This document shows, piece by piece, positions 1 through 64,000 of a stretch of DNA of 64,000 nt. The stretch spans positions 2,723,511 to 2,787,510 of the forward strand of contig NZ_SIRP01000001.1 in assembly GCF_011634835.1 (NCBI RefSeq), written 5' to 3'. Source of the stretch: Isoptericola sp. BMS4. GTDB taxonomy: Bacteria; Actinomycetota; Actinomycetes; Actinomycetales; Cellulomonadaceae. Under the pieces are notes generated by a model, which was not told the DNA's origin, searched no databases, and saw only the letters and a program-made list of their open reading frames with translations. Both the position numbers and the translations under genes were made by a program. Each line of letters begins with the position of its first letter. Position 1 is the first letter of the stretch.

Positions 1-63
1 CAGCGGTAGCGCGCTTCCCTGACACGGAAGAGGTCACTGGTTCGATCCCAGTATCGCCCACCA
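1..63 (+). tRNA. tRNA-Val(GAC), 3' portion
   Basis: The window opens inside a tRNA. The anticodon arm cttccctGACacggaag gives anticodon GAC (valine). The T arm (ggttcgatccc) and the 3' acceptor strand atcgccc-a follow, and the genome encodes CCA at 61-63. The 5' acceptor strand and the start of the D arm lie outside the window. A strong hairpin follows directly. Confidence 0.93.
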
Positions 64-67
64 GCAC

Positions 68-101
68 GACGGCCCCCGGACCGCACGGTCCGGGGGCCGT
101 C
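68..101 (+). terminator. Intrinsic terminator-like hairpin after tRNA-Val
   Basis: A perfect 15-bp GC-rich stem (68-82 with 87-101) and a 4-nt loop sit 4 bases after the tRNA CCA end. There is no T-tract, as is usual for terminators in high-GC actinobacteria. Confidence 0.8.
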
Positions 102-148
102 GTCGTCCCCGCCGGTGGATGTCCGGCGGTCGGCGTACCGTCGGTCGC

Positions 149-475
149 ATGTGCCGCAACATCACCACGCTCCGCGGGCTCGAGCCGCCCGCCACCGACG
201 AGGAGATCCACGCCGCCGCCGAGCAGTTCGTCCGCAAGGTGACCGGCGTCCAGCGCTCCGCGAGCGCCGCGTCGCGCGAGCCGTGCGAGCAGGCGACCGA
301 CGAGATCGCCGAGGTCGTCACGCGCCTGCTGGGCGAGCTCCCGGCGCGCCGCCAGCCGCCGAAGACCGTCCCGCCGCTGCGGCGCGAGGAGGTCCAGGCG
401 CGCATCGCGGCCCGCCAGGCCGCCCGCGAGGAGCACGAGCGCCTGCACGAGCTCGGGATCGCCCACACGCACTGA
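149..475 (+). CDS. DUF2277 family protein
   Basis: A 108-residue protein starting MCRNITTLRGLEPPATDEEI, the hallmark N-terminus of the DUF2277 family, small cytosolic proteins of unknown function common in actinobacteria. The frame is open 10 codons further upstream, but homologues begin at the MCRNI methionine, so ATG 149 is chosen. The C-terminal half is charged and helical. The family is certain; the function is unknown. Confidence 0.88.
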   Translation: MCRNITTLRGLEPPATDEEIHAAAEQFVRKVTGVQRSASAASREPCEQATDEIAEVVTRLLGELPARRQPPKTVPPLRREEVQARIAARQAAREEHERLHELGIAHTH

Positions 476-518
476 GGCCCGGGCCCGCACGGCCCGGGGC
501 GGCCGTTAGGCTCGCCGC

Positions 519-821
519 GTGGACCACGACCTGCTGCCCCGTGACGAGCTGCCCACCGGCCCCGTGTCGGCCGCCATGCACCGCGCCAAGGCCGGCGCCC
601 GCGCGGACCACGTCACCGTCGGCCAGGCGCGTCTCGGCGCGGACGGCAGCGCCGAGATCGACTGCTCCTGCGGCATGGTCCTGACCAACGGCCCGGACTG
701 GTCGCTCGACGAGCACATCCGCCTCCACCGGGCGGAGGCGCGCTACGTCGCGCTGAGCCGTGTCGCGCCGGCCGGAATGCCCCGGCTGATCCCCGTGGGC
801 GCCGACCGGCTGCCGCGCTGA
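519..821 (+). CDS. Conserved hypothetical protein
   Basis: A 100-residue protein with a GTG start. A -10-like hexamer TAGGCT lies at 507-512, so the mRNA is probably leaderless. The middle holds a CxC motif (IDCSCGMVL) followed by a conserved-looking WSLDEHIRLHR segment, which could be a degenerate metal site, but there is no complete zinc finger. I do not recognise a named family. It is probably real because start signal, length and codon use agree. Confidence 0.65.
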   Translation: MDHDLLPRDELPTGPVSAAMHRAKAGARADHVTVGQARLGADGSAEIDCSCGMVLTNGPDWSLDEHIRLHRAEARYVALSRVAPAGMPRLIPVGADRLPR

Positions 822-868
822 CCCCGCGACGCTGACCCCGCCACGACGACCCGGGCGCGCCACCGGAC

Positions 869-1120
869 CTAGAGCTCGTCGGGGTCGTCCCAGGAGATCC
901 CGCTGGAGGCGCCCTCGATCGGGTGCCGCTCGGTGGCCGACAACGACGCCGGAGCCTTGCTCGCGTCGCCCCCGGGCCGCGGGTCGCGGAACTCCCCCAC
1001 GATCCTCCGCGGCGCCAGCCTCGCCTGCGACGCGATCGACTCGTCCAACCGTTGGTCCGACTGCCCCGGACCGCCGTCCGGGGCCTCGTCCGACTCCCCC
1101 CGCTCCTCTGGGCTGCTCAT
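869..1120 (-). CDS. Small acidic hypothetical protein
   Basis: An 83-residue acidic, low-complexity protein with no recognisable domain. It starts MSSPEERGESDEAPDGGPGQ and ends SWDDPDEL. It reads away from the next gene. Upstream, on its own strand, lies an AT-rich patch (1168-1182) in otherwise very GC-rich DNA, which may hold its promoter or that of the opposite gene. Disordered composition suggests a small accessory protein. Moderate confidence that it is expressed. Confidence 0.5.
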   Translation of the reverse strand: MSSPEERGESDEAPDGGPGQSDQRLDESIASQARLAPRRIVGEFRDPRPGGDASKAPASLSATERHPIEGASSGISWDDPDEL

Positions 1121-1225
1121 GGTCCATGCCTAGCAGGCCGTGCCACATCTCGCCCTCGCTTGGCACACTATTTATTCCTCCGCGGTCACGACGCCGGCAT
1201 CCCCGGCCGTGGCTACAGTGGGCCG

Positions 1226-2914
1226 GTGACCACCGCCGACGCCGCGATCGACGTACGGGCCGCGCTCGCGCCCCCGCCCGCCACCCCGAGGTCCGCGGAA
1301 CCCTGGCCCGGTCACCGGCCGATCGTCTGGGCCCCGCGGGCCCGCACCGTCGACGTCGTCCTCCCCCGGCCGGACGGCGGCGCCGACCTGCACCCGATGC
1401 GCCTCGTCGGCGCCCACGAGCCCGGGTACTGGCGCGCCGACGAGGCGCTGCCCACCGGCACCGACTACTGCTACTCCGTGGACGGCGGCTCCCCCGTCCC
1501 CGACCCCTGCAGCCCCTCCCTGCCCGCCGGCGTGCACGGCCCGTCGCGCGTCGTCGACCACTCCTTCGCCTGGACCGACGCCCGCTGGCGGGGCCGCGAG
1601 CTCGACCGGACGGCGCTCCTGCACCTCGACGTCGCGACCGCCACGCCCGAGGGAACCCTCGACGCCGCGACCCGGCTGCTCGACGACGTCGCGGCCCTCG
1701 GCGTGGACGGCGTCGAGCTCGCCCCCGTCGCCGCGTTCGACCCGACGCAGGGCCCCGCGTCCGGCGTCCGGCTGTTCGCCGTCCACGAGCCCTACGGCGG
1801 CCCGCACGCCCTGCAGCGGTTCGTCGACGCCGCGCACGCCCGGGACCTCGCCGTCGTCCTCGACGTCCCGCACCGCTGGGCCGTCGCCGACGGCCTGGGG
1901 CTGCACACCTTCGGCCCGTACGCGTCCGGCTCGCGGCTCGGTCCGCGCGCCGGCGCCCCGGCCGCCGTGCGCGACAGCCCCCGGATCAACCTCGACGGCA
2001 GCGGGTGCCGCGGCCCGCGCGACTTCCTCGTCGCGGACGCCGCGCGCTGGTTCCGCGACTTCCACCTCGACGGCCTGCTGCTCGACGTGGAGGCCCTCCT
2101 GGACCGCTCCCCCGTCCCCCTGCTCGGCGAGCTCGCCGAGCACGTACGGAACCTCGAGGAGCAGCTCGGGCGACGGCTGGACCTCCTCACCGACGGCCCC
2201 GGTCGCAGCGACCGGCTGGTGCGTGCCGTCCACGGCCTCCTCTCGGAGCCGGGGCGCGACCACGTCCAGGCCCTGCGGCTGCTCTCGCGGGAGACCTTCG
2301 CCACGGACGGGACGGAGAGCACCGCGGCACGGCTGCCCCCGAGCGCCCGCCGGGCACGCCGGGCGACCCGGCGCGCCTCGTCCCTCGTCGTCGGGGACCT
2401 GACCCGCCTGCCGGGAGCCACCCGCGCCGCGCCGTGGTCGCCCGCCGACGACACCCCGAGCGCGCCGGAACCCTCAGCGACGGGCCACGACGACGAGCGT
2501 GCCTGCCTGCTCGCGTTCGCCGTCCTCGCCGGGACCACCACCGTCCTGGACGCCGAGCACGCCCCGGTGGGTCACGACGACGGCCCGGCACGGCGCCTCG
2601 TGGAGTGGACGAGGCGGCTGCTGGCCCTGCGACCGACCGTGGTCGCGCAGACCGGGCAGCCGCTCGAGCTGCACGTCGACCACCACGCCGGGAGCCGCGC
2701 CGGGAGCCCGGCGCTGCTCGCCCGGCGGGGCGACACCGCCCTCGCCGTGGGGCTGGGCGACGCTCCCGCGCGGATCGACCTCGCGCTCCTGCCCGGCCAC
2801 CCGCACCAGTGGCAGCCGGTGGCGTCGTGGGACCCGGACCGGACCCGGACGGCGGCCGCCCGGCTCGTCGTGCCCGACCGCGTGCCCGTGGTGCTGCGCC
2901 GCCAGGACGGCTGA
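1226..2914 (+). CDS. TreZ-like GH13 family protein, catalytic residues degenerate
   Basis: A 562-residue protein collinear with malto-oligosyltrehalose trehalohydrolase (TreZ): an N-terminal CBM48-like beta domain (about 1-100), a barrel with VHEPYGGPHALQRFVDAAH and INLDGSG blocks, and a C-terminal beta domain. The GH13 signatures are eroded. Region I reads DVPHRW instead of DVVYNH. Region II reads DGLLLD instead of DGLRLD, keeping the nucleophile Asp but losing the paired Arg. The acid/base Glu block LIAES is LLTDG. The NHD of region IV is absent, replaced by an Arg-rich linker. No treY or treX lies nearby. GTG 1226 is chosen because TACAGT sits at 1214-1219 (leaderless). It is probably a non-catalytic glucan-binding relative. 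Confidence 0.75.
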   Translation: MTTADAAIDVRAALAPPPATPRSAEPWPGHRPIVWAPRARTVDVVLPRPDGGADLHPMRLVGAHEPGYWRADEALPTGTDYCYSVDGGSPVPDPCSPSLPAGVHGPSRVVDHSFAWTDARWRGRELDRTALLHLDVATATPEGTLDAATRLLDDVAALGVDGVELAPVAAFDPTQGPASGVRLFAVHEPYGGPHALQRFVDAAHARDLAVVLDVPHRWAVADGLGLHTFGPYASGSRLGPRAGAPAAVRDSPRINLDGSGCRGPRDFLVADAARWFRDFHLDGLLLDVEALLDRSPVPLLGELAEHVRNLEEQLGRRLDLLTDGPGRSDRLVRAVHGLLSEPGRDHVQALRLLSRETFATDGTESTAARLPPSARRARRATRRASSLVVGDLTRLPGATRAAPWSPADDTPSAPEPSATGHDDERACLLAFAVLAGTTTVLDAEHAPVGHDDGPARRLVEWTRRLLALRPTVVAQTGQPLELHVDHHAGSRAGSPALLARRGDTALAVGLGDAPARIDLALLPGHPHQWQPVASWDPDRTRTAAARLVVPDRVPVVLRRQDG

Positions 2915-2916
2915 CG

Positions 2917-4050
2917 CTAGACGGTCGGCGTCCGCGCGTCGCCGTCCCCGACGGCGAGGCGCCGCCCCTCCTCCGCGAGCGCGCCGAGGCGCGACAGCGC
3001 CCGGTAGTACTTCTTGCGGTACCCGCCACGCAGCATCTCGGGCGTGAACAGGTCCGAGCGGCCCCCGGCCGCCACGCCGCCCAGGAGCACGGGCACGTCC
3101 CGGTCGTACAGCCGGTCGACGAGGACGACGAGGCGCAGCGCGACCTCCTGCCGCGTCACCGGGCGCACGTCCGTCAGGGCCACGAGCTCGACGCCGTCGA
3201 GCAGCGCCCCGTACCGGCTGGGGTGCACGGTCGCCAGGTGCGCGAGGAGGTCGTCGAACGCGTCGAGCACCGCTCCCGGGTGGGCCGCCGCGGCGCGCGC
3301 CACGACGTCGCCCGCCAGGGGCGCGGACTCGGTGACCACGGCGCGGTGCCGGTAGTCCTCGCCGTCGACGCGCATCACCTCGAAGCGGGCGGAGAGCGCC
3401 TGGATCTCGCGCAGGAAGTCCTCGGCGGCGAAGCGTCCCTCCCCCAGCGCGTCCGGCAGGGTGTTCGACGTCGCGGCCAGCGCCACGCCGCGGTCGGCGA
3501 GCTCGCGCAGCAGTCGGGACATCAGCACGGTGTCGCCCGGGTCGTCGAGCTCGAACTCGTCGATGCACACCAGCCGGCGGGTCGCGAGGGCCTCGACGGT
3601 GGGCAGGAAGCCCAGCGCCCCGACGAGGTTCGTGTACTCCACGAACGTGCCGTACGCGACGGACCCCTCACCGAGCCGCTCGGTGACGGCGTGGGCGAGG
3701 GAGGTGAGCAGGTGCGTCTTGCCGACGCCGAAGCCGCCGTCGAGGTACACGGCCGGGGTGGGGCGACGGCGGCCCAGCAGCGCGCGCAGCCCGCTGGCCG
3801 GGGGCGTCGCGACCTCGTCGGCGACCTCCTGGAGCCGGGCGAGCGTGGCGCCCTGGCTCGGGTGCGCGGGGTCGGCGCGGTAGGTGGCGAACCGTGCGCG
3901 CGCGAAGTGCCGCGGGGGCACCAGGTCGGCCAGGAGCCGGCCGGGTGACACGGACGGGCGCACCGACGTCAGCGACGCCACGGTCGCGGCGTCCTGCGTC
4001 GACGCGTCCGGGGTGCGTCCGGCGCCGGGCTGATGCTGCGTGAGTGTCAC
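2917..4050 (-). CDS. zapE: Cell division protein ZapE (AFG1-like AAA+ ATPase)
   Basis: A 377-residue P-loop ATPase of the AFG1/ZapE family. The Walker A motif is DGGFGVGKTHLL, Walker B is LVCIDEFELDD, and a sensor-like ATSNTLPD follows, as usual in the family. In E. coli ZapE acts on the Z-ring; mitochondrial AFG1 supports protein turnover; the actinobacterial role is less clear. The start is GTG 4050 (VTLTQHQPG); the frame stays open upstream, but homology begins after it. The gene converges with the TreZ-like gene (2 bp apart) and diverges from the reductase at 4088, sharing a short promoter region. Confidence 0.88.
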   Translation of the reverse strand: MTLTQHQPGAGRTPDASTQDAATVASLTSVRPSVSPGRLLADLVPPRHFARARFATYRADPAHPSQGATLARLQEVADEVATPPASGLRALLGRRRPTPAVYLDGGFGVGKTHLLTSLAHAVTERLGEGSVAYGTFVEYTNLVGALGFLPTVEALATRRLVCIDEFELDDPGDTVLMSRLLRELADRGVALAATSNTLPDALGEGRFAAEDFLREIQALSARFEVMRVDGEDYRHRAVVTESAPLAGDVVARAAAAHPGAVLDAFDDLLAHLATVHPSRYGALLDGVELVALTDVRPVTRQEVALRLVVLVDRLYDRDVPVLLGGVAAGGRSDLFTPEMLRGGYRKKYYRALSRLGALAEEGRRLAVGDGDARTPTV

Positions 4051-4087
4051 GACCCACCAGCGTACGCCCGCACCTAGGCTGCCCGGT

Positions 4088-4870
4088 GTGACCTCCGACA
4101 CCGAGACGCCCGACGTCCCGCTCGACCTGCTGGTGCCGTCCGCCGAGCGGCTCGGCCCCGACCCGGCCGAGCAGCGCCTCGCCGCCCTGTATGCGACCGG
4201 CGGCGGGCGGCACGTGCGGGCCAACATGATCAGCACGGTCGACGGCGGGGCGTGGGGCGCCGACCACCTGTCCGGCTCCATCAACGACGCGGCCGACTGG
4301 CGGGTGTTCCGGGTGCTGCGCGCGCTGGCCGACGTCGTGCTGGTCGGGGCCGGCACGGCCCGCGCGGAGGGCTACCGCGCGCTGCGTCGCCCCCGCGGGC
4401 CCGCGGGCGCCGTGCCCGGTCCGCTGGAGCTCGCGCTGGTCACCCGCACGGGGCGGCTGCCGGAGGAGCTGACGGCCACCTCGCCGCTGGTGGTCACCAC
4501 CCGGCAGGGGGCGCGGGCGATCGGCGCGGCGGTGCCGCCGGACCGGGTGGTCGTCGCCGAGGGGCCCCGCACCGCCCCCGGCGAGGTCGACCTCGCCGCC
4601 GGTCTCGACGCGCTGGCCGACCGCGGCCTGGCCGCCGTCCTGTGCGAGGGCGGCCCGCACCTGCTGGAGGCGATGCTGCGGGCCGGCCTCGTGGACGACC
4701 TGTGCGTGACCACCAGCCCGCGACTGGTGGGGGCGGGGCCGGGCCGGATCGTCGCGGGCGCGGGCGGCCCCGGCCCGGCGGCCGGGGATCGGCCCGCCCG
4801 CCTCGGGCACCTGCTGCACGCGCCCGGGACGGGCACGCTGCTGGCCCGCTGGGAGCTGCGGTCCGCGTGA
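4088..4870 (+). CDS. Pyrimidine reductase family protein (RibD C-terminal domain)
   Basis: A 260-residue protein made of a single RibD-C/DHFR-like reductase domain. It shows MISTVDGGAWG at the substrate/NADPH site, DVVLVGAGTARAEGY, and the CEGGPHLLEAML block typical of 5-amino-6-(5-phosphoribosylamino)uracil reductases. The deaminase half of RibD is absent and no other riboflavin genes are near, so it may be a stand-alone NADPH reductase for another pyrimidine-like substrate. TAGGCT at 4075-4080 lies 7 bp before GTG 4088, which points to a leaderless transcript and fixes the start. Confidence 0.85.
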   Translation: MTSDTETPDVPLDLLVPSAERLGPDPAEQRLAALYATGGGRHVRANMISTVDGGAWGADHLSGSINDAADWRVFRVLRALADVVLVGAGTARAEGYRALRRPRGPAGAVPGPLELALVTRTGRLPEELTATSPLVVTTRQGARAIGAAVPPDRVVVAEGPRTAPGEVDLAAGLDALADRGLAAVLCEGGPHLLEAMLRAGLVDDLCVTTSPRLVGAGPGRIVAGAGGPGPAAGDRPARLGHLLHAPGTGTLLARWELRSA

Positions 4871-4909
4871 CGCCTCGCGCGCGCTCGGTCACGTCGTTAC
4901 CGTGCTCCC

Positions 4910-5419
4910 ATGCCGACCACCATCATCCTCACCGAGGACGCGCTCACCGACGCCGACGTGGAGCACGTGCTCTCGCTGCATGCCGGGGACGCCCAGACCG
5001 AGACGCCGGAGTACCACGTCCTGGTCCCCCAGGACACCGACCACAACGTCGTGGCCGCGATCATCGACCACCTGTGGTCGGGCGAGCTGCGGGAGGCCGG
5101 CGAGGACCTGGTCGGCAGGGAGCCCACACCGGACGAGGCGAAGGTCACCGCGGCCGAGAGGCTCGAGCGCTCCCTCGCGCTGCTGCACGGCGCCGGCGCC
5201 ACGGCGCGCGGCGCGGTGACGCAGGAGGACCCGATCCCCGCGCTCGCGACCGCCGTCGCCGACCACGGCGGCCCCGACGACGTCCAGGACATCGTGGTGG
5301 TCACGTACCCGCACGTCGTCGAGGACACGCTGCGCCGCGACTGGGCGTCGCGGGCGCGCGAGCACCTCCACGCGCCGGTCCTGCACCTGTACGCGGGGAC
5401 GAGCGCTCTGGGCGACTGA
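4910..5419 (+). CDS. Conserved actinobacterial hypothetical protein
   Basis: A 169-residue acidic, cytosolic protein starting MPTTIILTEDALTDADVEHV. The alternating strands and helices (YHVLVPQD, DIVVVTYPHVVEDTL, APVLHLYAG) suggest a small Rossmann-like fold similar to universal stress proteins, but no ATP-binding signature is clear. TACCGT at 4897-4902 is placed for a leaderless start at ATG 4910. It converges with the racemase gene 25 bp away. Function unknown. Confidence 0.75.
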   Translation: MPTTIILTEDALTDADVEHVLSLHAGDAQTETPEYHVLVPQDTDHNVVAAIIDHLWSGELREAGEDLVGREPTPDEAKVTAAERLERSLALLHGAGATARGAVTQEDPIPALATAVADHGGPDDVQDIVVVTYPHVVEDTLRRDWASRAREHLHAPVLHLYAGTSALGD

Positions 5420-5443
5420 GCTCGCGAGCGACCGTGGGGCGGG

Positions 5444-6220
5444 TCAGCGCACGCGGTGGCCGGCGGTGGTGACGGTGGCGCGCACCAGCTCGTCCATCGA
5501 GTCGAGGAAGGGGTCCTCGTCGAGCAGGTCGTGGTCGACGGCGGCCACGGACAGCTCCGTGCACCCGAGCACGACCACCGAGGCGCCCCGCTCGACCAGC
5601 CGGCCGGCGACCGCCCGCAGCGCGTCGGGGTCCGCGGGCCGCCCCGCCTTGACCTGGTCGTAGATCACCGTGTTGACGATCGTCTGGTCGTCCTCGTCCG
5701 GCACCACGACGTCGACGCCGGCCGCCCCGAAGGCGTCGTCGTACACCCGCGAGGCGACCGTGCCGGCGGTGGCGAGCAGCCCCACGCGGGCCAGGCCGGG
5801 CACGCGCTCGCGCGCCGCGGCGACCGTCACGTCGATGATCGACACGAAGGGCGTGCTGACGGCGTCGAGCACCTGCTGGGTGAAGTAGTGGGCCGTGTTG
5901 CACGGCATCACGAGGAACCGCACGCCGAACGCCTCGAGCCGGCGTGCGTCGCGGGCCAGCACCGGTCCCGGGTCGGCCGACGACGTGCCGAGCACGAAGT
6001 CGGTCCGGTCCGGGATCGTCGCGTGGTTGAGCACGACCATGTCCACGTGGTCCTGGTCGCGGGACGCGTCGGTCCGCTCGACCACGCGCTGCAGGAAGTA
6101 GGCGGTGGCCAGCGGGCCGACGCCGCCGAGCACCCCGACGGGCAGGTCGCCGTCCCCGGCCGGAGCGGTGCCGGGCCCCCTGCCCGCCGTCGTGCCGGCC
6201 GCCGTCGCGTCCGCGCTCAC
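5444..6220 (-). CDS. Aspartate/glutamate racemase family protein
   Basis: A 258-residue cofactor-independent racemase of the Asp/Glu/hydantoin family. The two catalytic cysteines are visible in MPCNTAHYF and VLGCTELS, and the N-terminal substrate loop in VGVLGGVGPLATAYFL; the last resembles aspartate racemase more than MurI. It interconverts L- and D-amino acids in the cytosol. It is the last gene of the gnd-ligase-ligase-racemase operon, with its GTG start 7 bp after the preceding stop. The context suggests it supplies D-aspartate (or D-glutamate) to the neighbouring ATP-grasp ligases, as racD does beside asl in Enterococcus faecium. Confidence 0.87.
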   Translation of the reverse strand: MSADATAAGTTAGRGPGTAPAGDGDLPVGVLGGVGPLATAYFLQRVVERTDASRDQDHVDMVVLNHATIPDRTDFVLGTSSADPGPVLARDARRLEAFGVRFLVMPCNTAHYFTQQVLDAVSTPFVSIIDVTVAAARERVPGLARVGLLATAGTVASRVYDDAFGAAGVDVVVPDEDDQTIVNTVIYDQVKAGRPADPDALRAVAGRLVERGASVVVLGCTELSVAAVDHDLLDEDPFLDSMDELVRATVTTAGHRVR

Positions 6221-6227
6221 CGGCGGG

Positions 6228-7511
6228 TCACTCGCCCTTCCAGGCCAGCGCCCGGGAGGCCGCCACCGGGAAGTGGCGGGCGTACTTGCGGAACTGGTTG
6301 AGCTGCGAGACCAGCAGGTAGGCGACCCGGCGCGGGTCGGTCTCCTTGCGGTACCACAGGGGGTTGCTCGCCCGCCGGGCCAGCTGCAGGCGACGGGTGC
6401 GCGACCGCAGCGCCGGGTCGACGAGGTAGCGACGCAGCAGCGTCCCCGGCAGCACCGTGTAGAGGTGCTCCGTGGTCAGCTCCCCCTCCGCAGTGAGCGG
6501 CGTCTCGGCGCCGAGCACGGCCCGCGGGTCCGGGTCGAGCCCGCGCACATGCTCGTGCACGTAGAACTTCACCGGGTTCGCCCCCGTACCGGTCACGTAG
6601 TAGTTCGACCGGCCGAGCCGCGGGTTGAGCTCGAAGAAGACGTACCGCCCGTCGCGCGGGTCGTACTTGAGGTCGAAGTTCGCCACGCCGGTCCAGCCCA
6701 CGTGCTCCAGCAGACGCCGGGCCTGCTCGACGACCTCGTGCTGCGTGCCCGTGATGATCCCGGCGGGGTTGCCGAGCGCGCCCGGGGCGTGCTCCTCGAG
6801 CAGCACGTGCCCGAAGGAGGAGAACCGCACCTTGCCGTTCGCGTCGCTGTAGCAGGTGAGGATCCGCATCCCCGAGTCGTCTCCGGGGATGTAGTCCTGG
6901 ACGACGAACGCCCCCGTGTAGCCGGCGTCGCGCACCCGGCCGAGCAGCTCGACCAGCTCGGCGCGCGAGTCGACGAGGAAGACCTTCTTCTTCCCGGCGA
7001 ACTCCACGTCGTGGTAGGCCGCCGTGCTGGCCGCCTTGGCGATGACGGGGAAGGTCAGGCCGCTGGTGTCCGGCTCGGCGCCGGCCGCGACGTCGTGCAC
7101 CACCGTGGTGGGGTGCGCGATCCCGAGCTCCGCGCACAGGGCGCCGAACTCCTCCTTGTCGGTGAGGCGGTGCAGCAGATCGGCCCCCACGTACGGGATC
7201 GTGTACCGGTCCTCCAGGCGGTCGCGCTGCTCCACGAGGGCGCGCACCAGCCAGTCTGCCGAGGCCACGGCCACGAGGTCGGCGTCGGGGTGCTGGTCCG
7301 CGATCGCGCGCAGCCTGGCCACGATCGCGTCCGGCTCGTCGATCCGCGGCTCGGCCACGTGGGTGAGTATCCGCGAGTGCCGCACCAGTCCGGTCGACTG
7401 GCCGGACACGACGACGGACCGCACGCCGTACGCCTCGTGGAACGCGCGGGCGAGGCTGTACGCCCCGATGTCCCCGCCGAGGACGACGGGCTGAAGACGA
7501 CGTGTGCTCAC
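6228..7511 (-). CDS. ATP-grasp carboxylate-amine ligase, D-aspartate ligase-like (copy 2)
   Basis: A 427-residue ATP-grasp ligase. The N-terminal PVVLGGDIGAYSLARAFHE is very like the opening of D-aspartate ligase (Asl). The ATP-grasp core shows FPVIAKAAS and the metal-binding FFELNPRLGRSNYY. Such enzymes couple an amino acid carboxylate to an amine with ATP hydrolysis, in Asl D-Asp to the Lys side chain of the peptidoglycan precursor. Its GTG start overlaps the stop of copy 1 by 4 bp (GTGA), indicating translational coupling. It is paralogous to copy 1 but clearly diverged, so the two probably use different substrates. The exact substrate cannot be read from sequence. Confidence 0.82.
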   Translation of the reverse strand: MSTRRLQPVVLGGDIGAYSLARAFHEAYGVRSVVVSGQSTGLVRHSRILTHVAEPRIDEPDAIVARLRAIADQHPDADLVAVASADWLVRALVEQRDRLEDRYTIPYVGADLLHRLTDKEEFGALCAELGIAHPTTVVHDVAAGAEPDTSGLTFPVIAKAASTAAYHDVEFAGKKKVFLVDSRAELVELLGRVRDAGYTGAFVVQDYIPGDDSGMRILTCYSDANGKVRFSSFGHVLLEEHAPGALGNPAGIITGTQHEVVEQARRLLEHVGWTGVANFDLKYDPRDGRYVFFELNPRLGRSNYYVTGTGANPVKFYVHEHVRGLDPDPRAVLGAETPLTAEGELTTEHLYTVLPGTLLRRYLVDPALRSRTRRLQLARRASNPLWYRKETDPRRVAYLLVSQLNQFRKYARHFPVAASRALAWKGE

Positions 7512-8842
7512 CGGACCTCCGTCACGGGCGCGGGCTTGTTGGCCTCGTAGTTCCGCCGCAGCGCGTCCAGCGGGTAGTACTGCCGGTACTTGCGCCAGTG
7601 GTTGACCAGCGCCGTGAGCAGGTAGAGCCGGCGGCGCGGTGCGGCGTCCGCACGATAGCGCAACGGGTGCACGGTGCGCCCCGACCGCTGCAGCCGCACG
7701 ACACGGGCACGCAGCTCCGGGTCCAGCACGTACCGTCGCAGCAGGCGCTGGGGCACCACCGAGTACAGCACCTCGTCCGCCGCCGTGACGGGGGCGCGGC
7801 GCACGCCGTGGACGACGTCGTCGACCAGGACCTCGGCGGGGTTCTGGCCGCCCGCGGTGAGGTAGTAGTTGTTGCGGCCGATACGCGGGTTCTGCTCGAA
7901 GAACTTGAACACGCCGTCGCGGGGGTCGAGCTTGACGTCGAAGTTCGCGAAGCCGCGCCACCCGGTGTGCTCACAGATCCGCTGGGCGGCGTCGAGGATC
8001 TCGTCGATGCGCTCGACGATCATGGCCGAGGGGTTGCCGCGCGCCGCCGGGGTGCGCTCCTCGAGGAGCACGCGCGCGGAGCACCGCAGCGTCACGCGAC
8101 CGGACGTGTCGGCGTACGCCGTGACGGACCGCATCTGCGTGTCGTCGCCCGGGATGTTCTCCTGCACCAGGAAGCGGCCGCGGAATCCGGCCTCGCGCAG
8201 GGAGATCATGAGCCGGTCGAGCTCCGCGGGCGTCGCGATCTCGAAGATCTTCTTCTTCCCGGCGAACTGCACGTCGTGGTAGTCCGCGCTGCTCGCGGGC
8301 TTGGCGATGACCGGGAAGTCGAACCCGACGGGCGCCGGCTCCCAGCCGGGCTCGCCCGCGCGGGCGAAGTCCTGGATCACCGTGCCGGGCGTCGGGATGC
8401 CGAGCTCGTCGCACACGGCCGCGAACTCGGCCTTGTCGCTGATCCGGTCGATGAGGTCGGCGTCGGCGAAGGGCAGCAGGTAGCCCGCCGACTCCAACTC
8501 CGGGCGGTGGTGGACCAGCACGCGCACGATCCAGTCCATGTTGGTGAGCAGCACGAGCCGCTCCCCCGGGTGCCGGGCGCCCAGGTCCCCGGCGACCTGC
8601 CGGAGGGCTTCGACGATCTGCGCGGGCTCGGTGCCGGACAGGACGGTGTCGACGATGCCCGAGTGCGCGATGGGCCCGGGCTCGGCGAAGGCCACGACCG
8701 TCGCGCGCACGCCGTAGCGCTCGTGGAACGAGCGCGCCAGCGCGTACACGCCGATGTCGGAGCCGACGATGACGGGGCGCGCGGCGGGGCCGGCCTCGCG
8801 ACCGGCCCCGGCCTGCGGCGTCCCCGCAGGGGTGCTGCTCAC
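7508..8842 (-). CDS. ATP-grasp carboxylate-amine ligase, D-aspartate ligase-like (copy 1)
   Basis: A 444-residue ATP-grasp ligase, paralogue of the gene after it. After a 22-residue disordered leader comes PVIVGSDIGVYALARSFHER, the closest match here to the Asl N-terminus, then DFPVIAKPASSADYHD (ATP-binding lysine) and FFEQNPRIGRNNYYL (metal ligands). Expected role: adding an amino acid, probably D-Asp, to the third-position diamine of the peptidoglycan stem peptide, or to a first bridge residue. It starts with GTG 8 bp after gnd and is co-transcribed with it. Two ligases plus a racemase suggest a bridge with two residues or two alternative ones. Confidence 0.82.
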   Translation of the reverse strand: MSSTPAGTPQAGAGREAGPAARPVIVGSDIGVYALARSFHERYGVRATVVAFAEPGPIAHSGIVDTVLSGTEPAQIVEALRQVAGDLGARHPGERLVLLTNMDWIVRVLVHHRPELESAGYLLPFADADLIDRISDKAEFAAVCDELGIPTPGTVIQDFARAGEPGWEPAPVGFDFPVIAKPASSADYHDVQFAGKKKIFEIATPAELDRLMISLREAGFRGRFLVQENIPGDDTQMRSVTAYADTSGRVTLRCSARVLLEERTPAARGNPSAMIVERIDEILDAAQRICEHTGWRGFANFDVKLDPRDGVFKFFEQNPRIGRNNYYLTAGGQNPAEVLVDDVVHGVRRAPVTAADEVLYSVVPQRLLRRYVLDPELRARVVRLQRSGRTVHPLRYRADAAPRRRLYLLTALVNHWRKYRQYYPLDALRRNYEANKPAPVTEVR

Positions 8843-8850
8843 GGGTCGCC

Positions 8851-10287
8851 TCACGCCTCCTGCTCGGTACGGTCGCCGGACCACTCGGTGTGGAACGTGC
8901 CCTCGCGGTCGGTGCGACGGTAGGTGTGGGCGCCGAAGAAGTCGCGCTGCGCCTGGATGAGCGCGGCGGGCAGCCGCTCGGCGCGCACCGCGTCGTAGTA
9001 CGAGAGCGACGACGAGAACGCCGGCGCGGGGATGCCGGCCGTCGCGGCCTGCGCGACGACGCGGCGCCACGCGGCGAGACCGTTGCCGACGGCGTCGGTG
9101 AAGTACCGGTCCGCCAGCAGCAGCGGCAGCTGCGGGTCGCGCTCGTAGGCCTCGGTGATGCGGTTGAGGAAGCGCGCGCGGATGATGCAGCCGCCGCGCC
9201 AGATGCGGGCCATGGCGCCGCGGTCGATGTCCCAGCCGTACTCGGCCGACGCCGCGGCGATCTGGTCGAAGCCCTGCGAGTAGGCGACGACCTTGGAGGC
9301 GTACAGCGCCTGGCGCACGTCCTCGACGAACGCCTCGCGGTCGGTCACGGTCAGGGGCGTGGCGTCCGCGGGCAGCGCCGCGCGGCCGGCCTCGCGCTGC
9401 GGCACGGAGCCCGACAGGGCGCGGGCGAACGTCGCCTCGGCGATGCCGGTGATCGGCACGCCCAGGTCGAGCCCGTTCTGCACGGTCCAGCGGCCGGTGC
9501 CCTTCTGCTCCGCCTGGTCGAGCACGACGTCGACGAACGCCGAGCCCGTGGCGGCGTCGACGTGCTGCAGCACGTCGGCCGTGATCTCGATGAGGAACGA
9601 CTCGAGGTCGCCCGTGTTCCACTGCGCGAAGATCTCGCCGATCTCGGCGGCGGACGCGCCGAGGCCCTGCTTGAGCAGGTCGTAGGCCTCCGCGATGAGC
9701 TGCATGTCGGCGTACTCGATGCCGTTGTGCACCATCTTGACGAAGTGCCCGGCGCCGTTCGGCCCGACGTAGGTGCAGCACGGGGTACCGTCCACCTTGG
9801 CGGAGATCGCCTCGAGGATCGGGCCGAGCGACTCGTAGGACTTCTCGGTGCCGCCGGGCATGATCGACGGGCCGTTGAGCGCGCCCTCCTCGCCACCGGA
9901 CACGCCGGTGCCGACGAAGTGCAGGCCGCGGGCGGCGAGCGCCTCCTCGCGGCGGATCGTGTCGGGGAAGTGCGCGTTCCCGGCGTCGACGACGATGTCG
10001 CCCTCGTCCAGCAGCGGCAGCAGCTCGTCGATGACCGCGTCCGTGGGGCCGCCGGCCTTGACCATGACGACGACCTTGCGCGGCCGCTCCAGGGAGGCGA
10101 CGAAGTCCGCCATCGACTCCGACGGCACGAAGTCCCCCTCGTGCCCGGCCTCGTCGATCAGCGACTGCGTCTTGGCGTAGCTGCGGTTGTGCACCGCGAC
10201 CGTGTAGCCGTGGCGCGCGAAGTTCCGGGCGAGGTTGCGGCCCATCACCGCCAGGCCGGTGACGCCGATCTGGGCACGAGCTGTCAT
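8851..10287 (-). CDS. gnd: 6-phosphogluconate dehydrogenase, decarboxylating
   Basis: A 478-residue full-length enzyme. It has an N-terminal Rossmann NADP site (GVTGLAVMGRNLARN), the substrate-site block FVGTGVSGGEEGALNGPSIM, FVKMVHNGIEYADMQLI with the catalytic Lys, and the long C-terminal helical dimerisation domain. It oxidises 6-phosphogluconate to ribulose 5-phosphate in the pentose phosphate pathway. It has a ribosome site (AGGAAACG) before ATG 10287, and TAGGCT at 10392-10387 on its strand is a likely -10. It is the first gene of the ligase/racemase operon, an unusual position for gnd. Confidence 0.96.
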   Translation of the reverse strand: MTARAQIGVTGLAVMGRNLARNFARHGYTVAVHNRSYAKTQSLIDEAGHEGDFVPSESMADFVASLERPRKVVVMVKAGGPTDAVIDELLPLLDEGDIVVDAGNAHFPDTIRREEALAARGLHFVGTGVSGGEEGALNGPSIMPGGTEKSYESLGPILEAISAKVDGTPCCTYVGPNGAGHFVKMVHNGIEYADMQLIAEAYDLLKQGLGASAAEIGEIFAQWNTGDLESFLIEITADVLQHVDAATGSAFVDVVLDQAEQKGTGRWTVQNGLDLGVPITGIAEATFARALSGSVPQREAGRAALPADATPLTVTDREAFVEDVRQALYASKVVAYSQGFDQIAAASAEYGWDIDRGAMARIWRGGCIIRARFLNRITEAYERDPQLPLLLADRYFTDAVGNGLAAWRRVVAQAATAGIPAPAFSSSLSYYDAVRAERLPAALIQAQRDFFGAHTYRRTDREGTFHTEWSGDRTEQEA

Positions 10288-10501
10288 CGTTTCCTGCTTC
10301 CGTCGGGATTTCAGCGAGTCTCACGGGGGAGAACGGACACGCCACCGGGGAGCGACGCACGGTCCACGAGCCCGGGAGCCGCGACCAGCCTAGTCCGAGC
10401 GGAGCCGCCGCCGGGACGGATCATCACGATCCGGACACGACGCGCGCCGTGCGACGCGTCACGTGCCACGACACGGGTCACACGGCCGTAACGTGGCAGC
10501 C

Positions 10502-11134
10502 GTGACGGGAGAACGCACCGGGGATCCGCAGGTCCCCGCCTCGTTCGCGGCCGCGCTCGCCTCGCTGCGGGAGCGCCGGCTGCGCGGCGACGTGCACCTC
10601 GCCGAGATCCCCGGGCCGGGCCGGATCGCCCCGTACACGGTCGCGCTCGAGGGCGAGGTCGTCGGCGGCGCAGACGGCACCGTCGCCCCCGCGCCCGGCG
10701 ACGCCGACGCGGGCCCGCAAGAGGTCGCCACGGGGCGCTTCGTGGTCCTGCACGACCCGGAGGGCCAGGAGACCTGGCAGGGCACGTTCCGGGTCGTGAC
10801 GCTCGTGCGTGCCACGCTGGAGCCCGAGCTGGCGGCCGACCCGCTGCTCGCCGAGGTCGCCTGGTCGTGGGTGACCGAGACCCTGACGGCGGCCGGCGTG
10901 GAGGTGCGCGCCACCGGCGGCACGGTGACCCGGGTGCTCTCGCAGAGCTTCGGGGCGCTCGACGCCACGGCCGACACCGTCGACCTCGAGATCCGCGCCT
11001 CGTGGACGCCGCTGGACACGGACCTGGGCGCGCACCTCGCCGTGTGGGCGGACCTGATGGCGACCGCGGGCGGCCTGCCGCCCCTGCCGGCGGGCGTGAC
11101 GGCCCTGGCGTCCCGGCCGCGCCGGACGCCATGA
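10502..11134 (+). CDS. DUF3000 family protein
   Basis: A 210-residue member of the DUF3000 family, typically encoded next to RNase D in actinobacteria, as here. It opens ASFAAALASLRERRLRGDVHLAEIP and carries FVVLHDPEGQETWQGTFRVV. No catalytic motif is evident; function unknown. TAACGT at 10489-10494 lies 7 bp before GTG 10502, so the transcript is probably leaderless. The gene diverges from gnd across a 214-bp region and is followed by rnd after 37 bp. Confidence 0.88.
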   Translation: MTGERTGDPQVPASFAAALASLRERRLRGDVHLAEIPGPGRIAPYTVALEGEVVGGADGTVAPAPGDADAGPQEVATGRFVVLHDPEGQETWQGTFRVVTLVRATLEPELAADPLLAEVAWSWVTETLTAAGVEVRATGGTVTRVLSQSFGALDATADTVDLEIRASWTPLDTDLGAHLAVWADLMATAGGLPPLPAGVTALASRPRRTP

Positions 11135-11171
11135 CCTCGGACCACACCGGCAGGGCAATACCCTGACACCC

Positions 11172-12389
11172 ATGAGTTCCGCGCTGCCGCCCACCGCCGA
11201 CGACGTCGTCCCGCTCACGGAGCCCGCGGACGGCGTGGGCCCGGTCGTGGACACGCCGGCCGGCCTGGCGCGGGTCGTCGAGGCCTTCGCCGCGGGCACC
11301 GGCCCGGTCGCGGCCGACGCCGAGCGCGCCTCCGGGTACCGGTACGGGCAGGCCACGTACCTCGTCCAGCTGCGGCGCACGGGGTCGGGCACGGCGCTCC
11401 TCGACCCGGTCGCGCTGCCCGACCTGTCCCCGGTCGCCGAGGCCGTGGGTGACGTCGAGTGGGTGCTGCACGCCGCGTCGCAGGACCTGCCGGGGCTCGC
11501 GGAGCACGGTTTGCGCCCGGCCCGAGTGTTCGACACCGAGCTCGCGGCCCGCATCCTCGGCATGGAGCGGGTCGGGCTCGCCGCGGTGGTCGCCGAGGTG
11601 CTCGGCCTCGGCCTGGCCAAGGAGCACTCGGCGGTGGACTGGTCGACCCGCCCGCTGCCCACGGACTGGCTGCGCTACGCGGCGCTCGACGTCGAGGTGC
11701 TGGTCGACCTGCGTGACGCGCTGGCCGCGCGGCTCGAGGAGGCCGGCAAGGCCGGCTGGGCGGCGCAGGAGTTCGAGGCCGTCCGCACGGCGACGCCCCC
11801 GCCTCCCCGCAAGGACCCGTGGCGGCGCACGTCGGGGACGCACACGCTGCGCGACCGGCGCCAGCTCGCCGTCGTGCGCAGCCTGTGGCAGGCCCGCGAC
11901 ACGAGCGCGCGGGCCCGCGACGTCTCCCCCGGCCGGGTGCTGAACGACAAGGCGATCGTGGCCGCGGCGCGGGCGATGCCGCGCACGGCGGGCCAGCTCG
12001 TCGCGCTGCCGGAGTTCGCGGGCAAGGCCACGCGGCGCCGTGCCGCGGTGTGGCAGCGCGCGATCGACGAGGCGCTCGCGCTGCCGGAGGACCGTCTGCC
12101 CTCCTTGCGCGGCCCTCGGACCGACGGCCCCCCGCAGCCCCGCACCTGGGCGGACCGAGACCCGGTCGCAGCGCGCCGACTCACGGCCGCCCGCGAGATC
12201 GTCGCCGCGCTGTCCGAGGAGCTCGCGGTCCCGGTGGAGAACCTGCTGCAGCCGGACGCCCTGCGCCGCCTGTGCTGGACGCCGCCCGAGCCCGCGGACG
12301 CCGTCGCCGTCGCCGAGTTCCTCCGTGGCCGCGGTGCCCGCGAGTGGCAGATCGAGCTGCTGGCCGCACGCCTCGCGGACGTCATCTGA
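11172..12389 (+). CDS. rnd: Ribonuclease D family 3'-5' exonuclease with HRDC domain
   Basis: A 405-residue DEDDy exonuclease. Exo I is VAADAERASGYRY (D and E metal ligands), Exo II LHAASQDLPGL, Exo III YAALDVEVLVDL with the tyrosine of the DEDDy subgroup. The HRDC nucleic-acid-binding domain (about 220-300) follows, and the tail holds a second helical domain. It trims 3' ends of structured RNAs such as tRNA precursors. It is probably co-transcribed with DUF3000. Its stop is 10 bp before the first hairpin repeat at 12399. Confidence 0.92.
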   Translation: MSSALPPTADDVVPLTEPADGVGPVVDTPAGLARVVEAFAAGTGPVAADAERASGYRYGQATYLVQLRRTGSGTALLDPVALPDLSPVAEAVGDVEWVLHAASQDLPGLAEHGLRPARVFDTELAARILGMERVGLAAVVAEVLGLGLAKEHSAVDWSTRPLPTDWLRYAALDVEVLVDLRDALAARLEEAGKAGWAAQEFEAVRTATPPPPRKDPWRRTSGTHTLRDRRQLAVVRSLWQARDTSARARDVSPGRVLNDKAIVAAARAMPRTAGQLVALPEFAGKATRRRAAVWQRAIDEALALPEDRLPSLRGPRTDGPPQPRTWADRDPVAARRLTAAREIVAALSEELAVPVENLLQPDALRRLCWTPPEPADAVAVAEFLRGRGAREWQIELLAARLADVI

Positions 12390-12398
12390 TCGACGACC

Positions 12399-12501
12399 TG
12401 TCAGACCCTGCGCGACATATACACCGCGCTGGGTCTGACAACTCTCCGCGATCCCGAGCTGTCAGGGTGAGCGCGACGTATGCACCGCGCTGGGTCTGAC
12501 A
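12399..12501. repeat. Two copies of a 42-bp REP-like hairpin repeat
   Basis: Copy 1 (12399-12440) and copy 2 (12460-12501) match at about 35 of 42 positions. Both begin TGTCAG and end GGGTCTGACA. Copy 1 is a near-perfect hairpin: outer arms TGTCAGACCC/GGGTCTGACA, a T-T mismatch, then inner arms GCGCG/CGCGC around an AT-rich loop. In copy 2 the left arm is partly altered. The pair sits directly after the rnd stop, so it could act as terminator or mRNA stabiliser. The form resembles dispersed REP elements, but one window cannot show dispersal. Confidence 0.75.
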
Positions 12502-12574
12502 CGTTGTCGGAGCGCTCGTGATACGCAGTCTCACGATGGGCTATCATCTTCCTGGTACTCGCGGTAGCGTGTAC

Positions 12575-12610
12575 CGCGGCGCGGGCCGTTCCCCCCAGGC
12601 CCGCGCCGCG
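12575..12610 (+). promoter_or_regulatory. Hairpin in the leader of the fadA-fadB operon
   Basis: A perfect 13-bp stem (12575-12587 with 12598-12610) and a 10-nt loop lie 60 bp before the fadA start. A -10-like TATCAT at 12542-12547 would place the hairpin inside the transcript leader. It could be an attenuator or a stability element; without a T-tract the mechanism is open. An AGGAGC/GGAG-like site follows it. Confidence 0.45.
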
Positions 12611-12670
12611 AGGAGCGGCGTCGCTCGTCGGACGCCGGAGTCCCGACCACCGCAAGCGGACGGAGCTGTC

Positions 12671-13927
12671 ATGACCACCCGAAACCCGGCCCCCCGCAGG
12701 CTGCGCGACGTCGTCTTCGTCGAGGGCGTGCGCACGCCCTTCGGCAAGGCGCGACCCGACGGCCTGTACGCCGAGACGAGGGCCGACGACCTCATCGTCA
12801 AGGCCGTCCGCGACCTGCTGCGGCGCCACCCCGAGCTGCCCGGCGAGCGCGTGGACGAGGTGGCGATCGCCGCCACCACCCAGCAGGGCGACCAGGGCCT
12901 CACCCTCGGGCGCACCGTCGGCATGCTCGCCGGCCTGCCGCGCACCGTGCCCGGGTTCGCGATCGACCGCATGTGCGCCGGGGCCATGACCGCGGTGACG
13001 ACCACCGCGGCGGGGATCGCCACCGGCAGCGCCGACGTCGTGGTCGCCGGCGGCGTGGAGCACATGGGCCGCCACCCCATGGGCTTCGACGCCGACCCCA
13101 ACCCGCGCTTCCTCTCCGAGAAGCTGGTGGACCCGGAGGCGCTCAACATGGGCGTCACGGCCGAGAACCTGCACGACAGGTTCCCCCACCTCACGAAGGA
13201 GCGCGCCGACGCCTTCGCCGTGAGCAGCCAGGCCAAGTACGCCAAGGCCCTGGCGAACGGCGACGTCGGTCCCGAGCTCGTCCCCGTCGCGGTCCGCTCC
13301 ACCGAGCAGGGCTGGGGCCTGGCCACCGCCGACGAGCTGCCGCGACCCGGCACCACCGTCGAGGCCATCGCGAACCTCAAGACGCCGTTCCGCCCGGGCG
13401 GCCGCGTCACGGCGGGCAACGCCTCCCCCCTCACCGACGGCGCCACGGCGGCGCTCCTCGCGTCCGGCGACACCGCGGCCGAGCTCGGCCTGCCCGTCGC
13501 CATGCGGATGGTCGCCTCCGCCTTCGCGGGCGTCGACCCGTCGATCATGGGCTACGGCCCCGTGCCGGCCACCGACAAGGCCCTCGCGCAGGCCGGTCTC
13601 GGCATCGAGGACATCGGCCTGTTCGAGATCAACGAGGCCTTCGCCGTGCAGGTGCTGAGCTTCCTGGACCACTACGGCATCGCGGACGACGACGAGCGCG
13701 TCAACCCGTACGGCGGCGCCATCGCGATGGGCCACCCGCTGGCCAGCTCGGGCGTGCGTCTCATGACGCAGCTCGCGCACCAGTTCGCGGCCCGCCCGGA
13801 GGTCCGGTACGGCATCACGACGATGTGCGTGGGCCTCGGCCAGGGCGGCACCGTGATCTGGGAGAACCCGCACCACGCCGACTACTCGGGCCACACCACC
13901 AGCACCCCGGCGAGCAAGGAGAGCTGA
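12671..13927 (+). CDS. fadA: Acetyl-CoA C-acyltransferase (beta-ketothiolase)
   Basis: A 418-residue thiolase. The nucleophilic cysteine lies in DRMCAGAMTAV (around residue 103), the His in NPYGGAIAMGHPLASSG and the second Cys in TTMCVGLGQGG. It cleaves 3-ketoacyl-CoA to acetyl-CoA and a shortened acyl-CoA in beta-oxidation. ATG 12671 is chosen because thiolase similarity begins at RRLRDVVFVEGVRTPFGKA and upstream codons look non-coding. fadB starts 6 bp after its stop, so the two form an FadAB operon. The order rnd-fadA-fadB is common in actinobacteria. Confidence 0.95.
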   Translation: MTTRNPAPRRLRDVVFVEGVRTPFGKARPDGLYAETRADDLIVKAVRDLLRRHPELPGERVDEVAIAATTQQGDQGLTLGRTVGMLAGLPRTVPGFAIDRMCAGAMTAVTTTAAGIATGSADVVVAGGVEHMGRHPMGFDADPNPRFLSEKLVDPEALNMGVTAENLHDRFPHLTKERADAFAVSSQAKYAKALANGDVGPELVPVAVRSTEQGWGLATADELPRPGTTVEAIANLKTPFRPGGRVTAGNASPLTDGATAALLASGDTAAELGLPVAMRMVASAFAGVDPSIMGYGPVPATDKALAQAGLGIEDIGLFEINEAFAVQVLSFLDHYGIADDDERVNPYGGAIAMGHPLASSGVRLMTQLAHQFAARPEVRYGITTMCVGLGQGGTVIWENPHHADYSGHTTSTPASKES

Positions 13928-13933
13928 CCCACG

Positions 13934-16093
13934 ATGACGCAGAACGACACCACCACCGCCGGGACCGACGCGCGCGCCGAGCGCGTCACGCACTCCCTGG
14001 TCCGCGACGTCGAGCTCCCGGGCGGCGCGGGCACCCTCGCCCTCGTCACCCTCGACAACGGCCTGGACCACACCAAGCCGAACACCCTCGGCCCCGAGGG
14101 CATGGCCGAGCTCACCGCCACCCTCACCGCGCTGCGCGAGCGCGCCGGCCGCGGCGAGATCGCCGCCGTCGGCGTCACCGGCAAGCCGTACTTCCTCGCC
14201 GCCGGCGCCGACCTGCTGCAGGTCTCCACCGTCACCTCCCACGAGCAGGCGCTCGAGCTGGGCCGGTCGGGCCACGCCGCCTACGAGCTGCTGCACACCA
14301 TGGGCGTGCCCACGTTCGCGTTCGTGGGCGGGCTCGCGCTCGGCGGCGGCCTCGAGATCGCGCTGAACTGCGACTACCGCACCGTCTCCTCCGACGCCCC
14401 CGCGCTCGGGCTCCCGGAGACGGGCCTCGGGCTGGTCCCCGGCTGGGGCGGCGCATACCTCGTCCCGCGGCTGATCGGCATCGAGAAGGCCGTCGACGTG
14501 ATCCTCACCCGTCCGGCGGCGCAGAAGCCGTTCAAGGCTGCCGAGGCGCTCGACATCGGCCTCGTCGACGAGCTCTTCCCCGCGGCCGACTTCCTCGAGC
14601 AGTCGATCCTGTGGGCGTCCCGCGTGCTGCGCGGCGACGTGGTCGTCCAGCGCCGTGAGCTCGACCCGCAGCCCGTGTGGGACGCCGTCGTCGCGGCCAC
14701 CCGGCAGCGGCTCGACGCCGTGGTGGCCGGCTCGCGCCCGGCGCCCGGGCGCGCTCTCGACCTCATGGCCGACGCCCGCACGGCGACCCGCGCCGAGGCG
14801 TTCGCCGCCGAGGACCGGGCACTGGCCGACCTCATCATGTCCGACGAGATGCGCGCCAGCGTGTACGCGTTCCAGCTCGTCTCCGGCGGCAAGAAGCCGG
14901 CCGGCGCGCCGTCGGCGGACCTCGCCCGGCCCGTGACCCGGGTCGGCATCGTCGGCGCGGGGCTCATGGCCGCGCAGATCGCGCTGCTCGTCTCGCAGCG
15001 CCTCGGCGTGCCCGTGGTCATGCGCGACCTCGACACCGAGCGCGTGGAGAAGGGGCTGGGCTACGTCCGGTCCACCGTGGAGAAGCTGGTCAGCCGCGGC
15101 CGCATGGCGCCCGAGGCCGCCGCCCGCATCACGGCGAGCGTCACCGGCACCACCGAGATCCGCGAGTTCGCCTCCTGCGACGTCGTCGTCGAGGCGGTCA
15201 CCGAGGTCATGGGCCTGAAGAAGAAGGTCTTCGCCGAGCTGGAGGACGTCGTGTCCGAGGACACGATCCTCGCCACGAACACCTCGGCGCTGTCGATCAC
15301 CGAGATGGCCTCCGGCCTGCGCCGGCCCGAGCGCGTGGTCGGCATCCACTTCTTCAACCCGGTCGCCCAGATGCCGCTGGTGGAGGTGGTCCGGGCCGAG
15401 CGCACGAGCGACGAGGCGCTGGCCACCGCGTTCGCGGTCACGAAGAAGCTCCGCAAGACCGCGGTGCTCGTCAAGGACCGCCCCGGCTTCGTCGTCAACC
15501 GCCTGCTCGTGCTCGTCATGGGCAAGGTCGTCGAGGCGATCGAGAACGGCACCGCGGTCGAGGTCGCGGACACCGCGCTCGCCCCGCTCGGCTTCCCCAT
15601 GCCCACGTTCGAGCTGTTCGACCTCGTGGGACCCGCCGTCGGGCTGCACGTGCTCACGTCGCTGCGCGAGGACCTCGGCGACCGCTTCCCCGCCTCCCCC
15701 GGCCTCGAGCGGCTGGTCTCCGACGGCACGCGCGTCGTGCTCGACCGCCCGGCCCCGGGGATGCCCAAGCCGGTGGACCCGGCCATCCAGGGGGTCTTCG
15801 GGGAGGCGCTCGACGCCGGCGCGACCGGTCGCCACGGCACCCCGGTGCTCGACGCGGCCGGCGTGCTGGACTCCGTCCTGACCGCCCTGACCGTAGAGGT
15901 CGGCCACATGCTCGACGAGGGCGTGGTCGCCGCGCCCCAGCAGATCGACCTGTGCATGATCCTCGGCGCCGGCTGGGGCTTCCACACCGGCGGGATCACG
16001 CCCTACCTGGACCGCACCGGGTACTCCACGAAGGTCCTGGACCGCCGTCTCCTGCCCGACGGCGTCGCCAACGTCCCCGAGAACGTCGCCTGA
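13934..16093 (+). CDS. fadB: 3-hydroxyacyl-CoA dehydrogenase / enoyl-CoA hydratase (FadB-type)
   Basis: A 719-residue bifunctional beta-oxidation enzyme. The N-terminal crotonase domain (about 1-230) has the oxyanion-hole segments FLAAGADLL and GLALGGGLEIAL. The Rossmann domain starts near residue 334 with VGIVGAGLMAAQIALL; GLMA in place of GLMG is usual for this actinobacterial branch. IHFFNPVAQMPLVEVV and DRPGFVVNRLL mark the dehydrogenase catalytic region, and two C-terminal helical domains end the protein. It hydrates enoyl-CoA and oxidises 3-hydroxyacyl-CoA for FadA just upstream. Two strong hairpins follow the gene. Confidence 0.95.
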   Translation: MTQNDTTTAGTDARAERVTHSLVRDVELPGGAGTLALVTLDNGLDHTKPNTLGPEGMAELTATLTALRERAGRGEIAAVGVTGKPYFLAAGADLLQVSTVTSHEQALELGRSGHAAYELLHTMGVPTFAFVGGLALGGGLEIALNCDYRTVSSDAPALGLPETGLGLVPGWGGAYLVPRLIGIEKAVDVILTRPAAQKPFKAAEALDIGLVDELFPAADFLEQSILWASRVLRGDVVVQRRELDPQPVWDAVVAATRQRLDAVVAGSRPAPGRALDLMADARTATRAEAFAAEDRALADLIMSDEMRASVYAFQLVSGGKKPAGAPSADLARPVTRVGIVGAGLMAAQIALLVSQRLGVPVVMRDLDTERVEKGLGYVRSTVEKLVSRGRMAPEAAARITASVTGTTEIREFASCDVVVEAVTEVMGLKKKVFAELEDVVSEDTILATNTSALSITEMASGLRRPERVVGIHFFNPVAQMPLVEVVRAERTSDEALATAFAVTKKLRKTAVLVKDRPGFVVNRLLVLVMGKVVEAIENGTAVEVADTALAPLGFPMPTFELFDLVGPAVGLHVLTSLREDLGDRFPASPGLERLVSDGTRVVLDRPAPGMPKPVDPAIQGVFGEALDAGATGRHGTPVLDAAGVLDSVLTALTVEVGHMLDEGVVAAPQQIDLCMILGAGWGFHTGGITPYLDRTGYSTKVLDRRLLPDGVANVPENVA

Positions 16094-16120
16094 CGCCGAC
16101 ACCCCACCCCCTCTCTCGGG

Positions 16121-16155
16121 GCGGGAGGACCGGGCCGTGCGCCCGGCCCTCCCGC
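16121..16155 (+). terminator. Terminator-like hairpin after fadB
   Basis: GCGGGAGG-a-CCGGGC pairs with GCCCGG-c-CCTCCCGC around a 5-nt loop with a single A-C mismatch, 28 bp after the fadB stop. Confidence 0.75.
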
Positions 16156-16157
16156 AC

Positions 16158-16188
16158 GACGGCCGGCCCCCACCCGGGGCCGGCCGTC
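16158..16188 (+). terminator. Second terminator-like hairpin after fadB
   Basis: A perfect 13-bp stem (16158-16170 with 16176-16188) and a 5-nt loop lie directly after the previous hairpin. The tandem arrangement should insulate fadAB from the flavin-enzyme gene. Confidence 0.75.
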
Positions 16189-16231
16189 GGCACGTCACGC
16201 GACCGTGCCGCGTGCCGGGTACGGTGAGGCC

Positions 16232-16858
16232 ATGGACCACGGAGGCACTCCCGTCACGTCCGCCCGCGAGCTGGCGGGCCTCGTCGGTGCGCCCACGCCC
16301 GCGGCCCTGCGCAAGGTCCGCACCCGGCTGCACGGCCTGGACCGGCAGTGGCTGGCCGCCTCGCCGCTGTGCTTCGTCGCGACGGCCGACGGCGACGGCC
16401 ACCAGGACGTGTCCCCGAAGGGCGACCCGGCCGGGCTCGCGCACGTGCTCGACGACGTCACGATCGCGATCCCGGAGCGGCCGGGCAACCGCCGCGCCGA
16501 CGGCTTCCACAACGTGCTGGCGAACCCGCACGTCGGGCTGCTCTTCGTGATCCCCGGCCGCGGGGACACGCTGCGCGTCAACGGCACCGCCCGCCTGCTG
16601 CGCGGCGTGCCCTACGCCGAGGAGCTGCGCGTGCGCGGCCACGTGCCGCGGCTCGTGCTCGAGGTGACGGTCGAGGAGGTGTTCCACCACTGCTCCAAGG
16701 CGTTCCTGCGCTCGCGCACGTGGGACCCGGACGCCTGGACACCCGACGCGATGCCACGGCGCGCCGTCCTGGCCCGCACCCTCGAGCGGCCCGAGGACTC
16801 CCTGGACGTGCTCGACGCCCACTACGGGCCCCGGTACGCCGAGCACCTCTACGGCTGA
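16232..16858 (+). CDS. Pyridoxamine 5'-phosphate oxidase-fold FMN-binding protein
   Basis: A 208-residue split-barrel flavin protein of the MSMEG_1061-like branch of the PNPOx superfamily. CFVATADGDGHQDVSPKGDP is the characteristic first strand and turn, followed by IAIPERPGNRRADGFHNVL (phosphate binding) and LLRGVPYAEEL. Members bind FMN or F420; substrates are mostly unknown, and pyridoxamine oxidation is not implied. TACGGT at 16220-16225 precedes ATG 16232 by 6 bp, supporting a leaderless start there rather than at an upstream codon. Convergent with the deacetylase. Confidence 0.88.
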   Translation: MDHGGTPVTSARELAGLVGAPTPAALRKVRTRLHGLDRQWLAASPLCFVATADGDGHQDVSPKGDPAGLAHVLDDVTIAIPERPGNRRADGFHNVLANPHVGLLFVIPGRGDTLRVNGTARLLRGVPYAEELRVRGHVPRLVLEVTVEEVFHHCSKAFLRSRTWDPDAWTPDAMPRRAVLARTLERPEDSLDVLDAHYGPRYAEHLYG

Positions 16859-16913
16859 CCGGACGGCCGCCCGACCGGCGACGACACTCCGGAGGAACCG
16901 GCGCGACCCGGTG

Positions 16914-17648
16914 TCAGTCGTCCCAGCCCATGCGCAGCACCTCGAACGCTGTCGCGTGACGGGTGCCGAACGCCTCGCCCGTGGCCGTCGTCATGCGCCC
17001 GAGGAAGTCCGCCGGGTCGAAGCCGTCCCAGCCGAGCCCGTCGAGGTACGCGGCATGGGCGGCCAGCGACGCCACGCCGGCGTCGAACGTGCCCGTGACG
17101 TCCACGGCGTGCGCGGCCCCGGGCGAGCCGGCCACCCACACCTGGCGCACCCCACCCCAGGGCTCGAGCCCCTCGGACTCGACCTGCTCGCGGAAGACCC
17201 ACCGGTTCCCGGCGTCGCGCACCGCGTCGACGACGGCCCGCCCGGTGGCGACGTGGTCGGCCTGGTTGAGCATCCCGCCGGGGAACGTCTCGCGGTAGTT
17301 GCCGGTGATGACGACCTCCGGGCGCCGGCGGCGGATCACGCGCGCGATCTCGCGCCGCAGCGGCACGCCGTACTCGATCACGCCGTCGGGGAAGCCGAGG
17401 AACTCGACCTCCTCGACCCCGACGACGCGGGCGGAGGAGAGCTGCTCCGCCTCGCGCACGCGGCGGGTCTCGTCCGGGTGCATCCCGTCGATGCCGGCCT
17501 CGCCGCTGGTGACCATGCAGTACGCGACGCGCTTGCCCTGGCCGGTCCACCGGGCGACGGCGGCCGCGGCGCCGAACTCCATGTCGTCGGGGTGCGCGAC
17601 GACCGCGAGCGCCGTGGCCCAGTCCTCGTCGAGCCGCTGCAATGTCAT
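16914..17648 (-). CDS. PIG-L family deacetylase
   Basis: A 244-residue zinc-dependent deacetylase of the PIG-L/MshB/Mca superfamily. The zinc-site signature AHPDDMEFGAAAAV lies near the N-terminus and the second ligand motif is NQADHVATG. Members remove N-acetyl groups from GlcNAc derivatives such as mycothiol precursors; this one is outside the usual mshB context, so its substrate is open. TAGCGT at 17660-17655 on this strand is spaced for a leaderless start at ATG 17648 (MTLQRLDED), preferred over the upstream GTG at 17654. Confidence 0.88.
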   Translation of the reverse strand: MTLQRLDEDWATALAVVAHPDDMEFGAAAAVARWTGQGKRVAYCMVTSGEAGIDGMHPDETRRVREAEQLSSARVVGVEEVEFLGFPDGVIEYGVPLRREIARVIRRRRPEVVITGNYRETFPGGMLNQADHVATGRAVVDAVRDAGNRWVFREQVESEGLEPWGGVRQVWVAGSPGAAHAVDVTGTFDAGVASLAAHAAYLDGLGWDGFDPADFLGRMTTATGEAFGTRHATAFEVLRMGWDD

Positions 17649-17672
17649 GACCACACGCTAGTGCGCGCCGTC

Positions 17673-18852
17673 CTACCGCGCGTCCGCGCCCTCGAGGACC
17701 CACGCCGTCGCGAAGACGACGTTGTCGGCCAGCAGGGTGATCGCGTCGCGCGCGCCGACGTGCGGCGTGGAGAACGACAGCTGCACCACGCCTCGCCCGC
17801 CGGGTGCGGCGAGCCAGTAGTCGAGCACGAGCACCGCGAGGTCCTCACCGCCCACGTCGGCCGCACCGCGCTCGAGGTGCGCGTGGCGGACGAACGGGCC
17901 GGCGGGCGTCTCGGACCCGACGAGCGTGTCGTGCTCCCCCAGCGTGGGCCGGATCCGGTCGGCGATACGCACCACGTGCGCCTGCCCGCCGACCTCCGGC
18001 CCGAGGTCGTGCCAGAAGAGCACCAGGCTCAGCGCGATCGCGGCGTCGTCGGTGCGCTGCAGGAGGAACGCCCACAGCCGCCCGCCGGCCGACGACGCCC
18101 GCGCGCTCGAGCCACTCGCGCATGTCGCGGCGCAGGCGGGAGCCGCGGTCGCCGAGCACCGACGTCTGCCGCTTCACGAGCCGCCGCACCTGCTGCCGGC
18201 GGCGCTCGGCGTCGTCCAGCTCGATGACCGCCCACTGGCGCGGCAGGTTGAGGTCGAAGCCCAAGGCCTTCGCGCGGTCGATCGCGTCCGCGTCGTCCGG
18301 CTCCAGCTCCGGCAGGGGGACGACGGCGCGCTCGGTGTCGTCGTCGCCGTCCGCCGCTGCTGCCGCGGCATCGGCGGCGGGGAGACCGCCCGTGACCCAG
18401 GCGACGTCGTCGTCCTCCGGCTGCGGGACGAGGGCGAGGAGCACGTCCTCGGGCGTGGCAGCCATCGGGTGCGGGCCGGCGGGGTCGAACACCACCCGCT
18501 CGATCACCTCGGCGTGCTGCTCGAGGAACGGCATCAGGCTGGTCCCCCGCCGCAGCGCGAACTCGCGGTCCGGCGCGTCCGGGGTGAGGAATGCCGCGAG
18601 CGTCTGCGCGGACGAGAACAGGCACACCTCGTACGGCCGCGCCGATCCCTCCGGTGCCTCGAACACCCGGTTCTGCGTCTCGCCGCCGGAGGGCCGCAGG
18701 ATCGGCACGACGACGACGTCGAGCCGCAGCGCCTGCCCGATCGCCGGCACGTCCTTCGCCTCCAGCGCCGCCGCCAGCCGCTCGGATCCCACCTCCGGCA
18801 GAGCGGCCACGGGGATGGCGTCGCGCTCAGGATTGCTCGTCTCGTCGGTCAT
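17673..18852 (-). pseudogene. SseB-family protein, interrupted by a frameshift
   Basis: The frame starting at ATG 18852 (MTDETSNPERD) encodes an SseB N-terminal domain (about 20-145: GGETQNRVFEAPEGSARPYE, ERVVFDPAGPHPMAATPEDV) and a second helical region up to RRDMREWLERA. Coding potential then jumps by one base near 18085-18110: the other frame continues ASSAGGRLWAFLLQRTDD to the stop at 17673, about 390 residues in all if repaired. Left alone, translation runs through Arg-rich nonsense to 17845. It is either a one-base indel in a GC-rich run (real or sequencing error) or a broken gene. It follows the putative immunity gene on the same strand, 30 bp on, and is paralogous to the gene at 20999-21529. 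Confidence 0.75.
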
Positions 18853-18882
18853 GTCGCGATCATCCTCCACCATCCGGCCCGG

Positions 18883-19236
18883 TCATCCCGAGGGCGCCTC
18901 GCGAAGGATACGCACGTCGAGGTGACCGGCGATGACGTCGGCGGCCTCCGCATCCCCTCTGGATCGCCTGTCCAGAGCCCGTTGGCCCACGCCCGGGTCG
19001 ACCTCCCAGAGGACCTCCGCGTAGAGCCCCTCGGTGCTTTCGAACCCACGGAACATGAGGAACCACCTGTGGGGTACCGTGACCGTCGCGAAGACCGGCA
19101 TCCCGTGGTTCGTCTCGCCCGATCGGACCTCCAGGACCCCGGCGTCGGGGTGCACCAGGAACCACCGCCCGTCGAGGTCCACCGCACCCACCGGGGTGTC
19201 GGTGCTGGCGCCCGTCCGCCGCCGGAAGAAGCTCAT
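18883..19236 (-). CDS. Putative immunity protein of the toxin module
   Basis: A 117-residue soluble protein, MSFFRRRTGASTDTPVGAV..., with mixed beta-rich sequence (RWFLVHPDAGVLEV, HRWFLMFRGFESTEGLYAEV). No family recognised. Its ATG overlaps the stop of the toxin-like gene by 4 bp (ATGA), the layout expected for a toxin and its cognate immunity protein. The role is inferred from position and size only. Confidence 0.6.
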   Translation of the reverse strand: MSFFRRRTGASTDTPVGAVDLDGRWFLVHPDAGVLEVRSGETNHGMPVFATVTVPHRWFLMFRGFESTEGLYAEVLWEVDPGVGQRALDRRSRGDAEAADVIAGHLDVRILREAPSG

Positions 19237-20630
19237 CGGGCCACGAACGGCATGTCGAGCACCATGTCGACGGCGCCGTTGTCATACGGACCCGGGATAA
19301 GGAACTCGGGCGCCCCGCCAGGGTTCCCGTCCAGCGGGAGGCCGTGCCTCACACCCGCCACCTTGCTGCTGTCCACCAACTCCCCGACCACGATGTTCTC
19401 CGCCGCGTTGTAGGCCCCGCTCTCGAGGCCCGTCGGCAGGCCCATGGTCGACCGCGGGTTCTCGAGCGTCCATGGGCTCACCGGGGTCCACGAGGCACCG
19501 TCGGCGTTGGCCGCCCAGCCCGAGTACGACGGATTGCGACCGTAAAGGCGGTAGACGATCTGGCCGTCCACGGCTCCGTCGACGTTGCCGCGCAGCGCAC
19601 CCGCCCACATCCTGGTCGACTCCCACAGGGCACGGGGATCGTTCCGGAGCAAGCGCGCAGCATGCGATGAGCGGAAGGCCGTGACGCCCGCCTGCGCGGC
19701 CTTGATCATGTGCGTGTTGGTGCCGGCCTCCCGGAGAAGCACACGGGTCGTCACGAGCCTCCCGATCGCCTTCGCGGCACCGCCCAGGCCGACGCACGAC
19801 AGTGCGGCGCCGGCGATGGAGACGACCGCCTCGGTCCATGACCGCTCCCCCGTCGCGGCCAACGCGATGTTCCCGACGGCGTTCACGATCGCGGCGACGG
19901 CTGCCACGATCAGGAGCACCCCCGCGAGGGCCTGCCCGACGACCGGGATCCAGGACACGGCGATGGCCAGCACCCCCGCGACGGTGGAGACCCAGCCGGC
20001 GATGTCGGTGATGGCGGCGACGAGGTCGGCGCCCCAGTCGTCCCACCAGCCGTCGTCGAGCCCGTCGTGAGAGGTGATGTCCTCGATCTCCCCGATCGCG
20101 CGCTGGGCGGCACGGTCGCGCACGTCCACGGCGGAGTCGATCTCGGCGCGGGCGGCGGCCACCGTGCCGTTCGCGGCGTCGGCGTCACCCCCCAGCTGCG
20201 CGGCCAGGCGTTCCCATTGCGACCGCTCGCCGACGTCCTGCGCACCGTCGGCCAGGTCCACGTAGTACCGCTGCCGCGTCGACGCGTCCTCGGCGTCGGC
20301 AGCGGCCGACCGAGCACGCTCCAGGGCGGCCGCCGAGTCGTCCTGCGCCGTGGCCAGCACGCCCGCGTAGTCGACCAGCGCCTGACCGGTCGCCGCGTAC
20401 CGCGCGTGCGCCTTCTGGATGTCCGCGATGGTCTCCTCCTTGCGCTCCATCAGCGCATCGAGCGCCTCGGAGACCATCCCGCCCGTCTCGAGCCGACTCA
20501 TCCGCCTGGCAGCGCGGTCGATCGAGTCCGCCACCTCGAGGTAGTCCTTCCCCCCGTCGAGCACCATGACGGCGTCGCCCGGCACCGGGTCGCTCGACAG
20601 CCCGACCGGGCTCCAGTCCGCGGGCCTCAC
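19233..20630 (-). CDS. Large T7SS-type polymorphic toxin-like protein
   Basis: A 465-residue protein in three parts. Residues 1-185 are alpha-helical and rich in Ala/Asp/Glu, like the WXG100/LXG-type secretion domains of type VII effectors. Residues 185-290 hold several hydrophobic Gly/Ala stretches (VSTVAGVLAIAVSWIPVVGQ). The last ~115 residues form a compact beta-rich domain: VYRLYGRNPSYSGW, ASWTPVSPW, MGLPTG and GGAPEFLIPGP. The spaced R, S-x-T and E motifs are suggestive of an ADP-ribosyltransferase fold, which I infer weakly. GTG 20630 overlaps the ESX-like gene by 4 bp and the stop overlaps the immunity candidate by 4 bp. No export machinery gene is in the window. Confidence 0.65.
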   Translation of the reverse strand: MRPADWSPVGLSSDPVPGDAVMVLDGGKDYLEVADSIDRAARRMSRLETGGMVSEALDALMERKEETIADIQKAHARYAATGQALVDYAGVLATAQDDSAAALERARSAAADAEDASTRQRYYVDLADGAQDVGERSQWERLAAQLGGDADAANGTVAAARAEIDSAVDVRDRAAQRAIGEIEDITSHDGLDDGWWDDWGADLVAAITDIAGWVSTVAGVLAIAVSWIPVVGQALAGVLLIVAAVAAIVNAVGNIALAATGERSWTEAVVSIAGAALSCVGLGGAAKAIGRLVTTRVLLREAGTNTHMIKAAQAGVTAFRSSHAARLLRNDPRALWESTRMWAGALRGNVDGAVDGQIVYRLYGRNPSYSGWAANADGASWTPVSPWTLENPRSTMGLPTGLESGAYNAAENIVVGELVDSSKVAGVRHGLPLDGNPGGAPEFLIPGPYDNGAVDMVLDMPFVAR

Positions 20631-20917
20631 TCGCCACCCTCGTCGAGCGCGCGGGCCAGCTCGGAGTCCGCGTCGGTGAAGGTCGTCGCCACGGCCGTGG
20701 CCGCCTCTGCCAACGAGCTCAGGTTCTCGGTCATCGTCGCGCGCTTGTCGTCCCAGCCGTGCGCGAAGGAGCGCACGGCCTCGGCCAGGCCCTCGTGGCC
20801 GATCGCCCCCGCCAGCCCGACGCTGCGAGCGTTCGCGTGTTCGAACTCGTCCGCGACGGTCGACAACGACTCGCCCAGCTCCGTCACCGCAGCGACGTCC
20901 ATCCGCAGGTCACTCAT
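20627..20917 (-). CDS. ESX/WXG100-like small helical protein
   Basis: A 96-residue all-helical protein, MSDLRMDVAAVTELGESLS..., with a central break AHGWDDKRATMTENL where WXG100 proteins have their W-x-G turn, so the exact motif is missing. Size, helical hairpin pattern and position directly before a large helical-N-terminus toxin match the small T7SS partner proteins of LXG/ESX effectors. Its stop overlaps the toxin start (GTGA). It probably dimerises with the toxin N-terminal domain for secretion (inference). Confidence 0.65.
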   Translation of the reverse strand: MSDLRMDVAAVTELGESLSTVADEFEHANARSVGLAGAIGHEGLAEAVRSFAHGWDDKRATMTENLSSLAEAATAVATTFTDADSELARALDEGGE

Positions 20918-20998
20918 GCCACTCCTCAGACTCTCGGCCGACGGGAGCGTACCCGCCGGCGCGGTGACGCCGCGACGGCGAGAGCTCCCCGTCCTGCG

Positions 20999-21529
20999 TC
21001 AGCCCCGGCGCCGCCGCCACCACGGGCGCCGGCGCTCGGACGGTGGCTCGGCATCCGCGCCGCCGGCGACCCACGCCACGTCGTCGTCGCCCGGTTGCGG
21101 GGCGAGCACGAGCAGCACGTCCTCGGGCGTGGCCGTCATGGGGTGCGGACCCGCGGGGTCGAACACCACCCGCTCGATCGCGGCGAGGTGCTGCTCGAGA
21201 AACCCGACGAGCGTCGGGCCGCGCTGCAGCGCGAACCGCCGCTCGGGAGCGTCGGCGAGGAACGCCGCCAGCGTCGCCGTCGAGGAGAACAGGCACACCT
21301 CGTACGGGCGGGCCGAACCCTCCGGCGCCTCGAAGACGCGGAGCTGCGTCTCGCCCTCGGGCGTCGTCATCAACGGCACCACGACGACGTCGTGCCGCAG
21401 AGCGCGGCCGATCGCCTCGGGCTGCTGCGCCGCCAGAGCCCGCGCGAGCGGCTCCGAGCCGAGCTCGCTCCCCGGCGCGACGGAACCGATGTCGTCGCCC
21501 TCGCCGGGCGCGCGCTCGTCGCCGGTCAT
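20999..21529 (-). CDS. SseB-family protein (N-terminal domain only)
   Basis: A 176-residue protein with one SseB N-terminal domain (about 30-150), sharing long blocks with the gene at 17673-18852: RVFEAPEGSARPYEVCLFSS, ERVVFDPAGPHPM and TATPEDVLL. It lacks the C-terminal region of that paralogue and ends in a basic tail (WWRRRRG). ATG 21529 overlaps the stop of the HAD gene by 4 bp. SseB-fold proteins are common near actinobacterial secretion and toxin loci, where they may be immunity or chaperone proteins; this is not proven. The two SseB genes flank the ESX-toxin-immunity trio. Confidence 0.8.
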   Translation of the reverse strand: MTGDERAPGEGDDIGSVAPGSELGSEPLARALAAQQPEAIGRALRHDVVVVPLMTTPEGETQLRVFEAPEGSARPYEVCLFSSTATLAAFLADAPERRFALQRGPTLVGFLEQHLAAIERVVFDPAGPHPMTATPEDVLLVLAPQPGDDDVAWVAGGADAEPPSERRRPWWRRRRG

Positions 21530-22203
21530 GCCGACCATCCTGCCGGGCGGGCGTGGGTCGGCGAGGCGGCCAACGCGATGGCCTCGCGGGTCGTCGGGGC
21601 GACGACGTCGGGCCGGTCGGGGCCGTCCCAGGAGGCGCCGTGCGAGACCCAGGCGGTGCGGGTGCCGGCGGCGCGCCCGGCGGCGACGTCGGCGTGGGGG
21701 GCGTCGCCGACCATCCACACGTCGCGGCGGGCGGCGTCGGCGGCGCCGAGCCGCGCCAGCGCGATCTCGAGCAGCCGCGGGTCGGGCTTGGCCACCCCCT
21801 CCTCCTCGGAGACGACGACGGCGTCGACGTGCTCCTCGATGCCGCAGCGGGCGATCTTGCCGCGCTGCTGCGCGGAGGTGCCGTTCGTGACGACGGCCAC
21901 CGGGTGCCCGGCGCCGCGCAGCACGTCGAGGGAGAACAGGACGCCGTCGTAGGGCCGCACGCGGGACAGGATCCCGGCACGGAACCGTTGGATCGCGGCG
22001 GGGACGTCGTCCGCCCAGCCGAGCCGGGCGACGAGCACCCGCGCGAGCGCCTCCTTGGACCCGTGCCCGCCCTCGTCGGCGGCGACGATCGCCGCGAGGT
22101 CGTCATCGGTGCCGCCGGCGTCGGCGACCGCGGACGCGGCCCAGGCGGCGAACGCGTCGGCGCGGCCGACGAGGGTGTTGTCGAGGTCGAGGAGCCAGAT
22201 CAC
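21526..22203 (-). CDS. HAD family hydrolase
   Basis: A 225-residue haloacid-dehalogenase phosphatase. Motif I is WLLDLDNTLVGR (nucleophile and acid/base Asp), motif II VAVVTNGTS, motif III around AKPDPRLLEIAL (Lys), motif IV WMVGDAPHADVAAGRAAG. A helical C1-type cap lies between motifs I and II. Probable small-metabolite phosphatase. TAGCCT upstream on this strand is spaced for leaderless translation at GTG 22203 (VIWLLDLDN), so the open frame further upstream is excluded. It overlaps the following SseB gene (ATGA), making it the head of that transcript. Confidence 0.87.
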   Translation of the reverse strand: MIWLLDLDNTLVGRADAFAAWAASAVADAGGTDDDLAAIVAADEGGHGSKEALARVLVARLGWADDVPAAIQRFRAGILSRVRPYDGVLFSLDVLRGAGHPVAVVTNGTSAQQRGKIARCGIEEHVDAVVVSEEEGVAKPDPRLLEIALARLGAADAARRDVWMVGDAPHADVAAGRAAGTRTAWVSHGASWDGPDRPDVVAPTTREAIALAASPTHARPAGWSA

Positions 22204-22314
22204 CCGAGCGAGGCTACCCGCGGTCCCGCCGCGCGACGGCGCCGTGCGCGCCGGTCCGCTCCCCGTCGCGAGGATCGAGGACCGGACCGGCACGCTCGAT
22301 CCGGACGTGGGAGG

Positions 22315-24204
22315 TCAGCCCTGGCCGAGGGCCGCCAGGGCGTCGCGCACGGCGTCCTCGGCGCGCATGCGCTGCCCGGCGATCACCTGGTCGCGGCTCG
22401 CGTGGTCGAGGAACGCCGTGGGCAGGCCGGTGTGCACGAACGGGGTGCGCACGCCGCGCTCGGCGGCGTGCTGGGCGACGGTGGCCCCCACACCGCCGTC
22501 GACGACGCCGTCCTCCAGGGTGAGCACGAGGTCGTGCTCTCCGGCGAGCTTGATCAGGGACTCGGGGACCGGCAGCACCCACGTCGGCGACACGACCCCG
22601 ACGGTCAGGCCGTGGGCAGCGAGCGACTCGCCGGCCGCGAGCGCCGTGCGGGCCATGGACCCGACGCCGACGACCAGCACCCGAGCGGCGGGCGGGGCGC
22701 CCGCGCCGGGCGTGTGCCGGGCGATCACGTCGACACCCTCGAGCTCGTCGACGGCCTCGACCGGGTCGGCGAGCGCGCCCTTGGGGTAGCGCACCACGGT
22801 GGGGGCGTCGTCGACGTCGACCGCCTGGCGCAGCGCGGCGCGCAGGGTCTCCTCGTCGCGGGGGGCGGCGAGGCGCAGGCCGGGGACGATGCGCAGCATC
22901 GCCATGTCCCACATGCCGTTGTGGCTGGCGCCGTCGTCGCCGGTGACGCCGGCGCGGTCGAGGACGAACGTCACCCCGGCCTTGTGCAGCGCCACGTCCA
23001 TGAGGACCTGGTCGAACGCCCGGTTGAGGAACGTGGCGTAGACGGCGACCACGGGGTGCAGGCCGGCGAACGCCATGCCCGCCGCGGACGTCGCGGCGTG
23101 CTGCTCGGCGATGCCGACGTCGAACGTGCGGTCACCGAACTCCTTCGCGAACGGCGCCAGGCCGACGGGGTGGAGCATGGCCGCGGTGATCGCGACGACG
23201 TCGGGCCGGCGGCGGCCGATCCGCACGATCTCGTCGGCGAAGACCTTGGTCCAGCCGAACCGCGAGGGGGCGACGGGCAGGCCGGTCTCCGGGTGGATCT
23301 GACCGACGGCGTGGAAGCGGTCGGCGACGTCCTGCTCGGCGGGGGTGTACCCGCGCCCCTTCTCCGTGATCGCGTGCACGATGACCGGGCCGCCGTACGT
23401 CTTGGCGAGCCGGAGCGCGCGTTCCATGGCGCCCACGTCGTGCCCGTCGACGGGTCCGACGTACTTGAGCCCGAGGTCCTCGAACATGCCCTGGGGGGCG
23501 ACGACGTCCTTGAGGCCCTTCTTGAGGCCGTGCAGCCAGTCGTAGGCGAAGCGCCCGGGCGGGCCGGTGCGGCGCAGGGTGCGCTTGCCCCAGGCGAGGA
23601 ACGCCTCGTAGCCGCGGGTGGTGCGCAGGGTGTCGAGGTGGTGCGCCACGCCGCCGATGGTCGGCGAGTAGGAGCGGCCGTTGTCGTTGACGACGATGAC
23701 GAGGCGGCGGTCGTCGGCGGCCGCGATGTTGTTCAGCGCCTCCCAGGCCATGCCGCCGGTGAGCGCGCCGTCGCCGATGACGGCGACGACGTGCCGGTCG
23801 GTGCGCCCGCGCACGGCGTTGGCCTTCGCGATGCCGTCGGCCCACGACAGGGCGGTGGAGGCGTGCGAGTTCTCCACGACGTCGTGCTCCGACTCCGCGC
23901 GAGCCGGGTAGCCGGACATGCCACCGGCCTTGCGCAGGGCGGAGAAGTCCTGGCGTCCCGTGAGCAGCTTGTGCACGTACGACTGGTGGCCCGTGTCGAA
24001 CACCATGGTGTCGCGCGGGGACGCGAACACGCGGTGCATCGCGATCGTCAGCTCGACGACGCCGAGGTTCGGCCCCAGGTGGCCGCCCGTGCGCGAGACC
24101 TTGTCGACGAGGAACGCCCGGATCTCGGCGGCGAGCTGCGTCGTCTGCGCGGACGTCAGCCGGCGCACGTCCTCGGGCGTGCGGATTGAAGTCAGCAGAC
24201 CCAT
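22315..24204 (-). CDS. dxs: 1-deoxy-D-xylulose-5-phosphate synthase
   Basis: A 629-residue thiamine-diphosphate enzyme of full length. Seen: [15 protein letters not shown] at the active site, the ThDP signature [16 protein letters not shown], and the central pyrimidine domain with [18 protein letters not shown]. It condenses pyruvate and glyceraldehyde 3-phosphate, the first step of the MEP isoprenoid pathway. It has a perfect ribosome site AGGAGGA 4 bp before ATG 24204, and TACAGT at 24236-24231 is a likely -10. It diverges from guaB1. In many actinobacteria dxs closely follows fadB; here 6 kb of accessory genes lie between. Confidence 0.97.
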
Positions 24205-24288
24205 GCGTTCCTCCTAGCCATAACCGTCCCACTGTAGGCGGTGCCGGGCTGTGCGCGGGACGCCGTGCCGGCGCCGCCGAGGCGGTAG

Positions 24289-25749
<1,461 letters not shown>

Positions 25750-25760
25750 CCCCGCCGCGC

Positions 25761-25825
25761 GTGCCGAACATGTGGTCGGTCCGGGATTCGGCGGCCGAAT
25801 CCCGGACCGACCACATGTTCGGCAC
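25761..25825. terminator. 65-bp perfect palindrome, bidirectional terminator
   Basis: Arms 25761-25792 and 25794-25825 are perfect reverse complements (32 bp each) around a single G, and begin GTGCCGAACATGTGGTCGG. It occupies the gap between the convergent guaB1 and HelD genes, so it can end both transcripts. The arms are twice the length of an ordinary terminator stem and less GC-rich than the surroundings, so it may be a mobile or dispersed repeat. Confidence 0.85.
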
Positions 25826-25843
25826 CGCGGGATCGCATGGTCG

Positions 25844-28117
25844 TCAGCCGGCGTCGACGACCGTCAGGGTCGTCGTGGCGCGGGTGAGTGCCACGTAGAG
25901 GTCCCGCTCGCCGCACGGGCGCGCCGCGAGGATCCCGCCGGGGTCGGCCACGACGACGGCGTCGAACTCCAGCCCGCGGGACTGCGAGACCGGCACGACC
26001 CGCACCCGCGACCCGCCCCGCCCGTCCGCGGGCGCCCCGTCCGCGGCACGCTCGAGGGCCGCCTCGATCCCGGCCACCGCCAGGTCGGCCGCGACGACCC
26101 CGACGAGCCCGCCGGGCACCTCGCGGCCCGCGGCGGCGGCCTCGCGGGCCACGGCGTCGGCGAGGCTCACGGGGCCGACCTGCGGCGCCGTCGTGCGCCG
26201 CGGCTCGGGCCCGTGGCGCACCGCCGTGCCCGGTTCCTGGGCCGGCGCGACCCTCTCCAGGACGGCGCCCGCCTCGGCCAGGATCTCGGCCGTCGTGCGG
26301 TAGCTGACGGTGAGCGTGCGCACCTCGGCACGCCGCCACAGGTCCGCACCCAGGGCGTCGCGCCACGTCGCGTGCTCGGCGGTGGGCCCCGCCTGGGCCA
26401 GGTCCCCGACGACGGTGAGCGACCGCGAGGGGCACCGGCGCAGCACGGCCCGCCACTGCAGGGGCGTCAGCTCCTGCGCCTCGTCGACGACGACGTGCCC
26501 GAACGTGCGCTCCGGCTCCCCGTCCAGCAGCGCGACAGCCTCGTCCAGCAGCGGCAGGTGGGCCTGCGTGAGGGCCCCGTCCGCCGAGGCCGCGAGCAGC
26601 GCGCGCTCGGCGGCGTCCCAGCCCGCCGGCGGCGCGGGAACGTCCTGTGCCCCGCCGCCGACGTCACGGCCCACGGCGCGCAGGACCTCGCGCACCACGG
26701 CGGCCGCGTCGAGCCGGGGCCACAGACGCTCGACGGCACGGTCGAGCACGGGGTCGGTCAGGAGCTCGTCGCGCAGCGTGTCGGGGTCAAGCTCGTCGGC
26801 CGCGTCCGTCCCGGGGACGCCGTCCAGGCCGAGGCTGCGCAGGCCCGCCGCGGCCATCGCGTCGAGGTCGCGCCCGGTGAGCTCGGCGGACTCGGCGTCG
26901 ATCCGCGCGAGGGTGGCCTCGGCGTCGGCCACGACCGCGTCGACGAGGGCCTCGACGACCGCCTCGTGGAAGACGCCGCGCGCGCCGTGGTGCGGCAGGT
27001 CCGTGCCCTGGGCGAGCGCGCGGGCCGCGGCGACGTCGTCCGGGCTCAGGCGCACGTCGTCCCCGCCGACGCGCACCACGAGGTCCGGGGCGCCCGGGGC
27101 CTGGTGCGCCCGCACCGCGGCGGCGAGCAGGTCGGCCAGGACCGCGCGCCCGGCGACGCGGGCGAGGTCCGACGCGTCGCGGGCGTCGGCGGGCACCGCG
27201 GCCGCTGCGGGGCTCGCGCCGCGGAGCACGGACGACGCCGTCGCGAGCACGACGTCGTTCTCCCCGAGCGAGGGCAGCACGCGGGAGATGTAGTCGAGGA
27301 ACCGGTCGTTCGGCCCGAGCACCAGCACCCCGTCGTCGGCGACCCCGTCGAACGCCGCGAGCACGTACGCCGCACGGTGCAGGGCGACGACGGTCTTGCC
27401 GGTGCCCGGTCCCCCGGTGACGACGACGACCCCGCGGTGCGGGGAGCGGACGACCTCGTCCTGCTCCGCCTGCAGCGTGGCGACGACCTCGCGCATGCGC
27501 CCGGTGCGGCGGGCGCCGAGCGCCGCCATGAGCGGCCCGTCGCCGACGACGTCCGCGGCGTCCGGCTCGCTGCCGTCGAGGATCTCGTCGCTCACCCCGA
27601 CGACGTCGCGTCCCTCGAGGCGCAGGTGGCGGCGACGGCGCAGCCCGAGCGGTCGCACCGGCGTGGCGGCGTAGAACGGGCGGGCGGCGTCGGCGCGCCA
27701 GTCCACCAGGAGCGGCTCCGGGGTGTCCTCGGGGTGCAGGCCGAGCCGGCCGACGTGCAGCGCGCGGCCGTCCACGGTGTCCACGCGGCCGAAGCACAGG
27801 TGGTGCTCGCCGGCCTCGAGGGCCCGCAGGCGGCGTTCCAGCATGCGCACCCGCGCGTCGCGCTGGTGCAGCTCGGTGCTGTCCTCCGGCCGCGAGCGCA
27901 GCGCCCGGGCGAGCTCGCCGCGCAGGCGCGCGGTCTCGGTGTCCACGTGGTCGTGCATGCGGCGCACGGCCGAGCGCTCGAGCGCGACCTGGCGGCCGTG
28001 GTCCGGCGGGTCGGTGTCCAGGCGCGGGGTCGCCGCATCGTGCGGGTGCTCGTGCGGGGCCTGGTCGGGCGCGGGTGCGGCGGGCGGCGGGACGGCGGGC
28101 TGGTACGGCTGAGGCAA
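25844..28117 (-). CDS. helD: HelD-type RNA polymerase recycling ATPase
   Basis: A 757-residue UvrD-like superfamily 1 ATPase of the HelD/HelR family. Walker A is VVTGGPGTGKTVVALHR, Walker B HVVVDEAQELTPLQW, a later helicase motif VVGDLAQAG, and motif VI YVALTRATTTL. A helical N-terminal arm (about 40-130) precedes the first ATPase half, as in HelD proteins that insert arms into RNA polymerase. HelD dissociates stalled polymerase from nucleic acid; the related HelR confers rifamycin tolerance. A disordered Pro/His leader of ~40 residues starts the protein. No RAE-like repeat lies upstream. Assignment to the HelD or HelR subclass needs a tree. Confidence 0.87.
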   Translation of the reverse strand: MPQPYQPAVPPPAAPAPDQAPHEHPHDAATPRLDTDPPDHGRQVALERSAVRRMHDHVDTETARLRGELARALRSRPEDSTELHQRDARVRMLERRLRALEAGEHHLCFGRVDTVDGRALHVGRLGLHPEDTPEPLLVDWRADAARPFYAATPVRPLGLRRRRHLRLEGRDVVGVSDEILDGSEPDAADVVGDGPLMAALGARRTGRMREVVATLQAEQDEVVRSPHRGVVVVTGGPGTGKTVVALHRAAYVLAAFDGVADDGVLVLGPNDRFLDYISRVLPSLGENDVVLATASSVLRGASPAAAAVPADARDASDLARVAGRAVLADLLAAAVRAHQAPGAPDLVVRVGGDDVRLSPDDVAAARALAQGTDLPHHGARGVFHEAVVEALVDAVVADAEATLARIDAESAELTGRDLDAMAAAGLRSLGLDGVPGTDAADELDPDTLRDELLTDPVLDRAVERLWPRLDAAAVVREVLRAVGRDVGGGAQDVPAPPAGWDAAERALLAASADGALTQAHLPLLDEAVALLDGEPERTFGHVVVDEAQELTPLQWRAVLRRCPSRSLTVVGDLAQAGPTAEHATWRDALGADLWRRAEVRTLTVSYRTTAEILAEAGAVLERVAPAQEPGTAVRHGPEPRRTTAPQVGPVSLADAVAREAAAAGREVPGGLVGVVAADLAVAGIEAALERAADGAPADGRGGSRVRVVPVSQSRGLEFDAVVVADPGGILAARPCGERDLYVALTRATTTLTVVDAG

Positions 28118-28292
28118 CGCGGCTCCTGGGCTCCTCGGGGACCGCCGGACGGCGGCGACGGCGGCCGCGCACGGGCGCGGCCGACCGGTCAGCGTACGGC
28201 GTACCGAAATTATTCCCGGGCACGTCGCGACCCATGCACTCCCGGTCGCGGAGGCGCCTCGCGGGGCCCGCGGACGGAGTTAGCCTGCACGG

Positions 28293-28991
28293 GTGACCTC
28301 CGCTCCCCCGACGTCGGCCCGCGCCCAGCTCGGCGCACTCGCCACCGATCCCACGTTCCTGCGCGACTGGGGCCTGTCCCGCGGCGGGCCGGACGCCACA
28401 GCCGCGCGGCCCGCCGCGGTGCTCGTGCTCTTCGGCGTCCTCGACGACCTGGACGCCGACCACGCGGCCCAGGCCCTCGCCGTCGCGCAGGACCTCGACG
28501 TGCTCCTCCTGGCGCGCGCCGCGACCCTGCGCTCGCACGCCGGCCAGGTCGCCTTCCCCGGCGGGCGGGTCGAGGACGGCGAGGACGTCGTGGCGGCCGC
28601 CCTGCGCGAGGCGACGGAGGAGACCGGACTCGACGCGGCCGGCGTCGACGTGCTCGGCACCTGCCGCGAGCTGCCCATGCCCGTGAGCGACCACCGGGTC
28701 ACGCCGGTGCTCGGCTGGTGGGCGCGACCCACGCCGGTGGGGGTCGTCGACCACGCGGAGTCGGCGCACGTCTTCCGGGCGCCGGTCGCCGACCTGCTCG
28801 ACCCGGCCCGGCGCGTCACCACCGTGCTGCGGCGCGGCGGCCAGGTGTGGCGCGGCCCGGGGTTCCAGGTGCGCGACGGCGACGTCGAGCACCTCGTGTG
28901 GGGGTTCACGGCCGGCATCCTCGACGCCGCGTTCGACCGGCTCGGCTGGACCGAGGCGTGGGACCGCGGCCGCGAGCTCGAGCTCTCGTGA
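28293..28991 (+). CDS. Nudix hydrolase, CoA pyrophosphatase-like
   Basis: A 232-residue Nudix protein. The Nudix box (about residues 88-112) runs from AFPGGRVEDGED to REATEETGL and is intact. The LRSHAGQVAFPGG segment before it is typical of NudL/CoAse proteins that cleave coenzyme A to 4'-phosphopantetheine and 3',5'-ADP. GTG 28293 follows TAGCCT (28281-28286) by 6 bp, so it is probably leaderless. The next gene starts 22 bp after its stop. Confidence 0.88.
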   Translation: MTSAPPTSARAQLGALATDPTFLRDWGLSRGGPDATAARPAAVLVLFGVLDDLDADHAAQALAVAQDLDVLLLARAATLRSHAGQVAFPGGRVEDGEDVVAAALREATEETGLDAAGVDVLGTCRELPMPVSDHRVTPVLGWWARPTPVGVVDHAESAHVFRAPVADLLDPARRVTTVLRRGGQVWRGPGFQVRDGDVEHLVWGFTAGILDAAFDRLGWTEAWDRGRELELS

Positions 28992-29013
28992 GGCGCGCGA
29001 CGAGGAGGACGTC

Positions 29014-30003
29014 GTGAAGGCCGACCTCGACGTCACGCCGGGCCTCGCCCGCGCCCTGCTCGCCGAGCAGCACCCCGACCTGGCAGGGCTCTCCCTCGAG
29101 GTGGTGGCGAACGGCTGGGACAACGTCATGCTGCGGCTCGGCCACGCCGGCGACGACGGCCCGGCGCTCGCCCTCCGGCTGCCCCGCCGGGAGGCCGCTG
29201 CCGCCCTGGTCCGCCACGAGCAGGCGACGCTCCCCCGCCTGGCGACGCTGCTCGACCCGGGCGCCGGGCCCGGCGGGCCGCCGGCCGGCGACGGCGCGGT
29301 CGCCGTCCCGGTCCCCGTGCGGGTCGGCCGGCCCAGCGACGCCCTCGGCTACCCGTGGTGGTGGAGCGTCACCCCATGGGTCGAGGGCACGGCGGCGGAC
29401 CGCACCCCCGTCCTCGCCCGCCGCGCCTGGGCCGCGTCGTTCGGCGCCGTCCTGGCCGCGCTGCACGTCCCGGCGCCGCCCGACGCGCCGCCCAACCCGG
29501 TGCGCGGGATCCCGCTCGCCCGACGGGCGGAGGCCCGTGACCCGGCCGCCCTCGGCGCCCGCCTCGACCTGGTCCCCGCCGACCGCCGGGCGGCGGCCCG
29601 GGAGGTCTGGCAGGCCGCGCTCGACGCCCCGGTCCACGACGGGCCGCCGGTCTGGTTGCACGGCGACCCCCACCCGGCGAACCTCGTCGTCGCGCCGGGG
29701 TCCCGGGGCGACCGGCTCGCCGCCGTCGTCGACTGGGGCGACGTCACGTCCGGCGACCCGGCGGGCGACCTCGGCGCGCTGTGGCTGCTCTTCGACGACG
29801 CCGGCCACGCGGCCTGCCGCGACGCCGTGCAGGCACGGGCGCACCGCGGCGCCGGGTGGGACGACGCCACCTGGGCGCGCGCCGCCGGCTGGGCGCTGCT
29901 CTACGCGACGAACATGCTCGCCCACCCCGACGAGCACCCGCGCCTGGTGCCCATCGGCCGGCATGCGCTGGACCGTCTGCTCGCACCCAGGACGCGCCCG
30001 TAA
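29014..30003 (+). CDS. Phosphotransferase family protein (APH-like)
   Basis: A 329-residue aminoglycoside-phosphotransferase-fold kinase. The catalytic loop is WLHGDPHPANLVV and the metal-binding segment VVDWGDVTSGDPAGDLG; the N-lobe carries an ADVVANGWDN-like start with WDNVMLRLG. Substrate unknown; such proteins are often small-molecule kinases and need not cause drug resistance. It starts GTG 29014 with GAGGAGGA just upstream, and is probably co-transcribed with the Nudix gene. Confidence 0.87.
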   Translation: MKADLDVTPGLARALLAEQHPDLAGLSLEVVANGWDNVMLRLGHAGDDGPALALRLPRREAAAALVRHEQATLPRLATLLDPGAGPGGPPAGDGAVAVPVPVRVGRPSDALGYPWWWSVTPWVEGTAADRTPVLARRAWAASFGAVLAALHVPAPPDAPPNPVRGIPLARRAEARDPAALGARLDLVPADRRAAAREVWQAALDAPVHDGPPVWLHGDPHPANLVVAPGSRGDRLAAVVDWGDVTSGDPAGDLGALWLLFDDAGHAACRDAVQARAHRGAGWDDATWARAAGWALLYATNMLAHPDEHPRLVPIGRHALDRLLAPRTRP

Positions 30004-30190
30004 CCGCACGTCAGAGCACGACGTGGACCGACGCGGACACGCACGCGAGGGCGGCGCGGACGCTCCCTGAGCCGGCGCGCCGCCGTCCCAGGACGCCCGC
30101 ACCCGCTGGGTCCGTTCCCGCCCGCCGTACCGGTGCTGCCGGCCGCCCCGGCACGGGCCACCGGTGTTGGCGCTCGACATGAAGATGCGC
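30004..30190. other. Intergenic stretch without recognisable features
   Basis: This is the first part of a 321-bp gap between the phosphotransferase and the isomerase genes. No gene, RNA or clear hairpin was seen. The second part carries the promoter listed next. Confidence 0.5.
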
Positions 30191-30239
30191 AAAGACCTTT
30201 CATCTTTTGGTTGCCGTCCGTCAGAAGTTCCCCTAGGGT
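30191..30239 (+). promoter_or_regulatory. Promoter with candidate operator for the secreted redox gene cluster
   Basis: -35 TTGCCG (30211-30216), a 17-bp spacer and -10 TAGGGT (30234-30239) form a good actinobacterial vegetative promoter. Directly upstream, 30191-30207 is an unusually AT-rich imperfect inverted repeat with AAAGA and TCTTT arms, a likely regulator site. The leader to ATG 30325 is about 80 nt with an AAGGGAAG ribosome site, unlike the many leaderless genes around it. Confidence 0.65.
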
Positions 30240-30324
30240 CATGAGCCGTGTCGTGGCACGCGTCACACCCGCCACGGGACCGCCGCCGAGCCTGCGGCGT
30301 GACTCACGCGAAGGGAAGTCGACA

Positions 30325-31233
30325 ATGACGACGACAGCACCTGCCCGCCGCTCGCTCCGGATCGCCGCCGCCTCGGCGGCCGGACTGGCCGTCGCACTGT
30401 CGGCGGCGAGCGGGGCCGCCGCCGCCCCGCCGGAGGACGCGGGCCGCACGGTGCCCGCCAGCAAGATCTCCATCCAGCTGTACAGCCTGATCCCGTGGGT
30501 GGCCGAGGACGGTCTCGAGCCGGTGCTCGCCGAGCTCTCGGCGATGGGCTACCGCAACATCGAGCCGTACGGGGGCAACTTCGCCGGCTACACCGCCGAG
30601 GAGTTCCGCTCCCTCGCCGACAAGTACCACCTGAAGGTCTCCGCGTCGCACAACAGCACGGACGAGGCCACGTGGGACCAGACGCTGGCCTACTCCAAGA
30701 CCCTCGGCCAGCAGTACGTCGGGTCCGGCGGGTTCGCGTCCCCCGGCATCGGCAGCTACGAGGACACCCTGGCCACGGCCGCGACCCTGAACCGCCTGGG
30801 AGAGGCGGCGTCGAAGCAGGGGCTGCACAAGATCTTCGGCCACAACCACCAGCACGAGTTCACGACCGTCTACACGGACCCGGCCACGGGCGAGGAGAAG
30901 TCGGCCTGGGAGATCATCGCCGACCACACCGACCCTCGGTACGTGACGTTCGAGGTCGACGTGCTGTGGGCATACGACGCCGGGATCGACGTCGTGCAGC
31001 TCCTGGAGACCTACGGGGACCGCATCGAGCTGCTGCACATCAAGGACGGCTTCCTCAACGGCGACGACCGGGCGACGTTCGCGAACGTCGGCGAGGGCGA
31101 GCTGGACTGGGAGCCGATCCTCGAGGCGGCCCACGGCCACGTGCGGTACTACACCCTCGAGTACGACCTCGCCCCGGACGGCCGCGACTTCGCCTCCGAG
31201 AGCTTCGACCACCTCAACACCCTCACGTACTGA
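30325..31233 (+). CDS. Secreted sugar phosphate isomerase/epimerase-like TIM barrel protein
   Basis: A 302-residue protein with an N-terminal signal (RRSLRIAAASAAGLAVALS... to AAAAPPED, about 1-36), so it is exported. The rest is an AP-endonuclease-2/xylose-isomerase-like barrel: KISIQLYSLIPWVAEDGL, SASHNSTDE, HNHQHEFT, TFEVDVLWAYDAGID and LLHIKDGF contain the His/Glu/Asp metal ligands of this fold. Cytosolic relatives isomerise or eliminate sugars and their 3-keto derivatives; export of such an enzyme is unusual. It is first in the cluster behind the promoter at 30211-30239; a hairpin separates it from the oxidase. Confidence 0.85.
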   Translation: MTTTAPARRSLRIAAASAAGLAVALSAASGAAAAPPEDAGRTVPASKISIQLYSLIPWVAEDGLEPVLAELSAMGYRNIEPYGGNFAGYTAEEFRSLADKYHLKVSASHNSTDEATWDQTLAYSKTLGQQYVGSGGFASPGIGSYEDTLATAATLNRLGEAASKQGLHKIFGHNHQHEFTTVYTDPATGEEKSAWEIIADHTDPRYVTFEVDVLWAYDAGIDVVQLLETYGDRIELLHIKDGFLNGDDRATFANVGEGELDWEPILEAAHGHVRYYTLEYDLAPDGRDFASESFDHLNTLTY

Positions 31234-31237
31234 CGCA

Positions 31238-31270
31238 GACCGGGTGGGCCTCCCCCTGGCCCACCCGGTC
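31238..31270 (+). terminator. Hairpin between isomerase and multicopper oxidase genes
   Basis: A perfect 13-bp stem (31238-31250 with 31258-31270) and a 7-nt loop lie 5 bp after the stop codon. It could end part of the transcription or stabilise processed ends within the operon. Confidence 0.7.
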
Positions 31271-31305
31271 GCGCGCCACCCCGACATCCCCTGAACGGAG
31301 CAGTC

Positions 31306-32319
31306 ATGCCTGACAACGGTGTCACCGCGGGCCGGGGCCTCTCCCGCCGCACCATGCTCACCTCGGCCGTCGCCGGCGTCGTCGCACCCGCCGCCGTCGT
31401 CGCCCTCGGGGCGGACGGCGCGGCCGCCGCCGTCCCGGGGGCGCTGCCCGGGAAGAAGGGCAAGACCCGGAAGATCACCCTCTACGCCGAGGAGCTCCCC
31501 GGCGGCCTCTACGGCTACGGGTACGCCCCGGGCGAGGCCACCGTCCCGGGCCCCGTCCTCGAGATCTGGGAGGGCGACACGCTCGAGATCGAGCTCGTCA
31601 ACACCACCGACCGGCAGCTGTCCATCCACCCCCACGGGGTCAACTACGAGACGACCTCCGACGGCAGCCCCATGAACGCCTCGTTCAACGCGCCGGGCGA
31701 GACCCGCACCTACGTGTGGACCACCCAGGAGCCCTACCAGGTCAAGGGCCAGTGGATGCCCGGCAGCGCCGGCTACTGGCACTACCACGACCACGCGATG
31801 GGCACGTCCCACGGCACCGAGGGGGTCCGCAAGGGCCTGTACGGCGCGCTCGTCGTGCGCCGCAAGGGCGACCCGCTCCCCGACCGCCAGTTCACGGTCG
31901 TGTTCAACGACATGACCATCAACAACAAGGCGGCGCCCGACATCCCGCTGCTGGAGGCGCGGCTCGGTGAGCGCGTGGAGTTCATCGCCGTCGGGCACGG
32001 CGACATGTACCACACGTTCCACGTGCACGCGCACCGCTGGGCCAACAATCGCACCGGGCTCCTGGACGGGCCGAACGACCCCACGCAGGTCGTGGACAAC
32101 CGGGACCTCAATCCGGGCGACTCGTTCGGCTTCCAGGTGATCGCCGGCGCCGGCGTCGGGCCCGGGGCCTGGATGTACCACTGCCACGTCCAGTTCCACG
32201 CCGACGGCGGGATGGCCGGCGTGTTCCTCGTGCGCAACGCCGACGGGAGCATGCCCGACGGCGCCCAGGCGGCGCTGGACCGCTATCACCAGCACGGCTC
32301 CCACCCGCACGCCGGCTGA
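31306..32319 (+). CDS. Secreted two-domain multicopper oxidase (small laccase-like)
   Basis: A 337-residue copper oxidase. The N-terminus has a twin-arginine signal (LSRRTMLTSAVAG ... GADGAAAA). All four copper motifs are present: SIHPHGVNY, YWHYHDHAMG, HTFHVHAHRW and the T1/T3 motif YHCHVQFHADGGMAG. The length and two cupredoxin domains match the trimeric small laccases of streptomycetes, which oxidise phenols or Cu(I) with oxygen. In this cluster it could reoxidise the cupredoxin encoded downstream (inference). Confidence 0.9.
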   Translation: MPDNGVTAGRGLSRRTMLTSAVAGVVAPAAVVALGADGAAAAVPGALPGKKGKTRKITLYAEELPGGLYGYGYAPGEATVPGPVLEIWEGDTLEIELVNTTDRQLSIHPHGVNYETTSDGSPMNASFNAPGETRTYVWTTQEPYQVKGQWMPGSAGYWHYHDHAMGTSHGTEGVRKGLYGALVVRRKGDPLPDRQFTVVFNDMTINNKAAPDIPLLEARLGERVEFIAVGHGDMYHTFHVHAHRWANNRTGLLDGPNDPTQVVDNRDLNPGDSFGFQVIAGAGVGPGAWMYHCHVQFHADGGMAGVFLVRNADGSMPDGAQAALDRYHQHGSHPHAG

Positions 32320-32453
32320 CGAGCCGGAGGCTCCCCGACCCGACCCCGACCCCCACCGTCCGACACCCGACAACCCGACCGACGGACTCCCCGACTGTCC
32401 AGGGCCGTCCCGGAACCCCGGGGCGCCCCCCGATCACTCGCGAAGGAGCAGTG

Positions 32454-35400
32454 ATGGAACGGATACGAAGAGATCGCACCCTCCGTGCCGGCCGCGCGCC
32501 GGCACGGAACACCGCCCGGATCGTCGCCACCACCGGCACGGCGGTCCTGTTCGCGGGGCTCGCCGTGACGCCCGGCGTCGCCGCCACCGCCCCACCGTCC
32601 CCCGCACCGGAGAGCGCCGCCGAGTCGGCGCCGACCACCACGACCCGCGCGCCGGGAGAGCAGGTCGCGACCACCTCCGCCGAGATGCGGGTGCTGGTGT
32701 TCCACGGCGCCCCCGGCGACCAGGTCGACCCGGTCGAGCTGGCCGCGCAGACCGTCGCCGACCTCGCGGCGGAGCACGGCTTCGAAGCCGAGGTCACGAC
32801 CGACCCGGGCGCCTTCACCGCCGACAACCTGGCGCAGTACCGCGGAGTCGTGTTCCTCTCCGCGGAGGGCGCCGAGCTCGACGCCGACCAGGAGTCGGCG
32901 CTGCGCTCGTACGTGGAGGCCGGCGGCGGGTTCCTCGGCGTGCGTGACGCCGCCCGCGCCCAGGACCGCTCGCAGTGGTTCACCGGGCTGATCGGCACCC
33001 GCCCGGCGGGCAACCTGCCCGACCCGGCGGACGTCGCGACCGCCACGGCCAGCGCCGAGAACCCGCCGAACGAGGTGGCCGCCAACCTGGTGGACGGCGA
33101 CCCGGGCACCAAGTGGCTCGCGTTCGAGCCCACCGCCTGGCTCGAGGTCGAGCTCACCGAGCCCGTCGTGGCCACGCGCTACGCGCTCACGTCCGCGAAC
33201 GACTTCGACGGCCGTGACCCGGAGAGCTGGACCCTGCAGGGATCGACCGACGGCGAGTCGTGGACCGACCTCGACACGCGCTCCGACGAGGACTTCCCGG
33301 ACCGGTTCCTCGCGCAGGACTACCGGTTCGACAACGAGACGGCCTACCAGCACTACCGGCTCGACATCACCGCCAACGCCGGGGACGACCTCACCCAGCT
33401 CGCGGAGCTGGAGCTGTTCGACGCCGCGTCGGAGGCCGAGCCCGAGCCCGAGATCCCGGTGCAGGAGGCCACCGTCGACGTGCTGGACCAGCGGCACCCG
33501 GCGACCGAGAGCCTGCCGGCCACCTGGACCCGCTCCGACCGGTGGCTCAACTGGGCACCGAACCCGGTCGGCGAGGTGCACACCGTCGCCCAGGTCCAGG
33601 AGTGGGACTACGACCCGGGCGAGGGCGCGAACGGCGCGTTCCACCCCGTCTCGTGGTGCCGCGACTACGACGGTGGCCGGTCGTTCTACACCGGCATGGG
33701 CGGCACGGCGGACAGCTACGGCGAGGACGCGTTCCGCGACCACCTCACCGGCGCCCTGCTGTGGACGACCGGCGCGGTGCGTGGCGACTGCCAGGCGACG
33801 ATCGCGGCGAACTACACCACCGAGCGCCTGACCGCCGAGAACGCCGAGGGCGAGCTCGACCAGATCGGCGAGCCCCACGGGCTGACGATCGCGCCCGACG
33901 GCGGCGTCTTCTACATCGGCAAGGCCGCGTGCCCGTCCGGCCCGGTCGTGCCGTGGGAGGACCCCGACGTCGGCCTGGGCTGCGGCACCATCCACCGCTG
34001 GGACCCCGAGTCCGAGGAGACGTCCCTGCTGACCACCCTCGACGTGATGGGCAACCGCGGCAGCGGCAGCGAGCTGGTCAAGAACGAGGAAGGCCTCATC
34101 GGCATCACGCTCGACCCGAAGTTCGACGAGAACGGCTGGGTCTACGTGTTCTGGATGCCGCACGAGTCGATCGACCGCGAGCGCCGCGTGGGTGAGCGGA
34201 CCGTGTCCCGGTTCACGTACGACGCCGAGGCGAACACGATCGACCAGTCCACCCGCGTCGACCTCATGGCGTGGGAGACGCAGATCCACAGCTGCTGCCA
34301 CGCGGGCGGCGGCATGGACTTCGACGACGAGGGCAACCTCTACATCGGGTCCGGCGACAACAACTCCTCCGGCGGGTCGGACGGGTACTCCGGCAACAAC
34401 TGGACCGAGGAGTTCGCCGGCATCTCGTTCCAGGACGCGCGCCGCACCTCCGGCAACACGAACAGCTACAACGGCAAGATCCTGCGGATCCACCCGGAGC
34501 CGGACGGCACGTACACCATCCCGGAGGGCAACCTGTTCCCCGAGGGCGAGTACCCGGCGGACAAGACCAAGCCGGAGATCTACGTCATGGGCGTGCGCAA
34601 CATCTCGCGCCTGCACTACGACACGAAGAACGACTGGCTCAACGCCGCCTGGGTGGGCCCGGACGCCTTCAGCCCGGACCCCGAGCTCGGGCCGGCGAAG
34701 TACGAGACGGCCACGATCATCACCGAGGCGGGCAACCAGGGCTGGCCGTACTGCATGGGCAACCAGCAGCCCTACCGTGACCGGTCGAACGAGGACGCGA
34801 GCATCCTCACCGGCTGGTACGACTGCGACGACCTGAAGAACACCTCGCCCCGCAACACGGGCCTGGTGGACATCCCGCCGGCCCGGGACAACATGATCTG
34901 GTACTCGCCGTCCGGCGGTGGCCCGGTCTTCCCGATCGGTGAGGACGGCGTCCCCTCGTACGAGGAGGACGAGGCCACCTACACGCTGCCGTACCTGCGT
35001 GGCGGCGGCCAGGCGGTGATGGACGGGCCGACGTACCACCGGTCCGAGGTCGACACCGACAGCGGTGTGGCCTGGCCGGCGCACTGGGACGACACGTGGT
35101 TCATCGGCGACCAGTCCAACCCCAACAACCGCATCGCCGTCACGGTCGACCCCGAGAAGGTCGACGAGGCGGGGGCCCCGGTGTACGCCGAGGACCTGCG
35201 CCGGATCATCCGTCCCGGTGGCGGTGACGACGAGCTGCAGAGCTGGATGGACGCGAAGTTCGGTCCGGACGGCGCCCTGTACATGCTCGACTACGCGGGC
35301 GGCTTCTTCTCGCTCCACGACAACCAGAAGCTGATCCGCATCACCTACGACGGCGGCCCGGCGACGCCGGCCCCGGCCGGGAGCGCCACGAGCGTGCAGA

Positions 35401-36491
35401 GCGACCCGCTGACGGTCGCCTTCACGGGGGCGCGCTCGGGCGGCGTCTCCTACGCCTGGGACTTCGGGGACGGCGCCACGTCCACGGAGGCGAACCCGCG
35501 GCACACCTACGCGCGCGTCGGCAGCTACGACGCGACGCTGACGGTGACGTACGCCGACGGCGAGACCGTGACGGTGGACGTGCCGGTGTCGATCGAGTGC
35601 GCGGTCCCGGACGACCGGGACACCGTCTGGATCGGTGACAGCGACTCGGGCGTGACGAACCACGACCTGGGCGGCTGCACCATCAACGACCTCATCGGCG
35701 ACGACAAGCAGTGGGAGTCCCACGGCGCCTTCGTGAAGCACGTGAACGCCGTGGTGAACCAGCTGAAGGCCGACGGCGTCGTCTCGGGCAAGGAGAAGGG
35801 GAAGCTGACCCGCACCGCGGCGCGGTCCGACGTCGGCAAGGACGCCTCGGCCGGCTACCGGTGGTTGTTCGACGGGACGGCGGAGTCGCTGGACGGCTGG
35901 CGCCAGGCTCCCGGCGGCAGCTTCGAGCTGACCGACGGCGGGTCGCTGGCGTCCCGCGGCGGACTGGGCATGTTCTGGTACGCGGCCGAGGAGTTCGACG
36001 ACTTCTCGCTCAAGCTCCAGTTCCGCGACGTCTCGCAGGGTGACCACTTCGCGAACACGGGCGTGTTCACGCGGTTCCCGGACCCGCGGGTGCCGCAGGC
36101 CGAGCGCCCGGAGTGCGGGCAGGGCACCAGCGCCGAGGCGTGGGTGGCGATCTACTGCGGCCACGAGATCCAGATCTACGACGGGCCCTCGGGCGAGCCG
36201 CAGAAGACCGGGTCGGTGTACAACTTCGACCCGGTCGGCCTCGACGAGGCGGGCGTCACGGACAAGGGGGTCTGGAACGACTACGAGATCCGCGTGGTCG
36301 GCCAGCAGTACACGATCATCCGCAACGGCGAGGTGCTCAACGAGTTCGTCAACTCGCCGGGGAAGGAGTCGTCGCGGGCGGGTGACCCCCCGACCGACCT
36401 GCGCCAGTTCCTCAGCGGGTACGTCGGGCTGCAGAACCACAGTGACAGCGACCTCGTCGAGTTCCGCAACATCCGGGTGAGCGACCTGTAA
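32454..36491 (+). CDS. Secreted multidomain ThuA / F5-8C / PQQ-type sugar dehydrogenase / PKD / DUF1080 protein
   Basis: A 1345-residue exported protein with an Arg-rich signal (1-46). In order: the first half of a ThuA domain (78-180), an F5/8 type C discoidin domain (~186-325), the second half of ThuA (~340-448, LDQRHPATESLPATW, GGRSFYTGMGG), a six-bladed sorbosone/PQQ-glucose dehydrogenase-like propeller (~470-965), a PKD domain (~976-1050, YAWDFGDGATSTEANPRHTY), a short unknown domain with HGAFVKHV (~1052-1137), and DUF1080, a 3-keto-glycoside hydrolase-like lectin fold (~1138-1345). ATG 32454 is preferred over GTG 32451 because of AAGGAG 6 bp upstream. The domain set implies oxidation and cleavage of sugars outside the cell. 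Confidence 0.88.
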   Translation: MERIRRDRTLRAGRAPARNTARIVATTGTAVLFAGLAVTPGVAATAPPSPAPESAAESAPTTTTRAPGEQVATTSAEMRVLVFHGAPGDQVDPVELAAQTVADLAAEHGFEAEVTTDPGAFTADNLAQYRGVVFLSAEGAELDADQESALRSYVEAGGGFLGVRDAARAQDRSQWFTGLIGTRPAGNLPDPADVATATASAENPPNEVAANLVDGDPGTKWLAFEPTAWLEVELTEPVVATRYALTSANDFDGRDPESWTLQGSTDGESWTDLDTRSDEDFPDRFLAQDYRFDNETAYQHYRLDITANAGDDLTQLAELELFDAASEAEPEPEIPVQEATVDVLDQRHPATESLPATWTRSDRWLNWAPNPVGEVHTVAQVQEWDYDPGEGANGAFHPVSWCRDYDGGRSFYTGMGGTADSYGEDAFRDHLTGALLWTTGAVRGDCQATIAANYTTERLTAENAEGELDQIGEPHGLTIAPDGGVFYIGKAACPSGPVVPWEDPDVGLGCGTIHRWDPESEETSLLTTLDVMGNRGSGSELVKNEEGLIGITLDPKFDENGWVYVFWMPHESIDRERRVGERTVSRFTYDAEANTIDQSTRVDLMAWETQIHSCCHAGGGMDFDDEGNLYIGSGDNNSSGGSDGYSGNNWTEEFAGISFQDARRTSGNTNSYNGKILRIHPEPDGTYTIPEGNLFPEGEYPADKTKPEIYVMGVRNISRLHYDTKNDWLNAAWVGPDAFSPDPELGPAKYETATIITEAGNQGWPYCMGNQQPYRDRSNEDASILTGWYDCDDLKNTSPRNTGLVDIPPARDNMIWYSPSGGGPVFPIGEDGVPSYEEDEATYTLPYLRGGGQAVMDGPTYHRSEVDTDSGVAWPAHWDDTWFIGDQSNPNNRIAVTVDPEKVDEAGAPVYAEDLRRIIRPGGGDDELQSWMDAKFGPDGALYMLDYAGGFFSLHDNQKLIRITYDGGPATPAPAGSATSVQSDPLTVAFTGARSGGVSYAWDFGDGATSTEANPRHTYARVGSYDATLTVTYADGETVTVDVPVSIECAVPDDRDTVWIGDSDSGVTNHDLGGCTINDLIGDDKQWESHGAFVKHVNAVVNQLKADGVVSGKEKGKLTRTAARSDVGKDASAGYRWLFDGTAESLDGWRQAPGGSFELTDGGSLASRGGLGMFWYAAEEFDDFSLKLQFRDVSQGDHFANTGVFTRFPDPRVPQAERPECGQGTSAEAWVAIYCGHEIQIYDGPSGEPQKTGSVYNFDPVGLDEAGVTDKGVWNDYEIRVVGQQYTIIRNGEVLNEFVNSPGKESSRAGDPPTDLRQFLSGYVGLQNHSDSDLVEFRNIRVSDL

Positions 36492-36511
36492 CCCGGCTCG
36501 TTCCCGGAGCC

Positions 36512-36557
36512 GTCCCGGTGCGGGGCGGGCGACCACGCGTCAGCCCCGCACCGGGAC
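36512..36557 (+). terminator. Hairpin between ThuA-multidomain and cupredoxin genes
   Basis: A perfect 15-bp stem (36512-36526 with 36543-36557) with a 16-nt loop, 20 bp after the stop. It may be a terminator with read-through, since the next gene has only a 57-bp leader after it. Confidence 0.7.
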
Positions 36558-36614
36558 GCCCCGGGCGGCCCCACCCGGGCCGCCTCCCTCCTTCGCAGCG
36601 AACAGAGGTGCACC

Positions 36615-39092
36615 ATGAATCCCCCCATCCTCGGCCACCGCCGGCGGGGCGCTCCCGCGGCCGCCGGCCGGACCCGCCTCGTCGCCGGGGCAGCGGCCGG
36701 CGCGCTCGTCGCGGTGGCCCTCGCGGTCCCCGCGGCGTCCGCCGTGCCCACCGCCGGCGACGCCACGCAGCCGGGCACGCAGCAGTCCGCGCCGACGGCG
36801 GACGTGCTGGCGGAGCAGGTCCTGACATTCACCGGGAGCAACAGCGTCACCGAGTACGCCTCCGCCCCCACCACCGCCACCGCGGGGCCCGCCACGATCG
36901 TGTTCGAGAACAGCGTCGCGACGGGCAACACCATCGGCATGAGCCACACGCTCACGTTCGACACGACGACCCCGGGCTACAACCACGACGTCGACCTGGA
37001 CATCCTGGCCAACCCCTTCGACTCGACCGAGGGCCGCCACGAGGTCGAGGTCACCCTGACCCCGGGCACGTACCGCTACTTCTGCGCCATCCCGGGCCAC
37101 GGCACGATGGTCGGCGAGCTGGTCGTGACGGACGGTTCCGGCGGCGAGGACACCACGGCGCCCACCGTCACGGCCGACGTGACGGGCTCCCAGGACGCCG
37201 ACGGCGCGTACGTCGGCTCCGCGACCGTCACGCTGAACGCGTCCGACGCCGAGTCCGAGGTGGAGTCGGTCGAGTACGAGGTCGACGGCGGCGGGTTCCA
37301 GCCCTACACGGAGCCCTTCGACGTCACGGCGCCCGGCGAGCACACTGTCACGTTCCGGGCGACCGACACCGCCGGGAACACCTCCGAGGCCGCCACGACG
37401 ACCTTCACCGTCGTCGAGGAGACGCCGGAGGACGTCGTGGCGCCGACCGTCACGGCGGACGTCACCGGCGAGCAGGACGCCGACGGCTCCTACGTCGGCT
37501 CCGCGACCGTCACCCTGACGGCCACCGACGACGACTCCGGCGTCGCCTCCGTCGAGTACGACCTCGACGACGCCGGCTTCACCGAGTACACCGAGCCGGT
37601 CGAGCTGACCGAGCCGGGGATGCACATGCTCTCCTACCGGGCCACCGACCAGGCCGGCAACGTCTCCGAGGCCGCGATGGTGCACGTCGTCGTCGTCGCC
37701 GAGGACACCACCGCGCCGTCCGTCACGGCCGAGGTCACCGGCGAGCAGGACGCCGACGGCTCCTACGTCGGCTCCGCGACCGTCACCCTCGCCGCCACCG
37801 ACGACGAGTCCGGCGTCGACACCGTCGAGTACGACCTCGACGGTGCCGGCTTCGCGGCGTACACCGACCCCGTGGTCGTGACGGCCCCGGGCGAGCACAC
37901 GCTCGGCTACCGGGCGACGGACGCCGCCGGGAACGTGTCGGAGGCGGGTTCGGTGACCTTCACGGTCGTCGGGACCGGCGAGGAGGACACGACCGCGCCC
38001 GTGGTCGCCGCCGAGGTGACCGGGGAGCTCGACGACGACGGCGCCTACGTCGGCACGGCCACCGTGGCGCTGACCGCGACCGACGAGGCCTCGGCCGTCG
38101 AGAGCGTGGAGTACGACCTCGACGGCGACGGTTTCACCGCGTACGACGAGCCGTTCGACGTCACGACGCCCGGCGAGCACACGGTGCGGTACCGGGCCAC
38201 CGACGCCGCCGGGAACGTCTCCGAGCCCGGGGCCGTGACCTTCACCGTGGCCGAGCCCGTCGCCGAGGACACCACGCCCCCGGCGGTGACGGCCGACGTC
38301 ACGGGCGAGCAGGACGGGGACGGCGCCTACGTCGGCTCCGCGACCGTCGCCCTGAGCGCCACGGACGAGGAGTCGGGCGTCGCCTCCGTCGAGTACGACC
38401 TCGACGGCTCCGGATTCATGGCCTACACCGACCCGGTGGTGATCGACGCCGCGGGCGAGCACACGCTCACCTACCGGGCGACGGACGAGGCGGGCAACGT
38501 CTCCGAGCCGTCGGCCGTCGACGTCGTGGTCGTGGCCGACGACGGCGAGCCCGACGACACCGCGCCGCCCTTCGTGGCCGCCGACCTCACCGGTGACCGG
38601 GACGACGACGGTGCCTACGTCGGCGAGGTGAGCATCGAGATCACCGCGACGGACGAGGGCTCCGGCGTCGCCGGGATCGAGTACGCGCTCGACCAGGCGG
38701 CCTTCACCGCCTACACCGGGCCCGTCACCGTGTCCGACCCGGGCGCGCACACCCTGCGCTACCGGGCCACCGACGACGCGGGGAACACGTCGACGACACA
38801 GACGCTGCCGTTCCTCGTCTCGCGGGCCGGCACCGACGTCTGCCCTGCCTCCGACGAGCGGGAGACCGTGATCGTCGGGGGCGTCGACTCCGGCGTCGCC
38901 AACGTCGACACCGGCGACGGCTGCACCGTGGCCGACCTCGTCGACGCCGACGGCGAGTACGCCAACCACGGCGCGTTCGTCTCCCACGTCCGGGACGTCG
39001 CCACGACGCTGGCCGACGACGGGACGATCGACAAGAAGGACCGTCCGAAGCTGGTCCGCGCCGCGGCCCGCTCGGACGTCGGCAAGGGGTAG
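36615..39092 (+). CDS. Secreted cupredoxin with six OmpL47-like repeats
   Basis: An 825-residue exported protein (signal 1-44). Residues ~62-176 form a plastocyanin-like cupredoxin with copper ligands visible in IGMSHTLTF and YRYFCAIPGHGTM (His, Cys, His, Met). Six ~93-residue repeats follow (~176-735), each with DGxYVGSATVxLxATD and a GEHTLxYRATDxAGNVSE ending, typical of OmpL47-type beta domains, probably a spacer or binding stalk. The last ~85 residues (~741-825) hold the HGAFVSHV ... AAARSDVGKG domain shared with the preceding protein. It is a likely extracellular electron carrier between the dehydrogenase and the oxidase. Confidence 0.87.
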   Translation: MNPPILGHRRRGAPAAAGRTRLVAGAAAGALVAVALAVPAASAVPTAGDATQPGTQQSAPTADVLAEQVLTFTGSNSVTEYASAPTTATAGPATIVFENSVATGNTIGMSHTLTFDTTTPGYNHDVDLDILANPFDSTEGRHEVEVTLTPGTYRYFCAIPGHGTMVGELVVTDGSGGEDTTAPTVTADVTGSQDADGAYVGSATVTLNASDAESEVESVEYEVDGGGFQPYTEPFDVTAPGEHTVTFRATDTAGNTSEAATTTFTVVEETPEDVVAPTVTADVTGEQDADGSYVGSATVTLTATDDDSGVASVEYDLDDAGFTEYTEPVELTEPGMHMLSYRATDQAGNVSEAAMVHVVVVAEDTTAPSVTAEVTGEQDADGSYVGSATVTLAATDDESGVDTVEYDLDGAGFAAYTDPVVVTAPGEHTLGYRATDAAGNVSEAGSVTFTVVGTGEEDTTAPVVAAEVTGELDDDGAYVGTATVALTATDEASAVESVEYDLDGDGFTAYDEPFDVTTPGEHTVRYRATDAAGNVSEPGAVTFTVAEPVAEDTTPPAVTADVTGEQDGDGAYVGSATVALSATDEESGVASVEYDLDGSGFMAYTDPVVIDAAGEHTLTYRATDEAGNVSEPSAVDVVVVADDGEPDDTAPPFVAADLTGDRDDDGAYVGEVSIEITATDEGSGVAGIEYALDQAAFTAYTGPVTVSDPGAHTLRYRATDDAGNTSTTQTLPFLVSRAGTDVCPASDERETVIVGGVDSGVANVDTGDGCTVADLVDADGEYANHGAFVSHVRDVATTLADDGTIDKKDRPKLVRAAARSDVGKG
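37139..38820 (+). repeat. Six in-frame ~280-bp tandem repeats inside the cupredoxin gene
   Basis: Six consecutive units, each starting near a TAPxVTADVTGEQDADG-like segment (starts near 37147, 37438, 37711, 37996, 38275 and 38563). Units 2 and 3 are also very similar in DNA sequence, so recent duplication or unequal crossing-over is likely. Copy number could vary between strains. Confidence 0.75.
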
Positions 39093-39121
39093 CAAGGGCC
39101 GCACCACAGGGCAGCAGCCCG

Positions 39122-39155
39122 CGCCGCCCCGGTACCGCCTGGTGCCGGGGCGGCG
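39122..39155. terminator. Bidirectional terminator after the cupredoxin gene
   Basis: A 15-bp stem (39122-39136 with 39141-39155) with one G-T wobble and a 4-nt loop, between the convergent cupredoxin and TetR genes. Confidence 0.78.
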
Positions 39156-39160
39156 TCGTG

Positions 39161-39694
39161 TCAGCCGGCGGGCGCGGCGCCGCACGCCACGAGCGCCCCC
39201 TCGATCGCCCGGGCGGCGCGGTCGTAGGCCCCGGCGTCGCCGCGCAGCACCGACTCGGAGTCCGCCCGGTCGAGGAAGGCGTCGATCTCGAACACGAGCT
39301 GAGCGGCGTCCGTGCCGGGCGCGAGCTCGCCACGCTCGACCGCCGCGGCCAGGAGCCTGGCGAGATAGCCGTCCCAGTCCCGCAGCGCCTCGGCGACCGC
39401 GTCGCGGACCGGCCCCGGGGTGCGGGCGTCCAGCTCGGTCGCGGCCGACCGGAAGAAGCACCCGCCCTCGAAGACCCGGCCCCGGGAGTAGTCGAGCCAG
39501 GCCAGGACGGTGCGCCGCAGCCGCGGGAGCCCGCGCTCGGCGCCTCTGGCCGGGTCGACGACCGCCTCGGTGAACACCTGCCGGGCGTACGCCACCGTGG
39601 CGAGCTGCAGGCCCTCCTTGGACCCGAAGAGCCCGGCGATCCCGCTCTTGTTCACCGGTGCCACCGCCCCGCGCGTTCTGGCGCGTCGGCCCAC
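39161..39694 (-). pseudogene. TetR/AcrR family regulator, N-terminally truncated
   Basis: The frame encodes the end of a TetR DNA-binding domain (VNKSGIAGLFGSKEGLQLATV, recognition helix and start of helix 4) and the complete ligand domain (to GALVACGAAPAG). The first two helices of the helix-turn-helix are missing; upstream of VNKSG the frame gives only MGRRARTRGAVAP, unlike TetR sequence. The break lies near 39657, exactly where the opposite-strand hydrolase remnant starts. The repressor is therefore probably non-functional. Confidence 0.75.
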
Positions 39695-39900
39695 CCGCTC
39701 CGGTCCGCCCCGCGGACCGCGCCGTCCACGAGCAGGCCCGGCGCGGCACCGTGCGCGTCGGCGACCTGCCCGTCGTCACCTACGCGTGGGGCGACCCGGC
39801 CGCTCCGCCGGTACTGCTCTCGCACGGATGGCAGCTGCGCGCCTCCCGGTTCGCGCCCCTCGTCACCGCGCTCACCGGCGCCGGGCTGCGCGCCCTCGAG
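39658..39900 (+). pseudogene. Alpha/beta hydrolase, C-terminally truncated remnant
   Basis: About 80 residues of a typical hydrolase N-terminus: RAFWRVGPPAPVRP, RGTVRVGDLPVVTYAWGD and the oxyanion strand PVLLSHGWQLRASRFAPL. The frame then runs into non-homologous DNA and the aconitase terminator; no GxSxG nucleophile motif remains. Together with the truncated TetR gene, this marks a deletion of a once divergent regulator-hydrolase pair. Confidence 0.7.
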
Positions 39901-39955
39901 CGCACCGAGGGGCCGTTCGCCGGCGTCGTCGGGCGCCGCGAGGGAGAAGCACGAC

Positions 39956-39990
39956 GGCGCCCCGCCCCTCGCGAGGAGGGACGGGGCGCC
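39956..39990 (-). terminator. Terminator of the aconitase gene
   Basis: GGCGCCCCG (39956-39964) pairs with CGGGGCGCC (39982-39990), and CCCTC (39966-39970) with GAGGG (39976-39980), giving a long interrupted stem 12 bp after the acnA stop on that strand. Confidence 0.78.
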
Positions 39991-40002
39991 GGCGGCGACG
40001 TC

Positions 40003-42756
<2,754 letters not shown>

Positions 42757-42871
42757 TGCGGCTCCTTCTGCGGGGCTGGCCGGCGCGGTCGCCGTGCTGC
42801 GGGGCACGGGTCCGGCACCGGGGGTACTGGGGGCTCCACCCAGCGTACGCATGCGCCGCCGGGCTGCACCC

Positions 42872-42902
42872 AGCATAGACCATTTATCTTGACGTCAAGA
42901 TA
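42872..42902 (-). promoter_or_regulatory. acnA promoter with 18-bp palindromic operator
   Basis: On the minus strand TATCTTGACGTCAAGATA (42902-42885) is a perfect palindrome and contains a -35-like TTGACG; TATGCT (42877-42872) is the -10, 15 bp further on. A dimeric repressor bound here would block the -35 contact. The regulator is not in the window. Confidence 0.7.
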
Positions 42903-43027
42903 CTTCGCGTCATCTGCGCGCGTCGACCGCAGGACCCCACCACCGCGCCGGCGTCCCGCCGTCCGGCCGGGAACAGCCGTGTCGCCCCGGCCGTTGAGGC
43001 CTCTGCCGCCGACCGGAAGGACGCCCG

Positions 43028-43759
43028 ATGACGCCCGCCTCCCCCGCGAACAGCCCCGCCGACAGCATCACCGACACCACCGCCGGGCCCGCGGGCCCTC
43101 CGCCGCTGCCTCCGCTGCGCGAGCAGGCCGACCTCCTCGTCGCCCGGGGTCTGCTGGATCCGGACGGGCCGCTGACGCCGACGGCGCTGCACGAGGCCGC
43201 CGACCGGCTGACGGGGCCCGCAGGCGGCGGCGCGCTCCTCGTCGTGCACCCGCGGCTGCTGCCGCCGTCCGCCCTCACCGGCCACCTGCGGCGCACCACG
43301 ACCGTGCGCCGGCGCCCGGTCGAGCGCGCCGGGTTCGTGGTCGTCGACATGCCCGACGTGGACGACTTCGCGCCCGTCACGGATGTCGTCGTGCCCGACG
43401 CGGACGTGTACGCCGTCGCCGGGCCGGACCGCGGCGACGACATGACCGGCTGGTCGCCGGAGGAGGCCGCGCCCGAGATCGCCCGCCGGGGACGCAGCCC
43501 GCTCACGCTCGCCGAGGGGGTCTCCTGGGTGCTGCAGCAGCCGGACGTCCTGGAGCGGAACCGGTGCTTCATGACCGTCGCCTCCCGGCTGCGCCGGCCG
43601 GACGGGACGTTCGACGCCCGTACGCCGGCGATCTGGATCTCGAACGGCACGGGCCGCGACGGCACCGAGAACCGCGGCGCGCCCAAGGTCGGCTGGTGCT
43701 GGTGGCGCAACCGGCACGCCTGGCTCGGGTTCGCGTCCGCGGCCGCGCGGCTCGCCTGA
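43028..43759 (+). CDS. DUF5701 family protein
   Basis: A 243-residue protein with the family's conserved C-terminal block: VLERNRCFMTVASRLRRPDG, ARTPAIWISNGTGRDG and APKVGWCWWRNRHAWLGFAS. The N-terminal 25 residues are Pro/Ala-rich and disordered. Function unknown; the Trp/Cys/His-rich end might bind a ligand or metal. It diverges from acnA and converges with the small membrane protein gene. Confidence 0.85.
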   Translation: MTPASPANSPADSITDTTAGPAGPPPLPPLREQADLLVARGLLDPDGPLTPTALHEAADRLTGPAGGGALLVVHPRLLPPSALTGHLRRTTTVRRRPVERAGFVVVDMPDVDDFAPVTDVVVPDADVYAVAGPDRGDDMTGWSPEEAAPEIARRGRSPLTLAEGVSWVLQQPDVLERNRCFMTVASRLRRPDGTFDARTPAIWISNGTGRDGTENRGAPKVGWCWWRNRHAWLGFASAAARLA

Positions 43760-43776
43760 GGCCACCCGGCGCGGGT

Positions 43777-44205
43777 TCAGCCGCCGGCGGGCCCGGTCCG
43801 CACGACGCGGACCTCGAGCCCCGCGGGGTCGACGCCCGCCGGGAGCGCCACCACACTCGTGGTGAAGACCAGGTCCGCGGTGCACGGCCCGTCGCCGTCG
43901 CGCGCGAGCCGCACCGTCACCCGGTCGCCCGAGGCCGTGACCTCCGTGGGCCGCCACGGGCAGGTCGAGCTCGCCGCCGCGTACACCGCGAGGCGCCCGT
44001 CGTCGCCGAGCACCCAGCCGGGCTCGGGGTCGGACAGGTCGGCCTCGACGCCGCCCGGCACGCCGCGGTAGGTGGTGAGCACCAGGCGCTGCGGCTGGCG
44101 CACGAGCAGCGCGAGCACGAGCGCGGCCAGCACCACCACGGCGACGACCGCGAGCCTGCCCGGCAGCCACCGCCGTGGGGGCGCTCCCCCGCCGTCACCC
44201 ACCAT
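43777..44205 (-). CDS. Small membrane-anchored hypothetical protein
   Basis: A 142-residue protein with a cytosolic basic N-terminus, one transmembrane helix (about 17-36, LAVVAVVVLAALVLALLV) and an extracytoplasmic beta-rich domain of ~100 residues with two cysteines (SSTCPWRP, DGPCTADLVF) that could form a disulfide. No family recognised. It lies between convergent and divergent neighbours as a single-gene unit. Confidence 0.65.
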   Translation of the reverse strand: MVGDGGGAPPRRWLPGRLAVVAVVVLAALVLALLVRQPQRLVLTTYRGVPGGVEADLSDPEPGWVLGDDGRLAVYAAASSTCPWRPTEVTASGDRVTVRLARDGDGPCTADLVFTTSVVALPAGVDPAGLEVRVVRTGPAGG

Positions 44206-44330
44206 GCGGCGACCGTAGCGTCATGACACGGTGTCCGCCGTGCCGGCCGGGGTTGTGGCGGCCACGGCGCTCTGGCACGGTCTGGGCACCCGGCGCGCAC
44301 GTCGCGCACCGCACGACCGAAGGAGCTCCC

Positions 44331-45359
44331 ATGCGTGCCACCCGTGTCACCTCCGCGCTCGCCGTCCCCGTCCTCGCCGCCTCCCTGACACTGCCCGCCG
44401 CGGCCACGGAAGGCGCCGCCGAGACCGTCCCGGGCGGTCCCTGGGTGTGCGGCGAGCAGCCCATCCGGCTCTCGGGGCTGCACAGCAACGGCGAGCTCTC
44501 CGCCGCGCTCGACCGGCTCGCGGCGCGCCATCCCGACGTCGTCGACGTCACCGAGATCGGCCGGTCCGTCGAAGGACGCCCCCTCGAGTCCGTCACCGTG
44601 GGGCACGGCGAGCGGACCCTGCTCGTGCTGACCCAGGTCCACGGCGACGAGCCGCTGGGCACCGAGGCGGCGCTCGCGCTCCTGGACCGGGCCACCGCAC
44701 CGACGCCGGCCGGGGACGCGCTGCGCGACGGCGTCACCCTCGTCGTCGTGCCGCGCATCAACCCCGACGGCTGGGAGCGGTACCAGGACCCGGACTTCGC
44801 CGAGGGCCTGGACCCGCGACGCAACTCGAACGACATCGATCTCAACCGCACCTTCGGCCCGAGCGAGATCGACCTCGCGCTCGCCCCCGAGGCCGCCGCG
44901 GTGCAGGGGCTGGTCGAGGACGTCGACCCCAACCTCATCCTCGACTACCACCACCAGGTGAGCTACGCGAACGACGACGGCCTGGTCACCATGTCGGTGC
45001 TGTGGGGCACCCACCCGGACGTCGCGCCCGAGGTCGCCGACGACGGCCGACGCGCGACGGCGGTGATCGGCGACGCCCTCGCCGGCTCGGGGCACGCGAA
45101 CGTCTCGCTGTACCCCCGCAGCGACACCGCGACGACCGCGCGCAACGGCCTGTCCCTCGACGGCTACCCCACCGTCCTCGTCGAGCAGCGCGGCCAGCAG
45201 GACGCCGGCCAGAAGAGCCACGGCGCCCTGGTCCGCGAGGCGCTGGCGAGCATGACCGGCGTCGCGGCGGCGCTGGCGGACGGGTCGTTCGACGACGTCG
45301 ACCCGGCGGCGGCCGACCTGCTCCCCGAGCGCGGGGACCGCGTCCGCGAGACCTGCTGA
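44331..45359 (+). CDS. Secreted M14-family zinc carboxypeptidase
   Basis: A 342-residue exported metallopeptidase with a signal peptide (1-25, ending LPAAATEG). The zinc ligands are visible as H and E in QVHGDEPLG and H in LDYHHQVSYA; NPDGWERY and RRNSNDIDLNRTFG form the substrate pocket (Arg, Asn-Arg), and the catalytic Glu is probably in TVLVEQRGQ. It removes C-terminal residues from peptides or cleaves cell-wall peptides outside the cell. It has GGAGC upstream of ATG 44331. Confidence 0.88.
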   Translation: MRATRVTSALAVPVLAASLTLPAAATEGAAETVPGGPWVCGEQPIRLSGLHSNGELSAALDRLAARHPDVVDVTEIGRSVEGRPLESVTVGHGERTLLVLTQVHGDEPLGTEAALALLDRATAPTPAGDALRDGVTLVVVPRINPDGWERYQDPDFAEGLDPRRNSNDIDLNRTFGPSEIDLALAPEAAAVQGLVEDVDPNLILDYHHQVSYANDDGLVTMSVLWGTHPDVAPEVADDGRRATAVIGDALAGSGHANVSLYPRSDTATTARNGLSLDGYPTVLVEQRGQQDAGQKSHGALVREALASMTGVAAALADGSFDDVDPAAADLLPERGDRVRETC

Positions 45360-45393
45360 GCGCCTCCGCCCCGGCCCGCCACAGCCGGGTTAT

Positions 45394-45432
45394 CGGGCGG
45401 AGGGGGCCTTGCGGCAAGGCCCCCTCCGCCCG
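45394..45432 (+). promoter_or_regulatory. Rifamycin-associated element (RAE)-like inverted repeat
   Basis: Perfect 18-bp arms (45394-45411 and 45415-45432) around CGG. The centre reads CTTGCGGCAAG flanked by G-runs and C-runs, which as I recall is the core of the RAE found upstream of rifamycin-inactivation genes in actinobacteria. It lies 52 bp before the FAD monooxygenase start. It could also serve as a terminator for the peptidase gene, but it has no T-tract and its core matches the RAE. Confidence 0.65.
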
Positions 45433-45483
45433 GCAGACTTCCGGTCCGCGCGGGGCGGACCGCGCGGGGGACGGAGGTGCGGG

Positions 45484-46953
45484 ATGCATGACGTGGTGGT
45501 CGTCGGGAGCGGCCCGACAGGACTGATGCTCGCCGGCGAGCTGGCGCTGGCGGGGGTCGACGCCGTGGTGGTCGAACGGCGGGGCTCGCAGGACCTCGAC
45601 GGCTCGCGCGGCGGGGGGTTCCACGCGCGCACCGTCGAGCTGCTCGACCAGCGCGGCATCGCCGGGCCGTTCCTGGCCGAGGGCGAGCGGGTGCCGACGG
45701 TCACGTTCGGCGGGACGAGGATCGGGCTGGGCACCCTGCCGACTCGGCACGCGTTCACCTTGGCCCTCTTCCAGCCGCACGTCGAGCGGCTGCTGCTGCG
45801 GTGGGTCGAGGAGCAGGGGCAGGTGGTCCGGCACGGCACGGAGGTCACCGGGATCGTGGCCGACGACGACGGCGTCGACGTCCGGCTCGCCGCCGGCGAC
45901 GCGCTCCGGGCACGCTACGTCGTGGGGGCGGACGGGGGCCGCAGCCTGGTGCGGCGCGCAGCCGGCATCCGGCTCGTGGGCCCGGACGCCACCCGCAGCA
46001 CCCTGATCGCCGAGGTCGAGCTGGCCGGGGAGCCGGTGCCGGCCGGGACGGTGGACGCCCGGGGCACCCACGGCCTGCACCCCCTGGGCGACGGCACCGT
46101 CCGCGTGGTCGTGACCCAGGACGGCCCGCCGCCCGAGGACGAGCCCACGCTCCGCGACCTGCGGCGCGCGCTCGACGAGGTGTTCGGCACGGACTTCGGC
46201 GTCCACAGTCCCCGGTGGCTGTCCCGCTTCACCGACGCCACCCGGCAGGCGGAAACCTACCGGCGGGGGCGCGTGCTGCTGGCCGGCGACGCCGCGCACG
46301 TGCACTCCCCGACGGGGGGCCAGGGCATCGGCCTCGGGGTGCAGGACGCCGTCAACCTCGGCTGGAAGCTGGCACAGGTGGTCCAGGGCGCCTCCGGCGA
46401 GGAGCTGCTCGACACGTACCACGCGGAACGGCACCCGGCCGGGGCGCGCGCGCTCGGGTACACCATGGCCCAGTCCCTGTTCCAGCGGGCCGACCCGCGT
46501 CAGGAGGCCCTGCGCGGCATGCTCGACGAGGTGCTGCGCGTCGACCGGGCGGCCGAGCTGGTCGCCGCCCGCGTCACCGGCCTGGACGTGGCGTACGACC
46601 TCGGCACCGGGCACCCGCTGCTGGGGCGCCGGGTGCCGGACCTCGACCTCGTGACCGTCGACGGCCCGGTGCGGATGTTCGAGCTGCTGCACGAGGCACG
46701 CCCGGTCGTCCTGGAGCTCGGTGGTCCGCCGCTCGACGTCCGACCCTGGGCCGGGCGCGTCCGGAGGGTGACCGCGACCTGCGAGCACGGCTGGACGCTC
46801 CCGGCCGTCGGCGACGTGCCCGCACCGACAGGCGTCGTGGTGCGGCCCGACGGCCACGTGGCGTGGGTCGGCGAGGGCACCTCGGACGGGTTCGCGGACG
46901 CGCTCGCCCGCTGGTTCGGCTCCCCGGAGGAGGCCGGGCGCGGCGACGGCTGA
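45484..46953 (+). CDS. FAD-dependent aromatic monooxygenase, probable rifamycin monooxygenase
   Basis: A 489-residue class A flavoprotein monooxygenase. The FAD motifs are VVVGSGPTGLMLAGEL (GxGxxG), YVVGADGGRSLVRRAAG (DG motif) and RVLLAGDAAHVHSPTGGQG (GD motif). A C-terminal thioredoxin-like domain (~390-480) matches the Rox/polyketide hydroxylase group, as do SRGGGFHARTVELLDQRG and the overall length. The RAE-like repeat just upstream suggests induction by rifamycins and hence a Rox role, hydroxylating and inactivating the drug; sequence alone cannot exclude another aromatic substrate. ATG 45484 has GGAGG 6 bp upstream. Confidence 0.8.
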   Translation: MHDVVVVGSGPTGLMLAGELALAGVDAVVVERRGSQDLDGSRGGGFHARTVELLDQRGIAGPFLAEGERVPTVTFGGTRIGLGTLPTRHAFTLALFQPHVERLLLRWVEEQGQVVRHGTEVTGIVADDDGVDVRLAAGDALRARYVVGADGGRSLVRRAAGIRLVGPDATRSTLIAEVELAGEPVPAGTVDARGTHGLHPLGDGTVRVVVTQDGPPPEDEPTLRDLRRALDEVFGTDFGVHSPRWLSRFTDATRQAETYRRGRVLLAGDAAHVHSPTGGQGIGLGVQDAVNLGWKLAQVVQGASGEELLDTYHAERHPAGARALGYTMAQSLFQRADPRQEALRGMLDEVLRVDRAAELVAARVTGLDVAYDLGTGHPLLGRRVPDLDLVTVDGPVRMFELLHEARPVVLELGGPPLDVRPWAGRVRRVTATCEHGWTLPAVGDVPAPTGVVVRPDGHVAWVGEGTSDGFADALARWFGSPEEAGRGDG

Positions 46954-46969
46954 CCGCCGCCGGGGCCCG

Positions 46970-48298
46970 TCACGCCCGCCGCAGGACGGCGACCGCCTCC
47001 ACGTGGTGAGTGTGCGGGAACAGGTCGAACGCCCGCAGGTCGGCGAGCTCGTAGCCGCGCTCCGCGAGGTAGGCGACGTCGCGGGCCAGTGCGGCGGGGT
47101 CGCACGCGACGTAGACCACGCGCCGCGGGGAGCGCTCGGCGATCGCGTCGACCACCCCGCGCCCGGCTCCCGCCCGCGGCGGGTCGAGGACGACGACGTC
47201 CGCGTCCCCGACGGGCGCCCCGGCCACGTCCCCGCTCGCCAGCACCCGGTCGACGGCCCCCAGCCGCAGGTCGACCTGCGGCAGGTCGTGGGCGTTGCGG
47301 CGGGCGTCCTTCACGGCCCGGGCGTCGCTCTCGACAGCCACGACCGTGCCCGCGTCCCCGACGGCGCGCGCGAGCGGCAGGGTGAACAGGCCCGCGCCCG
47401 AGTAGAGGTCGAGCACCCGCCCGCCGGCCACGTCGCCGACGGCGTCCAGCACCGCCCCGGCCAGCAGCCCCGGCGCCTCGCGGTGCACCTGCCAGAACCC
47501 GTCGGCGGCGACCCGGTAGTGCAGGTCGCCTCCGCCGTCCCCGTCCACGGCACGCAGGCGGAGCGTCTCCGCCACCGCGCGGCGGGCGTTCGGCCGGGTG
47601 TCGGCGCGGCCCCGGCGCCACGGCGTGCCGTCGACCAGCAGCAGGGGCTCCGCGGACTCCCCCGCGGGGGCCACCAGCTCCAGGCGGGCGCCGGGCTCCC
47701 AGCGCCGCGTCCACACGCCCTCCGCCTCGGCGAGCGCGGCGACCCGGTCGGTGGCCAGGGGCATGCCGGTCAGCGGGACGACGTCGTGCGAGCGGAACCG
47801 CCGCATCCCCGCGCGCCCGTCGGCGCCGGCGGCCAGCTCGATCCGGGTGCGGTACCCGAGCCCGGCCCGCTCCTCGTCACCGGGGGCGGCCTCCACCTCG
47901 ACCGGACGGTCGAGCCGGGCCAGGCGGGCGAGCTGCTCGGCGAGCACGGCGGCCTTCCACCGCCGCTGCGCGGGCAGGGACACGTGCGCCAGCTCGCCCC
48001 CGCCGACCCCGCCCGGGCCGGCCTCGGGCCAGGCGGACGGCACCCGGTCCTCGGACGCCTCGAGGACCTCGACGGCGTCGGCGCGCCAGAACCGCTTGCC
48101 GGTCTCGGTGACGCGCGCCCGGACGCGCTCGCCGGGCAGGGTGTGGCGCACGAAGACCACACGGCCGTCGAGGCGGGCGACGCAGTGCCCGCCGTGCGCG
48201 ACCGGGCCGACCTCCAGGTCGACCTCCCGGCCGACCTCGGGGTCGACGGCGGCGGGGGCGACGGGACGGCGGGGAGCGGAACGGCGGGGACGAGGCAT
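46970..48298 (-). CDS. TrmA/RumA-type class I RNA methyltransferase
   Basis: A 442-residue SAM-dependent RNA uracil-5-methyltransferase-like protein. An N-terminal TRAM domain (about 20-80, VGPVAHGGHCVARLDG) is followed by the central domain and the Rossmann part with VLDLYSGAGLFTLPLA (SAM), VVLDPPRAGAG and the catalytic cysteine in VVYVACDPAALARD. The four-cysteine iron-sulfur motif of RlmD is not evident. It probably makes m5U in rRNA or tRNA. ATG 48298 is chosen; the open frame continues far upstream but only as antisense shadow of the permease gene. Confidence 0.9.
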   Translation of the reverse strand: MPRPRRSAPRRPVAPAAVDPEVGREVDLEVGPVAHGGHCVARLDGRVVFVRHTLPGERVRARVTETGKRFWRADAVEVLEASEDRVPSAWPEAGPGGVGGGELAHVSLPAQRRWKAAVLAEQLARLARLDRPVEVEAAPGDEERAGLGYRTRIELAAGADGRAGMRRFRSHDVVPLTGMPLATDRVAALAEAEGVWTRRWEPGARLELVAPAGESAEPLLLVDGTPWRRGRADTRPNARRAVAETLRLRAVDGDGGGDLHYRVAADGFWQVHREAPGLLAGAVLDAVGDVAGGRVLDLYSGAGLFTLPLARAVGDAGTVVAVESDARAVKDARRNAHDLPQVDLRLGAVDRVLASGDVAGAPVGDADVVVLDPPRAGAGRGVVDAIAERSPRRVVYVACDPAALARDVAYLAERGYELADLRAFDLFPHTHHVEAVAVLRRA

Positions 48299-48324
48299 GC
48301 CGACCATTCTCCCCGACTCGCGAC

Positions 48325-50325
48325 TCAGAACGGACCGCGGCCCGGGGCGTAGGAGGTGCCCTCCAGGCCCGTCTGCCCCGCGCTGGACGACAGCTGCCAC
48401 GGCACCGACGCCACGACGACGCCCGGCGTGAACAGCAGCCGGCCCTTGAGCCGCAGCGCGGACTGGTTGTGCAGCAGCTGCTCCCACCAGTGCCCCACCA
48501 CGTACTCGGGGATGTAGACGACGACGAGGTCGCGCGGCGAGTCGCGCCGGACCGACCGTACGTACTTGAGCACGGGGCGGGTGATCTCGCGGAACGGGGA
48601 GTCCAGGACCCGCAGGGGCACCGGCAGGTCGAGCGCCTCCCAGCGGGTCCGCAGGTCCTCGATCTCCTCCGGGTCGACCCCGACCGTGACCGCCTCGAGC
48701 ACCGACGGGCGCGAGGCGCGCGCGTAGGCGAGGGCCCGCATCGTCGGCTTGTGCACCTTCGAGACCAGCACGATGGCGTGCACGCGGCTCGGCAGCGCCC
48801 GCGCCGCCGACGTGTCGTCGAGGGCCAGCTCGCCCTGCACCCGGTCGTAGTGCTTGCGGATGGCGCGCATGAGCACGAACAGCGCCGCCATCGCCACGAC
48901 CGTGATCCACGCGCCGTGGGTGAACTTCGTCACGAGCACGATGAGCAGCACCGCGGCGGTCATCACGAACCCGACGCCGTTGACCACGCGCGAGCGCTTC
49001 ATCCGCGAGCGCTGCTGCGGCGACGGCTCCTTGCGCAGGGCCCGCGTCCAGTGCCGCAGCATGCCGAGCTGCGACAGGGTGAACGAGACGAACACGCCGA
49101 CGATGTAGAGCTGGATGAGGCGCGTCACCTGCGCGTCGAACGCGACCACCAGCACCGCGGCGGCGGCCGCCAGCGTGAGGATGCCGTTGGAGAACGCCAG
49201 CCGGTCGCCGCGGGTGTGCAGCTGCCGGGGCAGGTACCCGTCCTTGGCGAGCATCGACCCGAGCATCGGGAACCCGTGGAACGACGTGTTCGCGGCGAGC
49301 AGCAGGATGAGCGCGGTGAGCACGACGACGACGGAGGCCACCACGGGCAGGCCGGCGAAGACCGTCTCGGCGAGCTGCCCGAGCACGGGGTGCTGGGTGT
49401 AGTCGTCGGGCACGGGCGCCCCGCCGTCGCTCAGCTGCGACGCGGGGTCCTCCACGTAGCGCACACCGGTGGCACGGGCGAGCAGCAGGATCGTCATGAG
49501 CATCGCCGCGCTGACGATGCCCAGCAGCGCCAGCGTCATCGCGGCGTTGCGCGCCTTGGGCCGGCGGAACGCGGGCACGCCGCTGTTGATCGCCTCCACG
49601 CCGGTGAGCGCCACCGCGCCGGAGGCGAAGGCCCGCGCGACGAGGAACGCGCCCGCCACCCCCACGAGACCCTGCTCGAACCCGGCGGCCGGAATCACGT
49701 CGTACGCCGCGCTCTCGGCCTGCGGCAGGGTGTCGCCCAGGTACCGCACGCCCCCGACCACGGCGAGCAGCCCCATGACACCCATGAAGCAGTACACGAG
49801 GACGGCGAACACGCGGCCCGACTCGCGCACGCCGCGCAGGTTGAGGATCGTCAGCACCACGACGAGACCGACCGCGAGCAGCTCCTCGTGCCCCCGCAGC
49901 GCCGGGACGATCGTCGCGCCGTACTGGGCGGCGGAGGAGATCGAGACGGCGACGGTCAGCACGTAGTCCACGAGCAGCGCCGAGGCGACGCCCACCCCGG
50001 CGGACCGGCCGAGGTTCGTCGTCGCGATCTCGTAGTCGCCGCCGCCCGAGGGGTAGGCGCGCACGTTCTGCCGGTACGACGCGACCACGACGACGAGGAC
50101 CGCCACGACGACCAGCCCGACCCAGGGGGAGATCGCCGTGGCGCCGATGCCGGCCACGGCGAGCATCAGCAGGATCTCGTCCGGGGCGTACGCCATGGAC
50201 GACAGGGCGTCCGAGGCGAAGACGGGCAGCGCGAGGCGCTTGCTCAGCAGCGTGCGCCCCGCGCTCTCGCTGCGGATGGGGCGTCCGAGCAGCAGCCGTT
50301 TGGCCGCGTCTGCGATGTCCGACAC
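48325..50325 (-). CDS. APC-superfamily permease, KimA-like potassium importer
   Basis: A 666-residue membrane protein: about 12 transmembrane helices (to ~residue 460), then a cytosolic C-terminal domain (~490-640, HAIVLVSKVHKPTMRALAYA, DLVVVYIPEY) like the UspA-fold tail of KimA. The motif LPVFASDALSSMAYAPDEIL at the first helix is typical of the KimA/YdaO branch. It lies back to back with two TrkA proteins, which strengthens a K+ role over amino acid transport. TAGCAT at 50339-50334 on this strand precedes GTG 50325 by 8 bp (leaderless). Confidence 0.85.
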   Translation of the reverse strand: MSDIADAAKRLLLGRPIRSESAGRTLLSKRLALPVFASDALSSMAYAPDEILLMLAVAGIGATAISPWVGLVVVAVLVVVVASYRQNVRAYPSGGGDYEIATTNLGRSAGVGVASALLVDYVLTVAVSISSAAQYGATIVPALRGHEELLAVGLVVVLTILNLRGVRESGRVFAVLVYCFMGVMGLLAVVGGVRYLGDTLPQAESAAYDVIPAAGFEQGLVGVAGAFLVARAFASGAVALTGVEAINSGVPAFRRPKARNAAMTLALLGIVSAAMLMTILLLARATGVRYVEDPASQLSDGGAPVPDDYTQHPVLGQLAETVFAGLPVVASVVVVLTALILLLAANTSFHGFPMLGSMLAKDGYLPRQLHTRGDRLAFSNGILTLAAAAAVLVVAFDAQVTRLIQLYIVGVFVSFTLSQLGMLRHWTRALRKEPSPQQRSRMKRSRVVNGVGFVMTAAVLLIVLVTKFTHGAWITVVAMAALFVLMRAIRKHYDRVQGELALDDTSAARALPSRVHAIVLVSKVHKPTMRALAYARASRPSVLEAVTVGVDPEEIEDLRTRWEALDLPVPLRVLDSPFREITRPVLKYVRSVRRDSPRDLVVVYIPEYVVGHWWEQLLHNQSALRLKGRLLFTPGVVVASVPWQLSSSAGQTGLEGTSYAPGRGPF

Positions 50326-50416
50326 GACGACCCATGCTATGCCCGTGCGCGCACGTCGGCGCGTCCCGCCCACGTGAGACCGCGCGCACCGCCGGAGCAG
50401 GTATAGCGTTTCGCAC
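50326..50416. promoter_or_regulatory. Divergent promoter region of the potassium uptake genes
   Basis: This 91-bp gap serves both directions: TAGCAT (50339-50334, minus) for the permease and TATAGC (50402-50407, plus) for trkA, each spaced for a leaderless start. There is no room for a c-di-AMP riboswitch of the ydaO type in either leader. Confidence 0.6.
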
Positions 50417-51085
50417 GTGCACTTCGTGATCATGGGTTGCGGCCGCGTCGGGTCGACCCTCGCCCAGACGATCGAGTCCCGCGGGCACTCCGTGGCCGTC
50501 ATCGACCAGAACCCGGACTCGTTCCGCCGCCTGTCGGCGGAGTTCGCCGGGCAGAAGGTGACGGGCGTCGGCTTCGACCGCGACACCCTCACCCAGTCGG
50601 GGATCGAGGACGCCTACGGGTTCGCCGCGGTGTCCGACGGCGACAACTCCAACGTGCTGGCGGCTCGCGTCGCCCGCGAGACGTACGGGGTGGGCAACGT
50701 CGTCGCACGCATCTACGACCCGCAGCGCGCGGAGATCTACCAGCGGCTCGGCATCCCGACGGTGGCCACCGTGCGCTGGACGGCCGACCAGGTGCTGCGG
50801 CGGATGCTCCCCCTCGGCGCCACCGACGAGTACCGCGACCCCTCGGGGCAGGTGCGCCTGGCCGAGCTGGACTACCACCCCGGGTGGACGGGGGCGACCG
50901 TCGCCAGGATCGAGGCGGCGAGCGGCGCCCGGGTCGCGTTCCTGTCCCGCTACACCGAGGGCCTGCTGCCGACGGGCGAGACCGTCCTGCAGGAGAACGA
51001 CGTGCTGCACGTCCTGATGCGCGACGAGGACGCCGCGCACGTGGAGCGCACGCTCACGCACGCCCCGCGCGAGGAGGAGGTCTGA
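50417..51085 (+). CDS. TrkA-type potassium uptake regulatory protein (CeoB-like)
   Basis: A 222-residue RCK protein. The RCK-N Rossmann domain has HFVIMGCGRVGSTLAQ and VAVIDQNPDSFRRL; the C-terminal RCK-C domain covers ~140-215. It binds NAD(H)/ATP and gates a K+ transporter on the inner membrane face. A second trkA gene starts within its stop (TGATG), so they are translationally coupled and probably act as a heteromer. Confidence 0.9.
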   Translation: MHFVIMGCGRVGSTLAQTIESRGHSVAVIDQNPDSFRRLSAEFAGQKVTGVGFDRDTLTQSGIEDAYGFAAVSDGDNSNVLAARVARETYGVGNVVARIYDPQRAEIYQRLGIPTVATVRWTADQVLRRMLPLGATDEYRDPSGQVRLAELDYHPGWTGATVARIEAASGARVAFLSRYTEGLLPTGETVLQENDVLHVLMRDEDAAHVERTLTHAPREEEV

Positions 51086-51882
51086 TGCGCGTCGTCATCG
51101 CCGGGGCCGGGTCCGTCGGCCGGTCCATCGCCCGCGAGCTGCTGTCGCACGACCACGAGGTCGTCCTGGTGGACAAGAACCCCGCCGCGATGCGCGTGGC
51201 GCAGGTGCCCGAGGCCGACTGGCTGCTCGCCGACGCGTGCGAGCTCAGCTCGCTCGAGGGGGCCGAGGTCACGGAGGCGGACGTCGTCGTGGGCGCCACG
51301 GGCGACGACAAGGTCAACCTCGTGTTCTCGCTGCTGTGCAAGACGGAGTTCGGGGTCCCCCGCACGGTGGCGCGCGTGAACAACCCGAAGAACGAGTGGA
51401 TGTTCGACGGGTCGTGGGGGGTGGACGTCGCCGTGTCGACACCGCGGATCATGACCGCGATGGTCGAGGAGGCGGTGGCGGTCGGCGACCTCGTGCAGAT
51501 CTTCACGTTCCAGCAGTCGGGCGCCGACCTCCTCGAGGTCACGCTGCCCGCCGACTCCGTCCTCGTGGGGCGGCGCGTCGGCGACGTCGAGTGGCCGCCC
51601 GACACGGTCCTGGCCTGCATCGTCCGTGGCGCGATGCCGATCGCGCCGAGCGTCGACGACACCCTCGAGGCCGGCGACGAGCTGCTGCTGGTCGCCGGCG
51701 GCGAGGCCGAGGAGAGCGCGCTGCAGCACCTGCTCTCCGGGGACGGGCGCGCCGAGCCGCAGGACGAGACGCCGGACGAGACACCCGGCGAGTCTCCCGG
51801 CACCGACGGGGAGGTGCCCTTCGAGGCGCACGTGGTGGCGCCCGAGGCGCCTCAGGACGACGCCGGGCCGTCCGGCCGCTGA
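51085..51882 (+). CDS. TrkA-type potassium uptake regulatory protein (CeoC-like)
   Basis: A 265-residue RCK protein with RCK-N (MRVVIAGAGSVGRSIARELL, VVLVDKNPAAMRV) and RCK-C (~135-215, VLVGRRVGDVEWPPDTVLAC), then an acidic disordered tail of ~45 residues (DETPDETPGESPG). It pairs with the gene just upstream. Its 3' end overlaps the convergent DUF3159 gene by 31 bp. Confidence 0.9.
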   Translation: MRVVIAGAGSVGRSIARELLSHDHEVVLVDKNPAAMRVAQVPEADWLLADACELSSLEGAEVTEADVVVGATGDDKVNLVFSLLCKTEFGVPRTVARVNNPKNEWMFDGSWGVDVAVSTPRIMTAMVEEAVAVGDLVQIFTFQQSGADLLEVTLPADSVLVGRRVGDVEWPPDTVLACIVRGAMPIAPSVDDTLEAGDELLLVAGGEAEESALQHLLSGDGRAEPQDETPDETPGESPGTDGEVPFEAHVVAPEAPQDDAGPSGR

Positions 51883-52685
51883 CCGCGCTCGGACGGCCCG
51901 GGCACGCCGCCGGCGGGCTCCGGGGCCCGGTGCGCACCGCGCACGACGGCCCAGGTGAGCCAGAGCACGAGCCCCCACAGCGGGATGCCGAGCACCAGGT
52001 GCGCGGTGCCGAGCCAGCCGACGTCACCGGAGAAGTACAGCGGCACCTTGACGATCAGGCGCACCGCGAACAGCCCCGCCCAGAACCAGGTCGCGATCGT
52101 GTAGCGGCGCAGCAGGTCGGGGTCGCGGCGCCAGGCCGACAGCCCGGCCAACGGCCCCGCCGCGGGCGTCGCCTCGGCGTCGGACGCCGGCTCGCCGGTC
52201 CCGTCGCGGGCGCCGTCCGGCCCCGTGCCGCCCCGGGTGCGGGCGCCCGCCTGCTCGGCGAAGCCGGACCGCAGCGCCTCCACGACCAGCCCCACCAGGG
52301 GCCAGCGCGCGACGACGGAGGCGAGGACCGCCACCAGGTAGACGGCGTTGGTCCACAGCCCCCAGGCGTAGAAGTCCTTGGCCTCGCCGGAGCGCCAGGC
52401 CCAGAACACCCCGACGCCGATGCCCAGCAGCCCGCCGAGCGCCTGCGTGACGGGCGTGCGCTGCGCCAGGCGTGCCACGACGGCCACCAGCGCGGCGCCC
52501 ACGGAGGCGCCCAGCGACCACGCGAGGTCGGACGTCACCACGTACACGACGACGAACAGCAGTCCGGGGGCGACGGCCTCGACGGTGCCGCGCACCCCGC
52601 CGACGGCCTCGGCGAAGGAGAACGAGTCCGCGGTGACGGCGCGCACGCCCCGACCGCTGGCGCCCGTCTCCGGCCCGGCCGTCAC
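51852..52685 (-). CDS. DUF3159 family membrane protein
   Basis: A 277-residue integral membrane protein of the DUF3159 family with about six helices in two groups (residues ~35-150 and ~205-260) separated by a Gly/Ala-rich loop. Conserved blocks: LLFVVVYVVTSDLAWSL, WTNAVYLVAVLAS and IVKVPLYFSG. Function unknown. GTG 52685 overlaps the stop of the OB-fold gene by 4 bp (coupling). The position next to OB-fold, DUF3710 and dut is conserved in actinobacteria. Confidence 0.88.
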   Translation of the reverse strand: MTAGPETGASGRGVRAVTADSFSFAEAVGGVRGTVEAVAPGLLFVVVYVVTSDLAWSLGASVGAALVAVVARLAQRTPVTQALGGLLGIGVGVFWAWRSGEAKDFYAWGLWTNAVYLVAVLASVVARWPLVGLVVEALRSGFAEQAGARTRGGTGPDGARDGTGEPASDAEATPAAGPLAGLSAWRRDPDLLRRYTIATWFWAGLFAVRLIVKVPLYFSGDVGWLGTAHLVLGIPLWGLVLWLTWAVVRGAHRAPEPAGGVPGPSERGQRPDGPASS

Positions 52686-53050
52686 TCGCCCGCCCTGGCG
52701 CGCAGCTCGTACCGGGGGTTGAACATCGTGCGGCGTCCGCCGACGTCGCAGACCATGCCCTCGACGCGGATGCGCCGGCCGGGCTCGACGCCCGCGATCG
52801 TGCGGCGTCCGAGCCACACCAGGTCGAGCGAGCCCGAGCCGTCGTACAGCTCGGCCTCGACCGTGGGGACGCCCTCGCGGGGTCGCAGGACGACGGAGCG
52901 CAGGACTCCGGCCACGCCGGCACGTCGGCGGTCGGCGAGGTCGGCGACCGGTCGGCAGCCGCGGTTCGCGGCGGCCTCGTGGCGCTCCTCGTCGGCGGCG
53001 ACCTCGTCGGCGGACGCGAGCGCGTGCCGGACAGCGGTGCGCAGGGACAT
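52682..53050 (-). CDS. OB-fold nucleic acid-binding domain protein
   Basis: A 122-residue protein with a single OB fold (~45-118): AGVAGVLRSVVLRPREGVPT, AELYDGSGSLDLVWLGRRTI and PGRRIRVEGMVCDVGGRRTM, as in the anticodon-binding/RecG wedge type. It probably binds RNA or single-stranded DNA; partner unknown. It starts at ATG 53050, 14 bp after the DUF3710 stop, and overlaps DUF3159. Confidence 0.87.
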   Translation of the reverse strand: MSLRTAVRHALASADEVAADEERHEAAANRGCRPVADLADRRRAGVAGVLRSVVLRPREGVPTVEAELYDGSGSLDLVWLGRRTIAGVEPGRRIRVEGMVCDVGGRRTMFNPRYELRARAGE

Positions 53051-53064
53051 GGTGCTCGCCTGCC

Positions 53065-53859
53065 TCAGCGGGTCTCGGTGATCTCCGGCCCGCGCGTCAG
53101 CGGGTCGAAGCTGGGGGTGTCGGGGGTCGCGTCGGTGGGCGCGGCGGCCTCGTCCGTGGCCTCGGCGGCCTTGCCGCCCGGGCGCGACTTCTGCGGCATC
53201 GTCAGGGTGAGCAGGTCGCGGGGCGGGCGCGGGTTGCCGTCGCGCACGACGACGACGTTGGCGAAGACGGACTCCAGCGGCTTCGCGGCCTCCGCGTCCA
53301 CGGCGGCACGGCCGGAGAGCACGCCGCGCAGGAACCATCGCGGCCCGTCGACGCCGACGAACCGGGCCGGCCGCACCGCCGGCTTGCCGTCCTGCCCGGT
53401 GGCCGGGACCCGGGCGATCAGCTCGCGCCCGAAGGTGCCGGGGACGTCGTCGACGGTGCCGCCCTGGCGGGTGATCGACCCGGCGATCTCCGTGCGCACC
53501 TCGTCCCAGATGCCCTCGGTGCGGGGGGCGGCGAACGCCTGCACCTGCAGCCCCGAGCCGCCCAGGGTGGCCGAGACGCCGGTGACCTTCTGCGTCTTCT
53601 TGTCGATCTCCATGCGCAGCTCGAGGCCGGGCAGCACGGGCAGCCAGATCGCGCCCAGGTCGACCCGCGGTCCCATGCTGGTCACCTGGTCGGCGTCGAA
53701 GGGTCCGCGCCCCGGCTTCGCCTCGGCGCCGGGAGCGGCGTCCTGTGCCGCGTCGTCGGCGCCGGCGGGCTCGCCCTCGGCGGGCGCGGCCGCGCCGGTG
53801 GCGGCGTCGTCGGCAGGGTCGGACGCCTTCTTCGACGCGTTGCGCCGGAACAGCCCCAC
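53065..53859 (-). CDS. DUF3710 family protein
   Basis: A 264-residue protein of the DUF3710 family. An acidic Ala-rich leader (1-55, FRRNASKKASDPADDAATG) precedes the conserved core RVDLGAIWLPVLPGLELRME, VQAFAAPRTEGIWDEVR and DGPRWFLRGVLSG. Function unknown. GTG 53859 (VGLFRRNASKK) has a GGAG upstream and is the usual family start. It lies in the dut-DUF3710-OB-DUF3159 block. Confidence 0.9.
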   Translation of the reverse strand: MGLFRRNASKKASDPADDAATGAAAPAEGEPAGADDAAQDAAPGAEAKPGRGPFDADQVTSMGPRVDLGAIWLPVLPGLELRMEIDKKTQKVTGVSATLGGSGLQVQAFAAPRTEGIWDEVRTEIAGSITRQGGTVDDVPGTFGRELIARVPATGQDGKPAVRPARFVGVDGPRWFLRGVLSGRAAVDAEAAKPLESVFANVVVVRDGNPRPPRDLLTLTMPQKSRPGGKAAEATDEAAAPTDATPDTPSFDPLTRGPEITETR

Positions 53860-53998
53860 GGGGGATCTCCTTCGTTCGGTTCGTCCAGTCACGACCGGCC
53901 CGGCTCGGGCCCGCCTCTCCTCATCCACACTAGACCGACGGCGCGACACTCAGGTGCCGCCCGCCGCCCGGCCCCGCCGTGCGGGTCGAGGCCTGCGC

Positions 53999-54499
53999 TC
54001 AGGCCTGCGTCCAGCCCCCGCTGGAGCCGAGGCCCCCGTCGCCGCGGTGCGACCCGGGCAGCGTGGTCGCCGTCAGGAACCGGGCCCGCTCGACCCGCTG
54101 CACGACGAGCTGCGCCACACGGTCGCCCCGTCGCAGCGTGACCGCCTCGGTGGTGTCCGTGTTGAGCAGGATCACCTTGATCTCGCCCCGGTACCCGGCG
54201 TCGATCGTCCCCGGCGCGTTCACCACGGTCAGCCCGTGGCGGGCGGCCAGGCCGGACCGGGGGTGGACGAACGCGGCGAACCCGTCGGGCAGGGCGATCG
54301 CGACGCCCGTGGGCACCGTCACACGGCCCTGCGGCGGGATCTCGACGTCGACGGTGGTGGTCAGGTCGGCCCCGGCGTCACCGGGGTGCGCGTACGCCGG
54401 CGGGGCGACGGCGTCGTCCAGGAGGGTGACCAGGACGTCGACGGTGCTGCCGTCCGGGGTCGCGTCCGGGCTCACGGGCTGGCTCACGGTCTCAGGCAC
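53999..54499 (-). CDS. dut: dUTP diphosphatase
   Basis: A 166-residue trimeric dUTPase with all five motifs: HPGDAGADL (I), HPRSGLAARHG (II), VNAPGTIDAGYRGEIKV (III), RRGDRVAQLVVQ (IV) and GDGGLGSSG (V). It hydrolyses dUTP to dUMP and PPi. A 15-residue extra N-terminus precedes the fold. TACGCT just upstream on this strand is spaced for a leaderless start at GTG 54499, excluding the upstream open frame. Confidence 0.96.
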   Translation of the reverse strand: MPETVSQPVSPDATPDGSTVDVLVTLLDDAVAPPAYAHPGDAGADLTTTVDVEIPPQGRVTVPTGVAIALPDGFAAFVHPRSGLAARHGLTVVNAPGTIDAGYRGEIKVILLNTDTTEAVTLRRGDRVAQLVVQRVERARFLTATTLPGSHRGDGGLGSSGGWTQA

Positions 54500-54576
54500 C
54501 CCGGCAGCGTAGCCGACGGGCCGGCGACGGCGGCCGGGCGTCCCCCGCGCGTCCGTCCGGCTGGGATGATGGGGCC

Positions 54577-55068
54577 ATGAGCGAGCCCCGTCCCGACCGT
54601 CACGGGCGTCGTCCGGCGTCCGACCCGTCCCGCCCGGCACGCTTCCGCGAGCGCCTGTCCCCCGGCCCGGGAGCGTGGTGCGGCGCCCTCGGCCTCGGGG
54701 TCATCGTCGGGGTGGCGCTGTGGCCGCTCGTCGCCACGGCGTCGGTCGGGGTGGGCGCGCTCGTCGCGGCCGGCACGATCGTGGCGCTCGTCGCGTCGGC
54801 CCCGGTCGTCGCGGTCGACGGCGGCGAGCTGCGGGCCGGGAAGGCGCACGCGCCGCTGGACGCGCTCGGCGAGGTGACGACGCTGGCCTCCGGCGAGGAG
54901 ATGCGGGCGGCGCTCGGGCCGGACCTGGACGCCCGCGCCTACGTCTGCCTGCGCGCGTGGGCGCGCACGGGGGTGCGCGTGGAGGTCACCGACCCGACCG
55001 ACCCGACGCCGTACTGGCTGCTGTCGACCCGGCGTCCGGACGAGCTCGCCGCGGCGCTGCGCGGCTGA
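54577..55068 (+). CDS. DUF3093 family membrane protein
   Basis: A 163-residue protein of the DUF3093 family: an Arg/Pro-rich N-terminus, two transmembrane helices (~38-80), then a cytosolic domain (VVAVDGGELRAGKAHAPLDA, RTGVRVEVTDPTDPTPYWLL) with a PH-like pattern. Function unknown. It diverges from dut and is followed by a terminator. Confidence 0.87.
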   Translation: MSEPRPDRHGRRPASDPSRPARFRERLSPGPGAWCGALGLGVIVGVALWPLVATASVGVGALVAAGTIVALVASAPVVAVDGGELRAGKAHAPLDALGEVTTLASGEEMRAALGPDLDARAYVCLRAWARTGVRVEVTDPTDPTPYWLLSTRRPDELAAALRG

Positions 55069-55122
55069 GCGCCGCGCTACCGGTCGTCGCCGTGCGGGGC
55101 GCCATCCTCGACGGGACGACGG

Positions 55123-55151
55123 AGGCCGTCACGCGCAGGGCGTGACGGCCT
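55123..55151. terminator. Bidirectional terminator between DUF3093 and DUF4193 genes
   Basis: A perfect 12-bp stem (55123-55134 with 55140-55151), 5-nt loop, between convergent genes. Confidence 0.8.
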
Positions 55152-55244
55152 GGGACGCCGGAAGGGGCGCCGGGCCGCGGCCGCGGCCCGGGCGCTCACC
55201 GGGGTCCGGTCACCGGTGCATGCCGGTGGGGGTGCCCGCGGGTG

Positions 55245-55544
55245 TCACGCGGCGCACTCGGTGCAGATCATCTGGCCGTTCTTCTCGGAGGCCAGCTGGC
55301 TGCGGTGGTGGACGAGGAAGCAGCTCGTGCAGGTGAACTCGTCGGCCTGGCGAGGCAGCACGCGCACGGAGAGCTCCTCGCCGGACAGGTCCGCGCCCGG
55401 AAGCTCGAAGCCTTCCGCGGCCTCGGTCTCGTCCTCGTCGACGACACCCGACGACTTGTCGGAACGACGCGCCTGGAGCTCCTGGAGCGAGTCCTGCTCC
55501 ACGTCCTCGTCGTTCTTGCGGGGGGCGTCGTAGTCGGTTGCCAT
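55245..55544 (-). CDS. DUF4193 family zinc-ribbon-like protein
   Basis: A 99-residue protein with the family's near-invariant start MATDYDAPRKNDEDVEQDSL and a C-terminal four-cysteine ribbon (CTSCFLVHHRSQL ... MICTECAA), probably binding zinc. Small acidic regulators of this type are conserved across actinobacteria; function unknown. ATG 55544 is chosen by homology. The upstream region (55545-55660) is relatively AT-rich with CATTAT as a candidate -10 and a leader of about 50 nt. Confidence 0.92.
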   Translation of the reverse strand: MATDYDAPRKNDEDVEQDSLQELQARRSDKSSGVVDEDETEAAEGFELPGADLSGEELSVRVLPRQADEFTCTSCFLVHHRSQLASEKNGQMICTECAA

Positions 55545-55798
55545 CTGTGTGGTCACGCTCCGTGGTGTCGATGTCGGTACGCGCAGATAATGCTCGGCGA
55601 CCGGGTTTTGTTCCCGTTCGGCCCACGGATTGTGCACCATTTCGACCAGGGGCGCGACATGACGCACTGTATCGCCCGTCACACTGCTCTGACCTGCGAC
55701 AACACTGCGGCCGACGTGACCCGCCGGCGCCCGGGTGCCCCACTTCTCACCCAGGGCGAAATCGCTCCGGGCGGGTGAAACTTCGTCACCGGCCCCGG

Positions 55799-56770
55799 TC
55801 AGTGCGCGGAACTGTTCGCCACACCCTCGCCACGGTTCCCGCCGGCGTCCCCGACGCCCTCTCCGTCAGCGTCGACGCCCTCGAGCACGTCGACGAGGTC
55901 ACGCACCACGGGCTCCGGGCCCACCACGGTCATCGGCCCGCCCGCGGCCCGGCCGCGCAGCCCGGTCACGACGGCGCCCGCCTCGGTGGCGACGAGGCTG
56001 CCCGCCGCGACGTCCCACGGGTTGAGACCGCGCTCGTAGTACAGGTCCAGGGCGCCCTCGGCGACGAGGCACAGGTCGATGGCGGCCGACCCGAGCCTTC
56101 GCACGTCGCGCACGCGCGGCAGCACCCGGGTGAGCACCTGCGCCTGCTGCGCCCGCCGCTCGGCGGCGTAGCCGAAGCCGGTGCCCACCAGGGAGGTGGC
56201 CAGCGAGGCGGGCCCGCCGACCCGGAGCGGGCGGCCGTCCCTGTCGGCCCCGCGCCCGCGTGCGGCGCTCCAGGTCCGCCCGTCCACCACCGAGTGCACG
56301 CAGCCGGCCAGCACGGTCCAGGACTCCGGGGCGGGCGGGCCGGCGACGACGGCGACCGACACCGCGTAGGACGCGACCCCGTACAGGTAGTTGACCGTGC
56401 CGTCGATCGGGTCCAGCACCCATGTCAGGCCCGACGTGCCGGAGACGTCGTCGCCCTCCTCGCCCAGGATCGCGTCGTCGGGGCGCTCGGCGGCGATCCG
56501 CTCCCGCAGCAGGTCCTCGGAGGCGCGGTCCATCGCGGTCACGGGGTCGACGTCGCTGGACTTCGTCGCGGCCACCACGACGCGGTCCGGTCGCCCGGAG
56601 CGCACGAGTTCGCCCGCCTCGCACGCGAGCCGCCGCGCGAGGTCCCGCAGCGCGTCGACGTCCGCGCTCGCGACGACGTCCGCCTGTGCCGCCGCCTCGT
56701 CCACCCTGTCGCCCACGTCCTGCGTCTCCTCCCGGTCCGGCCACGGTTCCCACGGACCATCGTGCCTCAC
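55799..56770 (-). CDS. Inositol monophosphatase family protein
   Basis: A 323-residue lithium-sensitive phosphatase fold. Metal motifs: ILGEEGDDV (Glu), WVLDPIDGTVNYLYG (D-x-I-D-G-T) and LNPWDVAAGSLVATEAGAVV. It probably removes phosphate from myo-inositol 1-phosphate or similar sugars in inositol/mycothiol synthesis. GTG 56770 overlaps the stop of the TRIC gene by 4 bp (GTGA), which supports this start and co-translation. The C-terminus carries a ~20-residue disordered tail. Confidence 0.9.
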   Translation of the reverse strand: MRHDGPWEPWPDREETQDVGDRVDEAAAQADVVASADVDALRDLARRLACEAGELVRSGRPDRVVVAATKSSDVDPVTAMDRASEDLLRERIAAERPDDAILGEEGDDVSGTSGLTWVLDPIDGTVNYLYGVASYAVSVAVVAGPPAPESWTVLAGCVHSVVDGRTWSAARGRGADRDGRPLRVGGPASLATSLVGTGFGYAAERRAQQAQVLTRVLPRVRDVRRLGSAAIDLCLVAEGALDLYYERGLNPWDVAAGSLVATEAGAVVTGLRGRAAGGPMTVVGPEPVVRDLVDVLEGVDADGEGVGDAGGNRGEGVANSSAH

Positions 56771-57417
56771 CCGCGCCCCCACCGGGCGGTCCATCCCGGC
56801 CCCGCGGGCGGCACGGCCCACCCGCGGGCCACGGACAGCATGCGGAAGGCGAACACGAGGACGACGACGAGGACCGCGTTCCACGGGGCGAGCAGCTCGA
56901 GCCGCCACAGCGCCGCGACGAGTCCCGCACCGACCAGGGCCGGCACGGCGTACAGCTGCCGGTCCGCGAAGACCAACGGGACCTCCCCCGTCAGGACGTC
57001 CCGCAGGATCCCGCCGCCCACGGCCGTCAGGACGCCCACGACCACGGCGGTGAGCACCCCCGACCCGAGGCCGAGGGCCTTGGTGGTCCCCTGGAGCACG
57101 AACAGGGCCATCGCGGCCGCGTCGAGCACGAGGACGGTGCGCCGCATCCGCTCCAGCCCGGGGTGGAAGAAGAAGATGAGGACGCCCGCGGCGAGCGCGG
57201 CGACCACCAGCCGCCACGACGAGACCCCGACGGGCGGGGTGTCGCCGATGAGGAGGTCCCGCAGGACGCCGCCGCCCAGGCCCGCGACCCATGCCAGGAC
57301 CAGCACCCCGAACGCGTCGAACCGCTTGCGCACGGCGGCCAGGCCGCCCGAGACCGCGGACACGAAGACCGCGAGGACCTCGAGCATCGTCACCGAGCCG
57401 ACCACGAACGCGTCCAC
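56767..57417 (-). CDS. Trimeric intracellular cation (TRIC) channel family protein
   Basis: A 216-residue membrane protein with seven helices in two inverted repeats (UPF0126). Each repeat carries the signature GGGVLRDLLIGDTPP or GGGILRDVLTGEVP. TRIC proteins conduct K+ across membranes. It is coupled by overlap to the inositol monophosphatase gene and diverges from sepH. Confidence 0.9.
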   Translation of the reverse strand: MDAFVVGSVTMLEVLAVFVSAVSGGLAAVRKRFDAFGVLVLAWVAGLGGGVLRDLLIGDTPPVGVSSWRLVVAALAAGVLIFFFHPGLERMRRTVLVLDAAAMALFVLQGTTKALGLGSGVLTAVVVGVLTAVGGGILRDVLTGEVPLVFADRQLYAVPALVGAGLVAALWRLELLAPWNAVLVVVLVFAFRMLSVARGWAVPPAGPGWTARWGRG

Positions 57418-57585
57418 GGGACGTCATCCTCGCAGGCGCGGGCCCCCGCCGCCCGCCGCCGCGGGGCGGGGCCGCGGATCGGCGGCACACCGACGCGCCT
57501 GCGCGGCCGCGGCGGGGCAGGGTGGCACGCTCGGAACCGCGGGACCGCTGCGGCGGGCACCCCGAGGTGCACCTAAGGAGGAACC

Positions 57586-58872
57586 ATGGCCGAGCTCGAG
57601 CTCGCGAGGCTGCACGAGGACGGTGAGCACCTGGTCCTGCGCGCCGCCGACGGCACGGAGCACGCTCTGCCGATCACCGAGGCCCTGCGGGCCGCGGTGC
57701 GCAGGGACCGCCCTCGCGCCGAGGCGCTGCGCGCCCAGGCCACGCTGCGTCCCCGCGACCTCCAGGCGCGCCTGCGCGCCGGCGCCACCGTCGAGGAGCT
57801 GGCCGAGGAGTCGGGCCTGCCGGCCGAGCACGTGCAGCGCTACGAGTGGCCGGTGGCGACGGAGCGCCAGCACGCGATCGACCAGGTGCGGGCCCACCGG
57901 CTCGACGGCGACGGCGAGGTCCGGACCCTCGGGGAGGCGGCCGACGCCCGCCTCGGCGCGCGGGGCGTCACCCCGGACGACGCACGCTGGTCGGCGCGTC
58001 GAGAGGGGTCCGCCCCGTGGGTGGTGGAGGTGCGGTTCGCCGCCGGCGACCGCGACCGCTCGGCCCGCTGGACCTACGACCCGAAGGGCCGCGCCGTCAC
58101 CCCCCTGGACGACGAGGCGCGGTGGCTCGGGCAGCCCGACGACCCGCTGACACCCGAGGTTCTCGGCGTCCCGTCCACGTCCGACCGGCAGGTGCCCGGG
58201 CGCCGCTCGCCCGAGCGGCCCCCCGAGCGGCCCGGCGACGACACGACTGCCCTCCTGCTCGACGACCTGGCCGGGCGGCGCGGCCGCCGGCCGGCGGGCC
58301 GGGAGAGACCCGCGGAGCCGTCGCCCGCGCCGTCGGGCGGTGCCGTGCCCGGCATGCTCCCGCTCGGCGTGGTCGCCGGTCCGGACTCTCCGGGTGACGG
58401 CGCGGAGCGGACGGCCGGCGGCCACGAGCGCGACGACGAGCGTCACGGCGGCGCGCGCGACGACCACGGCCGCTCGCCCGACCACGACACCGGCAACCAC
58501 GACACCGGCGACCGCGCCGCCCAGGACGGCCCCGCGCCGGCCGGCACCGCCCCGGCCGGCCCGGCGCCGGCGCACGCGAGCGTCGTCGACCTCCGCGCAC
58601 GCCGGGCGGGGGCGCGGGCACCCGTGCCCTCCGCGCGGGCCGCGCACCCGTCCGGGACCCAGCGACCGGAGGGCGGCGCGGACGCGGCCGCGCGGCGGTC
58701 CGACGTCGCCGACCGCGAGGAGCCCGCGCCCAGCGCCGGCCCCGGGCAGCAGCCCGGCCCGCAGCCCTCGGCACCGGCGAAGGCACCCGCGCGGCGCACC
58801 GGGCGCAAGGGCCGCCCCCAGGTCCCGAGCTGGGACGAGATCGTCTTCGGCGGCGGCCGCCCGTCCTCGTAG
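57586..58872 (+). CDS. sepH: Septation protein SepH
   Basis: A 428-residue protein. The N-terminal DUF3071 domain (1-~170: ELARLHEDGEHLVLRAADGT, ATLRPRDLQARLRAGATVEE with a helix-turn-helix-like motif) is the conserved SepH core, which stimulates FtsZ assembly at division sites in actinobacteria. A long disordered Pro/Ala/Asp-rich linker follows (~205-400), ending in the conserved tip GRKGRPQVPSWDEIVFG. The ribosome site TAAGGAGGA before ATG 57586 is strong. Confidence 0.93.
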   Translation: MAELELARLHEDGEHLVLRAADGTEHALPITEALRAAVRRDRPRAEALRAQATLRPRDLQARLRAGATVEELAEESGLPAEHVQRYEWPVATERQHAIDQVRAHRLDGDGEVRTLGEAADARLGARGVTPDDARWSARREGSAPWVVEVRFAAGDRDRSARWTYDPKGRAVTPLDDEARWLGQPDDPLTPEVLGVPSTSDRQVPGRRSPERPPERPGDDTTALLLDDLAGRRGRRPAGRERPAEPSPAPSGGAVPGMLPLGVVAGPDSPGDGAERTAGGHERDDERHGGARDDHGRSPDHDTGNHDTGDRAAQDGPAPAGTAPAGPAPAHASVVDLRARRAGARAPVPSARAAHPSGTQRPEGGADAAARRSDVADREEPAPSAGPGQQPGPQPSAPAKAPARRTGRKGRPQVPSWDEIVFGGGRPSS

Positions 58873-58902
58873 CGCCACCCGGGCCCGCGCCGGCCGGCCG
58901 GG

Positions 58903-59550
58903 TCAGCCGTCCAGGTCGAGGAACCCCGTGCCGGTCGAGCGCCGACGCGCTGCCCCGGCCGTCATGCGCCGCATGTGATGCCGCCGGCACAGCACCTCGT
59001 ACGCCACGTGCCCGCTGCCGTCCGCCACGTCGCCGACGACCACCTGGTCGCCCTCGACGACCATCACGCCGTCCACGGTGCGGGCGTTGTGCGTGGCCGG
59101 CGCGCCGCACCAGCACAGCGACTGCACCTGCAGCGCCTGGACGCGGTCCGCCAGCTCGATGAGCCGGGCGGCACCGGGGAACAGGCGGGTGCGGAAGTCC
59201 GTCGTGATCCCGAACGCGAACACGTCGATCTCCACCTCGTCGACGAGCCGCGCGAGCTGGTCGACCTGCTCGGGCGAGTAGAACTGCGCCTCGTCGCACA
59301 CCAGGTAGTCGACCAGGCGGCCCGCCTGGCGCTCGGCCACCACGACCGCCCAGAAGTCCGTGTCGTCGTCGACCTCCCGCGCGTCGACCTCGAGCCCGAG
59401 GCGAGAGGACAGCCGTGCCGCACCGGCCCGGTCGTCGCGGGTGAAGATCAGGCCGGTGCGCCCGCGTGCCGCGTGGTTGTGGTCGGTCTGCAGCGCCAGC
59501 GTCGACTTGCCGCTGTCCATGGTCCCGGAGAAGAAGACGAGCTCGGCCAT
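58903..59550 (-). CDS. tdk: Thymidine kinase
   Basis: A 215-residue type II thymidine kinase. The P-loop FFSGTMDSGKSTLAL, Walker B LVCDEAQFYSPEQ, and the lasso-domain zinc site with CWCGAPATHNAR and CRRHH are present. It phosphorylates thymidine in nucleotide salvage. ATG 59550 is the family start; the long upstream open frame is the antisense shadow of the next gene. Convergent with sepH. Confidence 0.95.
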   Translation of the reverse strand: MAELVFFSGTMDSGKSTLALQTDHNHAARGRTGLIFTRDDRAGAARLSSRLGLEVDAREVDDDTDFWAVVVAERQAGRLVDYLVCDEAQFYSPEQVDQLARLVDEVEIDVFAFGITTDFRTRLFPGAARLIELADRVQALQVQSLCWCGAPATHNARTVDGVMVVEGDQVVVGDVADGSGHVAYEVLCRRHHMRRMTAGAARRRSTGTGFLDLDG

Positions 59551-59599
59551 GCGCAGATCCTGCCAGACCCGGTGGCGGCGGCCCGCGCCCGGCAGGCCG

Positions 59600-60838
59600 T
59601 CACACCACGGTCGCCAGGAGGGGCACGAGCATCTCGGCCTCGGTGAGGGACCCGTGCACGCCCGGCATGGCGCGCGCCCCGGCGGGGTGCAGCCGCGAGT
59701 CGACGACGGTCGCCGCCCCCCGCGCCGCCACCAGCACGTCGCCCACCGCGGGCAGCACGTGCTCGGCCACGGGCCCGAGCCAGCCGTCGGCGACGGCGTC
59801 GTCGCGCAGCACCACGTGGGCGTCGTCGCCGAGCACGCCCGCCCACCGCGCGGCGACGTCCCGCGGGTCGGCGCCGTCGGCGACGTAGACGTGGGTCGCG
59901 CGCGGCTCGCCGCCCAGCAGCGCGACGTCGCGCGCCAGGTCGGGGTCCGCGGCGACGTCGTGCTGGCGCGCCGGGTCCGCGGCGACCTGGCCGTGGTCGG
60001 CGGTGACGAGCACGAGGGTGCCGGGCGGCACCGAGCGCACGAGGCGGCGGAGCTCGGCGTCGGCGGCCTCCAGGGCGTCGCCCCACTGCCAGGAGTCCGG
60101 GCCGTCGTGGTGGCCGGTCTTGTCCACGTCGCCGTGGTACAGGTACGCGACACGCGGAGGCCCGCCGGCCGGCCGCAGCGCCTGCACGGTCGCGTCCACC
60201 TGCGCCGCGAGCGTCTCGGCCGGGAGGTACCGGGGGCCGCGCAGCGCGGCACGGGTCATCCCGGAGCCGTCGAACTTCCGGCGGCCGGGGGCGAGGACGC
60301 GCACGCCCGCGCCGGTGAGGGTCTCCAGCACCGTCGGCTCGCGCTGCAGGAGCTCCGGCGCCGTGCGCACCGGGCCCGACAGCGGGCGCCCCGGGCGGTA
60401 CGGGTCGGACTGCTCGGTCCACGAGATGGTGGTGACCAGTCCCCCCGTGGCGGGGTTGCGCTGGGTGTAACCGAGCAGCCCGGTGCGCCCCGGCGCCGTG
60501 CCCGTCCCGAAGGTCGCCAGCGCCGCGGCCGTCGTCGACGGGAAGCTGGTGCGCAGGGTGCGGCCGTCGGCCACGAGCGAGCGCAGGAACGGCGCGTGCC
60601 CGCCCCGTTCGGCGAGGTTGGCGTGCCCGAGGCCGTCGACCAGCACCACCACGACGCGCTCCACGCCCGTGGGCAGGCCGAGGGCTGCGGCACACTCGAC
60701 CCCGTCCAGGCCGGTGGACGTCCGCACCGGCACCCCGACGGCGCCGGCGACGGCGGGCAGCACCGCCGCCAGGGAGCCGGTGCCGTAGGACGGGGCGACG
60801 AGCCCCTCCGGGAGGGTCGCCGGGACCGCGGCCGTCAT
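59600..60838 (-). CDS. Alkaline phosphatase superfamily protein (nucleotide pyrophosphatase/phosphodiesterase-like)
   Basis: A 412-residue metal-dependent hydrolase. Metal and nucleophile residues appear in VVVVLVDGLGHAN (Asp), SFPSTTAAAL (Thr nucleophile), HGDVDKTGHHDG (Asp, His), LVTADHGQV (Asp, His) and MPGVHGSL (His). It probably cleaves phosphodiester or pyrophosphate bonds; no signal peptide is seen, so it is cytosolic. ATG 60838 overlaps the stop of the DUF5998 gene (ATGA), so the two are coupled. Confidence 0.9.
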   Translation of the reverse strand: MTAAVPATLPEGLVAPSYGTGSLAAVLPAVAGAVGVPVRTSTGLDGVECAAALGLPTGVERVVVVLVDGLGHANLAERGGHAPFLRSLVADGRTLRTSFPSTTAAALATFGTGTAPGRTGLLGYTQRNPATGGLVTTISWTEQSDPYRPGRPLSGPVRTAPELLQREPTVLETLTGAGVRVLAPGRRKFDGSGMTRAALRGPRYLPAETLAAQVDATVQALRPAGGPPRVAYLYHGDVDKTGHHDGPDSWQWGDALEAADAELRRLVRSVPPGTLVLVTADHGQVAADPARQHDVAADPDLARDVALLGGEPRATHVYVADGADPRDVAARWAGVLGDDAHVVLRDDAVADGWLGPVAEHVLPAVGDVLVAARGAATVVDSRLHPAGARAMPGVHGSLTEAEMLVPLLATVV

Positions 60839-61455
60839 CGGGCGGCGCGGCTTCCCGACGTCCCGCCGCGTCGCGTCGTGCCCGTCGCGATCGACAGGGC
60901 TCGGGCGAAGTCGGTCGCGCGCCCCACCGCGTCGCGGCCCTCGGCGGCGCCGCTGACCCGCACGACCACGTCGTCGGGCGTGAGCTGGCCGGTGAGCCCG
61001 TGGTCGGCCTCGCAGCTCGGGTCGGGGCACTGCGCGGGCTCCAGGTCGACGCGGGAGACCGCGCCCCACCCGATGGCCAGCGTGAGCTCCGCGGCGCTGT
61101 CCCCGCGGCGGTGCTCCGCGGGCTCGGACACGATGTGTGTCAGGGCCACGGACCGGATCTCCCCCAGGGGCACGGCCTCGGTCGTGGCGGCGGCCGACGA
61201 CGGGTGGGCGGCGTCGCCCTCGTGGTCGTCGACGTGCGCGGCGACGAGCCGGGTGGGCGTCAGCGCGAGGACCGTCAGGTGGCGGCGCACGGAGTCGTCG
61301 AAGGTGGTCTCGGCCTGGACCAGGTGGGCCACCACCGGCTCCTCCGCGAGCGCGACGTCGAGCACGTCGTCGACGAGGTCCGGGTAGTACCCGGCGCGGC
61401 GCAGGTTCTCGGAGAGGTCGGGGCGGAGGTTCTCCCGGGCTGTCACGTTCGGCAC
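60835..61455 (-). CDS. DUF5998 family protein
   Basis: A 206-residue cytosolic protein of the DUF5998 family: NLRPDLSENLRRAGYYPDLV, ETTFDDSVRRHLTVLALTPT, VALTHIVSEP and a Cys-containing segment QCPDPSCEADHG that may bind metal. Function unknown. It starts GTG 61455 with GACAAT just upstream on the strand (leaderless-like). It is always or often beside the phosphodiesterase-like gene in related genomes, which suggests a joint role. Confidence 0.87.
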   Translation of the reverse strand: MPNVTARENLRPDLSENLRRAGYYPDLVDDVLDVALAEEPVVAHLVQAETTFDDSVRRHLTVLALTPTRLVAAHVDDHEGDAAHPSSAAATTEAVPLGEIRSVALTHIVSEPAEHRRGDSAAELTLAIGWGAVSRVDLEPAQCPDPSCEADHGLTGQLTPDDVVVRVSGAAEGRDAVGRATDFARALSIATGTTRRGGTSGSRAAR

Positions 61456-61519
61456 CCGCGCATTGTCCCACTCGCGGGCGCCGCCCGACCACCGCCTGCC
61501 TCCGGGGCGGTCCGGGGCG

Positions 61520-64000
61520 TCAGCCCGGCAGCGCCCGCCGCAGCGGGTCGGCGCGCTGGCCGGTGCGGCGCAGGCGCACCCCGGCGTGCAGGATGCTCGC
61601 GCCCTGGGGACCGACGACCACGGGGTACAGCTCGAGGGACGCGATCTCCGGCAGGTCGTCGGCCATCGCGGACGCGCGGGCCAGGACGTCCTCGAGCGCG
61701 CCCGTGTCGACGGCCGGGGCGCCGTCGTACCCGAACAGCCGTGGGGCGGCGCGCACCTGGCGCACCATGCCGGCCACGTCGACGTCCGTCAGCGGCGGCA
61801 CGCCGTGGGCGACGTCGTCGAGCAGGTCGGTCGCGTCCCCGGCGAGGCCGAACGAGAGCACCGGCCCGAACAGCGGGTCCTCGGCGGAGCGCACCACGCA
61901 CGCCACCCCGGCGGGCGCCATCCGCTGCACCTCCAGGTCCGGCTCGGTGTCGCCGAGGACCGCGGTCGCCACCTCGCGCAGCCGTTCGACGTCCGTCGTG
62001 AGCTCGTCGGGCTCGGCGATGTCGAGGCGCACCCCGCCCAGGTCCGTCCGGTGCCGCAGCGCCGCCGAGGCCGACTTCAGCGCGACCGGCCACCCGAGGT
62101 CGTCCGCCGCCGCCACGGCCTCCTCGGCGGTGCGCACGGTCCGCGAGCGCCACAGCCGCAGCCCGTAGCAGTCCAGGAGCTCGGCCGCCTCGTCCTGGGT
62201 GAGCTCGCGCCCTGGGCTCTCGACCGTGCCGTCGTCGGCGTCCGCCAGCCCGGCCTCGACGAGCCGGCGGGCGCGGCGGGAGTCCATGCCGTCGGGCCGC
62301 GCGTAGGTGCCGTGGTCCTCCGTGCGCCAGCGCGCGTACCGCACGACCTTTCCGAGCGCGGTCACCGCGTCCTCGGGGGTGGAGAACGCGGGGATGCGCA
62401 CCTCCGAGCCGTCCGCAGCGGTGGCGGCGAGCTCGTCGGGCAGCCCGCTCAGGCCGAGCATCGAGGCCACCGTGGTGCGCCCGGTACGGGCGGCGGCCTC
62501 GGCGACGGCCCGGGCCACGGCGCCGGTGCGCGGCACCACGACGGGCACGTCGACCGCCACGACGACGTCGCACGATCCCGGGGCGTAGAGCGCGTCCACG
62601 ACGCGGGTGATCTCCTCGTCGGGCGTGTCGGGCGGCAGGAAGTCCGACGAGGCGGCCACGACGAGGCCCGCGGCCGCGGCCGCCTCGGCGACGAGGGCGG
62701 CCAGGGCGGCGGACGAGGCGAGGATGCCGACCCGGCGTCCCGCCGGCAGCGGCTGGTGCGCGAGCACCTGCGCGACGTCCATGAGCTGGTGGGTGTTCTC
62801 CGCCCGGATCACGCCGGACTGGCGCAGCATCTCGTCGAGCAGCCGGCGCGGCGCGTGCGTGGCGCGTACGGCGTGCCCGGGAGGGACGACCTGCCCGGAC
62901 CGGCCGGCGATCACCACGACCAGCGGCTTGACGGCGGCGAGCCGCCGCGCCACGCGGGAGAACTTGCGCGGGTTGCCGATGGACTCGAGGTACAGGCACA
63001 CGACGGAGGTGCGCGGGTCGTCCTGCCAGTACTGCATGAGGTCGTTGCCGGACACGTCGGCGCGGTGGCCGGCCGAGACCAGGGCGGAGACGCCGAGGCC
63101 GCGGCGCTCGAGCGTCGCGGTGAGGGTGACGGCGGACGCCGCGGACTGGCAGAAGAGCCCGACGGCGCCGGCGCGGGGCGGGGCGGCCGCGAGGCTGGCA
63201 TGCAGCCGGGCGCCGGGCGTGGTGGTGAGCAGGCCGAAGGACGCCGGGCCGACCACGCGCATGCCCGCGGCGTGGGCGGTGCGCACCAGCTCGCGCTGGC
63301 GGGCCAGCCCGTCCGGACCGGTCTCGGCGTACCCGGTGGCGAGCACGACGACGCCGCGCACGCCGTGCCCGACGAGCCGCTCGACCGCGGCGACCGCGTC
63401 CTGCGGCGGGACCGCGAGGAGCGCGAGGTCGACGTCACCGGCGTCGTCCACCGCGTCCCAGCCCGCCAGCTCGGCCAGGCCCGGAGCGTCGGAGACGGGG
63501 GCGGGGGCGCCGACCACCAGGAGCTCGGTGTCCCCGGGGTCGGTCGCCGCGGCCTCGACGACCCGCTGGGCGAGGTGGTGCTCGCTCGCGAGCCGCTCCC
63601 CCGCCGCAGGCCGCCCGGGGCCCACCAGCAGGACGCGCCGGGCGGTCAGCAGGCCCTGCATGGAGCGCGCCTCGGCGCGGTGCTCGCGGTCGGCCATGAC
63701 GGCCCGGGAGCGCTCGGTGGCCTCGAGGTCGAAGGCGACGGTGACGACGCCGTCGTCGAGGTGCTGGGCCACCTCGTACCCGGCGTCGCGGAAGACCGCG
63801 AGCATAGGACCGTTCTGCGGCAGCACCTCGGCGGTGAAGCGCAGCACGCCCCGCTCACGGGCCGCGGCGGCCACGTGCTCCAGCAGGACGGACCCGAGCC
63901 CCATGCCCTGCACCGCGTCGGCGATGTTGAACGCCACCTCCGCGTCCGTCGCCGTGACCCGGTCGTAGCGGGCGACGCCGATGACGTCCTCGCGCCGCTC
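61520..64000 (-). CDS. GNAT acetyltransferase / ADP-forming acyl-CoA synthetase-like protein, 5' end outside window
   Basis: At least 826 residues are visible; the frame is open to the right edge. Visible order: the end of a GNAT domain (VQGMGLGSVLLEHVAAAARE, acetyl-CoA loop), a CoA-binding domain (~90-190), a succinyl-CoA-synthetase-like flavodoxin domain (~210-430) and an ATP-grasp domain (~590-826, LGWPVALKSAS, HRTDLGGVRLD). This matches the large bifunctional Pat-type proteins of actinobacteria, which acetylate lysines of acyl-CoA synthetases. The catalytic His of true ADP-forming synthetases was not identified. Confidence 0.88.
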   Translation of the reverse strand, partial: ERREDVIGVARYDRVTATDAEVAFNIADAVQGMGLGSVLLEHVAAAARERGVLRFTAEVLPQNGPMLAVFRDAGYEVAQHLDDGVVTVAFDLEATERSRAVMADREHRAEARSMQGLLTARRVLLVGPGRPAAGERLASEHHLAQRVVEAAATDPGDTELLVVGAPAPVSDAPGLAELAGWDAVDDAGDVDLALLAVPPQDAVAAVERLVGHGVRGVVVLATGYAETGPDGLARQRELVRTAHAAGMRVVGPASFGLLTTTPGARLHASLAAAPPRAGAVGLFCQSAASAVTLTATLERRGLGVSALVSAGHRADVSGNDLMQYWQDDPRTSVVCLYLESIGNPRKFSRVARRLAAVKPLVVVIAGRSGQVVPPGHAVRATHAPRRLLDEMLRQSGVIRAENTHQLMDVAQVLAHQPLPAGRRVGILASSAALAALVAEAAAAAGLVVAASSDFLPPDTPDEEITRVVDALYAPGSCDVVVAVDVPVVVPRTGAVARAVAEAAARTGRTTVASMLGLSGLPDELAATAADGSEVRIPAFSTPEDAVTALGKVVRYARWRTEDHGTYARPDGMDSRRARRLVEAGLADADDGTVESPGRELTQDEAAELLDCYGLRLWRSRTVRTAEEAVAAADDLGWPVALKSASAALRHRTDLGGVRLDIAEPDELTTDVERLREVATAVLGDTEPDLEVQRMAPAGVACVVRSAEDPLFGPVLSFGLAGDATDLLDDVAHGVPPLTDVDVAGMVRQVRAAPRLFGYDGAPAVDTGALEDVLARASAMADDLPEIASLELYPVVVGPQGASILHAGVRLRRTGQRADPLRRALPG

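Follow-up and report, generated by a model that had tools for sequence, protein, structure and literature searches.

The locus lies in a window of 64,000 nucleotides (the whole stretch of Isoptericola sp. BMS4 DNA that was analysed) and comprises four adjacent genes on the + strand, encoding a xylose-isomerase-like barrel, a laccase, a large multidomain protein (the big protein) and a cupredoxin protein, separated in that order by 72, 131 and 123 bp. The genes and the domains identified in them are the following:

30325-31233, + strand: barrel gene, ORF of 302 aa counted from the ATG at 30325
31306-32319, + strand: laccase gene, ORF of 337 aa
32451-36491, + strand: big protein gene, ORF of 1346 aa; multidomain and putatively secreted, with a split ThuA, F5/8C, GSDH propeller, PKD, 81-aa two-Cys domain and DUF1080
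32685-33800 (approximate), + strand: ThuA domain, split by the F5/8C insertion (Pfam/NCBIfam, 5.9e-57)
33033-33440 (approximate), + strand: F5/8C carbohydrate-binding-like domain (Pfam/NCBIfam)
33825-35375 (approximate), + strand: GSDH (sorbosone/sGDH-type) propeller (Pfam/NCBIfam, 2.7e-18)
35385-35594 (approximate), + strand: PKD domain (Pfam/NCBIfam)
35598-35840, + strand: 81-aa two-Cys domain, first copy, without a Pfam match
35859-36479, + strand: DUF1080 / 3keto-disac_hyd domain (Pfam/NCBIfam, 1.9e-30)
36615-39092, + strand: cupredoxin protein gene, ORF of 825 aa
36813-37142, + strand: type-1-copper cupredoxin domain, ligands His111, Cys157, His162 and Met165
38841-39083, + strand: 81-aa two-Cys domain, second copy, C-terminal in the cupredoxin protein

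This arrangement agrees, by ORFs and Pfam/NCBIfam matches, with the initial annotation, to which two features were added: the F5/8C insertion in the big protein and the 81-aa domain common to the big and cupredoxin proteins. The mechanical ORF of the barrel gene begins earlier, with a GTG at 30133. Signal-peptide-like N-termini were recognised by eye on all four proteins, as were Tat-like motifs in the laccase (SRRTML) and the barrel (ARRSLR). A promoter and terminator scan gave no promoter-like site and one terminator-like site, located inside the big gene, a count below chance expectation. According to the ORFs and domain matches, none of the four genes encodes a C3 dehydrogenase of known type (LacABC or Gfo/Idh).

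The laccase belongs to Cu-oxidase_2/3 (Pfam/NCBIfam) and its best PDB matches are two-domain small laccases; in sequence and copper ligands it is like those of entries 3t9w, 9ix9/8aip and 3cg8. The 12 copper-ligand positions, distributed over two domains, are each kept in 79 of 79 laccases; His159, which we take to be a non-ligand, is kept in only 69 of the 79. In the cupredoxin protein the type-1 copper ligands His, Cys, His and Met are kept in all 77 proteins compared, and the N-terminal piece by itself matches Copper-bind at 2.3e-4, scoring 21.9 bits where the cut-off is 21.2. It is followed by six OmpL47-type repeats (1.6e-155, Pfam/NCBIfam) and then by the 81-aa domain, which has three matches in the window's genome: the two of the cluster and one beside DUF1080.

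The propeller of the big protein carries His617, Arg716 and Asn717, which correspond to His144, Arg228 and Asn229 of sGDH in an HMM alignment to 1c9u and are invariant in 81 of 81 big proteins; the catalytic roles of the sGDH residues are described in the accessible part of PMC6881810. The DUF1080 domain keeps its ExQ..D, KTGSVY, N and R residues, invariant except for Asn1292 (78/81), and is a predicted hydrolase of the kind that a 3-keto-glycoside pathway would use. The closest PDB relative of the F5/8C domain is that of the GH92 mannosidase 7nsn. ThuA, listed initially as a keto-sugar enzyme, appears degenerate: the two positions where we take His to be usual are Arg165 and Gly418 in the window, with His retained in 22 and 23 of the 81 proteins, and for this reason the domain is probably not a catalyst here.

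Conservation was examined in the 80 closest named actinomycete loci retrieved for the big protein. The laccase gene is present in 78 of them, directly upstream of the big gene in 76, and the cupredoxin protein in 76. The next most frequent neighbour reaches 27/81 (clustering of predicted genes, 80 loci plus the window), so that these two genes stand out from their surroundings. In the reverse direction, the big gene lies beside the small laccase gene in 30 of 30 Amycolatopsis loci checked, 20 of which also present a secreted barrel upstream. The laccase gene, the big gene and the cupredoxin gene are a conserved unit across many actinomycete genera, with the barrel as a variable element; of the proposed co-conservation of four genes, the part concerning these three stands. 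Of the 19 Amycolatopsis loci with a barrel that were read with extended flanks, counting that of the query itself, 18 show an ABC importer and a Gfo/Idh/MocA gene along with the cluster; the Gfo/Idh gene is present in 18 of the 24 Amycolatopsis loci read. Both are absent from the window's gene run. EboE-type genes adjoin a paralogue in the window's genome (L041; this copy exceeds the NF035939 cut-off) and, in the Amycolatopsis loci L116 and L195, the cluster itself. They occur in only 1 of the 80 named loci and are therefore not part of the system; the Ebo link was rejected.

The barrel matches AP_endonuc_2 (5e-15), a xylose-isomerase-like TIM barrel with a signal-like N-terminus, and its best PDB alignment is to the 3-keto-O-glycoside beta-eliminase AtOGE (8bvk), an enzyme for which the available text of PMC10628242 sets out the metal and catalytic residues. 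His132, His134, Asp163, His189 and Glu233 of AtOGE are matched by His, His, Asp, His and Glu, with two registers possible for the His pair, and these motifs look alike by eye in 14 of 14 barrels. The residues expected of an OGE-type barrel in a 3-keto-glycoside pathway are thus present, as far as alignment can tell. As a core member of the cluster the barrel was rejected for the family, being absent from all 13 other family loci. Among the 80 named loci, 67 are without a barrel and 13 present a distant relative (about 31-34% identical); these are not orthologues of the window's barrel, 11 of them lying closer to the barrel next to the paralogue in the window's genome. In Isoptericola halotolerans a barrel (84-86%) is present without the other three genes. 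Its place resembles that in the window, between a phosphotransferase-like and a presumably aconitase-like gene (neighbours matched by eye).

In 7 of 15 barrel loci read, closer barrel relatives (47-59% identical) are fused, one to three at a time, with a GSDH propeller that is 31-34% identical to that of the window. In 3 further loci the barrel adjoins a propeller, and in 4 of the 15 (L154, L159, L160, L161) no propeller was identified nearby. The joining of OGE-like barrels to related propellers, in fusion or side by side, points to keto-sugar cleavage.

The expectation that the propeller uses PQQ is so far not supported. PqqC has no match in the 14 family genomes carrying the cluster, the window's included (profile search); the same model matches 74 of 80 Amycolatopsis genomes and none of 14 control genomes, and gives no match in three Amycolatopsis genomes carrying the cluster's laccase (G086, G090, G096). 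The sGDH positions Arg406 and Arg408 appear as Ser931 and Met933, anchored by eye; the HMM alignment ends before the Arg408 place and leaves out the C-terminal half of the propeller. One PQQ-anchoring Arg seems replaced. The Lys377 contact of sGDH is missing from AA12 (PMC6881789, as far as its text was available).

The best explanation of the whole, to which we give about an even chance, is a secreted glycan-oxidation unit running from a quinoprotein-type dehydrogenase through cupredoxin and laccase to oxygen, with DUF1080 and the barrel cleaving the oxidised glycoside. The big protein would hold the glycan by its F5/8C and PKD domains, and its propeller would oxidise the sugar with a bound quinone, possibly PQQ or a relative. 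The reduced quinone may hand its electrons to the type-1 copper in the cupredoxin protein, kept close to the big protein by the common 81-aa domain, and from there they would reach the small laccase; the reduction of oxygen to water is known chemistry of the laccase family. The oxidation would most likely yield a 3-keto-glycoside, to be cut by the DUF1080 domain of the same polypeptide and, where the OGE-like barrel is present, also by beta-elimination. The products would be imported and reduced inside the cell. The chain as drawn would conserve no energy, so the gain would lie in opening resistant glycosides. Of the extracellular 3-keto-glycoside pathway originally suggested, the DUF1080 domain and the OGE-like barrel are present, and it is from these two that oxidation at C3 is proposed. 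The wider proposal, sugar chemistry outside the cell in which copper proteins offer the electrons a path, is supported by the co-conserved unit, the invariant catalytic and copper residues and the barrel-propeller fusions.

Two alternatives come next in probability. The laccase might be central, oxidising lignin or humic phenols while the dehydrogenase re-reduces quinones and radicals with sugar electrons for cycling and the cupredoxin acts as carrier. Two-domain laccases do oxidise phenols, most studied ones being of low potential (0.35-0.45 V; PMC8236229, consulted text), and such cycling would likewise need the same genes together; it leaves DUF1080, the barrel fusions, the importer and the Gfo/Idh gene unexplained, and we hold it to be unlikely, with some weight. 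Rather unlikely too is a propeller that works as a common aldose 1-dehydrogenase, converting C1 to the lactone, with DUF1080 acting as a simple glycoside hydrolase or a module that binds glycan and with the copper route to oxygen retained. The sGDH family is known to oxidise C1 (PMC6881810) and one DUF1080 protein is an endo-xanthanase/lichenase (PMC9007349, both in the portions available), points that also count against the best explanation; the OGE-like barrels fused or adjacent to related propellers speak instead for keto-sugar cleavage.

The other two readings are less probable. A cofactor-less propeller forming with ThuA a glycan-binding scaffold like hedgehog-interacting protein, the copper proteins acting elsewhere, would fit the replaced Arg408 position (by eye), the missing PqqC match, the replaced ThuA His positions and a weak similarity to that protein (E 0.005); it is improbable given the invariance of His617, Arg716 and Asn717 and the better profile matches to PQQ enzymes (2ism 3e-8, sGDH 2e-6). 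Supply of electrons to lytic polysaccharide monooxygenases, as by fungal AA12 and cellobiose dehydrogenase, has a functional parallel in CcPDH (available part of PMC6881789) and an LPMO_10 match in 15 of 18 cluster-bearing genomes. The cluster is kept in three genomes without a PF03067 match (G000, which is the window's, G007 and G048), which disfavours this role, and elsewhere the nearest same-contig match, that in G032, lies some 87 kb away from the big gene; we regard it as very improbable.

The proposed glycan-oxidation unit resembles several known systems in part, compared here with the passages available of each source. Agrobacterium AtOGE and the C-glycoside enzymes related to it (PMC10628242) have the barrel's fold family, its metal ligands and its catalytic His positions; the barrel differs in its signal-like N-terminus and in having relatives beside or fused to a propeller dehydrogenase. 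The Caulobacter lactose route (PMC9007349) likewise couples non-cytoplasmic oxidation to a DUF1080 protein, although LacABC is a membrane-bound three-part dehydrogenase, whereas in the window the GSDH propeller and DUF1080 share one polypeptide and copper proteins are adjacent. The fungal AA12 PQQ pyranose dehydrogenase CcPDH (PMC6881789) is also an extracellular propeller dehydrogenase with a carbohydrate-binding module; it has a built-in cytochrome b mediator and can drive LPMOs, in contrast to the separate cupredoxin and laccase here. The closest match to the 3t9w laccase among 80 genomes of its genus (Amycolatopsis) is 72%, and one 3cg8-like laccase examined, from a Streptomyces also holding a clustered one, has none of the cluster's neighbours. 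No gene partner is named for two-domain small laccases in the accessible portions of two papers on them. No description of such a cluster was found in the open literature searched, which is not proof of absence in print. A 3-keto pathway is reportedly present in gut Bacteroides.

The repeated keeping together of these genes in soil actinomycetes suggests, from sequence, a small extracellular electron chain ending in oxygen. More specifically, and tentatively, at somewhat less than even chance, it would be a soluble chain from quinoprotein dehydrogenase through cupredoxin to small laccase and oxygen, with a private 81-aa docking domain, cutting glycosides via keto-sugars, and some of the small laccases hitherto studied as oxidases of phenols would in truth be terminal oxidases of this chain. 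Many structures of two-domain small laccases have been solved, and the neighbouring dehydrogenase and cupredoxin are concrete candidate partners for them. If true, the class would gain a natural partner, sugar electrons would have a route outside Gram-positive cells without a cytochrome in the cluster, and keto-glycoside cleavage would extend to the secreted space.

Open reading frames and domain matches agree on four genes carrying the domains named in the initial annotation, and the N-termini of their products look like signal peptides by eye.

30325-39092, + strand: four-gene cluster of a barrel (AP_endonuc_2/OGE-like), a two-domain laccase, a 1346-aa multidomain protein (ThuA, F5/8C, GSDH propeller, PKD, an 81-aa domain and DUF1080; hereafter the big protein) and an 825-aa cupredoxin/OmpL47 protein

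The intergenic gaps are, in gene order, 72, 131 and 123 bp, and a terminator scan identified zero terminator-like sites in them.

The core of this cluster is formed by the laccase, the big protein and the cupredoxin protein, a unit that is real and widespread. The big protein is matched over its full length in 14 of 81 family genomes (the window's genome included), and in all 13 others the three genes are contiguous. A profile of the big protein gave 440 pattern matches in named genomes, of which 405 were confirmed as relatives and the best 80 kept; these comprise Promicromonospora, Amycolatopsis, Saccharomonospora, Prauserella, Jiangella, Micromonospora, Streptomyces, Nonomuraea, Rhodococcus and other genera. 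The laccase was identified in 78 and the cupredoxin protein in 76 of these 80 loci which, being the closest relatives, may differ in these shares from the other 325. The laccase lies immediately upstream of the big gene in 76; exceptions are L073 (downstream) and L119 (upstream, opposite strand). Eight Micromonospora loci contain a divergent laccase, 41-46% identical to the window's. The cupredoxin gene is immediately downstream of the big gene in 58 loci, farther downstream in L057 and upstream of the laccase in 17 (Streptomyces, a Streptomyces relative and one Micromonospora group). Both proteins are lacking in L060 and L071, the latter locus starting just 63 bases ahead of the match, and the cupredoxin part is lacking in L056 and L100, the gene of L100 being truncated at the locus end. 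Clustering of predicted genes over the 80 loci and the window, with gene calls rougher than the protein search, recovered the big protein in 81/81, the cupredoxin protein in 72/81, the laccase in 64/81 and the next family in 27/81.

A repeat protein of about 337 aa, secreted-looking and beta-helix-like by eye, accompanies the cluster in 27/81 loci (L069:15342-16352 and 26 others); two members scanned had no Pfam match. One of the family's big genes, L018, contains a TGA within the matched stretch. The window's big protein (32451-36491) is nearer to copies of another genus, taken as Promicromonospora (75-77%), than to the Isoptericola halotolerans copy (68%), which may reflect transfer.

The initial annotation had grouped all four genes in one system, and co-conservation holds for this unit but not for the barrel. 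The window-type barrel was identified in none of the 13 other cluster-bearing family genomes at E up to 10 (chance-level matches only), and relatives with about 31-34% identity in 13 of the 80 closest named loci. They lie immediately upstream of the laccase in nine (L073, L080, L098, L100, L101, L102, L109, L112 and L116) and on the opposite side of the big gene in the remaining four, all Streptomyces. The closest barrel (84-86%), from Isoptericola halotolerans, is located away from the laccase unit. The window's genome also contains a paralogue of the big protein with its own secreted barrel:

G000:C1:3293000-3312999 (L041): paralogous 1869-aa ThuA-GSDH protein without DUF1080

This region comprises an ABC importer, a ROK regulator, two barrels, a small ThuA protein and an EboE-type gene. 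An EboE-type gene run also directly precedes the barrel-laccase-big-cupredoxin series, on the same strand, at L195:1601-6780 and L116:3716-8913. Eleven of the 13 barrel relatives are nearer (56-58%) to the barrel beside the paralogue than to the window's, which indicates, by sequence comparison, that barrels of different branches joined the cluster more than once.

The best PDB match of the window's barrel is AtOGE (8bvk), a Mn-dependent 3-keto-O-glycoside eliminase from Agrobacterium whose metal ligands are His132, Asp163 and His189, with Glu233 as a weak ligand and His134 as the catalytic residue (PMC10628242). These correspond to His, Asp, His, Glu and His in the window's barrel, where a His-rich stretch allows two registers with His in either; the AtOGE-type metal and catalytic motifs were identified by eye in 14/14 aligned barrels. 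Closer relatives (47-59%) occur as one, two or three barrels in one frame with a GSDH propeller in seven loci (L147-L153), these propellers being 31-34% identical to the window's. Among the 15 barrel loci read, the two are adjacent in L155, L156 and L158, and no propeller was identified near the barrel in L154, L159, L160 and L161; as the 15 were picked partly for a known nearby propeller, the fusion share is not a rate.

In the big protein, His617, Arg716 and Asn717 are invariant in 81 aligned sequences and correspond, by HMM alignment, to His144, Arg228 and Asn229 of soluble glucose dehydrogenase (sGDH), its catalytic set (PMC6881810). The places of sGDH Arg406/Arg408 are occupied by Ser931/Met933 (anchored by eye on a PDG-LY motif); fungal AA12 enzymes are described as without the Lys377 contact and as using a differently positioned Arg (PMC6881789). 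Of the DUF1080 residues, Glu1239, Gln1241, Asp1244, Lys1252, Ser1255, Tyr1257, Asn1276 and Arg1291 are invariant in the same 81, of which 78 retain Asn1292. In ThuA, Arg occupies position 165 in 29/81 and His in 22/81, and position 418 has Gly in 37/81 and His in 23/81. The 12 copper-ligand positions of the laccase are conserved in 79/79, with position 159, which we regard as a non-ligand, being His in 69/79. Cupredoxin His111, Cys157, His162 and Met165 are conserved in 77/77.

The 81-aa domain, which has no match in Pfam, has two Cys invariant in 27 aligned copies. The window's genome has three matches to it: one separates PKD from DUF1080 within the big protein, one forms the C-terminus of the cupredoxin protein, and one lies in a protein encoded in another part of the genome:

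L043:9614-10669 (G000:C1:2088622): 81-aa domain then DUF1080, signal-like N-terminus by eye

The shared domain may dock the big and cupredoxin proteins.

The association was also approached from the laccase, using the small laccase 3t9w against 80 genomes of Amycolatopsis (the genus of L052, Amycolatopsis palatopharyngis). A laccase with at least 61% identity was identified in 53. In the best 30 of these 53, from one genus with species not independent, the big gene adjoins the laccase in 30/30 and a secreted barrel (30-34% identity to the window's) is immediately upstream in 20. One Streptomyces genome contains two laccases: the member of the cluster matches 9ix9/8aip best (623 bits vs 473 for 3cg8), and the second, without any of the cluster's neighbours, is nearest to 3kw8 and 3cg8 (S. 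coelicolor). Small laccases may thus split into clustered and stand-alone kinds, one stand-alone case having been examined.

Longer flanks were read in 24 Amycolatopsis loci, chosen mostly for barrel presence (19 with barrel, 5 without). An ABC ATPase, a sugar-type binding protein and a Gfo/Idh/MocA dehydrogenase lie upstream on the same strand in 18/19 barrel-bearing loci, the query-source locus counted, and 18/19 also carry another barrel, which by eye has no signal; none of these occurs within the stretch read in the five barrel-less loci. The cupredoxin gene is visible in just 5/24; most stretches stop short of its expected position. Of the 80 named loci, five have a relative of the Amycolatopsis Gfo/Idh gene and three a close relative (66-67%) of the ATPase.

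PqqC was identified in none of the 14 cluster-bearing family genomes, the control genomes being likewise without match in that search. The same model was above cut-off in 74/80 Amycolatopsis genomes, so the family absence looks real; PqqC was not found in G086, G090 and G096 among the 53 laccase-bearing ones. Either PQQ would be imported from outside or the propeller would use another cofactor. A search of 18 cluster genomes for LPMO_10 gave matches in 15, the exceptions being G000 (the window's own), G007 and G048.

The simplest reading of which genes stay together is the electron route of the initial annotation, in which a putative sugar substrate would be oxidized by the big protein, possibly at C3, and the copper proteins would carry the electrons to oxygen.
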